A program made the translations under genes and the position numbers. Below are positions 1 to 41,585 of a DNA stretch of 41,585 bases, in pieces. Below the pieces are notes generated by a model that saw only the letters and a list, made by a program, of their open reading frames with translations, had not been told where the DNA came from and made no database searches. This stretch comes from a virus, in IMG/VR virus record IMGVR_UViG_3300025141_000231, positions 1 to 41,585 of that record; one strand, written 5' to 3'. Positions within the stretch are counted from its first letter, which is position 1; every line of letters begins with the position of its first letter.

Positions 1-65
1 CGACTTTTGATTGCCTTGACTAAATTCATAATAATTTTTCTGTCTTTAATTTGTTTGGTAGACAT
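1..65 (-). CDS. Partial CDS, N-terminus of unknown protein
   Basis: Only the first 21 codons are present; the gene runs off the low-coordinate end. The start is decided by an excellent Shine-Dalgarno site, AAGGAGGG, about four bases before the ATG. The visible N-terminus is basic and helical, beginning MSTKQIKDRK. It lies downstream of the ssDNA-binding protein gene, separated by three hairpins, so it probably belongs to the replication/early region but has its own strong ribosome binding site. No function can be assigned from this length. Confidence 0.6.
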   Translation of the reverse strand, partial: MSTKQIKDRKIIMNLVKAIKS

Positions 66-80
66 ATAACCCTCCTTGTA

Positions 81-116
81 AAATTTTAAAAGTGGCAGAC
101 TTTTACCCGTCCGCCA
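81..116 (-). terminator. Second of two related hairpins, terminator-like
   Basis: Read on the minus strand, TGGCGGAC and GTCTGCCA pair over eight positions, with one G-U wobble, around an eight-base loop. The stem is followed by ACTTTTAAAATTTT. The right arm is identical to that of the hairpin at 154-177 and the single difference in the left arm preserves pairing. It ends about 28 bases before the next start codon. It may be a rho-independent terminator or a structured 5' leader of the next gene. Confidence 0.55.
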
Positions 117-123
117 GAAGGCA

Positions 124-141
124 GTTGACACTTACGCCAAC
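124..141 (-). other. Small hairpin between two terminator-like hairpins
   Basis: GTTGGC and GTCAAC (minus strand) form a six-pair stem with one G-U pair around a six-base loop. It lies between the two larger related stem-loops, so the 120-base gap after the ssDNA-binding protein gene holds three hairpins in a row. The stem is short, so this is a weaker call than its neighbours. Confidence 0.35.
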
Positions 142-145
142 TAAT

Positions 146-177
146 TAAAAAGGTGGCAGACATTCCCCGGTCTGCCA
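146..177 (-). terminator. Rho-independent terminator after the ssDNA-binding gene
   Basis: A perfect eight-pair stem, TGGCAGAC with GTCTGCCA, encloses an eight-base loop. On the minus strand it is followed by CCTTTTTAATT. It starts 12 bases after the stop codon of the ssDNA-binding protein gene, the normal place for an intrinsic terminator. Confidence 0.7.
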
Positions 178-188
178 GCGGGGCGAGC

Positions 189-956
189 CTAGCCTGCTAC
201 CAGTTCATTAAATGCACGGTCGACGTCAGTAGCTTCGGTTGTGCTGTACTTGATAGTCTCGCGAGCGCGTGACTCGGCGGATCCGTCTCCGGCGAGTTGC
301 TCATCGAGAATAGCGTCAACCTGCGCCGGAGTAAGACGTTCAAATAGACCGTCAAAATCCGGCATGCCATCAAGGAGGGCGGGGATAGCTTCAGGGTCCT
401 CAAGCAAAGTTGAGGTATTACGACGCATTTTCAGGCTCGTCTGGGGGTATGCTCCCGGCTTGGTGGGCTTCGTATACGTGAGAGTAATGTCAGTACCCTC
501 GGTCGCATCCGTAACATCACCGTACTCGGGGTCAAGGATGTAGCCGAGAAGGAGTTCATAGGCCGTCTTACCGTAGCCGTAAACCTTAATCCCTTCATCT
601 TCTCGACCACGAACAACTACAGGGCTGAAATAGCGGGTGCGCACAAAGAGTGACTTTGCAAGCTTTTTGCTCTCCTCGTCGTTGTTATCGCTTCCTTCTC
701 GCCAAAGCGAAGAAGCGAATTCGCAGATAGGACATGCCTCACTAAAATTACGCTTAGGACACAAGATTCCGCCCCTGTGGTCCCCTACGTTATAATGAAA
801 GAACATTTCCTTCAGTGGATCTCCGTCGTTAGTTGGAATGATCCGAATGTCGGTGTCTCCCTCGTCTGGCTTGAACCAAACAGAAGTAGAATCACCTTTG
901 TTTTCACCGCGCAAAGTTGCGAGCTTGCGGCGCATAAGCTCCATATCAATTGACAT
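189..956 (-). CDS. Single-stranded DNA-binding protein, T4 gp32-like
   Basis: 255 aa. It would coat single-stranded DNA during phage replication, recombination and repair. The region around residues 54-80 carries a zinc-site pattern like that of T4 gp32: His54 and His60, then Cys66, Cys75 and Cys78 (CPIC). The following region is rich in aromatic and basic residues, as expected for the ssDNA cleft. The first 20 residues are basic (MELMRRKLATLRGENK), like the gp32 N-terminal cooperativity domain. The C-terminus is acidic only in patches, less so than the T4 tail. The ATG follows AAAGGAGAAA. A sigma70-like promoter sits directly upstream and overlaps the end of the preceding tubulin-like gene, so it can be expressed alone. 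Two terminator-like hairpins follow. Confidence 0.85.
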   Translation of the reverse strand: MSIDMELMRRKLATLRGENKGDSTSVWFKPDEGDTDIRIIPTNDGDPLKEMFFHYNVGDHRGGILCPKRNFSEACPICEFASSLWREGSDNNDEESKKLAKSLFVRTRYFSPVVVRGREDEGIKVYGYGKTAYELLLGYILDPEYGDVTDATEGTDITLTYTKPTKPGAYPQTSLKMRRNTSTLLEDPEAIPALLDGMPDFDGLFERLTPAQVDAILDEQLAGDGSAESRARETIKYSTTEATDVDRAFNELVAG

Positions 957-982
957 TATTCAATTTCTCCTTTTGTGAATAA

Positions 983-1011
983 AGTATAACACACTTAACT
1001 TGAAGAGTCAA
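983..1011 (-). promoter_or_regulatory. Sigma70-type promoter for the ssDNA-binding protein gene
   Basis: On the minus strand TTGACT (1006-1011) and TATACT (983-988) are separated by exactly 17 bases. Each box differs from the bacterial consensus at one position. The -35 box lies inside the last codons of the 285-aa gene. Transcription would start about 20 bases before the ATG at 956. It is the only promoter of this class I saw in an intergenic position, fitting host-polymerase control of a replication gene. Confidence 0.75.
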
Positions 1012-1852
1012 GTGTTTTTTGTTCTTGTACTACGTTTGTGTGGGCAACGCAGAACCCAAAATCGCTGTGGGGTGTTTCGTATATTGCATAAGAAATCTTT
1101 CGAAATGCATTCTTAGGTTTTTGCTTAAGAATATCGACTAGCTTTTTGTGCAATCCCCCTTCCTTCATCAATCTTTCCTCGTTTATACACATATAATAAC
1201 ACAACTCACGAGGGGTGTCAAGGTCAAAAAACCATTTTTCTTCAAGATTTTCTACATTGAGGGCCGCAACGGCGCGAATCCGATTAATATCGGCTGGTCG
1301 GGAGACTTGCCCAATCTCGGGCTCGCTGAATTCAAAGTAATTAAGGTAATGAACGCATGAATAGATAGCATCATTAAGCCTGTCGAAATAAGATTTAATC
1401 GGTATTTGCCCGATGGACCTCTCCAAATTTAAATTGGAAATTAAGGTAATATTTTTAAACAATCCAGAACGCGCGTACTCTTGCAGGATATTAAACGTTA
1501 TTTTTTCTAACTGTTTTGGGCGCCCAGTCAACAGTTCAATATCTGGCTGGATGTAAAACAGTTCTATCTCCTGATCTTTTATTTGTTCTAAGATACCCAA
1601 TGTATAGTTGGAACTCATGGCAGAGCCTACAACAAAAACTTGGGCCCGATTTCGAACATTAGTAAAAAACTTTTTTAAATCAGGGATGTTTTCTTCATAC
1701 TCATCCGGATTTTCGAAGGGGAGTAATTTATACTTCTTCTTTGTATTGCGCTCTACTTGATCGTTTAAAACATAGACGTCATAATTTTTGACTACTTCAA
1801 ATTTTTGTGCAATTGCAGATGCACCATTTCCAATTCCAATGATAGATATCAT
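995..1852 (-). CDS. Divergent tubulin/FtsZ-superfamily protein
   Basis: 285 aa. Not confidently named, but its layout follows the FtsZ/tubulin nucleotide-binding domain. A glycine loop, GIGNGASAIAQKF (6-18), matches the T1 position. VFVVGSAMSSNYT (72-84) sits where FtsZ has its GGGTGSG loop but has lost the glycines. After it comes an FtsZ-like run, FYIQPDIELLTGRPKQLEK, then a helix and strand ending ITLISN, and a helix with SYFDRLNDAIYS (154-165) resembling the FtsZ segment that contacts the base. ADINRIRAV (187-195) is at the T7 position. The C-terminal third could be the second FtsZ domain. The ATG overlaps the polymerase stop as ATGA, so the two are translationally coupled. An alternative is an unrelated Rossmann-fold protein, given only the GxGxxA loop. 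A partner or regulator of the GTPase at 40416-41561 is an inference. Confidence 0.5.
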   Translation of the reverse strand: MISIIGIGNGASAIAQKFEVVKNYDVYVLNDQVERNTKKKYKLLPFENPDEYEENIPDLKKFFTNVRNRAQVFVVGSAMSSNYTLGILEQIKDQEIELFYIQPDIELLTGRPKQLEKITFNILQEYARSGLFKNITLISNLNLERSIGQIPIKSYFDRLNDAIYSCVHYLNYFEFSEPEIGQVSRPADINRIRAVAALNVENLEEKWFFDLDTPRELCYYMCINEERLMKEGGLHKKLVDILKQKPKNAFRKISYAIYETPHSDFGFCVAHTNVVQEQKTLDSSS

Positions 1853-3033
1853 AAATTCAATCCTTGCAGTTCATAATAGTTTTTTCCACAATTTAAATTT
1901 ACTAAATATTCACCTAATCTGTTTTTAGAAAATAGCTCTTTGATTTCAGGCACTATCTCTTTTTCGCTCTCTTCGAGATCTATAACGATTTCATCATGTA
2001 CTACAAAAGCCACAAAAGATTTTTTATTTTCTAAAAATTTGTCGATAGCCACGGCGCGCTCCAAGACAATATCCGAAGTTGTACTCTGTATAAGATAATT
2101 CAATGCTTTGCGTTTGTCAACAATTATTTTTCTATCGAAGGGAGTACTGACCACCGCTCCATCATACCAATCAGCCAATAATTGTTCTCGATGATAGCTT
2201 CCAAACTCATCGTCATTAGAATCATAATTATATAGCCATGCAAAAAAACGCACTTTTGCGTCTTCTCTGCTTAGTTCATCCTCAATTAAATTTTTAATAT
2301 GCCATTCGTGTACATCTTCTTGTGGCTGTTCTTCGCCCGCCAGAGCAATGAAGGTGCGCACTTCGGCCGCATTATAGTCTAAAGATAAAAGCCAATCGTT
2401 AGTGGGCTTTAAAAGCTTGCGAAACTCTTTCTGTAGCGTCAATATCGGGAACGAGTCCGGATACGTAGTGAGACGTCCTGTTACAGTTCCAAATAAATTA
2501 TAATCTATATAGGCGGGGCCGTGTAGAATCCTCTTGACTCGTGTTGAGTTATGAATTGAGTAGTGTAATTTCTTGCATCCCTCATTATTTAAGTTTAATT
2601 GCTGATATTTTATCTTGTGCAGCAATTTATGAATATCTAATAAGTGATCATAGTTAGAGGGTTTTGTGTGTGTCTCTAATACATGTTGTGTGATCTTATT
2701 TTTAATTTCGCAAAATTGTTTTAAAAAATCAGCCGGCACTAGATCGAATATACAATGATCCCGCATGCTAATCTTAGCCAATTGAAAAGATTTAATATAT
2801 GCCTTAAATTTCTTCTGGGTGCGTGCCAGTTCGTCTTTTAGCTCGGCCGGGCAGGCATCTTCCAGGCTTTTAGTTTCGCAATATAAAGAGGCGTATTCAA
2901 TATCTTCCCTAGTGTGGGAAGGCGTATATTTCCAGGTACGTGTCAGTTCAGAGGGAAAATTGTCATAATATATTTTACCATCACAATACACCCCTATACA
3001 TTCACTTTTATCATCTAACGATTGAAATAACAC
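1849..3033 (-). CDS. Family A DNA polymerase, polymerase domain only
   Basis: 394 aa. Template-directed DNA synthesis for phage replication. Motifs appear in order: FGTVTGRL (181-188), the TGR motif; motif A, LDYNAAEVR (218-226), with metal-binding Asp219 and Glu224; motif B, REDAKVRFFAWLY (256-268), aligning its Arg, Lys and Tyr with the Pol I O-helix; ALNYLIQSTTSDI (310-322); and motif C, VHDEIVID (345-352). Only about 180 residues precede the TGR motif, too few for the 3'-5' exonuclease domain of Pol I or T7 polymerase, and no exonuclease motifs are visible. It is thus far shorter than usual (600-900 aa). The start is GTG, preceded by AGGA. It overlaps the next gene by four bases. T4-type phages normally use a family B polymerase, so this pairing is unusual for the T4 model. 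Confidence 0.85.
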   Translation of the reverse strand: MLFQSLDDKSECIGVYCDGKIYYDNFPSELTRTWKYTPSHTREDIEYASLYCETKSLEDACPAELKDELARTQKKFKAYIKSFQLAKISMRDHCIFDLVPADFLKQFCEIKNKITQHVLETHTKPSNYDHLLDIHKLLHKIKYQQLNLNNEGCKKLHYSIHNSTRVKRILHGPAYIDYNLFGTVTGRLTTYPDSFPILTLQKEFRKLLKPTNDWLLSLDYNAAEVRTFIALAGEEQPQEDVHEWHIKNLIEDELSREDAKVRFFAWLYNYDSNDDEFGSYHREQLLADWYDGAVVSTPFDRKIIVDKRKALNYLIQSTTSDIVLERAVAIDKFLENKKSFVAFVVHDEIVIDLEESEKEIVPEIKELFSKNRLGEYLVNLNCGKNYYELQGLNL

Positions 3034-3040
3034 AGTTATC

Positions 3041-4354
3041 CTATTTTCTGATTCGATTTTTTAATCTTTCAAGTTCGCGCGAGATTTCATCAAGATCAGG
3101 AGCATTATTTTGAAATTCCTGCACTTGTTGTTCTGCACTGTTTAGATTATAACTCACGGAACCCATATAGTCAAATGGTTTATTTAAAATTTTTTCAAAT
3201 CCTATGATAGCGGTTGCGGCTTTTCCAGCCCGCATGGTATTCAAACAATCATGTATGAGCCTTTTTTGTTCTGCTCGGCTAAAGCTGCTTTCTTCTTCCA
3301 TAAAGCGAATCAGAAAATATTTTTCAAGCAGGTAGTTGGCGGAAAACCTCTTTTGAAATTGTTTATAGCTATACTGCTCGGAATCAAAAGTTGTGGGTAT
3401 TATTTCATTGTTGCTGCAAATTTCAAAAGTAGATGCAGTGCGCACTCGAATAAAATTATACAAATTGTAAAGATCGCGCGAAAATCTTCTTAAGAGATAA
3501 GAGGGCGCTACATCCTTAAAGGCACCTGCCATCACCCCTAGTGACCCTCCTCCTCCATATTTGGCTGCAGCGTCTTTCATTATGACCGAATCCAAATCCG
3601 CCATCAGCCGCCATGGGGCTGTTGAATCTACTGCAAATCCGAAATTGTCACACGCTTGAAGGTAGAATTCCCAGTTTAGGCTATTATAAAACTTATCAAT
3701 TTTGTCTTGGTCATTGTTATAGTCCAAATCAGCAATTTCAATTACAAGACCACTACATCTAGATGGGCATTGTTTGCTTTTTACATATGCCACTTGTGTA
3801 AAGGGCATAGACAGGGCGCCCTGTTCTAAGATACCAAGTAAGCTATTCATAAACTGAGGAAAGTTGTGAACTTGGATGTTTCTCTCCTGAAATTGCTTTT
3901 GAAGCGTATAGGAGAGGAGCGTAAAATATTGTTCGTATAACACTGTTGGATTTTGATAGGCTTTATAAACCTTCAGATTGGAGAGGTAGGGATCGTGCGG
4001 ATTGATTGTTCCGAATGCTGCACTTTTTTTAAAGTTCTCGGCCATTTGTTGAAAGATATTTACCACAAAGTCAAGTGCTTGTGGGATCTCTTCGGCCTCA
4101 TTAGTCTGCAGTGTTTTGAAGTGCCTTAAATTTTTAGGGAGCACAACAACAGGTACAAAAAACTGATTGACTTTTCCAAACATTGCATATTCGGCTAGCC
4201 GATAGTTTACCAGATTAGGACGAGTGGGGGAGGGTCCACCAATATTATCTCGAATCCCTTCTGCGGCTTCAAATGTTACTCTGTCATATGCGCCGCGCTC
4301 ATAGAAAAGAAGCGACGTAGATTTTGGTTTATTGTCGTAATAATCATCAGCCAT
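3041..4354 (-). CDS. Unknown protein downstream of baseplate genes
   Basis: 437 aa, not recognised. It is soluble-looking, with no signal peptide or membrane segment. A CPSRC pair sits near residue 195, a glycine run (YGGGGSLG) near residue 265, and the last 30 residues form a charged helix ending in ELERLKNRIRK. The start has a strong site, GAGAGGAG, upstream of the ATG. It lies between the giant baseplate protein (18-base gap) and the DNA polymerase (7-base gap), so it is co-transcribed with tail genes. A virion or baseplate-assembly role is possible from position alone. Confidence 0.6.
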   Translation of the reverse strand: MADDYYDNKPKSTSLLFYERGAYDRVTFEAAEGIRDNIGGPSPTRPNLVNYRLAEYAMFGKVNQFFVPVVVLPKNLRHFKTLQTNEAEEIPQALDFVVNIFQQMAENFKKSAAFGTINPHDPYLSNLKVYKAYQNPTVLYEQYFTLLSYTLQKQFQERNIQVHNFPQFMNSLLGILEQGALSMPFTQVAYVKSKQCPSRCSGLVIEIADLDYNNDQDKIDKFYNSLNWEFYLQACDNFGFAVDSTAPWRLMADLDSVIMKDAAAKYGGGGSLGVMAGAFKDVAPSYLLRRFSRDLYNLYNFIRVRTASTFEICSNNEIIPTTFDSEQYSYKQFQKRFSANYLLEKYFLIRFMEEESSFSRAEQKRLIHDCLNTMRAGKAATAIIGFEKILNKPFDYMGSVSYNLNSAEQQVQEFQNNAPDLDEISRELERLKNRIRK

Positions 4355-4372
4355 TTATACTTCTCCTCTCGA

Positions 4373-7300
4373 TTAAATTTCCGGCATTTCTTGATTTTGT
4401 CCCTCTGCGTTGGTTCGACGTGCTGCGAGGGACGTGCTGCATCGAGATAAAGTTGCGGGTGCGGTTGTGTCGTTAGGATCAGCGCCTTGTTGCTCGTAAG
4501 TATCGGCAACCGCATTCACCCATTTAGCATATATAGTGGTCTCAGCTTTACCGGGCCCAAAAGAGTGCTCAGACTTCACAATCATAAAGTAGCCGCCAAT
4601 ACCATATTCAGTAATATTCATCATGTCACCTTCACGCGTAGTACTAGAGGGATCAAAGCCTCGTGGATCCACATAGATATATGTACCAGGGAATGCTTTA
4701 ACTTCGGCATACGAATTGATAGTTACATCATATACAACCCTCAATTGTTTTAAGCCATCGTAGCCGTCTTGTTCAAATCTCACTTCAGCAAGTCCTCTAG
4801 AATCTGTCTTTGAAAGTTGTATATTTTTGATAAGCCCGCGGTCTCGGCCGAGCGTATAGTGAAAAATTCCCTTTCTTTCATCTTGCCTTTTCTTTCCTTT
4901 CATAAGTTCTGCCGGTGCAGTTCTGCCAGCAAAATAAACGAAATAATTCATTTCGCGGGCCACGTTCCCTGAAGGCGCCGGACCTTCTGGACCTGAGATA
5001 TTTAAAATCGGTTTCGATAATTGAGAAAGATTAATACGAGCATTTGACTTCCGAATCATAGATCTACTAACATTATCATAGCTTCTACTCTTCGGGTAAC
5101 TCGTTAGGGTTGATTGGTTTACTCTCACCTTTTGTTTAATATTCCAATCAAAACAGCTCTCTTCGTTTAAAAACTCTCGTACTAATTTATTAAAAAGATC
5201 ATTCAAAAAAGTGGTAAGATTATAAGTGCTTCTATCTTTCTTCAACATCTGGGCTGCAAGGTATTCTATAAAATATTTCACAGAGATGGGCATGTCTCCA
5301 AAATTAACAAAAAGGCTCGGGCCGCCCAGTGAGGCGTTGTTGTTAGCTCCTTGGTTGACAAACTCTACAGGCCCTAACAAAATTCTTAATTGTTTGAAAT
5401 TTTGATAGGCGCGGGCATATTTATCTTTTTGAAGTGTTTTTTCACAGGCTGTAATGTCTGCGGTTTGATCTAATTCATTTTCTAGCTGGGCAGGGAGGGT
5501 TTTTAATTCGACTTCTAAAGCCTCCAATACACTGTCTATTAAATCACTTACATAAAAAAACGAAAGATTAATCAATTGCGGATTGTCAGCCATCAGGGAA
5601 GACCTAAAAACTTTTCGATCATCTTCCGTAACACCGCCACTAGAATTATCACCAAATGTGTATGTGCTAAAAGCCGTTTCCATACTATTGACCACGTCTG
5701 TGCTATTTTGTGAATCGCTTTTAATTGAAAAGCCCACTCCTTGATCAGCTTCGAAATTGTAAAAGGGACCCTTTGAATTGAAATGTGCAATTTGTCTATA
5801 AGGTAATTTAATATAATATATTCGTTTTTTTGCTTTTAAATTCTTAATCAGAGAAGTCAACGCAGTCGCTTTTTCATCTGCCGCGTTCTCCGCGAGGCTT
5901 TCTTTAATAGTTTTCAGATCTTCAGGCTTGCATGCTTGTGAATAATGATTAAGCTGTGCTGTGCGAACAATTTGTGTGAGGGTGGTACCAGTTCCCGCGA
6001 AAATATTAAAAACGGGGCTGTCAAAATAATCTTCGATAAAAGCAAAATAGTCGATACTCAAGATTACACGACCCAACTCATCAAATTCGAAATGATGAAC
6101 AGTAGGGGTTAAGTTTAAAGTTGTATAAGAATTTGAAATCCCATCCATGAGAAACTGTCTATTTCTGTTTTCGTCGTCCGTTAAATAACTATATCTACTC
6201 CACGGGCCTTCTCCATTGGGGCGTGCCCACCCTACAACCGCTTTTAAACGAAAGTTCAATTTATCTAAATTTTGTTGCTTGAGAGCGGTACTTTTTTGAA
6301 TAGGCCCTCCCACTTTACACTTTGTATCGCTCTGCTGCGATTGTCGTGTCTTTAGTGCTAAATCTATGTAACTCCACGGCTTTGTTGAACTGCCGCGATT
6401 CTCGAAAAGTTCACTCATCGAATTGGCAAAAATCTTTAAAGTGGCTTTGATGCTTTTTTTCACCGAGAAAGGGTTGCTCCCTTCGTATGCAAAATCAAAA
6501 CTCTTGATGCCGGCGCCGTACCCGCGCTTTAACTTACTGTTTAAGACGTTTTCTAACAGCTTCTGATTAGAATCAAATTTAAATTCGGTTTCAGTTGGTT
6601 TGTTGTTCCTATTGTATTCTATTTTATATAGGCGGATCATAGGCTGCAAATGATTTAAGACTTGGCTTTCCATGTTAAAGAATACTTTCTGATGTTCATT
6701 CTGGGTTAGAACGTTCAAAAATCCATATGGGTCGCCATCTAACAGCAGTGAAGAATTGGCACTTCCATTATAATAAGGCACTGCCTTAGCAGGGCTTATA
6801 GTAGAATTGGGATCGGTCGGGATAGAGCCAGTCATGATCCCCGCTCCTTTATCTCGGCGCTTTTTATAATCGCTCATTTTTGAAACATAAGACAACAAAA
6901 AACACTGTTCATTAAAAATAGTTTGTTGACGATCTTTGCCGGCCATTGCGGCCGGATTGCTAGAAGCTCTAATTAAATCTACCATGGTACCGTTGTGTCT
7001 ACTTCCGGTGTAGAGGAAGTTCTTGGCGCGTTTCCAAGCGGCTTTAAAGCCCTTGCCTTCCCCAAAAGCCTTTCGAACTACTTTTTGGTATTTTTCTTGA
7101 TGGGCCCAATATGCATTTGCGGCTTCTACCATGCATGCCATCTCCCCTTGAAAACGCTTAAGCAATCTTAGATATTCGTTCAAGACTGGCGCCGGGTTTT
7201 TCTCTTTAAGCCACTTATCGCCAGCGATATCCGAAGTATTAATATAAGAAAGTAATTGAGGAATCCAATCTGCGAGAGAGCCGAGATAGGCCGGAGATCC

Positions 7301-8335
7301 GACCACTGCGTCCGCTGAAGCTCGCTGAGGGTTGGGGCTTTCATCAACCCATTCGTATAAATCAGGTTTAAACTCTGAGATTTTGCCTGACCCATGCCCT
7401 CTATATCCCATGCGAACTGCTTCTTTCCAACCATTCGATGCCCAGCGCTGCGAGACCGACTGGTGAAAAGCGTCAGTTCGTGTAGTTTGTTGTGCAGCCC
7501 ATGCTTCCCACGGATTGGCCCGAAAGTTAGCGAAATCTTGTAGCTTCTCAAAGCGCTGGTTGAGTTGTTCGTCAGTCAAATGTCCTTCATATCTGTCGGG
7601 CTCCGTCATATAGCGCGTAACGACTATCCCACTAAACCCGTATACCACGTTATCGTCCCAGTCATAGCCGTGTGGTTTTATAATGTGTTGACGTTTAGTT
7701 AGATCTTGGGGTAACCACGCGGTAAGATCGTCGATGGAGCCTCCAGAGCCTTCCAGGGTCTCCAATTTATCCCATCTATCGGGTGTGCTATAGTAAGCAT
7801 GCAACGGATTATAGAGCATTTCAGCATGCTGCGAAATGGCAGCCATGACATAGGGTGTTCCGCCGGCCCTATCGGGAATACCGATTTCAGTTGCGGAATA
7901 GCTTATTCTAGGTTCGCTGTCAGGAATTCGGGGATATATCCCCGCAGTATCCCATAAATATTTGCCGCGCCAGAAGGTCGCATTCGCGAGTTGCTTTGCG
8001 CCGGTTCTCCCGACACCTCCAAGAGCGCGCTCTTGGGTTTGTTGGGGCTGAAGTGCCATTTTTTCGAGTTTATGTAGTACTGTGGCAGGTGCCGGAGAAA
8101 ATGCATGATCTCGTTGTAGTTCGGTCATATATGCGTTCGTAAGAGCGCTTATTTTTGCGGTTGTTTCATACAACGCTGCGTTCACACCCCCGAGGTTTCT
8201 CATACAAGCATCAGCTTTTTGTAAAAACTGATTTGCATGCGGTATGAGTTCGTCTTGCGCTTTTAAGACACTCTGTACTTTTTTTTCACTTAACCCTTCT
8301 TTTCGAAGGGTGTCTTCCATAGATTCTTCGGCCAT
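4373..8335 (-). CDS. Giant (1320 aa) baseplate structural protein, hub-like C-terminus
   Basis: The second largest amount of coding capacity after the tail genes is spent on this protein. The first 100 residues are helical (SEKKVQSVLKAQDELIPHANQ). The middle is long, mixed and without recognised motifs. The C-terminal 200 residues hold FHYTLGRDRGLIKN, a PGTYIYVDPRGFD segment and GGYFMIVKSEHSFGPGKAET, a pattern seen in hub proteins of contractile tails (gp27/gpD type), where a beta domain ends in a GGYxMVxKxEH-like strand. Its start shares an A with the stop of the gp53-like gene (TAATG). Position between the gp53-like wedge and the replication genes supports a baseplate role. A fusion of hub with other baseplate parts would explain the size, but this is inferred. 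Confidence 0.5.
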   Translation of the reverse strand: MAEESMEDTLRKEGLSEKKVQSVLKAQDELIPHANQFLQKADACMRNLGGVNAALYETTAKISALTNAYMTELQRDHAFSPAPATVLHKLEKMALQPQQTQERALGGVGRTGAKQLANATFWRGKYLWDTAGIYPRIPDSEPRISYSATEIGIPDRAGGTPYVMAAISQHAEMLYNPLHAYYSTPDRWDKLETLEGSGGSIDDLTAWLPQDLTKRQHIIKPHGYDWDDNVVYGFSGIVVTRYMTEPDRYEGHLTDEQLNQRFEKLQDFANFRANPWEAWAAQQTTRTDAFHQSVSQRWASNGWKEAVRMGYRGHGSGKISEFKPDLYEWVDESPNPQRASADAVVGSPAYLGSLADWIPQLLSYINTSDIAGDKWLKEKNPAPVLNEYLRLLKRFQGEMACMVEAANAYWAHQEKYQKVVRKAFGEGKGFKAAWKRAKNFLYTGSRHNGTMVDLIRASSNPAAMAGKDRQQTIFNEQCFLLSYVSKMSDYKKRRDKGAGIMTGSIPTDPNSTISPAKAVPYYNGSANSSLLLDGDPYGFLNVLTQNEHQKVFFNMESQVLNHLQPMIRLYKIEYNRNNKPTETEFKFDSNQKLLENVLNSKLKRGYGAGIKSFDFAYEGSNPFSVKKSIKATLKIFANSMSELFENRGSSTKPWSYIDLALKTRQSQQSDTKCKVGGPIQKSTALKQQNLDKLNFRLKAVVGWARPNGEGPWSRYSYLTDDENRNRQFLMDGISNSYTTLNLTPTVHHFEFDELGRVILSIDYFAFIEDYFDSPVFNIFAGTGTTLTQIVRTAQLNHYSQACKPEDLKTIKESLAENAADEKATALTSLIKNLKAKKRIYYIKLPYRQIAHFNSKGPFYNFEADQGVGFSIKSDSQNSTDVVNSMETAFSTYTFGDNSSGGVTEDDRKVFRSSLMADNPQLINLSFFYVSDLIDSVLEALEVELKTLPAQLENELDQTADITACEKTLQKDKYARAYQNFKQLRILLGPVEFVNQGANNNASLGGPSLFVNFGDMPISVKYFIEYLAAQMLKKDRSTYNLTTFLNDLFNKLVREFLNEESCFDWNIKQKVRVNQSTLTSYPKSRSYDNVSRSMIRKSNARINLSQLSKPILNISGPEGPAPSGNVAREMNYFVYFAGRTAPAELMKGKKRQDERKGIFHYTLGRDRGLIKNIQLSKTDSRGLAEVRFEQDGYDGLKQLRVVYDVTINSYAEVKAFPGTYIYVDPRGFDPSSTTREGDMMNITEYGIGGYFMIVKSEHSFGPGKAETTIYAKWVNAVADTYEQQGADPNDTTAPATLSRCSTSLAARRTNAEGQNQEMPEI

Positions 8336-8676
8336 TAATACGCCCTCATAACTTCAAGTACGTTTTCCAGATTTAAAGGAATCGAGAGGGCGTCCCCTGG
8401 ACGTACGTCTGCTTCGGTGATGTAGCCGTTATAGAAAGCAATCACCCACCAATAGCGCGTGTCTTGATAGAACTTGTCGGCGAGTTTATAGAATCGATCT
8501 CCATATTGCCACAAATGCGTTGTACTTTTCAAACTTGCTCGTTCTCCAACAGTGGGATTGTGCATATATGGAGTTTCATATTGAACAATGTTCTTGAGTC
8601 CACGTTCTTTGCGCAAGAATTCATAAGCTGGATTTGCGTTATTGATGATTTTGTACTTTGAATATCGTGATGCCAT
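8335..8676 (-). CDS. Baseplate wedge protein, T4 gp53-like (LysM-like)
   Basis: 113 aa. In T4-like tails gp53 joins baseplate wedges around the hub. The sequence shows the typical pattern: a basic start, then HLWQYGDRFYKLADKFY (55-71), TRYWWVIAFYNG (73-84) and RPGDALSIPLNLENVL (92-107). This is the LysM-like arrangement of a 'GDRLDKLAxxYYGDxxYWWxIAxxN' stretch followed by a 'PGxxLxIP' strand. Length fits a small wedge subunit. It is coupled on both sides by TAATG overlaps with the 384-aa and 1320-aa baseplate genes. Confidence 0.75.
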   Translation of the reverse strand: MASRYSKYKIINNANPAYEFLRKERGLKNIVQYETPYMHNPTVGERASLKSTTHLWQYGDRFYKLADKFYQDTRYWWVIAFYNGYITEADVRPGDALSIPLNLENVLEVMRAY

Positions 8677-9830
8677 TAGTCACTTCCTCTATTGGATGCG
8701 TTTATTGTGCCAAGCGCCTGTTCCCAGTCTTCGAACGATGCCTTTTCGGCATCGCTTATGCCGCCTAGGCGCGCGTCATAGTTATCGAACGCTGCTAGAT
8801 TGCGAATTTGCTCTTCTGTCGCTGTTCCGGTCCGGAGCGCATCCATGTCAGCTGTGCGCTGTTCTTCTCCCAATAGGCCTGCATATCTGGATTGAGCGTT
8901 GGCAATAGCTTGATCAACCGCTTCTCTCTCCTCCATGTCAGCGCGGTTCTTTTGCATTGTGGTGAAATAGTTGCCGCGGGCGCTGGCGTTTGTCTGCCAG
9001 TCCGGCTCATCGCCAACTGCACCTTGGTAGTCGATCCCATAAGGAAAGTTGGGTTGGGAAAACTGCAAGTCTTCGGAGTCTTCTTCCATAGACCATCCAA
9101 GAGGATGCTCGTGAATAACCTTAAAATCAAAATTGATTTCGATTAATTTGGGTAATATGCCGCCATGGCTTTGGCGGTCGCGCATTTTTTCGCCGGACGC
9201 CCTGGTCTGTGTGCCGCGCTCTATGATCCCTACTTCACTATCTAAATTGTGATTAATTGTTAAAGACGTCAATACGCCTAGTAATCCTGACTTCTCAAAA
9301 TTGCTTATTTTTCGGGGTTTGCTGTAGGTGTCGGAAAGGCCGGCGCCACGGTGTACTCCCCGAGCTAAGTTCATTAAGCCAAATCGAATCAAGGGAGATT
9401 GGGCGATGGTGTTGGCATTGTGTTTATTCACATAATTTGGATAAAGAAACTGAGTTAAGGCTTGAACTTTGGCCAAATTTTCATAAGCCTCGCCTTCGGA
9501 AGCTGCGGGTATTTTCAATGCAACTGTGATGGTTCTTGTTGTATTTTTGAATTGGTGGATAGGATCCATGCGCCCATATACTGTTTCTTCTGACCATTCG
9601 GGCGAAAAGGTTTCGTTATACGCCGACATAAATGCTTTAAAGAAAAGGCGCCTTCCTGATGGAACATGCACAAAATCAACAACGTAGCCCTTGTTACCTA
9701 GCGCATCGGATCCGTCAGCGAACATTCTTCCGCGCGGATCTAAGGTACGCTCAGTTTCCAATTTATCAGCATTAAAATATGGAGATTCAATTGCCTTGCG
9801 TGGCTTGGTGTTGTTAGGGTCGTCGCTCAT
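8676..9830 (-). CDS. Baseplate/tail-tube-initiator-like structural protein
   Basis: 384 aa. Residues 48-110 read VVDFVHVPSGRRLFFKAFM then SPEWSEETVYGRMDPIHQF, followed by TRTITVALKIPAAS. This tube-fold pattern, with 'YGRMDPIxxFxxTxR' as its core, recurs in tail proteins that cap or initiate the tube in marine T4-like phages. A central LTSLTINHNLDSEVG segment and a HEHPLGW motif near 245 follow. The last 90 residues are a charged, helical, probably flexible tail. It follows the tape measure gene by six bases and precedes gp53, the normal position for tube initiator/baseplate genes. The T4 counterparts would be gp48 or gp54, but I cannot say which. Confidence 0.5.
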   Translation of the reverse strand: MSDDPNNTKPRKAIESPYFNADKLETERTLDPRGRMFADGSDALGNKGYVVDFVHVPSGRRLFFKAFMSAYNETFSPEWSEETVYGRMDPIHQFKNTTRTITVALKIPAASEGEAYENLAKVQALTQFLYPNYVNKHNANTIAQSPLIRFGLMNLARGVHRGAGLSDTYSKPRKISNFEKSGLLGVLTSLTINHNLDSEVGIIERGTQTRASGEKMRDRQSHGGILPKLIEINFDFKVIHEHPLGWSMEEDSEDLQFSQPNFPYGIDYQGAVGDEPDWQTNASARGNYFTTMQKNRADMEEREAVDQAIANAQSRYAGLLGEEQRTADMDALRTGTATEEQIRNLAAFDNYDARLGGISDAEKASFEDWEQALGTINASNRGSD

Positions 9831-9836
9831 GTATTA

Positions 9837-12371
9837 TTATCCTTGTCCTGCGAAAATGGGCTTGTATTCCTCTCCCATGATCTTAACTACCTTCTCTGCC
9901 AAAACTTTACCGTCTAATTCTAATTTAACAGTCACATTTTGAGGCCTCGGGCGAGAGGCGGTACCACCCCCACCTTGTCCAAGGGCGCCACCACCACCAG
10001 CTGCGGCGCCAAAAGCTTGGGCTCCTCCGGCGGCTCTGACTGCTGTTGCAGATGCTGTGACACGGTCAAGCACGGTGCGAAGAGTGATTGACTTTTTAAC
10101 GGGAATATCATCCATTGCTTTAGCCACCGCCCTCATAGCTATGGCTACTTCTAATAACTGTCCTGCAGACACGCTAGCGAGTGATTCCGAAAAAGTTGCA
10201 ATTGCAACAAGATCTTTCGTTTTAATGAAAGCAAGCGAAAAGGCTAATGCTCCCATTCCAACTGCCATGGCCGCCAAACCGATACCTGCCACCACCATGT
10301 AGGGCGCCCCAAGAGCTAGCGCTGCCACAAAAGCTCCGAAAGCCACTGCTTTTTCAATATTGATGGCTTCAAACAAAGCGGCGAAACCCTTTGCCATAAT
10401 ACCTATAGAAAGAGCCACAATGGCAACAATGCCTCCGATGATCGCAAAAGGTATCGCGACAGTCATTAAGCCCGCTCCTAAATTGTATAAAGTACCAGCT
10501 AAGGCGTTTAATGTCGGAATGGCTGGGCCGGCGACTACAGACATAAGGCGTAATGCGCCAGCAAAGGCGATCACTGTTAATACCAATTTAGACGGTGATT
10601 CGATCATAAAAGCTTTTCCTAGCAAGATAAGGGCGGCCGCTATCGCCATGATCGCAAAGACTTGTTTTGTTCTCGCCGTGGCGCCGGCGGAAAAAGTCTT
10701 GTTCAATGCTGCCTCCGTTACTGCCAGAGAAGTATTGGCTATCGTTAATCCTATTTGCGCGACTTTGAGAGTTCCCAAAACAACGGTTAAAGTCTTTATG
10801 ATCCACATGTTATCTGCAAGGAAGGTTAAGAAACCTGCAGCTACCTCTGCAAGGTGTATGAACGATTCAGCATTCTCTGCTAAAATAATGCGCATTTTAT
10901 CTTGGATATCCTGCACGGCTTTTGCACGTTCGGCTTGTTCTTCATAAGATTCGGCGGATTTATTAGTAGCGTCTGTCATCAAGTCCGTTCGACCTGAGAG
11001 CATAAGCGCCAAATCACCCACATCGGAAAGGCCGAGAGCTTCGGTATAGAATTGCTTCTGATAGTAACTCATTGTGTCGAACGAGAGACCAGCGTCTTCG
11101 ATTGCGCCTCGAATCGTATCAAATCTGGATACCGGATCGGTGTCCATTAACATGTCCATCGCATTGACAAAGTTGCCGCCTAATGCTGCGTTTAATTTTC
11201 CGGTGGATTCTGCCGCATCTTCGAAAGTGTCGAATTTGCCGGCAATCTGCAGGACTTTGCCCATTTCCATGCCTGTAAGCTTTTGAATGCGTGCTAACTC
11301 TTTAAACGTCTTGGTACCCTCTTGTCCAAACTTTGCCAGTTCGGGGCCCATCTTGGCATATTCAGCAGCAAGCTGGCCAGGGACGACTTGGAGGGCGCGG
11401 GCTGTTGCGGCGAGTTCTAATGAAGTGTTCTCAGCTTCGCCAATTGATTGTCCAAACATCTTCATTGAGACTTGAACGCCGGCGGCGACGTCGCCTGCTG
11501 CTACACCAACTTCGTTCAAGAGTGCAGTCGTTTTTACCAAGGAATCTTGTTGTGCAGCCGATGCCATTGTGAAATCAGTTACATTGTTGATTAATTCGCC
11601 AGTAGCCTCCGAAGCTTCCTCCATGGAGACTCCAAATTGATTAAGCGATTTATAGTTCTCAACAAGGCGATCATTAAGCTCGTCGGGCATTTGGAAAGCG
11701 CGCTTAAACGCATATTCGGCCGTGTGGACTTCCATGACGACTTCTTTAATGGAGCCGAGCATGCTATCAAACATACCGCTGGATGCTTCAATTGCCTTAG
11801 AGAGAGCGAAAGCGGATCCTTGGCCGGCGTCAAGGGCCGCGCGGAAGTCATGGGCTGCGAGGGCTACCCCATGCTGGGCATCAAAAACGTTCGATATAGT
11901 TGCCTCTGCTCGACCAAGAGATTCTACTTCTTTATTGCGCGCAACGATGAGATCTTGCGCCTCTTTAATTCTCTCTTGAGCGTCCCGCCTGTCGTCGTCC
12001 GACATTGAGGTTCTGAGACGCAATTGTTCTTGTTCGAATGCAATCTTAGTTTTCAGTGCTTCGATATCAGATTCGTGTGCAGCCCTTCGAGCATCAAAAG
12101 AGTCTTCCATGGCGAGATAAGTCGCCCTTTCATCCTCTAGAAGCTTAATCTTTTCGCGGAGGACGGAGGACTCTTCCCGGCGGTGTCTGACAATATCCTC
12201 GATGACATCCCGATTTTTTGTAAGCACGCCGCCGAGAGTATTATAAGCAGCCTTGATATCGCCCAACTCGGACTTCTCCGCGTGGGACAGCGCGATGCCT
12301 TCCTCTTTCAGTTTGTTTAACTCTCTAAGGCGTTCTAGCTGTTCTGGAGTGATATCGCCTGGGGTGGCCAT
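9837..12371 (-). CDS. Tail tape measure protein
   Basis: 844 aa. Sets tail length and is expected to enter the host envelope on injection. Residues 1-160 are long charged coiled coil (heptad-rich REESSVLREKIKLLEDERAT). A central helical region (about 230-480) carries the usual Ala/Gly-rich helices of tape measures. From about 500 to 740 there are several long hydrophobic helices that could span a membrane. Residues 775-810 are Gly/Ala-rich (AAAGGGGALGQGGGG), then a short beta/alpha end. It is the longest helical protein here and follows the gp26-like gene pair and a terminator, matching the chaperone-then-tape-measure order of tailed phages. The start has GAGGG upstream. An ACTAATTA element lies 28 bases before the ATG. 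Confidence 0.85.
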   Translation of the reverse strand: MATPGDITPEQLERLRELNKLKEEGIALSHAEKSELGDIKAAYNTLGGVLTKNRDVIEDIVRHRREESSVLREKIKLLEDERATYLAMEDSFDARRAAHESDIEALKTKIAFEQEQLRLRTSMSDDDRRDAQERIKEAQDLIVARNKEVESLGRAEATISNVFDAQHGVALAAHDFRAALDAGQGSAFALSKAIEASSGMFDSMLGSIKEVVMEVHTAEYAFKRAFQMPDELNDRLVENYKSLNQFGVSMEEASEATGELINNVTDFTMASAAQQDSLVKTTALLNEVGVAAGDVAAGVQVSMKMFGQSIGEAENTSLELAATARALQVVPGQLAAEYAKMGPELAKFGQEGTKTFKELARIQKLTGMEMGKVLQIAGKFDTFEDAAESTGKLNAALGGNFVNAMDMLMDTDPVSRFDTIRGAIEDAGLSFDTMSYYQKQFYTEALGLSDVGDLALMLSGRTDLMTDATNKSAESYEEQAERAKAVQDIQDKMRIILAENAESFIHLAEVAAGFLTFLADNMWIIKTLTVVLGTLKVAQIGLTIANTSLAVTEAALNKTFSAGATARTKQVFAIMAIAAALILLGKAFMIESPSKLVLTVIAFAGALRLMSVVAGPAIPTLNALAGTLYNLGAGLMTVAIPFAIIGGIVAIVALSIGIMAKGFAALFEAINIEKAVAFGAFVAALALGAPYMVVAGIGLAAMAVGMGALAFSLAFIKTKDLVAIATFSESLASVSAGQLLEVAIAMRAVAKAMDDIPVKKSITLRTVLDRVTASATAVRAAGGAQAFGAAAGGGGALGQGGGGTASRPRPQNVTVKLELDGKVLAEKVVKIMGEEYKPIFAGQG

Positions 12372-12398
12372 AATGTAAACCCTCGTATTTGTACTAAG

Positions 12399-12406
12399 TA
12401 ATTAGT
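12399..12406 (-). promoter_or_regulatory. ACTAATTA element before tape measure
   Basis: Minus-strand ACTAATTA, extended AACTAATTAC, 28 bases before the tape measure ATG and only a few bases after the T-tract of the terminator at 12411-12447. It belongs to the recurring ACTANTTA family proposed as late promoter cores. Confidence 0.4.
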
Positions 12407-12410
12407 TTGC

Positions 12411-12447
12411 ACAAAAAAAGTGACAAGAATAGGATCCCTGTCACTTT
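12411..12447 (-). terminator. Rho-independent terminator before tape measure
   Basis: Minus strand: a perfect nine-pair stem, AAAGTGACA with TGTCACTTT, with a 13-base loop holding GGATCC, followed by seven Ts. The stop codon TGA of the 76-aa frame lies inside the first arm. It separates the tail chaperone-like genes from the tape measure gene. Confidence 0.8.
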
Positions 12448-12671
12448 ATATTGGGAGGCGCTGTTGGTTGATTGAACGCACTTAACGTTTGAGCCCCCGA
12501 ATTGTTGCCTCCCTTGGAGGCATTTTCAATTATTTCCGCTTCTTTCTTTAATTGTTCGACGAGGCGCTCTACAAACCACGTTCGCAAGCCCACAGGTAGG
12601 TTGTAAGCCTCGGAAAAAGACCATCCACCCGAATACTTTAAGAAGAAAAATGCCTCGTAGACATTGTGCAT
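12441..12671 (-). CDS. Tail chaperone-like extension, probably made by frameshifting
   Basis: 76 aa from its first ATG, starting MHNVYEAFFFLKYSGGWSF. No Shine-Dalgarno sequence precedes that ATG. The frame stays open upstream to 12704 and overlaps the end of the 287-aa gene by 29 bases, which include seven Ts at 12690-12696. Reading through from the upstream gene with a +1 or -2 shift gives FGLTDEYMHNVYEAFFF, a plausible protein start region. The fused product would be about 365 aa. This is the position (just before the tape measure) where many tailed phages make a G/GT tail-assembly chaperone pair. In T4 terms it may correspond to the gp51/gp26 area. Independent translation by coupling is the alternative. 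Confidence 0.6.
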   Translation of the reverse strand: MHNVYEAFFFLKYSGGWSFSEAYNLPVGLRTWFVERLVEQLKKEAEIIENASKGGNNSGAQTLSAFNQPTAPPNIK

Positions 12672-12675
12672 ATAT

Positions 12676-13539
12676 TCATCGGTCAGGCCAAAAAAAGTCC
12701 GCAGTCAGCGGAACCTCCATGATTTCATCATGTCCACATTCACAACAAACGAACTCTTGAGTGAGATCGATATTTGGTGCAACAGTTTTATATGCCATTC
12801 TCAAATGTCGTGAATCAATTGAGGGCATATTGTCTACCAAATAATTTCGTGCCTGTAAGGAATCGTCGCCATTCGCTGCCACAATCATATTGCGTAATTG
12901 TGTCGTTATCCCCTTTTCATAAGAAGAATTGGTTTTGCTCTTGGCGGCGTTGATAATGTTTTTCTCATCTCGGCCAATTAACAGTCTAAATGTGGCTGTC
13001 ACTTGGGTCCGAGGTAACACCACATTAAAGGTGCCGTTTTCATTGTCAGTAACATTCAGAATGTCACTGTCGTCGTTTTCAGTTCCGGTGAAGGTGTTTG
13101 CTTCATTTAGATCAAATGCATAATCTTGAGCCAAATCGCATGCTGGACAGCTTACTCTGGTTTCATAGATATTTCCATAAGCTGAAGAGCGCACGGCGAT
13201 CAAAATTGCATTCCTGTCGCCTACAAGGATATCATCCGCATTGACGCGATTATCCATAATTAAGCTCTGCATTACTCGATCTATTGCAATACCCTTTTTC
13301 AAAAGAGTGCGAGAGGTTAATATATCCTCTTCTTTTGCGGTCATTTGTTTAATTTCAATACTCTCCGCACCATGAAGGGGATGTCCTTCAGGATAGTATC
13401 GACCGCCCGAGGGCAGTTCTACAAACTCGGTAGGGACAACAAATGAGAATCCCTGAGTTTCTTGTTGTAATAGCTGGGGCGGGGGGCTGTTATCTGTAGG
13501 TGGTGTGCCTGTGCCCAGCCTGTCTTTATTGCGTGACAA
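12676..13539 (-). CDS. T4 gp26-family baseplate/tail chaperone protein
   Basis: 287 aa. The N-terminal core, FVVPTEFVELPSGGRYYPEG (33-52), then GAESIEIKQMTAKEEDIL (57-74), is the signature of the T4 baseplate protein family (gp26-like). A zinc site is likely from Cys131/Cys134 (CPAC) and Cys265/Cys268 (CCEC). The start is TTG, supported by AGAGGTG six bases upstream; no ATG is available near it. The end of the gene overlaps an open frame leading into the 76-aa extension and includes a T7 run. Placement between the tail tube and tape measure genes suggests it acts as the tail-assembly chaperone of this phage, or as hub assembly factor as named in T4. Confidence 0.75.
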   Translation of the reverse strand: MSRNKDRLGTGTPPTDNSPPPQLLQQETQGFSFVVPTEFVELPSGGRYYPEGHPLHGAESIEIKQMTAKEEDILTSRTLLKKGIAIDRVMQSLIMDNRVNADDILVGDRNAILIAVRSSAYGNIYETRVSCPACDLAQDYAFDLNEANTFTGTENDDSDILNVTDNENGTFNVVLPRTQVTATFRLLIGRDEKNIINAAKSKTNSSYEKGITTQLRNMIVAANGDDSLQARNYLVDNMPSIDSRHLRMAYKTVAPNIDLTQEFVCCECGHDEIMEVPLTADFFWPDR

Positions 13540-13560
13540 TATTCACCTCTTGTTTAAATC

Positions 13561-14157
13561 TTAGGATGTTTCGGGGTTACCAATGTTGTAGAATTCAGTT
13601 CTACTCGCGCTGGCGCCATCGCGGCCGCTAGGACTAGCTGTCGATAATTGAGCCCAATCGTAGCGCAGCTTCATTGTAACCTCGGTAAGCTCATCGGAGC
13701 CGTACTCTAAATCACCAAACGTAAGCTCGGTGATAAAAGCGTTCCACAAGGTCCATGTCTCTAAGGGGTTGCCCTCGTGGTCAATCTGTGCAACCGTTAC
13801 TTGTCCTAGTGCGGATGCGGCGCTGGCCTTAGTCATTGTGGTCAAGTCTGCAGGGTTTGCAGGGGGGTGATACCCGCCAGCTTGAATAATATCATTAAAG
13901 CTTGCTGCAGCATCTGGCTCTACTGGATCCACCAATGTAATTGTTACTTCTTGCCATGTCACCGACCCAGGATAATAAAAAGTATGGTTTAGGTATTTGT
14001 GCTCTTGTGCGGCAATTTGAAAAGAGGGCTTGTTAGCCGTTTTCGCGTACCACAAGGTATTTTCTTGTAGGCCGTCGATTCGAACGACAAATCTAAATTT
14101 TCTTTTAGGGTCGTTAAATTGAGGGTTATCGGTGTGGTTTTGTGACCAGAATGGCAT
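13561..14157 (-). CDS. Tail tube protein, T4 gp19-like
   Basis: 198 aa; forms the inner tube inside the sheath. Typical tube signatures are KFRFVVRIDGL (20-30), AKTANKPSF (39-47), YYPGSVTWQEVTITLVDP (61-78), then WTLWNAFITELTFGDLEYGS and a final strand TEVTMKLRYDWAQL. This is the fold of short contractile-tail tube proteins, and the length suits the family (T4 gp19 163 aa). It directly follows the sheath gene. Ribosome binding site AGGAGT lies upstream, and an ACTATTTA element is 31 bases before the start. Confidence 0.9.
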   Translation of the reverse strand: MPFWSQNHTDNPQFNDPKRKFRFVVRIDGLQENTLWYAKTANKPSFQIAAQEHKYLNHTFYYPGSVTWQEVTITLVDPVEPDAAASFNDIIQAGGYHPPANPADLTTMTKASAASALGQVTVAQIDHEGNPLETWTLWNAFITELTFGDLEYGSDELTEVTMKLRYDWAQLSTASPSGRDGASASRTEFYNIGNPETS

Positions 14158-14187
14158 GGTTTAGTTACTCCTGTGAGGTTTCAAAGT

Positions 14188-14195
14188 TAAATAGT
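14188..14195 (-). promoter_or_regulatory. ACTATTTA element before tail tube gene
   Basis: Minus-strand CACTATTTAAC, 31 bases before the ATG of the tube gene. Part of the ACTANTTA family. It would allow the tube gene to be expressed more strongly than the sheath gene upstream. Confidence 0.4.
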
Positions 14196-14221
14196 GAGCG
14201 GGAATAAAATTCCTACTTATT

Positions 14222-17164
14222 TTAATCATCAAATGATGCTCCTGTGGAAGCGATCACGAAGTCAATTGCAATGTATTCAATGGACCGCGCGGGCTTCACC
14301 ATAATTTTGGCGTACAGAATATTCTGGTCCACCAAATCAGGTGTGGTGGTAGATTCGTCAAGGACCAACCTATATTCTGTGATACCGAATCGTGTCACCA
14401 CGTTAGCCAGGAACGGCTCGATGAGTCCCTTAAAGCGTGTCCATGTTGCTTGAACATTTTGCTCAAAGAGAATTTGGGTTGACATGATAGAAATTTGCTT
14501 CTTCAAGTAAATCACCAATCGACGCACATTGATTCGATCAAGTGCCGATTGACGCTCTTGAAGTGTCTTTTGTCCAAAGACCACGATTCCACTAGAGGGG
14601 AAGGAGGCAATTGGATTAATTCGTGCATCATAAAGAGTGTCGCGCTCTTTCGAGGTTAACTTCTCCGTGACACCCGTAATTGGAATGCCGGCTGCACCGT
14701 CGCTTAAGCCACCGCGATTAAATCCGGCAGGCGCAAACCACAGTTCAGAGCTAGCCTCGGATGAACCGAGAACGCCGAGCATTGCAACCGTGGGGGGCGC
14801 CCACACTGAAACGCCGGTGTTTGCATCCCGAGTTTGAACCCAAGGATAGAACGTGGCGCCATAGCTCGAATCGATTCTACGATTACGCAGTGCTGTAGCA
14901 GCGGCTTTGGGAGTGGTAGCAACGCGAGATGCCTTAGTAGAGCGAGAAGAATACTGTCCTTCGGCTGCTGGCAAATATACATTTTGCAAATCAATGAGGG
15001 CCATCGCATCAGCACGGTCTCCGCAGATATCAATCATGTGTCCGGTGAGGCCATCTACAGTCAAGCCAGGGGCCGTCAACAAGTTCATGTCCAACGATTC
15101 TGGATCTGCAACTGTGTCGATTGCACGCTTGTATGTGTTATATGCATAACTATTGCGATCATTGACACTGCTAATATCCGTCATGCCTGTGTTGTACAGA
15201 GGATCGGGCTTTGTGATATCCCATCCGTCGACACCGCCCCAAACAGGCGCCGTAAACTGGGAATATCCCAAGTTAAGCAAATCGCCGTAAGAAGCGCTCG
15301 TGACGCTTGCGCCAGCAAGGCGCGAGCCTGACTGATACATATAGCCGCCATCACCAGTGGCCTTCACATTATCCAACGTAAAGACATATGAAAAGGATTC
15401 GATGCCGGCAACAGCGCTGCTGTTAACTGGATCGTCTACTGAGGTAGCAGTCCAGAAACGGTTCATGGAAGCTGCACTACGATCTGGGCGTGTGCTGGTT
15501 TCGCTTCGAGTCGATTGGAATCCCCAATATGCTTCATTTGCAGAATCAGCAAGTCCGCCATCGGAAGCCGAGAGACGTAGGAGTCCGACTGGGAAGGAGA
15601 AACTTCCAGTTAATTCGCCACCTTCTGCAGCCCCCGCGCGCCCTGTTTTAAACACGGTGGATCCACTCAACACACTTGTGGAACTCAGTACCATGCGACC
15701 ACTAAATTCACTTCCAGATGGTGCGAATGTGGATAGCACTGACTTGAAGCGAGGAGGACCATAATATCCCCATGGAAGCAGTTCGGCATCAGTTGCGCCG
15801 GCTTCTACTTCAGTATTCATCTCGACATACACAAACTTAGACTGGTTGGGATATTCGCCATATGTCTTAAGACGTCGGCTAGTGGTGTCCCATGAGTGAT
15901 ATTTGTCTCCGATCTTGCGTGCGATGAAATTAGGCGACGTGGGATCAAGCGTACAGTTATCGAAACGCTCCATAACTTGAACATTGCTGTCCGTATCCAT
16001 TAAGGACCGCAGAACAACACTGAATGTGCCGTAGTCGTTCACACTGTTTGTGGATTTTCTAATATTCTGAATAGAAATTTTAACGTTCTTTTGCAGCCAT
16101 TCGCCATGTCCGCGATCTTTCAAGCGGAAAAGCTGTTGCATATCGGTAGGTTCGAAAGCTGCGGATGTTCCCAAATCTTGAGCAATGAACCAGCCGGCCT
16201 TACCTCTTGCAGAGGAGGCGCCGATTCCTTTCAGATTTTGAGGGCCAGTCGTGGCAGTTCCGTATAAAGCAATCGGAAGCATTACACCGTGCAGAGCGGC
16301 GCTTGTTAAGTCACCACTACCGCTAACACCGGTAAAAGTACCATTTGGTTGCGTACCTACCCGAAGGGCTTGTTCGAAAGTCTCTCCTAACCAATAATTC
16401 TTCTTAGCTTTGGCTGGGAAGAATGTGCCTGCAGTAGAGACCAGTTGAGGATTGGTGCTGAAACGCTTGCGAACAAAGAGGTCCGAGCTATCATCAAGAT
16501 TGAATCGAATCTTTTCGCTAGCTAAATCGCTATTGCGAATTTCAACGGTAAAAGAGTTAGCATTGCTGGTATCATTGCCGATTACAGCGCCAATAGAGCC
16601 GGTGGTGCCCACAGCTGTGCCGAACAGAGTTCCACTTAAGGCGACTGTGCAGTTGGCATCTACATACCAAATGGCAGCCAAGACTCCCATTTGGTCAAGA
16701 TCACCTCCTAGTTCTGCTCCGCTAGAGGACGAAGGCCAAACCCATAAACCATAAGCACCGCCGTTGGCAGCGTAAGTGGTGCCAGGGTTTTGAGCGGTCT
16801 TCCAGCCGGCTTGTGCAGCCGTGGTGCCGGTTTGATTAGCGTTTTGCTCTCCTAGGAGGCGCACATATGTCAGGGGGGCCACATTTGAACGTAAGTAAGC
16901 TTTTGCGGCGAACGTGCCGTACATTGGAGATTGGCCATTGCCATCACGCCAAACATCTCCGCCGGCGCCTCCTGGGACTGTATCTCCGAATACTTCTACA
17001 AATTCTGAATAAGAAGTAACCTTGGTCGGCTGCATTGAAGGTCCGCGTGCGGCGCGACCGATAACAACTGGTCCAATAGCCTCCGGAGTCTTAGGAATGA
17101 AAGAATTATCGATTTCATTGATAAAAACACCAGGGGAGACAAATTTAAAGTTTTTTACTGACAT
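14222..17164 (-). CDS. Tail sheath protein, T4 gp18-like
   Basis: 980 aa; contractile sheath subunit. The N-terminus, FVSPGVFINEIDNSFIPKTP, followed by GPVVIGRAARGPSMQPTKV, is the classic sheath start. The C-terminal domain has VFGQKTLQERQSALDRINVR, RLVIYLKKQI, then the long helix ending in an EYRLVLDESTTTPDLVDQN segment and a last strand IEYIAIDFVIA, all hallmarks of the conserved sheath end. The middle 400 residues are an enlarged variable insertion, making it much longer than T4 gp18 (659 aa). That part is Ser/Thr/Gly-rich and would be exposed on the tail surface. Strong Shine-Dalgarno AAAAGGAA. Confidence 0.93.
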   Translation of the reverse strand: MSVKNFKFVSPGVFINEIDNSFIPKTPEAIGPVVIGRAARGPSMQPTKVTSYSEFVEVFGDTVPGGAGGDVWRDGNGQSPMYGTFAAKAYLRSNVAPLTYVRLLGEQNANQTGTTAAQAGWKTAQNPGTTYAANGGAYGLWVWPSSSSGAELGGDLDQMGVLAAIWYVDANCTVALSGTLFGTAVGTTGSIGAVIGNDTSNANSFTVEIRNSDLASEKIRFNLDDSSDLFVRKRFSTNPQLVSTAGTFFPAKAKKNYWLGETFEQALRVGTQPNGTFTGVSGSGDLTSAALHGVMLPIALYGTATTGPQNLKGIGASSARGKAGWFIAQDLGTSAAFEPTDMQQLFRLKDRGHGEWLQKNVKISIQNIRKSTNSVNDYGTFSVVLRSLMDTDSNVQVMERFDNCTLDPTSPNFIARKIGDKYHSWDTTSRRLKTYGEYPNQSKFVYVEMNTEVEAGATDAELLPWGYYGPPRFKSVLSTFAPSGSEFSGRMVLSSTSVLSGSTVFKTGRAGAAEGGELTGSFSFPVGLLRLSASDGGLADSANEAYWGFQSTRSETSTRPDRSAASMNRFWTATSVDDPVNSSAVAGIESFSYVFTLDNVKATGDGGYMYQSGSRLAGASVTSASYGDLLNLGYSQFTAPVWGGVDGWDITKPDPLYNTGMTDISSVNDRNSYAYNTYKRAIDTVADPESLDMNLLTAPGLTVDGLTGHMIDICGDRADAMALIDLQNVYLPAAEGQYSSRSTKASRVATTPKAAATALRNRRIDSSYGATFYPWVQTRDANTGVSVWAPPTVAMLGVLGSSEASSELWFAPAGFNRGGLSDGAAGIPITGVTEKLTSKERDTLYDARINPIASFPSSGIVVFGQKTLQERQSALDRINVRRLVIYLKKQISIMSTQILFEQNVQATWTRFKGLIEPFLANVVTRFGITEYRLVLDESTTTPDLVDQNILYAKIMVKPARSIEYIAIDFVIASTGASFDD

Positions 17165-17220
17165 ATTTGTGGTTCCTTTTAAGACAATATCGCGAAAAAT
17201 ACGCTACTGTAATCATTAAT

Positions 17221-17228
17221 TAAATAGT
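17221..17228 (-). promoter_or_regulatory. ACTATTTA element before sheath gene
   Basis: Minus-strand TACTATTTAATTAA, 57 bases before the sheath ATG and about 20 bases after the stem-loop at 17249-17284. Member of the ACTANTTA family. Confidence 0.4.
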
Positions 17229-17248
17229 ATTGCTAATCTCGAAAAGCT

Positions 17249-17284
17249 CCTGAACTATGAAGAAAAATCAGGGTTTAGTTCAGG
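17249..17284 (-). terminator. Stem-loop after tail completion gene, possible terminator
   Basis: A perfect nine-pair stem, CCTGAACTA with TAGTTCAGG, has an 18-base loop and overlaps the stop codon of the gp15-like gene. The bases after it on the minus strand are GAGCTTTTC, so the T-tract is poor. It may be a weak terminator or an RNA-stabilising hairpin. Confidence 0.45.
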
Positions 17285-18167
17285 AAGTCTTCCCAAATAG
17301 ATTAGTATTGCCCGCTGGGACTGGTCCTTCGCTAGGAAACGTCACTTCTACAACGTTTTCTTCCATGGTGATTATGGGTCTATCGTCACTATGCCCATCG
17401 CCCATGAGATATCCCAACATTCGAATCTTTATTTCAGTTTGAAAAGTCCGCTCTTCGTCTCCTAAATTGGCTACATTGTTATTATGAGCAAAGTTTTGTT
17501 CAATAAACCCTTCATATAAATGGCCGTTTCTTTTAACTACAAAGGCATTAATTTGTCCTGTGCGACCTAGGAATGGCGTCAACAGGGTGTTCATCTGCTG
17601 CTGATACTCTGTTCGAATTGTGATTTTGTACTCGGCATTGATATATACCGGAATGGGAACCGATAGAAACTGAATCACCACTTTCTTATTGACACGAGGG
17701 TAATTGCGCTGGCGTGTGGCGCCGGTGTTGGTACGAGTACCGGACGCTACCGCAAAGTTTCTCGTTTTATCTTGAACAATGCGTTTAGCTATAACGACGC
17801 GCCCCGACCTTTGATTCTTCTTGTCAGAATAATAATGAGCTTGAAAGGATCCTTTGCGTTGAGGATCCTTTACAATCCCTGTTCTCTCAACACTGATTAA
17901 GGGCAACTTTAAGGAGTCGCTACTGTCTCTTAGTGATTTCTCATGTTTTACTTGATAGGAGCGCTCAGGAACTTGCCATAAGACAGGCACGTCTGTAAAG
18001 CCTTCGTTCGTGGTTGCTTTAAGCTTCAAATCTTCTTTGAGCCACGATACAAGAGAGTAATCAATATTCTCAATAGTAGAAGCGAGCATTCCCACTTCTT
18101 GAAGTGTGAAATCTCTATTTACGCTTCCGGTGGGAAGCATTGCAAAATCAAAATCATCAGGTAGCAT
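17280..18167 (-). CDS. Tail completion/sheath stabiliser, T4 gp15-like
   Basis: 295 aa from the ATG at 18167; the longer reading starts at a GTG seven codons earlier but AAAGGGGG lies properly spaced before this ATG. In T4, gp15 caps the tail and joins it to the neck. KKVVIQFLSVPIPVYINAEY, RTEYQQQMNTLLTPFL and a following FVVKRNGHLYEGFIEQNF strand match the order expected for this family. The Arg/Lys-rich stretch AHYYSDKKNQRSGRVVIAKR precedes it. The start overlaps the gp14-like gene by 11 bases, and the sheath gene follows, which is the T4 order 13-14-15-18. Length is near T4 gp15 (272 aa). Confidence 0.65.
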   Translation of the reverse strand: MLPDDFDFAMLPTGSVNRDFTLQEVGMLASTIENIDYSLVSWLKEDLKLKATTNEGFTDVPVLWQVPERSYQVKHEKSLRDSSDSLKLPLISVERTGIVKDPQRKGSFQAHYYSDKKNQRSGRVVIAKRIVQDKTRNFAVASGTRTNTGATRQRNYPRVNKKVVIQFLSVPIPVYINAEYKITIRTEYQQQMNTLLTPFLGRTGQINAFVVKRNGHLYEGFIEQNFAHNNNVANLGDEERTFQTEIKIRMLGYLMGDGHSDDRPIITMEENVVEVTFPSEGPVPAGNTNLFGKTS

Positions 18168-18648
18168 CAAAAACCCCCTTTCTTGCACGTCGGCATGTAG
18201 CCTCTATTTCGAATTCTTTTCCTGCTTGTCCAAATAATACTTTAGGTTCCGAAAGGTTTACGATTTCATAATAATGATCGCCATATAATACAAAGTCTCC
18301 TTCTCGAACAAACAAATCTTGATCTTCAGTTAAACGGCGCTTATGAAAGTGAACACTAATTTCCCATAATCGGTCAATACCAAATCCATTCATGTAATCT
18401 GTTTTGTCGGTGCGCCATTCTATAAGCGCATAAACGCGGATAGGAGGCAAATAAGTTTTTTGAACTGCTTCTCCGTATAACTCGTGAAATTGAGTAGTAC
18501 GTAAGTCGATGGGGTAATAAAGAATTTGCTGGCCAATAACCTTTTCAATTAATTCATCATTAACCTGTTTGACAAGATTACGCTCTTTTTCTCCAAAAAA
18601 CAATGGAGGTGGTGGATTTTTATTTCTGTCCCATTCATTATCTGCCAT
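18157..18648 (-). CDS. Neck protein, T4 gp14-like
   Basis: 163 aa. In T4, gp13 and gp14 form the neck that seals the filled head and docks the tail. The opening LFFGEKERNLVKQVNDELIE (16-35), then GQQILYYPIDLRTT, is the usual gp14 start. FHKRRLTEDQDLFVREGDFV and DHYYEIVNLSEPKVLFGQ give the remaining beta-rich core. It is shorter than T4 gp14 (256 aa). An 8-base gap separates it from the gp13-like gene, and AGGAT precedes the ATG. Confidence 0.7.
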   Translation of the reverse strand: MADNEWDRNKNPPPPLFFGEKERNLVKQVNDELIEKVIGQQILYYPIDLRTTQFHELYGEAVQKTYLPPIRVYALIEWRTDKTDYMNGFGIDRLWEISVHFHKRRLTEDQDLFVREGDFVLYGDHYYEIVNLSEPKVLFGQAGKEFEIEATCRRARKGVFDAT

Positions 18649-18655
18649 TATTCAG

Positions 18656-19927
18656 TTATCCTACAAAAATCGGAAGCGGGCTAATCTTCATTATGGTGGT
18701 AGCAGCATCAGTAATCTCTTGATCAGATTTAGCCAGAGCCGGGTATTCCATATCTTTCAACATCTCCATCAACTTATCTTTTAAGGTCTGCTGTTCTTCT
18801 TTTGCCTGTGAGAGTAGTTCACTAAAGTTTAATGTTACAGTGTCTCCTGGAATGGGCATCGTAGTGAACTTACCGCGAATCTGCCCCAACATCTCTTTGC
18901 TTAATGCTAATGCATATTTTCTAATCCATTGTTTTCCAATTGCATTAATGTTGGCATAAGGGATGTTATCAAATGGAATCGTATTCATGTTGTTGATCCC
19001 TTCAATTCCAGTCTTGGTTTCTCCATCTTCTTCCCATGGCGTAATATCAACATAGAACCTTATCCACATACGATCATTGTAGCCATCCGACCATTGACCG
19101 GGTGTGGGATATATTCTCAATTTATTATTGATGATCTCATAGGAATAATGTGAGATTCGTGTGAAAATAGAATCTTCATACATTACAGCCTGCATTTTGT
19201 TTTGCCACGTAGGCACTACTTCAAAGGTAGCATCATCAGCATATTGGCCGTATGTAGACATGTTCCCCACCACGCCAAAGCCGCCATAGTAGCCGTAAAA
19301 TCGCCACATGGCGCGCGGAGATTTGAAATAAACCTTAGTTACCACAATCTTTTTATTGTCCACCTTACCGGAGTAACCGACTGCCTTACCTGAATCATCG
19401 ACCCCTGACACGGATGCACTTTGTACAATCGCCTGTAAATCGTAATCTTGCACGTTATTGCTGGGAAGGAACGAAGCGGAATATTCTGGGACTGTACCAC
19501 CGAAGCCAGCGGCTGCTGCAGCGCCGTCGCCCACTCGTTGGGAATACCCAATGGTAAACCGAGGGTATCTCAAATTAATACTGCTGGGGCCACTCTTTAA
19601 ATCGCCCTTGTGATCGAATGTACCGGTTTGTTCGCCTAAATAAGTCGAGAGTGCGTTTTTGGACTGGTGAAGGTTAATGATATATGAATATTCTAATACA
19701 GCTTCTTCATAGGCGGAATATACATTAGCCGGTGTGAGTTCAATATCTACTACATCACCACCGAGCTTTTTATAAGTATAAGCTACTTGGAGAGCAGCAC
19801 CACTAAGGAAGTCTGCGGAACCTGTATATATTCCGAATGGTACAGAACCGGATACTAGGTCTGCACTCCCTGTGGACGTCAGCACAATTGCGCTGGTTTC
19901 TGATCTTGGATTTAGGTTGGTTGGCAT
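18656..19927 (-). CDS. Neck protein, T4 gp13-like
   Basis: 423 aa. The C-terminal half contains the recognisable part: WIRKYALALSKEMLGQIRGK, then PGDTVTLNFSELLSQAKEEQ and LKDKLMEMLKDM, plus ELTPANVYSAYEEAVLEYSY near residue 63 and RMWIRFYVDI. These are shared by gp13-type neck proteins of T4-like phages. The N-terminal 45 residues are Ser/Thr/Gly-rich with 'SGS' and 'TGSADFLSG' repeats like those of the virion fibre proteins here, and are an extension relative to T4 gp13 (309 aa). A GGGGAG ribosome binding site precedes the ATG. Confidence 0.75.
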   Translation of the reverse strand: MPTNLNPRSETSAIVLTSTGSADLVSGSVPFGIYTGSADFLSGAALQVAYTYKKLGGDVVDIELTPANVYSAYEEAVLEYSYIINLHQSKNALSTYLGEQTGTFDHKGDLKSGPSSINLRYPRFTIGYSQRVGDGAAAAAGFGGTVPEYSASFLPSNNVQDYDLQAIVQSASVSGVDDSGKAVGYSGKVDNKKIVVTKVYFKSPRAMWRFYGYYGGFGVVGNMSTYGQYADDATFEVVPTWQNKMQAVMYEDSIFTRISHYSYEIINNKLRIYPTPGQWSDGYNDRMWIRFYVDITPWEEDGETKTGIEGINNMNTIPFDNIPYANINAIGKQWIRKYALALSKEMLGQIRGKFTTMPIPGDTVTLNFSELLSQAKEEQQTLKDKLMEMLKDMEYPALAKSDQEITDAATTIMKISPLPIFVG

Positions 19928-19948
19928 ATATTAAACTCCCCGCTACCG

Positions 19949-19956
19949 TAATTAGT
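19949..19956 (-). promoter_or_regulatory. ACTAATTA element before gp13-like neck gene
   Basis: Minus-strand AAACTAATTACGG, 22 bases before the start of the neck gene, downstream of the terminator at 20044-20074. Member of the ACTANTTA family. Confidence 0.4.
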
Positions 19957-20043
19957 TTTTTAAACTATAAAACCGAAAATCTCAAAAATTTACCGGCGAA
20001 AAAATTTAGCAGATCGGTGTTTTGGTCCTTTTTTACCTGAAAT

Positions 20044-20074
20044 AAAAAACCCCCAACGCTAGTCGAGGGTTTTT
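20044..20074 (-). terminator. Rho-independent terminator after 159-aa gene
   Basis: Minus strand: AAAAACCCTCG and CGTTGGGGGTTTTTT pair through the AAAACCC/GGGTTTT arms; the T-run follows. The + strand also ends in TTTTT, so it could work in both directions. It lies 26 bases after the stop of the 159-aa gene. The rest of this 173-base gap is AT-rich with no open frame that I can support. Confidence 0.75.
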
Positions 20075-20100
20075 AAGAGTTGATTTAGGATAATAAATCA

Positions 20101-20580
20101 TCAAGGGGTGCGGTTGCTTGAACCACTGGTAAGAAGACACCAGCTTCCTCCATCCCATACTAAACCGAGAGCGTCTCCGGCTACGCTGAGTGATGCAGTG
20201 ACGGGGTTTGCTCCCGAGATACTAGCATCATAGGCGCCCGAAACAGTAAGGTTTGAACTCGTCTTAGACTTCAAAATTACATATTTAAGCTGACCTACTG
20301 AGGTACCCTGTGCCAGGGAGAATGCTCCTGATCCTGCCGTAGTGGTGCAAAGCGACAATGAATTTGCCACAGAAAGTGCGGTCGGATCCGCAACTGCGGT
20401 ACTGGCGTGCATGTTAGCACCTCCAGAAGCCGCATCTCCATCCGTGCAGACATGTCGGGATCCCGAAAGCACGGTGGCTTTGGTAGTAGAGCCACTGAGG
20501 GTATCAGTGACAGTGACCTTAGAGACGGTCATTTGTGCCAGTAAGGCTCGCAATCTAGCGATATTTTGTGAAACAGCCAT
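20101..20580 (-). CDS. Small Ser/Thr-rich structural protein next to capsid gene
   Basis: 159 aa, not recognised by name. The first 20 residues are a helix (VSQNIARLRALLAQMTVSKV). The rest is beta-rich, rich in Ser, Thr, Gly and Ala. The end, LGLVWDGGSWCLLTSGS, resembles the 'YSDGxxWYI' ends of the fibre-like proteins in this window. It sits between major capsid and neck genes with its own terminator on each side and a very strong ribosome binding site, AAGGAGGA, hence probably abundant. A head decoration or head-fibre protein is a reasonable guess from position, composition and expression signals. Confidence 0.6.
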   Translation of the reverse strand: MAVSQNIARLRALLAQMTVSKVTVTDTLSGSTTKATVLSGSRHVCTDGDAASGGANMHASTAVADPTALSVANSLSLCTTTAGSGAFSLAQGTSVGQLKYVILKSKTSSNLTVSGAYDASISGANPVTASLSVAGDALGLVWDGGSWCLLTSGSSNRTP

Positions 20581-20618
20581 TTCAAAATTTCCTCCTTAAT
20601 ATAATGAAACAATGTGGG

Positions 20619-20642
20619 GCTACGCAAGATGAACTTGCTAGC
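20619..20642 (-). other. Stem-loop in the leader of the 159-aa gene
   Basis: Minus strand: GCTAGCAAG pairs with CTTGCGTAGC, nine pairs with one bulged G, around a five-base loop. It lies about 40 bases before the start codon, between the ACTACTTA element and the ribosome binding site. It may stabilise the transcript's 5' end. The 198-base gap contains no supported gene. Confidence 0.4.
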
Positions 20643-20703
20643 TAATAGCCGCCCATGACAACCGTTTCTGGCCGCATAGACTAACGTTTGTGGACGTCTA
20701 CAT

Positions 20704-20711
20704 TAAGTAGT
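20704..20711 (-). promoter_or_regulatory. ACTACTTA element after capsid terminator
   Basis: Minus-strand CACTACTTAATG, directly after the terminator at 20717-20759 and 124 bases before the 159-aa gene. One base differs from the ACTATTTA form, so this is a weaker member of the family. Confidence 0.3.
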
Positions 20712-20716
20712 GCTGC

Positions 20717-20759
20717 ATAAAACAAAACCCCCGAACTTTCGAACGGGGGAGTTGTTTTA
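20717..20759 (-). terminator. Rho-independent terminator after major capsid gene
   Basis: Minus strand: AAAACAA/TTGTTTT arms flank a CCCCCG/CGGGGG stem, with a small internal loop and a central loop, ending in TTTTGTTTTA. It starts about 20 bases after the capsid stop codon. It is the most GC-rich terminator besides the one at 26929. Confidence 0.8.
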
Positions 20760-20778
20760 TTTAGGTTCTCAGCTATGA

Positions 20779-22578
20779 TTAGCTTGCAGCGCCTGACTCA
20801 CCGTTGAGTCCGCGTACGATGACGAGACCGTACATATCGGGACGCACCATTTTCTTGGCGTACCGAGTCATCACGCCCTTGCGGGGCACGAAGTCTTCAG
20901 GACCAAAGATGGTGGGTGTGGTTTGTAACGGCACATAAGGTGCGTATACATATCCGCTTTCGAGGAAAGAGGATCCACGGCGACCAACGAGGATCACGTT
21001 CCGGAGGAAGTATGGGTCAACAATGACGTCAAACTTCTTGGAGAGTGAACCAACCTTGACAGCACCGATGCTGCCCTTCTCATCATCTGCTGTGACGGAA
21101 GCACGGAATCCGGCAGTGAACTCAAGGATGTTAGCAATTTCTGGTCCGAGGACGACGAAATTAGCTCCACCCCGCAGAGTCTTGCGGTGGATTTGTGCCG
21201 ACACATCATTGATGGTCTCGGCGAGAGTCTCATACCACTCACTCACAGTACCGGTGAAGTCGGGAGCCTTAGCGGCAGCACCGATTTCAGCACCACTCGT
21301 CCGGTCTAAGAAGAGACCAGGGGAGCGTGACCAGTAATACGTGCCAGCGGTTGCACCATTCACGAGATCCGCAAGGATTTCGCGATCAATCTCAAGAGCA
21401 ACTTGCTCGGAGAGAATGGATGTCAACTCAACCTCGGCATCAAGGTTATGGTATGCGTTAAGATCTTGTCCTAACTCAGGGGTCCACTTAGCCTTGAGCT
21501 TCTTGGTGTTAGCGGTGATCGCAATGGAGTCGACCTTGATGTCGATCTCGGGGATATCATCGTTATTTTCCAGTCCCCACAACTCAGCACCGATGACGGC
21601 ACCCATTGTGCCGGCAGCGTCGAAGTTGTCGCGGATTGGAACTTGCGTGGTCAACGAACCGTTAGCCGCAATGGTACCAACCGAAGCCGAAAGACTCACG
21701 ATGGTATAACGCAAACTTTCAACCGACTGAGCGGATTCAGCAGCGGTAACCAAGCGGTTCAAACGACGCACAAGTGTGTAGCTATCGCCAAGAGTACCAG
21801 AGAGTGCGGTATTAAGTGCACTCGAACTCATCGCAAATGCACCCAAGTTATCAAAGTCGGCTTCGCCAACTCCAGAAATACTTTGGTATTGCGCTTTGTT
21901 CACATCTAGCACCGTAACCTTGTACGCACTACCCGACAGCGCCAACAAGTCAGGATCGTATTCGATCAGCCTGTTCTGTGCATCGGTCTGGGTACCGTTG
22001 AGGTCGAACTGAGACTTGATTGCGTGCTGCACAGCCGAGCTTTCGACAGAACCAGTGGGAGATGCATATGCATAACCACGGGCACCGACAGTCCGAGGAC
22101 CGCCGAAGTCAGCACCATCAGTGTCGACCAAGTCAACACCGCCGGTGATTTGCGCACCAACCTGATTGGTACCGTAAATCGACTTGTTAACAGTGTTACC
22201 AAATCGGTCGGATTGCGACTGAGATGCTCCCAGGTTAGGGGAGAACGTGAAGTCCAGGAAGAAGATAAGTCCAGAGGGAAGACTCATCGGCTGAACACTA
22301 ACAAGATCGTTAGCGATCAGACCCGCAAAAACACGACGGACGATGGGGAATGCGACGGCAGCAAAGCCCTCAACATCTCCAGCACTCATCGCGGAACTTT
22401 CGCGGAGAAGCTCCTTAGCTTGGTTTTCAAGCAACCGAGCCATAGAGTTGCGAGAACGATCATCAGTAATTCCTTCCAGAAGTCCTGTGCGTTCCCACTT
22501 AGTTAACAATGCATGCCCCTCAGCACGCATATCGCGATTGACAACACCTTCGGTCAACCGTTCAATAATACCAGCCAT
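20779..22578 (-). CDS. Major capsid protein, T4 gp23-like
   Basis: 599 aa; builds the icosahedral head lattice (HK97 fold). The region around residues 62-113, DVEGFAAVAFPIVRRVFAGL then LVSVQPMSLPSGLIFFLDF, is the best-conserved gp23 signature. The C-terminal part has FVVLGPEIANILE, VDPYFLRNVILVGRRGSS, then YVYAPYVPL and RKGVMTRYAKKMVRPDMYG, again typical. LLRE at residues 57-60 fits the prohead protease consensus (L/I-x-E) and lies near the T4 gp23 cleavage at residue 65, so the mature protein probably begins at Ser61. Strong Shine-Dalgarno TAGGAGG. It follows the scaffold gene and precedes a terminator, as expected of a very abundant product. Confidence 0.95.
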   Translation of the reverse strand: MAGIIERLTEGVVNRDMRAEGHALLTKWERTGLLEGITDDRSRNSMARLLENQAKELLRESSAMSAGDVEGFAAVAFPIVRRVFAGLIANDLVSVQPMSLPSGLIFFLDFTFSPNLGASQSQSDRFGNTVNKSIYGTNQVGAQITGGVDLVDTDGADFGGPRTVGARGYAYASPTGSVESSAVQHAIKSQFDLNGTQTDAQNRLIEYDPDLLALSGSAYKVTVLDVNKAQYQSISGVGEADFDNLGAFAMSSSALNTALSGTLGDSYTLVRRLNRLVTAAESAQSVESLRYTIVSLSASVGTIAANGSLTTQVPIRDNFDAAGTMGAVIGAELWGLENNDDIPEIDIKVDSIAITANTKKLKAKWTPELGQDLNAYHNLDAEVELTSILSEQVALEIDREILADLVNGATAGTYYWSRSPGLFLDRTSGAEIGAAAKAPDFTGTVSEWYETLAETINDVSAQIHRKTLRGGANFVVLGPEIANILEFTAGFRASVTADDEKGSIGAVKVGSLSKKFDVIVDPYFLRNVILVGRRGSSFLESGYVYAPYVPLQTTPTIFGPEDFVPRKGVMTRYAKKMVRPDMYGLVIVRGLNGESGAAS

Positions 22579-22617
22579 TTTAAAATACCTCCTATAATAT
22601 ATGTATTCGTATTAATC

Positions 22618-23787
22618 TTACTTAATACCTGCTAGTTTTTTCATCCTATCCGCAATTGGATCGGATGGAGTGCTTTCCTTGCGGGAAGCACGAATAACAG
22701 AAGTTCCACGATTTCTACCAAGTGCTTCGCTTAGTGATTGTGGTCCACGGTTTGGTGTGGACTCCACTGTGCTTTCGAGCGTCTTGTAGATCGTTTTAGC
22801 TTCGGTTACTGAACCAGCTTTCGAAATAGCGTCGACAATTTTAGTTTTTTGTCGCTCATTGAGGGAGGTATTTCTGAGCACACGGTTCGTGTAAAGCAAG
22901 CGAGCGTTTGAAAGATTAACTTCATGCAATCCTTCGCGCAACTCTTGGGTTGCTTGCTTATATTGTTCAAGGGACTCTTTGAGTTGTTTATTTTCGAAAA
23001 CTAACTCTTCTTGAGCCTTCTTTTGAATTTCTAATTCTTCTTCGACATCAGTACTGCGGCGGTGGGCGAGTGCTTTCTCCATTTCCCACTTCATGCTCTC
23101 TGAAGAGCGGCCGGCCCAGCCTGATAGGGTGGCACCCATGTCAACGGTAAGTCTCTCAACGATGTCATCAATTAATTCATCGGAGATTTCAAGAGCTTCA
23201 TCAACGGAGCCTTCGTCGTCGCCTTCCAATGCATCCGTTGCCTTGACGTCAGCATCTTCCATTTCTGCACTCTCTTCGCCGGCTGTTTCGCCAGAAACAT
23301 CATCAGCTTCTTCGGACAATAGTGCTTTGAGGGTCTGTTCGTTAAGTTCAAACTCTTGTTCATCTTGTAATTCTTGAACGGCTTCTTGGAGCGCGTCAAG
23401 GTTAATGTCTACTTCTACGTCTTCACCAGTTTTGGGAAGTCCGTTTAAATTTTCGCCTTCGTTCTCGGACAAGCCGTTGGTGGCTGCGAGTGGAATGTTA
23501 TCAGCTACTTCCTCCCCGCTGCCGGCATCTTCTATGCCTGGAGTTGCTATCGGATCAGCGGTGGCCATGGGGTCTTCGGCGCCGGTTGTGCCAAGGGCGT
23601 CTAAGCCTCCTCCAGCAGGTGCACCCAGGGCGTCTAAGCCTCCTAACTCGTCTTGCTCCAAAAGCTGGTTTAGAGTTTCGCGAACTTCTGTTGCGTATTT
23701 ATCAATCACGGTGGTTTCTGCGCTTTTTAAAGCTGCTTCACGCAAGCTTTGGGCGTCGACGATGGCGTCTTTCAAAAGAGTGGACAT
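22618..23787 (-). CDS. Prohead core scaffold protein, T4 gp22-like
   Basis: 389 aa. Forms the core around which the prohead assembles and is then degraded by the prohead protease. Residues 45-210 are very acidic and low in complexity (Gly/Ala/Asp/Glu, with LGGLDALGAPAGG and GGLDALG repeats). Residues 245-300 are a clear coiled coil (EEELEIQKKAQEELVFENKQ). The C-terminal part includes LNERQKTKIVDAISKAGSV and a closing DRMKKLAGIK, common in T4-like scaffolds. It is longer than T4 gp22 (269 aa) through the acidic insertion. Location just before the capsid gene supports the call. TAGGAGC precedes the ATG. Confidence 0.8.
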   Translation of the reverse strand: MSTLLKDAIVDAQSLREAALKSAETTVIDKYATEVRETLNQLLEQDELGGLDALGAPAGGGLDALGTTGAEDPMATADPIATPGIEDAGSGEEVADNIPLAATNGLSENEGENLNGLPKTGEDVEVDINLDALQEAVQELQDEQEFELNEQTLKALLSEEADDVSGETAGEESAEMEDADVKATDALEGDDEGSVDEALEISDELIDDIVERLTVDMGATLSGWAGRSSESMKWEMEKALAHRRSTDVEEELEIQKKAQEELVFENKQLKESLEQYKQATQELREGLHEVNLSNARLLYTNRVLRNTSLNERQKTKIVDAISKAGSVTEAKTIYKTLESTVESTPNRGPQSLSEALGRNRGTSVIRASRKESTPSDPIADRMKKLAGIK

Positions 23788-23819
23788 TAATATGCTCCTA
23801 AAATGACATTAATTCAAAA

Positions 23820-23827
23820 TAAATAGT
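23820..23827 (-). promoter_or_regulatory. ACTATTTA element before scaffold-capsid genes
   Basis: Minus-strand CACACTATTTATTTTG, 33 bases before the scaffold ATG and after the stop of the 634-aa fibre gene. It would drive scaffold and major capsid together. Member of the ACTANTTA family. Confidence 0.45.
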
Positions 23828-23866
23828 GTGTACATATCTTAAAATCCCTATTAACATTTAGATAGA

Positions 23867-25771
23867 CTATGGAAGCGGCATTGACACGCCAATAATGGCC
23901 CAAGTATAAAGTCCGCCGCCGGCTGCTAGAGCCTGAATTCGTATTCCTTCGGTTGAGTCGAGAGTTTGTAAAGCAGCATTATCAATCAATTCACTCCCGT
24001 TGGGGCGCACTTCTGCTTCACGGTGCGCGCTAATATTTTTAATATAAAATACACTTCCATCGACCGTAGATGCAGCTGGTAGTGAAGCGGTAACGTTAAC
24101 GAATGAACCGCTCATGTAGATGATATTATCAGAAATCGCCACACTATAATTCGAAGTTTTTACTCCATAAGGGAGTTTCAGTCCATATCCTACTACCAAG
24201 TTGGAACAACTTAATGCAGTTCCCGAGGCGCCCGAAGAACCAGTGCTAAAAGATAAAGCTCCATCTGACATAAAGCTTCCATCGGTGCTTGTCAAAAATT
24301 GAATTCCGCCGGGATCTCCCGAACCTGTAGAGTTGCTGGGCAGATTTGTCAAGTTCGCGCCGTCGCCATAAAAAGCAGAGGCGGAGATTTCAACCGACGC
24401 CGAGATTTGTCCTGCAACTGTAACCGTTTTTCCAGGACTAGTCGTACCAAAACCAAATGTTCCTAGGCTTTCATCGAAATAGAAACCGGTTGGTGTATTC
24501 GTGCCATAAAGGTGAAAATCTCGACCGGCGGTGTCGAGGCGGTTCATACCCGAGTAGGCTCCCATAGTCATAAATGAATCTTGAGATGAATCCATGTCCC
24601 CAATGTGCCACATCATGCCGCCGGCGGAAGTACCATCAATAGTAAAAGCATAGTTGGTATCACTATCTTGAACGCGAAGATTGGGAGAAGTGCCTGATAC
24701 CGTCAGCGACGCGTTGGGTTCCAGTGTGCCGATTCCTACGTGACCTGAACCTGATACAAATAAATGACCAGTTCCAGCATCGCCGTCGACGCGCAATAAT
24801 TCTTCTTGAGTTCCTGCTCCTATTCCAGACCCAGTAACATGTAAAACAGCCGCCGGGGATCCGGTGCCAACTCCCAAAATACCATCGATGCTAACAATAT
24901 CCCCCACGGGGTCAAAAGTAATATCGCCATCAACATTAAATGTAAGATGAGCTGCCGCGGCGTTATCATCACTTGTTGTGATTGTGGTTGCGCCATGGGT
25001 AGTAGTTTGAATCTGGAAGTAATCGCCATTATCGGCTGAACTTTCAATTCTAAGATCGGTACCGCCATCTTCGCAGTCAATGACGATTCCGAAGTTGATA
25101 TCTCCGCCTGCAGCTTCAAACCTTGCTGCTTGGGCGACACCGGTGCCGTTTGTTCCGCCTTGTGCGTTGATAAACGCGCCGAATACTAAGCTATCGCCGG
25201 CATCAGCAGCGTGCGTAAGCGTTGGGGTGACATGCAAGCCATACATGTAGTTGGCACCATCGGTGGCTGTGGTATTATCCATGTCAACCTTGACGCCATA
25301 CATGGTGTTGTTTGATGTGGAGGCGCCGGTCTTATCAAAATCTATTTCTAGTCCGGTTATGGTGTCTGCGTCGGTGGTTGAATGGTTCTTGTCTATTATC
25401 GAAGTTCCTGAAACCGTAAGGGTTGAACCGTCAAAAGTTAAATTAGACTCTACAGTAGCTTCATCACTGTCTTTATATGTCGCCACACCGTTAGCAGTAG
25501 AGCCATCCCAAGATATTCCTGAAGCCGGCAAATTACTTAAAGTGCTTCCATCGCCATAAAAAGCGGCGCCTGAGATGTGCTGAGATGCAGATAGGCTGCT
25601 TGCCACAAAATGAACTGAACTCGACACTTCAGAATTAGAAATCGACAATCGTTCAACGTTGTTCGTTTTTAGCGTGATTGAATCACTTCCAAAGTCGATT
25701 TGAGTATCGGTATCGGTCTCGTTTGCAATGTCGCCCAAATTTCTTGGGCCTTTTGAGGTGTTATAAGCCAT
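23867..25771 (-). CDS. Fibre-like virion protein 5 (634 aa)
   Basis: Longest of the five fibre-like proteins. It starts MAYNTSKGPRNLGD. Short modules recur: SGAAFYGDGSTLSNLP near 70-85 and SASAFYGDGANLTNLP near 460-475, each following an 'ISxSxxxSxSxxIS' beta strand, as in trimeric fibres. The middle has VLHVTGSG and 'GVGTGSPxAxLxVxG'-type repeats, where a 'GIGTxxPxxxLxVxG' strand precedes a loop. The end, SELIDNAALQTLDSTEGIRI then a TWAIIGVS strand, is the longest version of the shared C-terminal module. Host-recognition fibre or appendage is inferred. TGGAG precedes the ATG; ACTATTTA-like TCTATTTA lies 22 bases before it. Confidence 0.7.
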   Translation of the reverse strand: MAYNTSKGPRNLGDIANETDTDTQIDFGSDSITLKTNNVERLSISNSEVSSSVHFVASSLSASQHISGAAFYGDGSTLSNLPASGISWDGSTANGVATYKDSDEATVESNLTFDGSTLTVSGTSIIDKNHSTTDADTITGLEIDFDKTGASTSNNTMYGVKVDMDNTTATDGANYMYGLHVTPTLTHAADAGDSLVFGAFINAQGGTNGTGVAQAARFEAAGGDINFGIVIDCEDGGTDLRIESSADNGDYFQIQTTTHGATTITTSDDNAAAAHLTFNVDGDITFDPVGDIVSIDGILGVGTGSPAAVLHVTGSGIGAGTQEELLRVDGDAGTGHLFVSGSGHVGIGTLEPNASLTVSGTSPNLRVQDSDTNYAFTIDGTSAGGMMWHIGDMDSSQDSFMTMGAYSGMNRLDTAGRDFHLYGTNTPTGFYFDESLGTFGFGTTSPGKTVTVAGQISASVEISASAFYGDGANLTNLPSNSTGSGDPGGIQFLTSTDGSFMSDGALSFSTGSSGASGTALSCSNLVVGYGLKLPYGVKTSNYSVAISDNIIYMSGSFVNVTASLPAASTVDGSVFYIKNISAHREAEVRPNGSELIDNAALQTLDSTEGIRIQALAAGGGLYTWAIIGVSMPLP

Positions 25772-25793
25772 TAATTAAATTCTCCATTCTTAC

Positions 25794-25801
25794 TAAATAG
25801 A
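25794..25801 (-). promoter_or_regulatory. TCTATTTA element before 634-aa fibre gene
   Basis: Minus-strand TTCTATTTAGTAAG, 22 bases before the start of the 634-aa gene; one mismatch (T for A at the first base) to ACTATTTA. It overlaps the end of the gap after the 351-aa gene. Confidence 0.3.
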
Positions 25802-25803
25802 AA

Positions 25804-26859
25804 TCACGTTCCTTTGGTACCAATAATCCACCAATTTTTTCCATCGGATTGTAGTACTCGACCGGAAGTATTCATTTTAAGAGTTATCTCATCAAAAAGA
25901 TCAATTTTGCCACATGTGCTTTTTATTGTTAGCGTATTGGATTTTAAAATATACTTTTGAGTGTTTATTGTTTTAATGTTAAGGAGACGTCCTTCGTTAA
26001 CGGACGGATCGGGAAGACAGACAGTAATATTAACATCAGATAAATCTGCGAGGATAGTATAATCATTCGGCTCAACAGTATATGTGGACTCTGTGATTGT
26101 TTTTATGGGAGCACTCACTGAACCTCCACATGTCATAGCGGCTTTTGCATGCAATGTCTCATGTACCTCTATAGAAGTAGTTTCCATATGACCGTTTAAA
26201 GTGAGCCTGTTTTTGCCCCCATCAAAAGTAAGATTGGACGATCCACCAAAACTTCGCCCTTGACGGAATTGTATATTATTAGCTCCTCCTCCGGGATGTT
26301 GAATGTGAGAATTAATATATTCATGATAAAGAGTCTTAAGAGTAGTCTTTCTCAATTCTCCATGAGACGCGTCGTAGAGCAGCATTTCATCTGCGTCGGA
26401 CAAGGTTTGGCCTTGAATTTTAATAGAGAACAGATTACTAAAATCTACAATAAGATTATTGTCTCGAACCGATAGACCACCTCTCTCGAACAAAGGAATA
26501 GTGGTGGCTGGCACCTTGCCTTTTAATTCTGTAGCTGGTATCTCTTTAAGGAGTTTTGCTGATCCTTGTAAAAAGTCAAAATGGGCTCGATGACATAACA
26601 ACATTCCTTTTTTGTATTCCAAATGAGGGGTGCCCGTAGCAGTTTTGTTTCCGTTACTAATGAGAATGCGGCCTGCGGCATCATTGTTGATAGTTTCAAT
26701 GGCTGGGCGTTTCAGTTCTTCGCCGGTTAAGAATTTGAAGCTTTCTGCTTCGATACCACCAATAAATACTTTTCTTCCGCCGATGTGTTGTTCGGTGTCT
26801 TTATCCAGCATCGTTTGCTGGGTTTTCTTTACTTCATCGTTAGTGATATTATACGCCAT
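25804..26859 (-). CDS. Fibre-like virion protein 4 (351 aa)
   Basis: Starts MAYNITNDEVKKTQQ. It is the most divergent of the five: the first 200 residues are less Ser/Thr-rich and contain FIGGIEAESFKF, an ETINNDAAGRILISNGN stretch and LLYDASHGELRKTTLKTLYH. The second half returns to the family pattern, with FGGSSNLTFDGGKNRLTLNG and VEPNDYTILADLSDVNITV, followed by a C-terminal ILKSNTLTIKS...SDGKNWWIIGTKGT, the shared 'SDGxxWxI' end. GAGAGGG precedes the ATG. The upstream gap of 147 bases holds a GC-rich terminator and an ACTATTTA element. Confidence 0.65.
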   Translation of the reverse strand: MAYNITNDEVKKTQQTMLDKDTEQHIGGRKVFIGGIEAESFKFLTGEELKRPAIETINNDAAGRILISNGNKTATGTPHLEYKKGMLLCHRAHFDFLQGSAKLLKEIPATELKGKVPATTIPLFERGGLSVRDNNLIVDFSNLFSIKIQGQTLSDADEMLLYDASHGELRKTTLKTLYHEYINSHIQHPGGGANNIQFRQGRSFGGSSNLTFDGGKNRLTLNGHMETTSIEVHETLHAKAAMTCGGSVSAPIKTITESTYTVEPNDYTILADLSDVNITVCLPDPSVNEGRLLNIKTINTQKYILKSNTLTIKSTCGKIDLFDEITLKMNTSGRVLQSDGKNWWIIGTKGT

Positions 26860-26917
26860 TCATTTTTGCCCTCTCTTATAAGTGGTTGCCCGCACCTTTA
26901 ATTATGCGCTTCAGCTA

Positions 26918-26925
26918 TAAATAGT
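26918..26925 (-). promoter_or_regulatory. ACTATTTA element after terminator
   Basis: Minus-strand AAGACTATTTATAG, right after the T-tract of the terminator at 26929-26973 and 58 bases before the 351-aa gene. The extended form AGACTATTTATA is identical to the element at 30496. Confidence 0.45.
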
Positions 26926-26928
26926 CTT

Positions 26929-26973
26929 AAAAAAGAGGACGCCCCCCACAAGGAGGGGCGCCCAATATATTAA
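26929..26973 (-). terminator. GC-rich rho-independent terminator
   Basis: Minus strand: GGGCGCCCCTCC pairs with the complementary GGGGGGCGTCC arm around CTTGT, then CTCTTTTTT. This is the strongest terminator in the window by GC content, and lies 34 bases after the stop of the 449-aa fibre gene. Confidence 0.85.
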
Positions 26974-27006
26974 AGAAAGATTTTCTTCAGAAGAGCAAGC
27001 TCTAAA

Positions 27007-28356
27007 TTAGAAGATCTTCCATTGAGTACCATCAACTCTCATTAAGGAAATAGACGCATTATCTGACATAAGCTCAACAGTCTTGCCGTCAGCCAAGTCA
27101 TCGATCTTGTCGGAAGCGTTGGGAGCGACAACCATCTTGTTGCCGCCCAAAGAAGGCGGACACTTAATGCGAACCACGTCACCGTTGTCCAAGCCGCTAA
27201 GAGCAGGCAAAGTCCAAGTACGATTTACCGTGAACGAACTAGTTCCATAGTTCATTCCAACAGACAAAGTCTTGTTCTCGTCACCCAATGCACCATTAAC
27301 AGTGTTGGTTTCAATAGTGAGTTGGTTAGAAGAAACAGCAAGACCTGATCCTGCAACATCAGTTAAGAAACTGCCAATTGCGATTGCCTTAAGTCTATCG
27401 GAATCATTGTCGTCCATGAAATATAGCATGTCGTTGTCGACATCCATTGCTGTGTCACTATCGAGACCAAGCACAACGTTCTGAGCATCTTTGATCGTTA
27501 AACCATTGTTGATCTGAACTGCTCCGTCTACAGTCAAAGTAGAAGAAGCACTAAGTGTGGTTGCTTTCACAGAAGACTGTGAGGCAGCACCAATGGTAGC
27601 ACCATCGATGGAACCACCGTTGACGTCGACAGTTGTGACAATGCCGAGATCAGAACAAGTCATGCCAGCTACAGTCCAAGTGCTATCAGCTGCGATGGTA
27701 AGCGTTTTGGAAGCCGCGGCTGTACCCAACGTGACAATGTCGTTGTAGTTTAACTCTGCGCCAGTAGCGGTCACAGAAGTACCGTTGAGATCAAAACCAT
27801 CGATATAAGCGGTGCCATCGATGTAGAGATCTTTCCACTGTTTAGTAGAAGAACCCAAGTCATCAGCGTCATCCTGTGCAGGAATAATGCTGGTAATCAC
27901 AGAACCTGAGATAGCGACACCATCGCTCGTGGCGTTGCCAAGAATAGCATTGCCTTGGATTTGACCGTCTCCACTAACCGTAAGTCCGGTCAAAGTGCCG
28001 ACACTCGTCAGAGACGAAGCCACGACTGCGGCGCCCAGAGTGGTTGCGTTAAGAACGCTGGTACCAGCGATTCGCAGGGCTAAGCCACTGCCGATGTCAA
28101 CACCACCGCCATCGAAATCAACGACATCACTACCGCCTACGGCGATAGTCAAATCTGAATTGCCTCCGTGCCAGTAGATAGCACCGTCTGAGGCAGCGCC
28201 TGCGGCACCAAAGCCTAGGACGCCCTTGTGATCACCCGATGCCGATGCATCAGAATTGATCGCCATCATTTTGTCAGTTTCAACATTAGAGTAGTTAAAG
28301 TCAACACCACCCGAAAGTTGGTATTCAGCACTACCCGATTGAAATAAATAAGCCAT
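27007..28356 (-). CDS. Fibre-like virion protein 3 (449 aa)
   Basis: Starts MAYLFQSGSAEYQLSGG. It is beta-rich and repetitive, with AAxSSxTSVGTLTGLTVSGD, DDADDLGSSTKQWKDLYIDG then a AYIDGFDLNGT segment, and LGTAAASKTLTIAADSTWTV. The 'DLGSSxxxWKDLYIDGxAYID' element is the common stem motif of phage fibre proteins. A C-terminal SFTVNRTWTLPALSGLDNGD is followed by SDKIDDLADGKTVELMSDNA and a final MRVDGTQWKIF, the shared end module. A GGAGGG site precedes the ATG. The codon use and purity of the repeats suggest intragenic duplication. Confidence 0.75.
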   Translation of the reverse strand: MAYLFQSGSAEYQLSGGVDFNYSNVETDKMMAINSDASASGDHKGVLGFGAAGAASDGAIYWHGGNSDLTIAVGGSDVVDFDGGGVDIGSGLALRIAGTSVLNATTLGAAVVASSLTSVGTLTGLTVSGDGQIQGNAILGNATSDGVAISGSVITSIIPAQDDADDLGSSTKQWKDLYIDGTAYIDGFDLNGTSVTATGAELNYNDIVTLGTAAASKTLTIAADSTWTVAGMTCSDLGIVTTVDVNGGSIDGATIGAASQSSVKATTLSASSTLTVDGAVQINNGLTIKDAQNVVLGLDSDTAMDVDNDMLYFMDDNDSDRLKAIAIGSFLTDVAGSGLAVSSNQLTIETNTVNGALGDENKTLSVGMNYGTSSFTVNRTWTLPALSGLDNGDVVRIKCPPSLGGNKMVVAPNASDKIDDLADGKTVELMSDNASISLMRVDGTQWKIF

Positions 28357-28425
28357 GTTTAAAAACCCTCCATATTATAGTTTTTTTTAGGCAGGATGCT
28401 TGTTATACACTAAGCACCCCAAGCA

Positions 28426-28441
28426 CCACATTTGCATGTGG
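28426..28441 (-). other. Hairpin in the gap before the 449-aa fibre gene
   Basis: CCACAT and ATGTGG form a perfect six-pair stem with a GCAA tetraloop on the minus strand (GNRA type). There is no T-tract after it, so a terminator is unlikely. It lies between the ACTAATTA element and the 449-aa gene, and would be in the 5' leader of that transcript. Confidence 0.4.
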
Positions 28442-28450
28442 GCTCGCTAT

Positions 28451-28458
28451 TAATTAGT
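28451..28458 (-). promoter_or_regulatory. ACTAATTA element before 449-aa fibre gene
   Basis: Minus-strand CCAACTAATTAATAG, 94 bases before the 449-aa gene, immediately after the stop of the 268-aa gene. It is the third example of the AACTAATTA subtype. Confidence 0.35.
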
Positions 28459-28478
28459 TGGTAAGAGGCGATAAAAAA

Positions 28479-29285
28479 TCAGTAAATGAAATATTTATTG
28501 CTTCCATTACAATAAAGCTGAATAGAAGCATTTGGTGATATCAAAACTATCGAATTTTGACCGTCGATAGTTTGTGATCCAGATGTTAAAACTGTAATGT
28601 TATTGTTGTTGGCGTTGTTTGCCTCGTCTTTTATAACATACATCTGACCGCTATCTAACTGAGTCGCATCGGGCAATCTAATCTCAATAGCAACACTACT
28701 GGTATCAACTCCCAAGAAATAATCACTTTTAGAAGCGGTGATATGGTTCGTAACCGCAATACGACTGAGGGCTATTCCTCCCCCTAAGATAAGGGATTGT
28801 CCATAAAAAGAGGAGGCCGAAATATTAACACTCGAAGAGACACTTCCGCTAATAACAAGCTTATGATTAGGAGTTAAATCTCCTCCAATGTTCAAGCTAC
28901 TGGTTACATACGCATTAGACGAATCGAGGGTTGTGAAGATACCCGATCCGCCTCCAATTCCCGCAATGTTAGTGAGCCGGCTGCCGTCTCCTTCTAGATA
29001 AGAAGCTGATAATCCTATGCTAGCAGTAAGTTCGCCGGTGATGTTTAAAGTCTGCCCATCAAAAGTTATATTTGATTCGCAAGTTATGCCATTAGCATCT
29101 CCACCAACATTCGTGAGAAGTCCATTATTGACAGGGTTTGTCACACGGGGAATGTTAATGACACTCGACCCGTCAGAAGTGCTTAAGTTACCTGATACGT
29201 ACTGCGCAGTGACAGAACCGTCATACCACCCTGCGCCGACTGATCTCTGAGCAATTAGGGTTCCTGATATAGCATTGTACGCCAT
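28479..29285 (-). CDS. Fibre-like virion protein 2 (268 aa)
   Basis: Starts MAYNAISGTLIAQRSVGAGW. SNITFDGQTLNITGELTAS (73-91), SASYLEGDGSRLTNIAGIGG (95-114) and VSSSVNISASSFYGQS reuse the family modules: 'DGxxLTNI' after an ISASxxY strand. The C-terminal VIKDEANNANNNNITVLTS then GSQTIDGQNSIVLISPNASI and YCNGSNKYFIY forms the cleanest copy of the shared end. An AGGGGTG site lies upstream of the ATG. Likely a trimeric fibre or fibre tip. Confidence 0.7.
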   Translation of the reverse strand: MAYNAISGTLIAQRSVGAGWYDGSVTAQYVSGNLSTSDGSSVINIPRVTNPVNNGLLTNVGGDANGITCESNITFDGQTLNITGELTASIGLSASYLEGDGSRLTNIAGIGGGSGIFTTLDSSNAYVTSSLNIGGDLTPNHKLVISGSVSSSVNISASSFYGQSLILGGGIALSRIAVTNHITASKSDYFLGVDTSSVAIEIRLPDATQLDSGQMYVIKDEANNANNNNITVLTSGSQTIDGQNSIVLISPNASIQLYCNGSNKYFIY

Positions 29286-29302
29286 CCGACACTTTCACCC
29301 CT

Positions 29303-30061
29303 TTAGAATATATACCAGTTATGCCCATCTGAATATAGATTTATTGCAGGCAGACTTCCTGTTAGTATATAGGAGGTTTCCCCATCAATTGTATCAGGAG
29401 ATGAGCCAGATATATAAATTGCCGTACCAACTCGGGATGTTTGCTCGTCTTTAATAATTCTGAGAGAGCCTGTGCCGGCTAAGGAAGCGCTTGGAAGACG
29501 ATAGTCTGTATCAGCATCGCCGGCACGGATACCTATAATATAGTCGTCATTAGAGCCAGTGATGCCGGCGACTTCTGTAACTTGAGTATAATTAACGCGA
29601 ACACCGGGAACCTTAAGAATCGAACTCGCATTGAAATATTCAATATCAAGGCTACTATTGCCATATACTTGCAAAGAGCCGCTGATAACTGTGTCTGATG
29701 ACTCATCGTTGCCAAGATACGATGAGCCCGATATGTATAAGCTGCCGGTGCGAGTGTGGACGTCCGACGCATCGTTTCCGAAATAAGTAGAACCCGTAGC
29801 ATCAATGACTGCCACATCTTCAATGTGGAAAGTACTAGCACTAATGGTGCCAGTGACAACTAAGGTGCCTGAAAGCACCAAGGTGTTTGCCGCCAAATTT
29901 GAATAGGACGACGTATAAAAAAGAAAATTAGAAGAACCACTAGTGGCGTTAGATCCCGTTACAAACTGAACGGATCCGTCCGGACCGGCTGCTTGGCCGC
30001 CTCCGCTTCCGGCTGAACCTGAATCGGTGCAATCAATGTATGCCCATCCAAAGGTGGCCAT
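29303..30061 (-). CDS. Fibre-like virion protein 1 (252 aa)
   Basis: First of the five fibre-like genes in transcription order. It starts MATFGWAYIDCTDSGSAGSG, a Gly/Ser-rich hinge, rather than the MAYN of most others. VLSGTLVVTGTISASTFHIE (62-81) is a family strand module, followed by three 'GSxYxGNDxSD' units in VIDATGSTYFGNDASD and SGSSYLGNDESSD. The C-terminus, IIKDEQTSRVGTAIYISGSS then PDTIDGETSYILTGSLPAIN and LYSDGHNWYIF, is closely related to that of the 268-aa protein. It overlaps nothing but follows the 133-aa gene by one base. Confidence 0.7.
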   Translation of the reverse strand: MATFGWAYIDCTDSGSAGSGGGQAAGPDGSVQFVTGSNATSGSSNFLFYTSSYSNLAANTLVLSGTLVVTGTISASTFHIEDVAVIDATGSTYFGNDASDVHTRTGSLYISGSSYLGNDESSDTVISGSLQVYGNSSLDIEYFNASSILKVPGVRVNYTQVTEVAGITGSNDDYIIGIRAGDADTDYRLPSASLAGTGSLRIIKDEQTSRVGTAIYISGSSPDTIDGETSYILTGSLPAINLYSDGHNWYIF

Positions 30062-30062
30062 T

Positions 30063-30464
30063 TTATCCTACTCCCGATGAACCTGACCAACTGGGACGTC
30101 CGGTGCCCATTGATGTGCGTGTTGACGGGATAGAAGTCAGACCAGCTACTACTTCTACTTGGGCCTCTGCAACCCCTATTCCATAGAGCCACAGTTCCGA
30201 TACTTTTAATTCTAGAACCTCAGAACTGGATCCCGATGCCACTCTAAAATAATTACTTCCTGATACTCCAATTTCAGAAAACCCTACGCGAACGGGCCCG
30301 TCATCTACATGAACCTGGACCCATCGAGTTACGAAGGGAAATTCTATTTTTGTTGCATTGTTGCAGCCAAGGGCTGCAACTGCGTATGGTTGTCCGCTGA
30401 CTTGGTAAGCCCCGACATGGTTTAATCCAACTTCTGCTTTCCATGATGGATTGAAATTTGCCAT
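30063..30464 (-). CDS. Small virion protein upstream of fibre genes
   Basis: 133 aa, no named family. Beta-rich, with YQVSGQPYAVAALGC (19-33), KIEFPFVTRWVQVHVDDG (39-56), VRVGFSEIGVSGSNYFRVA and VLELKVSELWLYGI. The C-terminus is Ser/Gly-rich and disordered. The 'FPxVTRWxxV' strand and 'LELKVSEL' strand suggest a small jelly-roll-like head or fibre-attachment protein; proteins of this look occur beside capsid and fibre genes in marine phages (recognition, not a search). It is preceded by an ACTATTTA element 32 bases before the ATG and a TTTAGGAG site. Confidence 0.55.
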   Translation of the reverse strand: MANFNPSWKAEVGLNHVGAYQVSGQPYAVAALGCNNATKIEFPFVTRWVQVHVDDGPVRVGFSEIGVSGSNYFRVASGSSSEVLELKVSELWLYGIGVAEAQVEVVAGLTSIPSTRTSMGTGRPSWSGSSGVG

Positions 30465-30495
30465 TATAAAACTCCTAAATTATGCTCGTTTGTTA

Positions 30496-30503
30496 TAAAT
30501 AGT
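30496..30503 (-). promoter_or_regulatory. ACTATTTA element before fibre cluster
   Basis: Minus-strand AAAGACTATTTATAAC, directly after the bS21 stop codon and 32 bases before the 133-aa gene. It would drive the 133-aa and fibre genes. Best example together with the element at 26918. Confidence 0.45.
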
Positions 30504-30505
30504 CT

Positions 30506-30748
30506 TTAAATTTTTCTATTACGCCTTTCTTGGGCTCTCTTTCTTTTTTGTTCATCTCGCTTTCGTTGGCGCGCTGCGCGAATGCGCTTTTCTTTCTTGG
30601 CCACCGAAGGCTTTTTGTAGCGGCGCCCTTCTTTGACGATTTCAACAATTCGTGCTTTTTTTGTTTTTTTGATAAATCTGCGAATCATCCGTTCAGTATT
30701 GTTGTGACATTCCCTGCTGGTCACTTTAACGTGTGTGGCGCGCGACAT
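30506..30748 (-). CDS. rpsU: Ribosomal protein bS21, phage copy
   Basis: 80 aa from the ATG at 30748; a longer reading uses a TTG overlapping the gene before, but AAGTAGG lies next to this ATG. bS21 is a small-subunit protein involved in initiation at Shine-Dalgarno sites. The start THVKVTSRECHNNTERMIRR followed by FIKKTKKARIVEIVKEGRRY and KKPSVAKKEKRIRAARQRK matches bS21 in order: the N-terminal strand, the 'ALRRFKR' type helix, the 'YEKPSxxRKRK' turn and the long basic C-terminal helix. A phage bS21 could replace the host protein and favour phage mRNAs. It is unusual here in that it lies among late head and fibre genes. Confidence 0.85.
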   Translation of the reverse strand: MSRATHVKVTSRECHNNTERMIRRFIKKTKKARIVEIVKEGRRYKKPSVAKKEKRIRAARQRKRDEQKRKRAQERRNRKI

Positions 30749-30753
30749 AAAAC

Positions 30754-31158
30754 CTACTTTACCGCTTTCCAAACGGCGGTTGCATTTCCAACTAAGGAAC
30801 TAATATCTACGCCGGCGTCTCGCGGATCCCCAAGATCAGGATCGCCTTTATTGGGTTCGCGAAATGAAGTAGCGTCAGTGCCTTCAAATAAGTCAACGCC
30901 ATTATAAGCGTCTTTTCCAATCGATTCCATCAAGCTTTTTCGATATTCATTCACCTTCGCATTAGTCTGCGATGCTTGAGCTTGCATATTCAGTTTTTGT
31001 TCGGGTGCGCGGTGGTGGCGCTCAGTCAGCGTGGGTGTCCCTAATCCTTTCGCGACTTCCGAGACCACATTAGACAACATTCCTTCTTCTAATAAAATCT
31101 CGTGGATGCACTCTTTAACAAGCGGCTTAATTAATTTTTTTAATTCTGTTTTTTTCAC
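30754..31158 (-). CDS. Unknown 134-aa protein with capsid-targeting-like N-terminus
   Basis: Starts MKKTELKKLIKPLVKECIHE and continues ILLEEGMLSNVVSEVAKGLG. The first 26 residues form a basic amphipathic helix ending in LLEE, which fits the prohead protease cut site (L/I-x-E). The rest is polar and low in complexity (RHHRAPEQKLNMQAQASQTN, then DVDISS-like acidic segments), with no membrane segment. The stop abuts bS21 and the start abuts the prohead protease gene (one-base gap), so it is made at the same time as the protease. A protein packaged inside the head, or a core component, is inferred. Confidence 0.55.
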   Translation of the reverse strand: MKKTELKKLIKPLVKECIHEILLEEGMLSNVVSEVAKGLGTPTLTERHHRAPEQKLNMQAQASQTNAKVNEYRKSLMESIGKDAYNGVDLFEGTDATSFREPNKGDPDLGDPRDAGVDISSLVGNATAVWKAVK

Positions 31159-31764
31159 TTATTCGTCTAAGACCTCGTTCAATAATCTATTAATGCGATC
31201 TGCTTTGGTAAACACATTTGGTGCTTTTAAGTCTTTAGCTTCTTTCATCATAAAAGCGCCGGGCGTAGAAGGCTCCGATACAAAATCAAAGCAAATCAAT
31301 TGAAAATCGTCCTCAACAATCGTACGCCCCTCTGACTCGCTCACCGAACCCATGCCCCGAGAGGAGATGCCCAGCTGGGCGCCGCTGTTTACGAGACCGC
31401 GCAGGATATTGCCTGAAGGAGTGTCGAGAACTTTAACTTTGCCCATAACACTTTTGTCTTCCATCCATACGGCCGTCACCATATGCGAGGCATTTTTTAA
31501 ATTAATCACTGAATCGTCCGGATGGTCTAATTCGCCGAGGGCGCGGTTCTCTTTAACAAGTTTGGAGTATGTTTCAATTTCTCTCATCAATACACGATGA
31601 GGATAAATGCGCCCATTACCATTCTGGATGTCTGCTTCTTGAAGCTTGCCAGACAACATCATGCCGCCGTTGGCTACATACCTCTTTTCATCTTCGGTCA
31701 GTAAATCCTGACAAACGCCGCCTTCGCAGAGCGCATAATATTCACGTAGCAATACTTTACTCAT
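31159..31764 (-). CDS. Prohead core protease, T4 gp21-like
   Basis: 201 aa; serine protease (T4 gp21/HK97 prohead protease fold) that cleaves capsid and core proteins after (L/I)-x-E-like sites. GKLQEADIQNGNGRIYPHRV (39-58) is the characteristic start. His81 in GELDHP and Ser134/Ser135 in LGISSRGMGS are the expected catalytic residues. WMEDKSVMGKVKVLDTPSGN lies between them. Length is close to T4 gp21 (212 aa). The final 25 residues (APNVFTKADRINRLLNEVLD) are a helical tail that may dock to the scaffold. The start has AAAGGATC upstream. It is separated from the gp22/gp23 genes by bS21 and the fibre array, unlike the 21-22-23 order in T4. Confidence 0.9.
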   Translation of the reverse strand: MSKVLLREYYALCEGGVCQDLLTEDEKRYVANGGMMLSGKLQEADIQNGNGRIYPHRVLMREIETYSKLVKENRALGELDHPDDSVINLKNASHMVTAVWMEDKSVMGKVKVLDTPSGNILRGLVNSGAQLGISSRGMGSVSESEGRTIVEDDFQLICFDFVSEPSTPGAFMMKEAKDLKAPNVFTKADRINRLLNEVLDE

Positions 31765-31812
31765 AGTTAAGATCCTTTGCAGCAGCGCCTAACTGGCTGC
31801 AGCATCCATTTG

Positions 31813-32121
31813 TTAGTCCACGTATTTGGTTGCATGTTTAATTCCTTCATCTCCAATAATCATATTGAGAACATATGAGGTTCCCGAGGAGAGACAGCCT
31901 AAAAGTAAGTAATTTACCGGCGTTACATCAAAACTAAATAGTTCTGTGTAGGGGGAAAGTAACATTAAAATCCACCCTACATGGAACCCAATACACATTG
32001 GACACTTGAAGAGTTCTCCTAGCCACCCTGATGTTGGGCGAATGGCATCTAAGATTTTGCCATATACTAAGATTTGTGTCATGCCGTATGCGGCTAACAC
32101 AAAGTATAATAATTCTGTCAT
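31813..32121 (-). CDS. Small membrane protein, DUF1360-like
   Basis: 102 aa. Two to three hydrophobic segments (about 4-18, 46-56, 66-85) and a conserved-looking KCPMCIGFHVGWILMLL with Cys40, Cys43 and His47. This 'CPxCxGF' next to a membrane helix is typical of DUF1360 proteins of phages and Bacillus, whose function is unknown. It overlaps the 69-aa gene by four bases (ATGA), so it is part of the head gene operon. A membrane role during prohead assembly or lysis timing cannot be decided. Confidence 0.6.
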   Translation of the reverse strand: MTELLYFVLAAYGMTQILVYGKILDAIRPTSGWLGELFKCPMCIGFHVGWILMLLSPYTELFSFDVTPVNYLLLGCLSSGTSYVLNMIIGDEGIKHATKYVD

Positions 32122-32327
32122 AATTCCTCTAAAGCTTGTTGTAGATCTATGAGCACGGATTCTAAAACTTCTCGCGTGAGACCACTATCACCACCAGTAG
32201 CTGATTGTACTTTGGTTATCAGGCCTTGTACTTCTTGTTGGGCACTTGCAAGTACTTTGGCTTTTTCGGCAACGCCTTGTTCTTTCTCTTGGAGTGTGTT
32301 TCTCCATATTTCCATTAAGTGTTTCAT
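32118..32327 (-). CDS. Small coiled-coil protein, unknown
   Basis: 69 aa, not recognised. Residues 1-45 are a charged heptad-rich helix (EKEQGVAEKAKVLASAQQEV) and the end LTREVLESVLIDLQQALEEL is a second helix, separated by a short GGDSG turn; a helical hairpin is likely. It overlaps the next gene (ATGA) and lies one base after the gene before, so it is translated with the head-assembly genes. Could be a small scaffold/chaperone component. Confidence 0.5.
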   Translation of the reverse strand: MKHLMEIWRNTLQEKEQGVAEKAKVLASAQQEVQGLITKVQSATGGDSGLTREVLESVLIDLQQALEEL

Positions 32328-32328
32328 T

Positions 32329-32868
32329 TTAAATCGTGTATAAATAGCTAAGCGAATATGGATCGCGAATGTATCCTGGTCGGATTGAGCCCTGATCCGA
32401 ATGCTGTGGCACTTCCCCTAAATCTGTGGAGTCTTCTTTATCTGGGTGGATAAGTTCGTCATCAGCCATAGAGATAATGGCCTCCGTAGATTCAAAGTAG
32501 GGCCTTTCCTCATTAATAAAATTAGAGATGTTGATAAGAGCCATTTTAGCAGTACTAAGGTCGGGTGACGATGCTTCTTCCATCAATGCTTCCAAAGAGC
32601 CATAGAAGGAGCCGGCCTGAATTGAATCAGCTATTACCAAACCCTTCTTGCGCAATTCTGCAAACAAGCGGTTCTGCGCTCCGTATACTAAATCGTTTAA
32701 TGACTCTTTTGGAAAGGCAGTGATCTTGTTGGTCTTTGTGGACAACACAATATCAATATCTCCATGATCAAAAATTAGCAAGTCACCATTCATGCTTTTG
32801 CGAATGTCCATTTCAAGCCGGACGACTGCATTATCGGCGGAGGCGCCTATTCTAATCGTGACTGCCAT
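32329..32868 (-). CDS. Unknown head-operon protein (179 aa)
   Basis: The ATG at 32868, with AGGGAG ten bases upstream, is preferred to a TTG seven codons earlier. The start MAVTIRIGASADNAVVRLEM is a beta hairpin, followed by MNGDLLIFDHGDIDIVLS and then a helical region with LNDLVYGAQNRLFAELRKKG. The rest, including NISNFINEERPYFESTEAII, is mixed, ending in a polar tail. I know no domain for it. It overlaps the 277-aa gene by 17 bases. Position between portal and protease suggests a role in prohead assembly. Confidence 0.55.
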   Translation of the reverse strand: MAVTIRIGASADNAVVRLEMDIRKSMNGDLLIFDHGDIDIVLSTKTNKITAFPKESLNDLVYGAQNRLFAELRKKGLVIADSIQAGSFYGSLEALMEEASSPDLSTAKMALINISNFINEERPYFESTEAIISMADDELIHPDKEDSTDLGEVPQHSDQGSIRPGYIRDPYSLSYLYTI

Positions 32869-33685
32869 CTGAGTAGATCTCCCTAACAAGACTTTGTGTC
32901 TTGAGTATAGTTAATAGTACATTTTCATTTATGGATTCTTGTGCGAAGGAGTCTAATTTCGAAATAACTTTGGTTGTCTTCTCCATCATTTCAACATCAT
33001 CTTTAATCTCCGATGCTCCCGAGGCTTCATCTAATTTTTCTTTTAGACGAGAGATTTCCTCATTTAAAAACACTTTTAATTGTAATGCGTTGTCTGCGAA
33101 CGAAGAAATATAATGTGATAACAACTCCTTTTGCTCTTCAAATAAACGACTATCATACTTATCATTAAATTTAGAAATAAAGGTCTTTACAACCAAATCA
33201 TCCACTTCTTCTACCGCGAGAGTGCTCTCTTTGGAAGTAGTCATGGATGTAATAATTTCATTTTCTAGAAGTACTTGATCTTTCGGAGATGTCTTTAAAG
33301 AAAACATTTGTGAAATAGAGGCCAAAGTTTTATAATTTGGAACAAATGCATTAAACACCGAAGGTTCTAATTCGGTATTGATATCCTTAATAAGATCGCT
33401 TTGGGCTACAAAGAGTCCGTGCGGATCTAAAACTCGATGCGCGAGACGTGCTTCACGCAAAATCTTTTCAGAAATAGTCTTCTCCGCTCCTTTCGTTTCA
33501 TAAAGAGATTGATGGCACTGTAAATCTTGTCGTAAAATTGAACCTTCTGCAAAGTGTTTTTTAATAATTTCTACGATCTTCTTTCGGCGAGTGTTATCTT
33601 GCTTCAGAATTGCTGCGGTTATTTCTCTAACCAGAGCCTCGTATACAAAAGCAGTGTTTCTCTTTTTGTTATGCCTTGTTTTCAT
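32852..33685 (-). CDS. Unknown head-operon protein (277 aa), helical
   Basis: Starts MKTRHNKKRNTAFVYEALVR, a basic, conserved-looking N-terminus ('NKKRNTAFVYEALVREITAA'). The whole protein is predicted helical, with EISRLKEKLDEASGASEIKD and a preceding KEL-rich helix giving coiled-coil character. It lies directly after the portal gene, overlapping it by 17 bases, and CGGAG precedes the ATG. A prohead core or portal-assembly partner is inferred from position; proteins with this start occur next to the portal in marine T4-like phages by recognition only. Confidence 0.6.
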   Translation of the reverse strand: MKTRHNKKRNTAFVYEALVREITAAILKQDNTRRKKIVEIIKKHFAEGSILRQDLQCHQSLYETKGAEKTISEKILREARLAHRVLDPHGLFVAQSDLIKDINTELEPSVFNAFVPNYKTLASISQMFSLKTSPKDQVLLENEIITSMTTSKESTLAVEEVDDLVVKTFISKFNDKYDSRLFEEQKELLSHYISSFADNALQLKVFLNEEISRLKEKLDEASGASEIKDDVEMMEKTTKVISKLDSFAQESINENVLLTILKTQSLVREIYSDGSHD

Positions 33686-35669
33686 CTGTGTGCTCCGTTG
33701 ATTCTAGACTCTTAATAAGATCACGCACTGTTTCATTTATATGAAAAAGTTTGCTTTCTTCTAAAAGCTCTTCTGTTTTATAAGTAGGCTCTTGTTTTTC
33801 ATAAATACCTGTAGAAAGTCCGCTCATTTTCGCCATGGACTGAATGTCGCCCATCCCTGGTACTATATTTCGTTGAGTGGCGCTCGCCATTTCTCTGCTA
33901 TATTTAGAAGCATTCGAACGTTTGCGGGCGCCGGCTACGCGGCGGTCGCTGCCGGGATTTTGTGGAGTGCCCTTCTTATGATATACTTTTCCTTTGGATC
34001 TATCTTTACCCAAACGTGGTTCATTACGCGAACCGGGCGGTACAGCCAGGAGAGCAGAATCATCGCCTCCTCCTTCGGGTCCTCCGGCATCACTTGCCGG
34101 CATTTCTTCGGGGCCCCCACCCAGTTCATCTCCCAAGTCGCCGCCGAGATCGCCGCCCAGGTCGCCGCCAAGATCTCCGCCCATATCTCCACCAAGACCT
34201 TCGGCGCCTTCAGCAGCAGCCTGTTCGGCCACTTGTTGAAGCGCGGCATCATGTTTGCGATCATAATACATTTCGCGCTGATTACGAATAAACTCTTCGT
34301 TAGACATGCCAAAGATGTTTTCAGTGACCCAGCGGCGGGAGAAATAACCTTCTGTGGCTGCTCCTGCGATGTCGAATTTAGATTTCCAAAATTCAATCTC
34401 TTGAAGTTCTGCAATCTTAGAAGGATTGTTGAGGGTTAAATTAAAACTTAGTAAGTCGTCACCTCTAAAGCCTAGGGTGTAAAGATGGATAATTCCCACT
34501 TTTGTTAATTCCGCGATAAGGACGCGCTGTAATCTTTGTATGGTGCGGGAGAACCGAATGTCTTTTTGCGCAAGAGTTGTTTTGTCTTCTTCTGCGCCCT
34601 CTCCCATTGTAAGATAAGATTGTGGGATCTTTAGTGCAGAGAAGAGCTTGTCGCGCAAATATTTGATATCGTCAATTGCTGTAATATTTTCGCCACCGGC
34701 AAGGTTAGTAATCTCTGTTGCAGAACCAGGGCGTACTGGAATAAAATAGTCTTCCTCGATGCTCATAGGATTATATCGCAAATCAACGCGGCCGGTGTCG
34801 GGATCAATAACCTGATGTCGTTTGAGTTGTGTTACGATCTTTTCCATATATTGTTCTACATCATTCGGTGGGATCGCACCGACATCAATCTTGAAGACGC
34901 GGCGTTCGGATGAACGGACTACTCGATAAGCCATCATTGCATCTTCCATCAATACAAGCTGGCGCCAGATGCGTCTTGCGGGCTCCAAGATAGAAGTACC
35001 ATAGGGCGCATACTTATCATTTCCTAAAATGCGAAAATGACAGATTTGCCAATTCTCAAATGTGAGACCAGCAGAGTTCCATTGATATTGAACATAGTTG
35101 GGGTTGGTGGAATCTTTTCCTTCTAGCCTTTCAACTTCTTGAGAGGGAAGTGCGATTACCGATTGCACTCCATATTTTTCATCGATATCCAAATACAGAA
35201 AAAAGTCTCCGTATTTACACATTGTTCGAGCCCATCCAAATAAATTGTATTTTAAGTTTAGGATGCTATCAAATAACACATCTAAGACCGCCGTAATCTC
35301 CTCATTAGGACAATTGATATTTAACATCGGACGCAGTTCAGAATAGGTCGTCATTTCATCGGCATAGATATCCATAGTGGAGGCGATTTCTGGCATATAT
35401 TCCATCTGATCAAAATCAACATAGCGCTCAGAGCGTCGTTGGTTTGAAATTGCATTTGTTGCCGTTATATCTAAAGGGTTATAAAGCGTCTTTTTGAACT
35501 GCTGGCCAGAGGCTGACCTAAAGCGGGAACTAAATTTGTCTAGGTGCTGCCTTCTAATGCGCCGTCCGGATTGCGAACGGTAATTAATAATTGGTCCGGA
35601 GAATAAACGTGTTAGCGCTTTAAATAAGCCGGATTGGGAATTTGCGGGGTTTCTGTCAGAGGATGCCAT
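33669..35669 (-). CDS. Portal protein, T4 gp20-like
   Basis: 666 aa; dodecameric ring at one head vertex through which DNA passes. IRRQHLDKFSSRFRSASGQQ, then NQRRSERYVDFDQMEYMPEI (75-94), ASTMDIYADE and the ARRIWRQLVLMEDAMMAYRV region (230-249), followed by RSSERRVFKIDVGAIPPNDV and SYLTMGEGAEEDKTTLAQKD, are standard gp20 signatures. The C-terminal 150 residues are extra: a run of five GGDL repeats, a Pro/Gly/Asp-rich stretch and a basic RVAGARKRSNASKYSREMAS. T4 gp20 is 524 aa, so the extension is large. The stop overlaps the 277-aa gene; the start lies 8 bases after terminase. Confidence 0.92.
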   Translation of the reverse strand: MASSDRNPANSQSGLFKALTRLFSGPIINYRSQSGRRIRRQHLDKFSSRFRSASGQQFKKTLYNPLDITATNAISNQRRSERYVDFDQMEYMPEIASTMDIYADEMTTYSELRPMLNINCPNEEITAVLDVLFDSILNLKYNLFGWARTMCKYGDFFLYLDIDEKYGVQSVIALPSQEVERLEGKDSTNPNYVQYQWNSAGLTFENWQICHFRILGNDKYAPYGTSILEPARRIWRQLVLMEDAMMAYRVVRSSERRVFKIDVGAIPPNDVEQYMEKIVTQLKRHQVIDPDTGRVDLRYNPMSIEEDYFIPVRPGSATEITNLAGGENITAIDDIKYLRDKLFSALKIPQSYLTMGEGAEEDKTTLAQKDIRFSRTIQRLQRVLIAELTKVGIIHLYTLGFRGDDLLSFNLTLNNPSKIAELQEIEFWKSKFDIAGAATEGYFSRRWVTENIFGMSNEEFIRNQREMYYDRKHDAALQQVAEQAAAEGAEGLGGDMGGDLGGDLGGDLGGDLGDELGGGPEEMPASDAGGPEGGGDDSALLAVPPGSRNEPRLGKDRSKGKVYHKKGTPQNPGSDRRVAGARKRSNASKYSREMASATQRNIVPGMGDIQSMAKMSGLSTGIYEKQEPTYKTEELLEESKLFHINETVRDLIKSLESTEHTDENKA
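34134..34193 (-). repeat. Five tandem 12-bp repeats in portal gene
   Basis: Five units of GGCGGCGATCTC type encode GGDM followed by four GGDL. The units differ mainly at third codon positions (for example GATCTT, GACCTG, GATCTC, GACTTG), so the repeat is selected at protein level and is not a fresh DNA duplication. It forms an acidic flexible linker in the portal C-terminus. Confidence 0.8.
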
Positions 35670-35677
35670 TTAATTTC

Positions 35678-37261
35678 TCACTTAATTATCCATTTATATT
35701 GTTCATATAATTTTTGAGCTTCAGACTTTTGCTCCAAAATACTATCTTTGGTGTAGCCTCGTTGTCCTTTGATTCGAGTATCCATTGTGGTCCTACTCGT
35801 TTTTATCGAACTTAAAAAAGCCTTATGGTAATTTAATTCTCTTGCATTGGACTGAAGTGCCGTATCTCGTACCCAACAAGCAATCGCTAGCGCCATGATT
35901 AGATCATCATTATAGCCTTTCATTGCTTGAGGTTTGCCATTTTTCCAAATAAAAGTTTTCATTTCATTAATTGTGCGCGAAGAATATATTGTAATTAGTT
36001 TATTTCTTATAAACTCTTCTAATTTTGCGACGATGAGGGGGCGTGTCTTTTGAGTCGTTGAAAAACCGGCGATTGCTCTGGTGCTACTTTCTGCTTGGTG
36101 TTGTTCAATATATTCGTGTGTAGACTTAATTGAATAATATACATTAGGATAGCCGTATTCTACCAGTTTGTCAAGTACTGTATAGCCAATATTATTATTT
36201 TCTACCACAATCATGGCATTTCCGAACTCTCGTCCCACTTGATTTAACATATTAGCATACAAATCGGGAGTTAGTTTTCCTTGATATTCTCCTATAATTT
36301 CCAAAGTCTCTAATTTGAGAATATGAAAGGTAGAGAAGTCGGCGCCGTCGCCGCGTGCCACGTCGACCACTATCAGATAATTACAGGTGGGATCGAACTC
36401 TTCCCAGATCCAAAAATTACGATCAAAACCAGTACGATGCTTGGGTTCTTTTACGTTTGTCAGAAGCCACTCCATGCACTGTGGATCTATAACTGTTTCG
36501 CCTGATGTATTGAAATTGCATTGAAGCTCTTGCGCAATCTGTCGATTGGACATGTTCCTAGTTTCTTTCGTGTACCATTGTTGATCTCTTTCCGGGTGCA
36601 CATCCCACGGTAACACCGTCATATTAAAGTTATTTGTTCCAGCTTCGGCATCGATGCATGTTTTATGGAACCAGTTCCCCACTCCATTCGGCGTTGACAG
36701 TGCGATGCAGCGACCACCCGTCGAAAGTGTGGGATAGAGACCGGTCCAGAGTTCTTCAAGTCCTTCAATGTGTGCGGCCTCATCAAGCACTAACAGGGAC
36801 AGAGCTTCAGAACGACCGGCGTCTCCGGAAGTAGAGGTGGCCTTAATAGAAGAGCCGTTGGACAATTCGAAGGAAGTGCGATTGTCGACACTAATTTGTG
36901 CAATTTTTAGCCATTCAGGTAAATTACGCATGATGCCTTTTACTTTTTTTACAAGGTTGCCTGCGGTGGCAAATTTCGTAGCCATAACCAAGATAGATTT
37001 ATCGCGATGATATAACATCAGCCACACAATGTAGCCAGCAGTAATCGTTGAGATGCCTAGCTGCCGCGCTTTCAGAATAACATTAAAACGATGATCGTTA
37101 AAATTATGTAATAGGTCGTCTTGGAAATCATATGTATCAAATAAAATTAACCCATGCATTGGGTGGGAGATGCGGGCGTAAGTCTTAAGAAAGTAAGCGG
37201 GGTCTTTACCACATTTGAGGATTTCGTTGACTTGCTGTTTCTTGTCTAATTGAAAACTCAT
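35678..37261 (-). CDS. Large terminase subunit, T4 gp17-like
   Basis: 527 aa; ATP-driven packaging motor and nuclease. ATPase: KARQLGIST (64-72) as Walker A, SLLVLDEAAH (155-164) as Walker B with Asp160/Glu161, and ALSTPNG (187-193) as coupling motif. Nuclease (RNase H fold): YLIVVDVARGDGADFSTFHI (295-314) with Asp300, VVENNNIGY (352-360) with Glu354 and NDDLIMALAI (451-460) with Asp452/Asp453. Length is shorter than T4 gp17 (610 aa). The first four codons overlap the 53-aa gene as ATGA. No small terminase is recognised in the window; an upstream unknown may be it. Confidence 0.95.
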   Translation of the reverse strand: MSFQLDKKQQVNEILKCGKDPAYFLKTYARISHPMHGLILFDTYDFQDDLLHNFNDHRFNVILKARQLGISTITAGYIVWLMLYHRDKSILVMATKFATAGNLVKKVKGIMRNLPEWLKIAQISVDNRTSFELSNGSSIKATSTSGDAGRSEALSLLVLDEAAHIEGLEELWTGLYPTLSTGGRCIALSTPNGVGNWFHKTCIDAEAGTNNFNMTVLPWDVHPERDQQWYTKETRNMSNRQIAQELQCNFNTSGETVIDPQCMEWLLTNVKEPKHRTGFDRNFWIWEEFDPTCNYLIVVDVARGDGADFSTFHILKLETLEIIGEYQGKLTPDLYANMLNQVGREFGNAMIVVENNNIGYTVLDKLVEYGYPNVYYSIKSTHEYIEQHQAESSTRAIAGFSTTQKTRPLIVAKLEEFIRNKLITIYSSRTINEMKTFIWKNGKPQAMKGYNDDLIMALAIACWVRDTALQSNARELNYHKAFLSSIKTSRTTMDTRIKGQRGYTKDSILEQKSEAQKLYEQYKWIIK

Positions 37262-37419
37262 TCATCATCTACGATTTCTATTGTTTCTTCAAGATCTAAA
37301 GGGGGCTCAGGTACGTTGTCTTCTTCTGCTTCCTCACAATCGGAGCCAGTCTCGACGAGAGTTGCTCTCGCAACTTCTTCCATAATAATCTCTTTAAGTC
37401 GGGCGATAGAAATCTTCAT
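37258..37419 (-). CDS. 53-aa acidic protein with capsid-targeting-like N-terminus
   Basis: Short gene with overlapping signals on both sides: TAATG with the gene before, ATGA with terminase after. The start is MKISIARLKEIIMEEVARAT; the remainder is strongly acidic (about 35% Asp/Glu), ending EETIEIVDDE. The N-terminal helix ends in IMEE, matching (L/I)-x-E. The same kind of start occurs in the 134-aa and 178-aa proteins. Tight packing between coding genes and the strong charge pattern argue that it is real. Function unknown. Confidence 0.65.
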   Translation of the reverse strand: MKISIARLKEIIMEEVARATLVETGSDCEEAEEDNVPEPPLDLEETIEIVDDE

Positions 37420-37967
37420 TAGTCCTTCTTCCTTGTGTCATTGTCGGGGCGTGATCCCCCTTTGCCATTCCAGCCGCCTTGATTTAAGAAAGTTTCCCAA
37501 TTTCGTTCCACGCCGGCGCGGGAGCCGGTATCATTATTCATCTCTTTGGTAAGACCGCCTACTTTATAATGTTTCTTTGCTTGAACCCAACTGCGTACTC
37601 GGGATGAATTCTGAACGAACACGTCGACTTCACCTTCTTCCGTGAGGGAAACAGCATTACCTGTAATCTTTTTATATTCTTTTTTAATCCAGCCGGCGAT
37701 ATCGGTGAGGCGCTGATCCATATCTGATTCGAAGCCTGCGGCATACACCTCTTTAAGCTGAATCTCAGATTGATAACTTAAACACATCATGTCTCCATAG
37801 AATTTGACGTTAAAGCCATCCATTACGCGCTGATCAATAAGAGCATCGCCTTCTTCTCGACGCAATATGCCGGGCTTATCCGGTTCATAGTCTTCTCCCA
37901 AAGAGCCATCGTATGCGTTTGCTGCAGCCTGGGCTAGGCCTTGTATGATTTCATAAATTGTTGCCAT
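37419..37967 (-). CDS. Unknown 182-aa protein before terminase
   Basis: Start chosen at the ATG at 37967, preceded by AGAGGA; the longer frame overlaps the gene before by over 100 bases. It begins MATIYEIIQGLAQAAANAYDG, then REEGDALIDQRVMDGFNVKF, LSYQSEIQLKEVY, TDIAGWIKKEYKKITG and SSRVRSWVQAKKHYKVGG. The mixed alpha/beta look and proximity to terminase suggest a packaging or head-completion role (a small terminase is one option, but no DNA-binding helix-turn-helix is clear). The stop overlaps the 53-aa gene. Confidence 0.55.
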   Translation of the reverse strand: MATIYEIIQGLAQAAANAYDGSLGEDYEPDKPGILRREEGDALIDQRVMDGFNVKFYGDMMCLSYQSEIQLKEVYAAGFESDMDQRLTDIAGWIKKEYKKITGNAVSLTEEGEVDVFVQNSSRVRSWVQAKKHYKVGGLTKEMNNDTGSRAGVERNWETFLNQGGWNGKGGSRPDNDTRKKD

Positions 37968-38358
37968 TCTTTTGTTCCTCTGAGTTTGGTCTCCAGCCTG
38001 AATTCCATCTTTCTTCTCTGTCTTCGACGTATTTAATGTAGCATGGGTGGCAACAATCAAATTTGAGAAGACATACGTCATCTTTAGCTTTTCTCGCGAG
38101 CGAGTGGCACACCGGACAACGTTGTAAAGAATCTCTATTAAATAGTTTCTTTGAAACCTTTATACCATTTACATCGATTTTCTCTTGAAAGCTTTCATTG
38201 CGTGCTGTTTTTTCATATAATGCGCGCATCTGTTCTAAGTATTCAGTTTCCTTATCTTCGTCCCAATTGGCGCGTGGGTTTTGAATGGTCTCATCTCCAT
38301 ATTTTTTAGCAATAGCTTGTTCAATTTGAGCTAGTTTATTTAAATCCTTATCACTCAT
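37951..38358 (-). CDS. Zinc-ribbon protein upstream of packaging genes
   Basis: 135 aa, not named. A helical first half (NKLAQIEQAIAKKYGDETIQ, then TEYLEQMRALYEKTARN) precedes a compact zinc ribbon: CPVC (81-84) and CCHPC (102-106), with KAKDDVCLLKFDCCH between. It ends YIKYVEDREERWNSGWRP. The pattern looks like a small nucleic-acid or protein-binding zinc module. It overlaps the gene before by 8 bases and the gene after by 17. Could help terminase recognise DNA or act in transcription; neither can be shown here. Confidence 0.6.
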   Translation of the reverse strand: MSDKDLNKLAQIEQAIAKKYGDETIQNPRANWDEDKETEYLEQMRALYEKTARNESFQEKIDVNGIKVSKKLFNRDSLQRCPVCHSLARKAKDDVCLLKFDCCHPCYIKYVEDREERWNSGWRPNSEEQKNGNNL

Positions 38359-38782
38359 TAAAAAGCCTATATGCTGTGTAAGTGCTCGCGATACCTACTG
38401 CAACTCCCCCAACGGCCCATACCCAATTATTGCGGGGCGACTGGCGTAAGAGGGATTTTCGCAATTGATCAATTTCGATATCTTTCTGTTGGATCAGAAG
38501 AGTGCTTTCTTCATTTAGTGCACTGTATTTGATTTCCCAATCTCGAATTACTAGGTCATAGGCTGCAGCTTCTACCGAAATTTCGTATTCGATGCGTGCT
38601 TTGCATGCAGCGTTAGCCGTTGTTTGGCGCGCCAGAATCTCTGCCAGGGCTGGCGGATCAAACAAGATCCCTTCGAATGGTGCGCACTGTTGTTCTCCAA
38701 GAAATGTGAACTGACCCACATTTTCGGCATGCGCAGGGCTGCCCAATATTAATAATAGATTAAGGAACATAATCAAACCCAT
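38351..38782 (-). CDS. Exported protein with C-terminal membrane anchor, spanin-like
   Basis: 143 aa. A signal peptide, MFLNLLLILGSPAHA (from Met5), is followed by a cleavage-like AHA/EN. The mature part begins with a Cys-containing QQCAPFEGILFDPPALAEI segment, then a long helix (LIIQQKDIEIDQLRKSLLRQ-like coiled coil, about 75-115), and ends with one membrane helix, NWVWAVGGVAVGIASTYTAY. Being exported, helical in the periplasm and anchored at the C-terminus suits a spanin or other envelope-disrupting protein. There is no lipobox. It overlaps the 126-aa gene by 23 bases, as spanin pairs often do. Confidence 0.5.
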   Translation of the reverse strand: MGLIMFLNLLLILGSPAHAENVGQFTFLGEQQCAPFEGILFDPPALAEILARQTTANAACKARIEYEISVEAAAYDLVIRDWEIKYSALNEESTLLIQQKDIEIDQLRKSLLRQSPRNNWVWAVGGVAVGIASTYTAYRLFNE

Positions 38783-39140
38783 ACATTAACATAATCGTCT
38801 CAGATAGCCCTTCGGGATCTTGAGAAAACTGACGTCCGTATTCGGTGCGCTTACTGTTTCTCAAATCTTGCAACGCTTCTTGGCTACGCTCATAATCATT
38901 TTCAATTTGTTCTATGGCATCTTTATACGTCTGCAGCGACGTTTCTAATTCACTTAATTGTTGTTGATGAATCGCTTGAAGCCCAGTGATTTGTGCTTGA
39001 AGAGACTGTCGCGATGTCTCATAGGCGCTTTCAAGCTGCTTATAATCATAACGCATTTTTCCCATTATCACAAGTGAGAGAAGGGCGATTAATACGCCCT
39101 TCCAGTTTTGTATCAAAAATTGTAGTGCTAATTTTTGCAA
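38760..39140 (-). CDS. Inner-membrane spanin-like protein (Rz-type)
   Basis: 126 aa. One N-terminal membrane segment (about 15-27, GVLIALLSLVIMG) is followed by a long periplasmic coiled coil (YDYKQLESAYETSRQSLQAQ through about residue 105). This is the build of Rz-type i-spanins, which bridge the two membranes of Gram-negative hosts in the last lysis step. It follows the holin-like gene and overlaps the exported 143-aa gene, which could be its partner. An alternative is a structural or tail-assembly coiled-coil protein. Confidence 0.5.
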   Translation of the reverse strand: MQKLALQFLIQNWKGVLIALLSLVIMGKMRYDYKQLESAYETSRQSLQAQITGLQAIHQQQLSELETSLQTYKDAIEQIENDYERSQEALQDLRNSKRTEYGRQFSQDPEGLSETIMLMYGFDYVP

Positions 39141-39142
39141 GG

Positions 39143-39337
39143 TTACTTAAGCCCCTTTAATCTCTCAACAATGTCCACGGCGCCTTGAGTTCCAATAAAC
39201 ACAGTGCTAATAATAACCCAGTCGCCACTCGTAAGATATCCAGCAAATGCTAATGTGGATGCAGTCATCCACACCAGAAGCTTACGCGATGTAAGCTTCA
39301 AAAGCCATGTATCTAAAAACCCTTTGTGTTCAGCCAT
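39143..39337 (-). CDS. Small two-helix membrane protein, holin-like
   Basis: 64 aa. A charged start (MAEHKGFLDTWLLKLTSRKL) precedes two hydrophobic segments, about 20-36 (LLVWMTASTLAFAGYLT) and 38-53 (GDWVIISTVFIGTQGA), and a basic end (RLKGLK). Size, two helices and charged tail resemble class II holins. Start overlaps the 63-aa gene stop (TGATG) and the spanin-like gene follows after two bases. No endolysin gene is in the window, so lysis function is inferred. Confidence 0.5.
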   Translation of the reverse strand: MAEHKGFLDTWLLKLTSRKLLVWMTASTLAFAGYLTSGDWVIISTVFIGTQGAVDIVERLKGLK

Positions 39338-39528
39338 CAGCTAGCCCATAGGCAAGCGTGAGTCACTGCGCCACCAAGAGCCACAAGACCCATCAATAAC
39401 CACCAGCTAGCGCGGCTGCTGCCGTCATGAACTTCGTTCCATACTGACCAACCAATCTCTAATACTACGCCCCAGACATGACCGGCCGCAGTCCTACATG
39501 TATTCCATGCTTTGTTTAATAAACTCAT
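39337..39528 (-). CDS. Small membrane protein in lysis-like cluster
   Basis: 63 aa. One C-terminal hydrophobic segment, WWLLMGLVALGGAVTHACLWA (42-62), after an amphipathic, Trp-rich first half (HVWGVVLEIGWSVWNEVHDG). A basic start and a single helix suit a holin partner, antiholin or membrane-bound lysis regulator. It is coupled to the holin-like gene by TGATG overlap. Confidence 0.5.
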   Translation of the reverse strand: MSLLNKAWNTCRTAAGHVWGVVLEIGWSVWNEVHDGSSRASWWLLMGLVALGGAVTHACLWAS

Positions 39529-39531
39529 TTT

Positions 39532-40068
39532 TTATTTACCTCTATTTTGTGCTTTTATGCTTTTTACGCATTTCTCATATTTTTCTTTATCTTCTCTTCC
39601 GACAGAACTCGTACAAATGGCCCAAGGATTATCCTTCTCTTTTTCTTCCAAATATGCTTCAAGCTCTTCTCTAATCATCTCATCAAAAAATTTAAAACGC
39701 TTTTTCTTTTTGGCAGGCTCATCCATAGCTACCGTATCTCCCTGCATCGCTTGATTGTATAGCTGCCACGCTACCGCATCGACGACCTGTTGATTAATGT
39801 TTTCGGCATCTAAATAGGTTGCCAGGAGTTGAATTGCTTCTCGACGGTATTCTTTCGGTGGGCGAACAGGGGCTGGCTCATCATCAATTGGACCGGACCA
39901 TTCGCCGCCAAGAGTGTCTGTCGCCTTGAGGGCATTGGGATCTTCTTCTGGATCTTCAAAATCTCCGGGACCATGTTGACCGAGAGTCAAGTGACCTTTG
40001 AGTGCTTCAAAAGCAACGTCAAGCTCTTCCTTGATGAGATGCTTTAATTTTGCTCTAGTTACTCGCAT
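39532..40068 (-). CDS. Unknown 178-aa protein with targeting-like N-terminus and Cys-pair C-terminus
   Basis: Starts MRVTRAKLKHLIKEELDVAF, a basic amphipathic helix whose IKEE fits (L/I)-x-E. The middle is acidic and Pro-rich (PGDFEDPEEDPNALK, then PIDDEPAPVRPP). A helical domain follows (LLATYLDAENINQQVVDAVA). The last 32 residues, NPWAICTSSVGREDKEKYEK then CVKSIKAQNRGK, form a compact module with two cysteines 15 residues apart. GGAG is ten bases before the ATG, and it overlaps the 71-aa gene by ten bases. It may be an internal head protein; the C-terminal module is a recognisable, reused piece in marine phage proteins (from memory). Confidence 0.55.
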   Translation of the reverse strand: MRVTRAKLKHLIKEELDVAFEALKGHLTLGQHGPGDFEDPEEDPNALKATDTLGGEWSGPIDDEPAPVRPPKEYRREAIQLLATYLDAENINQQVVDAVAWQLYNQAMQGDTVAMDEPAKKKKRFKFFDEMIREELEAYLEEKEKDNPWAICTSSVGREDKEKYEKCVKSIKAQNRGK

Positions 40069-40274
40069 GGATCGTGAGGCTCCAATTTAACAGGGGGTGA
40101 TGGTTGTACTGGAATATGGATTCCTTGGTTAATGACATCTTGCATTTCGTTAAGTCTTTCGTTGGTGTGGTGGTGGGATTGTTTCATAGCGAAGAGTGTC
40201 ATGATTGCTAAGGCGAGCGCAAGAATGTCGACGCTCCAAAGCCGATTGACAATCCTTTGGAGTTTTTCAATCAT
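40059..40274 (-). CDS. Small membrane protein (71 aa)
   Basis: Start chosen at the ATG at 40274, which overlaps the 44-aa gene's stop (ATGA); the longer frame begins inside that gene. One hydrophobic segment, VDILALALAIMTLFAM (16-31), follows a basic helix (MIEKLQRIVNRLW). The C-terminal part has SHHHTN and a Pro-rich VQPSPPVKLEPHDPCE end. Topology and neighbours fit a lysis-related or envelope protein. No family recognised. Confidence 0.5.
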   Translation of the reverse strand: MIEKLQRIVNRLWSVDILALALAIMTLFAMKQSHHHTNERLNEMQDVINQGIHIPVQPSPPVKLEPHDPCE

Positions 40275-40405
40275 TGCAGACCGGCCCAGGTTAGCATTAT
40301 AATTAGTACTATAATCGCACCAAACGCCGCTGAGGCTCCTAAAAGGTCCGACCACTTAATTCCGCGCCATTCTAGCCAATGATTAAGTTTGCGCCACCAC
40401 TTCAT
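40271..40405 (-). CDS. 44-aa membrane protein
   Basis: Starts MKWWRKLNHWLEWRGIKWSD, Trp- and Lys/Arg-rich, then LLGASAAFGAIIVLIIMLTW as a single membrane helix. AGGA lies eight bases before the ATG, ten bases after the tubulin-like gene's stop. The stop overlaps the start of the 71-aa gene. Very short, but its signals and coupling make it credible. Function unknown; a small holin-like or accessory peptide is possible. Confidence 0.6.
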   Translation of the reverse strand: MKWWRKLNHWLEWRGIKWSDLLGASAAFGAIIVLIIMLTWAGLQ

Positions 40406-40415
40406 TTTTGTTTTC

Positions 40416-41561
40416 CTATGTTGCTAATCCATTCATACTTAGTATCGCAATCAATCCAGGTACATTCTTTCGGACGTAAACGCCAGAGAAAAGTGTCTCG
40501 CACCGACCCCCGACATAAGCGATTGCCGACTCAATGTTTTTACTGATCTTGGGATCCGCGACCATCTCCTCTGAAGCTACTAGAATCAAAGAGCCGGCTG
40601 CTGCTTTACCCTTTGGTGGGGGGCATGCTGACCGATTCATGCAGTTGTGAAGTATCACCGATCCAAGCTTTCCAGTGTTAGGATCCTTGATCATCGTCGA
40701 GCCTACAAAGGCGCGACCGTCATTACCCAAGCACGTTTCCAGATCTTTACCATCAAAAGATTGGATCGGTGATTCTTCAGTGGAGAGTTTTAATACTTGG
40801 GCTAATGATTTTGCAAATTGTGTATTGGCGACAGGATACATGCCAAGCATGCCAATTCTGCCGCGGAGTAATCGTGTGGCGCGTTCGTTATCCAAAATGA
40901 TATGTGGATATTTGGCAGCATCGTTTGCCAAGGTTAACGCATTTCGAGCGATGGTGGGGTTAAGATTTTCTTGTGCGGTTGGCCAAGAAACTATATAAAC
41001 GACTTTACCAGAAGACTGAACGGAGCGCATATAACGCTCAAAGACAGGATGCAGAGCAGTGACAGAGCTACCGGTGCCGCCGCCGCCACCAGCAAGAACA
41101 AATAACCAATCAACTTTTCCAAGTTTGATGCGGAGAGCATCTTCAATAATCGCGCCATTTTGTGTAAATACCTCTTTTCCATAATCCACGTTTTTTCCAA
41201 TTCCGTCTGAATCAGGGATTAGTACGACATGGTCTTCTTCAACGTTTTTCGGAATGTCTTTGCCGGTGGTGTTCACCAAGAGTGTCTTGTTGAATCCCAA
41301 CTCTAGAAAAGCATTCGCCATTTTGTTGCCTCCGCCGCCGACGCCAACAAAGCCCACGTTCAATGAAGTGGGCGCTGTGTTTTCTGGGAGGAGATCTTCA
41401 TCAGAATATTCCATCTGGAGACCGAAGTCCTCAACCATTCCGAAATCTTCAGCGGCTACTTCTTCATGATAGTGGTCTTTCTCCTGGTTAAAGGAGGGAG
41501 GAGGCTCTGCGGGAGGCAGAAAATCAAACTCGTCTTTTTCGTCGTTTTTGTTGTCGCTCAT
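40416..41561 (-). CDS. Tubulin/FtsZ-superfamily GTPase
   Basis: 381 aa. Residues 69-381 follow FtsZ: T1 loop VGVGGGGNKMANAF (72-85), VNTTGKDI (96-103) at the T3 region, and the tubulin signature GGGGGTGSS (158-166). ATRLLRGRI then GMYPVANTQFAKSLAQVLKL (240-259) matches the base-contacting helix. FDGKDLETCL (269-278) aligns with the T7 loop NVDFADVRTVM, keeping both Asp residues (270, 273) that complete the GTPase site across subunits. So polymer-forming GTPase activity is expected. Residues 1-66 are an extra acidic, Pro-rich, disordered tail. It is the first gene of the block and 24 bases of leader are visible, with AAAGG before the ATG. Jumbo-phage PhuZ and plasmid TubZ show such proteins can position DNA or phage particles; whether it does this here is inferred. 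Confidence 0.85.
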   Translation of the reverse strand: MSDNKNDEKDEFDFLPPAEPPPSFNQEKDHYHEEVAAEDFGMVEDFGLQMEYSDEDLLPENTAPTSLNVGFVGVGGGGNKMANAFLELGFNKTLLVNTTGKDIPKNVEEDHVVLIPDSDGIGKNVDYGKEVFTQNGAIIEDALRIKLGKVDWLFVLAGGGGGTGSSVTALHPVFERYMRSVQSSGKVVYIVSWPTAQENLNPTIARNALTLANDAAKYPHIILDNERATRLLRGRIGMLGMYPVANTQFAKSLAQVLKLSTEESPIQSFDGKDLETCLGNDGRAFVGSTMIKDPNTGKLGSVILHNCMNRSACPPPKGKAAAGSLILVASEEMVADPKISKNIESAIAYVGGRCETLFSGVYVRKNVPGLIAILSMNGLAT

Positions 41562-41585
41562 TGGTTTACCTTTGCGTATCCTTCT

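What the first reader, a model, noticed from the sequence alone, without database searches (positions are those of the whole stretch)
995..1852. A second, degenerate tubulin-like protein coupled to the DNA polymerase
The 285-aa protein keeps the FtsZ-like order (glycine loop, PD-rich run, a LNDAIYS helix, ADINRIR) but the glycine signature is replaced by VVGSAMSSNYT. It would be a non-hydrolysing paralogue. It overlaps the polymerase gene by four bases and ends in the ssDNA-binding protein promoter, so it is part of a replication operon. A catalytic and a dead tubulin-like protein in one phage suggests a two-part system tying replication to positioning.
Basis: inference. Interest (0 to 1): 0.85.

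Follow-up and report, generated by a model that had tools for sequence, protein, structure and literature searches.

The report
Dead tubulin-fold protein beside phage polymerase
A large group of uncultivated phages carries, besides a normal-looking tubulin/FtsZ-type GTPase, a second protein with the same fold whose phosphate-binding and GTP-cutting parts are gone, and its gene is nearly always locked by a 4-base overlap to the phage's DNA polymerase gene, which points to a tubulin turned into a replication part.

Summary
Window 995-1852 (minus strand) is a real, conserved gene (at least 492 related stretches in IMG/VR; dN/dS about 0.09). No sequence library recognises it, but its AlphaFold2 model (pLDDT 92) matches FtsZ/TubZ over its full length (Foldseek E 2e-13; the top 50 PDB hits are all FtsZ or TubZ). 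It keeps the base-binding side of the GTP pocket (T1 Gly, T5 Pro, T6 Asn, H7 Asn, all about 98-100% conserved) but has lost the GGGTGTG phosphate loop, the T7 catalytic motif and helix H8. It is a probable pseudo-GTPase. The 381-aa protein is a normal-looking FtsZ/CetZ-type GTPase. The gene follows the polymerase in every relative with room to see it (115 of 119 with the same 4-bp overlap) and precedes the SSB gene, whose conserved sigma70-type promoters lie inside it. The proposed two-part system with the 381-aa tubulin is weakly supported: both occur together in all long contigs of this group, but a sister clade has the 381-aa tubulin alone, and the two proteins have discordant histories (r 0.12, versus 0.75 with the polymerase). 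I favour a replication accessory protein derived from a tubulin. The function is inferred, not shown.

The parts
995..1852 (-). 285-aa degenerate tubulin/FtsZ-fold protein (P0001)
   Evidence: family; AF2 pLDDT 91.9, pTM 0.90; Foldseek FtsZ/TubZ E 2.4e-13
1817..1837 (-). T1-loop equivalent, residues 6-12 (GIGNGAS; family consensus GIGNAAS in place of GVGGGGGN)
   Evidence: alignment A2: G8 invariant, G6 95/96; hhalign pairs it with FtsZ VIGVGGGGG
1607..1627 (-). T4 loop equivalent, residues 76-82 (GSAMSSN; consensus GSSxSSN in place of GGGTGTG)
   Evidence: residue counts; position between strand 69-75 and helix 79-89 of the model
1541..1546 (-). T5 equivalent, P103-D104, invariant
1433..1438 (-). 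T6 equivalent, S139-N140 (N in 94/96; guanine-contacting Asn165 of E. coli FtsZ)
   Evidence: role of N165 from PMC8456036; pairing by secondary structure, inference
1328..1399 (-). core helix H7, residues 152-175, with invariant N160 (equivalent to E. coli FtsZ N186)
   Evidence: pairing by secondary structure, inference
1280..1327 (-). region where FtsZ has T7-H8: no GxxNxD motif, no helix (residues 176-191)
   Evidence: DSSP of the model; conservation
983..1011 (-). conserved sigma70-type promoter-like site of the SSB gene (TTGACT-17-TATACT) at the 3' end of the gene; overlaps an inverted repeat 1015-991
1193..1221 (-). second conserved sigma70-type site inside the gene (TTGACA-17-TATTAT; identical in 104 of 123 homologues)
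1849..3033 (-). short family-A DNA polymerase, 394 aa, GTG start, 4-bp overlap with the 285-aa gene
189..956 (-). gp32-like single-strand DNA-binding protein
40416..41561 (-). 381-aa FtsZ/CetZ-type protein (P0002) with intact T4 and T7
   Evidence: (hhalign to E. coli FtsZ E 2.9e-10)
41064..41090 (-). P0002 T4 phosphate loop GGGGGTGSS (residues 158-166)
40743..40754 (-). P0002 T7/H8 catalytic aspartates D270 and D273, both invariant
   Evidence: aligned with E. coli FtsZ D209/D212

Best explanation
The 285-aa protein is a strongly diverged, full-length member of the tubulin/FtsZ fold class that has lost the parts needed to bind the GTP phosphates, to hydrolyse GTP and to pack head to tail, so it is very probably neither a GTPase nor an ordinary filament subunit (about 0.9). 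It most likely works as an accessory protein of the phage replisome: it is made in fixed ratio with the short family-A polymerase by translational coupling, and binds that polymerase and/or the polymerase-SSB-DNA complex as a scaffold or regulator. The kept base side of the pocket suggests that it may still bind a guanine nucleotide or nucleoside as a ligand, possibly as a sensor. Shown here: fold (predicted), loop losses, operon, promoter-like sites, shared divergence with the polymerase. Inferred: lack of GTPase activity, fixed ratio, physical binding to the polymerase, ligand binding.
For: Fold: AF2 pLDDT 91.9, pTM 0.90. Foldseek against PDB: all 50 top hits FtsZ or TubZ, E about 2e-13 for the best, TM 0.62-0.72 for all but one of them, alignment spanning both domains. 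Against viral models: five tubulin/FtsZ-like proteins (E 1e-12 to 6e-7), then a drop to 8e-4. Residual sequence signal: among 149 ORFs of G028 and 25 other ORFs of the window, the best hhalign partner of the family profile is the FtsZ-like protein in both cases (E 0.003 and 0.039); the S1-H1-S2 segment finds the T1 loop of P0002 above all 300 shuffles. Lost motifs and kept G8, P103, N140, N160. Operon: 119 of 119 homologues with a readable upstream polymerase have it next door, 115 with exactly 4 bp overlap, and none with room lacks polymerase or SSB. Downstream cassette carries RecA-like, 5'-3' exonuclease, DnaB-like helicase and ribonucleotide reductase genes. Distance correlation with polymerase r=0.75 and SSB 0.58 against 0.12 with P0002 (0.75/0.60/0.19 without the window).
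Against: No interaction or activity has been measured. Operon neighbours share inheritance by linkage, and terL, about 34 kb away, correlates as well (r=0.81), so the correlation shows shared inheritance rather than contact. The sister clade's short polymerase works without this protein, so it is not a general requirement of that polymerase type. Overall sequence similarity to any tubulin is not significant by standard searches.
Confidence: 0.5

Rival explanations
1. One reading: the dead tubulin is the replisome-side adaptor or cap of filaments made by the 381-aa tubulin P0002, tying DNA synthesis to positioning.
For: Both genes occur in every contig of this family long enough to show both, on the same strand about 39-45 kb apart. 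P0002 has invariant catalytic residues. A dead subunit with altered top and bottom faces could cap or anchor a filament.
Against: The sister clade has P0002 (about 50-53% identity to P0002) without the 285-aa protein: no profile hit in 12 of 14 records, five of which also carry the polymerase and SSB. Divergence histories are discordant, e.g. circular-looking G003: P0001 48-53% but P0002 86-98% to most others. The genes are not adjacent.
Confidence: 0.2
2. Antagonist of host FtsZ: a diverged FtsZ-like protein that caps or poisons the host Z-ring during infection.
For: Phage proteins that act on FtsZ are known (lambda Kil, PMC3961180; T5 Hdi, PMC10714956; T7 Gp0.4, PMC13423816). Closest solved structures are FtsZ.
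Against: Sits in the replication operon, coupled to polymerase, instead of among early host-takeover genes. The known inhibitors named here are unrelated small proteins or peptides (from memory). No host is known.
Confidence: 0.1
3. DNA- or RNA-binding regulator of the operon, for instance acting on the promoter-like sites embedded in its own gene, with the fold used only as a scaffold.
For: Two conserved sigma70-type sites and an inverted repeat lie in its 3' end.
Against: No known DNA-binding domain was found. A promoter inside a gene needs no role of that gene's product.
Confidence: 0.12
4. Not a tubulin relative: a different Rossmann-type protein that AF2/Foldseek match by chance.
For: No significant sequence match to tubulins; weak Pfam hits to NADP-binding families at E about 0.002.
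Against: High-confidence model, both domains and the H7 connector matched, 50 of 50 top PDB hits FtsZ/TubZ; the best non-tubulin viral fold is nearly nine orders of magnitude weaker than the best FtsZ-like one.
Confidence: 0.03

Closest known systems
FtsZ (bacterial; top Foldseek hits such as 8h1o, 4dxd, 2vxy)
   Same: Two-domain fold with core helix H7; T1 glycine, T5 proline, T6 Asn and H7 Asn kept
   Different: No GGGTG(T/S)G, no GxxNxD T7, no H8 in the model; 9-13% identity; no C-terminal tail peptide; gene coupled to a DNA polymerase
PhuZ of nucleus-forming jumbo phages (phiKZ, 201phi2-1)
   Same: Tubulin-fold protein coded by a large phage
   Different: PhuZ forms dynamic filaments, the spindle (PMC4244570, PMC3678025). 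The window's candidate for that role is P0002; the 285-aa protein lacks the catalytic parts
TubZ (plasmids; phage c-st)
   Same: Fold (4ei7, E 1e-12)
   Different: TubZ is an active partition filament protein with TubR and tubS; none of the catalytic loops here and the neighbours are replication genes
FtsZ-like 1 / FtsZl1 family (PMC2875224)
   Same: A strongly diverged second FtsZ-like family carried next to a normal FtsZ, with T6-H7 and C-terminal parts not recognisable
   Different: FtsZl1 keeps the GGGTG(S/T)G loop and sits in vWA membrane-associated operons of cells; here that loop is lost and the context is a phage replisome
CetZ (3zid) / FtsZ as relatives of the 381-aa P0002
   Same: P0002 has intact T4 and T7 and matches CetZ at E 2.6e-20
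   Different: P0002 is phage-coded, has a disordered N-terminal tail of about 60 aa, and lacks close relatives in INPHARED and PLSDB

Membership tests
Tubulin/FtsZ superfamily (fold) | N-terminal nucleotide-binding domain, core helix H7 and C-terminal domain in one chain | tested here: met
   (predicted structure, Foldseek)
Tubulin/FtsZ superfamily (sequence) | Significant match to the superfamily profile (PF00091 and others) | tested here: not met
   no match; hhalign E 0.09 and 0.008 only
Tubulin/FtsZ GTPase (active) | GGGTG(S/T)G signature in T4 | tested here: not met
   GSSxSSN in the family, no member of the 96 with the signature
Tubulin/FtsZ GTPase (active) | T7 synergy loop GxxNxD and H8 | tested here: not met
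   No such motif after H7; no helix in that region of the model
Tubulin/FtsZ GTPase (active) | Guanine-contacting Asn in T6 and H7 | tested here: met
   N140 94/96, N160 96/96; role from PMC8456036; residue pairing by secondary structure, not by a coordinate superposition
Cytomotive filament protein (PhuZ/TubZ) | GTP-dependent polymerisation | not testable with these tools
   Needs purified protein; loss of T7, H8 and the phosphate loop argues against it
Polymerase accessory protein | Binds the DNA polymerase and alters its activity | not testable with these tools
   Only operon and shared-divergence evidence
P0002 as FtsZ/CetZ-type GTPase | Pfam Tubulin over cut-off, T4 GGGTG, T7 Asp pair, fold | tested here: met

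The most novel reading that the evidence does not exclude
A tubulin was turned into a non-hydrolysing, guanine-nucleotide-sensing subunit of a phage DNA polymerase holoenzyme, made in fixed ratio by translational coupling. It would be the first tubulin-fold replisome component known to me, and it may dock the replisome on the phage's own P0002 filament.
Probability: 0.2. Interest if true: 0.92.

Novelty: new variant of a known kind. Interest (0 to 1): 0.72.

Why it matters
Characterised tubulin-superfamily proteins act through GTP-driven filaments. A whole phage family that keeps a tubulin without the GTP-cutting parts, fixed next to the DNA polymerase, gives a natural case of a tubulin recruited to a non-cytoskeletal task and a direct way to test whether phage replication and phage cytoskeleton are physically linked. 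The family is large (hundreds of contigs) and absent from cultured phage records and function libraries, so sequence-based annotation has missed it.

Tried and rejected
(1) Sequence-only classification: Pfam, PHROGs and PDB sequence searches gave nothing or chance hits (uteroglobin, cysteine synthase, NADP oxidoreductase). (2) Relatives in cultured phages and in cellular genomes: none found. (3) A hidden homologue in the sister clade genome G028: none by profile search or by hhalign of 149 ORFs of 150-700 aa; a homologue beyond sequence detection cannot be excluded. (4) Direct profile-profile proof of homology to FtsZ: too weak alone; the segment-by-segment PSSM scan is convincing only for the T1 region. 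(5) The discordant P0002 history might be a chimera at the window's end, since P0002 is the last gene and homology switches at about 40,400; dropping the window leaves the result unchanged. (6) A different Rossmann family: rejected. (7) Literature searches for phage tubulin pseudo-GTPases found none; the library lacks most subscription papers.

Full report
The sequence. The ORF is on the minus strand at 995-1852 (285 aa). Its ATG overlaps the TGA of a 394-aa family-A polymerase gene by four bases and it is followed by a gp32-like SSB gene. The window is a 41.6-kb IMG/VR virus record and holds the structural module of a myovirus: terminase, portal, protease, major head protein, 980-aa tail sheath, tube, baseplate. 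The 381-aa FtsZ-like gene lies at its other end, on the same strand.

Is the gene real? Single-protein and alignment searches found 104 and at least 492 homologous stretches in IMG/VR, a second subgroup at about 50% identity, none in cultured phages and none confirmed in cellular genomes. Median pairwise dN/dS is 0.09 (25 usable pairs). Of 123 distinct homologues, all 119 with a readable upstream polymerase have it immediately upstream, 115 of them with the identical 4-bp overlap. Every one with room has the SSB gene downstream.

What fold? No library recognises the sequence. AF2 on a 96-member alignment gave pLDDT 91.9 and pTM 0.90, with the strand-helix order of FtsZ. Foldseek against PDB returned only FtsZ and TubZ among the first 50 (E 2.4e-13 to 1.5e-11; TM-score by query length mostly 0.62-0.72, one outlier 0.42). 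Against viral models it returned five tubulin/FtsZ-like proteins and then a clear drop. Sequence signal is weak but points the same way. Of all ORFs tested in two genomes, the FtsZ-like protein is the best non-self partner of the family profile in each, and the T1 region of P0002 beats 300 shuffles.

What is lost and kept? By the order of secondary-structure elements (my pairing; no coordinate superposition was possible), the T4 signature GGGTGTG is GSSxSSN, the T7 motif GxxNxD is missing, and no helix stands in the place of H8. Kept are the T1 glycine G8 (96/96), the T5 proline P103 (96/96), the T6 asparagine N140 (94/96), an aromatic residue four positions before the H7 asparagine (F/Y156, 93/96), and the H7 asparagine N160 (96/96). 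In FtsZ the T6 Asn and H7 recognise guanine, T4 holds the phosphates, and T7 of the next subunit triggers hydrolysis (PMC8456036). So the base side is kept while the phosphate and catalytic sides are gone: a pseudo-GTPase that may still bind a guanine ligand. The ligand part is inference.

The 381-aa protein. P0002 passes the Pfam Tubulin cut-off, aligns with E. coli FtsZ through T7 (E 2.9e-10), has invariant GGGTG and D270/D273, and folds like CetZ/FtsZ. It is the only recognisable tubulin in each of eight large records.

Do they form a pair? Within this family both are present in every contig long enough to show both. All eight contigs over 130 kb have both, as does the 203-kb G027, at similar spacing on one strand. 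But a sister clade (for example G028, 236 kb) has P0002 at about 50-53% identity, plus polymerase, SSB and RecA-like genes, with two unrelated genes (about 200 and 230-240 aa) in the slot between polymerase and SSB and no detectable P0001. Over 14 genomes, P0001 distances correlate with the polymerase (r 0.75), terminase (0.81) and SSB (0.58) but not with P0002 (0.12); results are the same without the window. In G003, whose P0002 gene is split across the two contig ends as in a circular genome, P0001 is 48-53% identical to all others while P0002 is 94-98% identical to most of them (86-87% to two, 64% to G020 and G027). P0002 has thus apparently been exchanged between lineages independently of P0001, which speaks against a tight, exclusive pair. 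In the window itself the switch lies at about 40,400 at the contig's end, so there an assembly chimera is also possible.

Expression. A sigma70-type promoter-like site at the end of the gene (1011-983), and a second one inside it (1221-1193, identical in 104 of 123 homologues), are conserved well beyond codon constraint. A weaker conserved signal lies upstream of the polymerase. A reasonable reading is a polymerase-P0001 transcript plus separate strong transcription of SSB.

How it most likely works. I take it as an accessory of the phage replisome, made in fixed ratio with the polymerase and bound to it, possibly regulated by a guanine nucleotide. Shown: gene, predicted fold, lost motifs, operon, shared divergence. 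Inferred: lack of activity, binding, ligand. The adaptor-to-filament model, a host-FtsZ antagonist and a DNA-binding regulator remain open with lower weight.

Comparison. PhuZ and TubZ are active filament proteins (PMC4244570, PMC3678025, PMC7950403). FtsZl1 is a diverged second FtsZ-like family but keeps the GTP loop and a membrane-linked context (PMC2875224). A survey of jumbo phages speaks of two kinds of phage FtsZ/tubulin and does not, in the passages read, mention inactive ones (PMC7824862). I found no report of a tubulin-fold pseudo-GTPase in a replication operon; the searched library is incomplete. Membership: it has the tubulin/FtsZ fold, but it is not an FtsZ/tubulin GTPase by the two motif tests.

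Noticed in passing
window 1193-1221 and 983-1011, minus strand: Two sigma70-type promoter-like sites conserved across about 120 homologues lie inside the 3' part of the tubulin-like gene and presumably drive the SSB gene; the distal one overlaps an inverted repeat (1015-991) that could be an operator or a terminator.
   Followed up: partly
window 40416-41561; homology switch at about 40400: The window's FtsZ-like gene is 91-95% identical to one subgroup, while all genes up to about 40,355 belong to another subgroup whose FtsZ-like gene is only about 62% identical: horizontal exchange of the tubulin gene or an assembly chimera at the contig end.
   Followed up: partly
window 1849-3033: The family-A DNA polymerase is only 394 aa, with no exonuclease domain matched and the polymerase profile matched mainly in its C-terminal part; the sister clade has the same short form.
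   Followed up: no
window 41380-41561: P0002 carries a disordered N-terminal tail of about 60 aa with a strongly conserved acidic motif (DFGMVEDFGLQMEYSDEDLLPENTAP), a candidate docking peptide.
   Followed up: no
L312:6212-7496 (G028 clade): Between polymerase and SSB the sister clade has two unrelated conserved genes, about 200 aa with PGGLLDHALKIL (HD-like, from memory) and about 230-240 aa, both without a Pfam match.
   Followed up: partly
G003 (locus L255, contig of 194231 bases): The FtsZ-like gene is split across both contig ends, suggesting a circular or circularly permuted complete genome of about 194 kb for this family.
   Followed up: no
L164:2989-3852 (minus) and relatives L227-L245: A subgroup at about 50% identity has GSGRTAN at the T4 position and GIGTAGENV at T1, slightly closer to the tubulin signatures, perhaps an earlier stage of decay.
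   Followed up: partly
window 14222-17164: Very long tail sheath protein (980 aa) with the sheath match in its C-terminal part.
   Followed up: no
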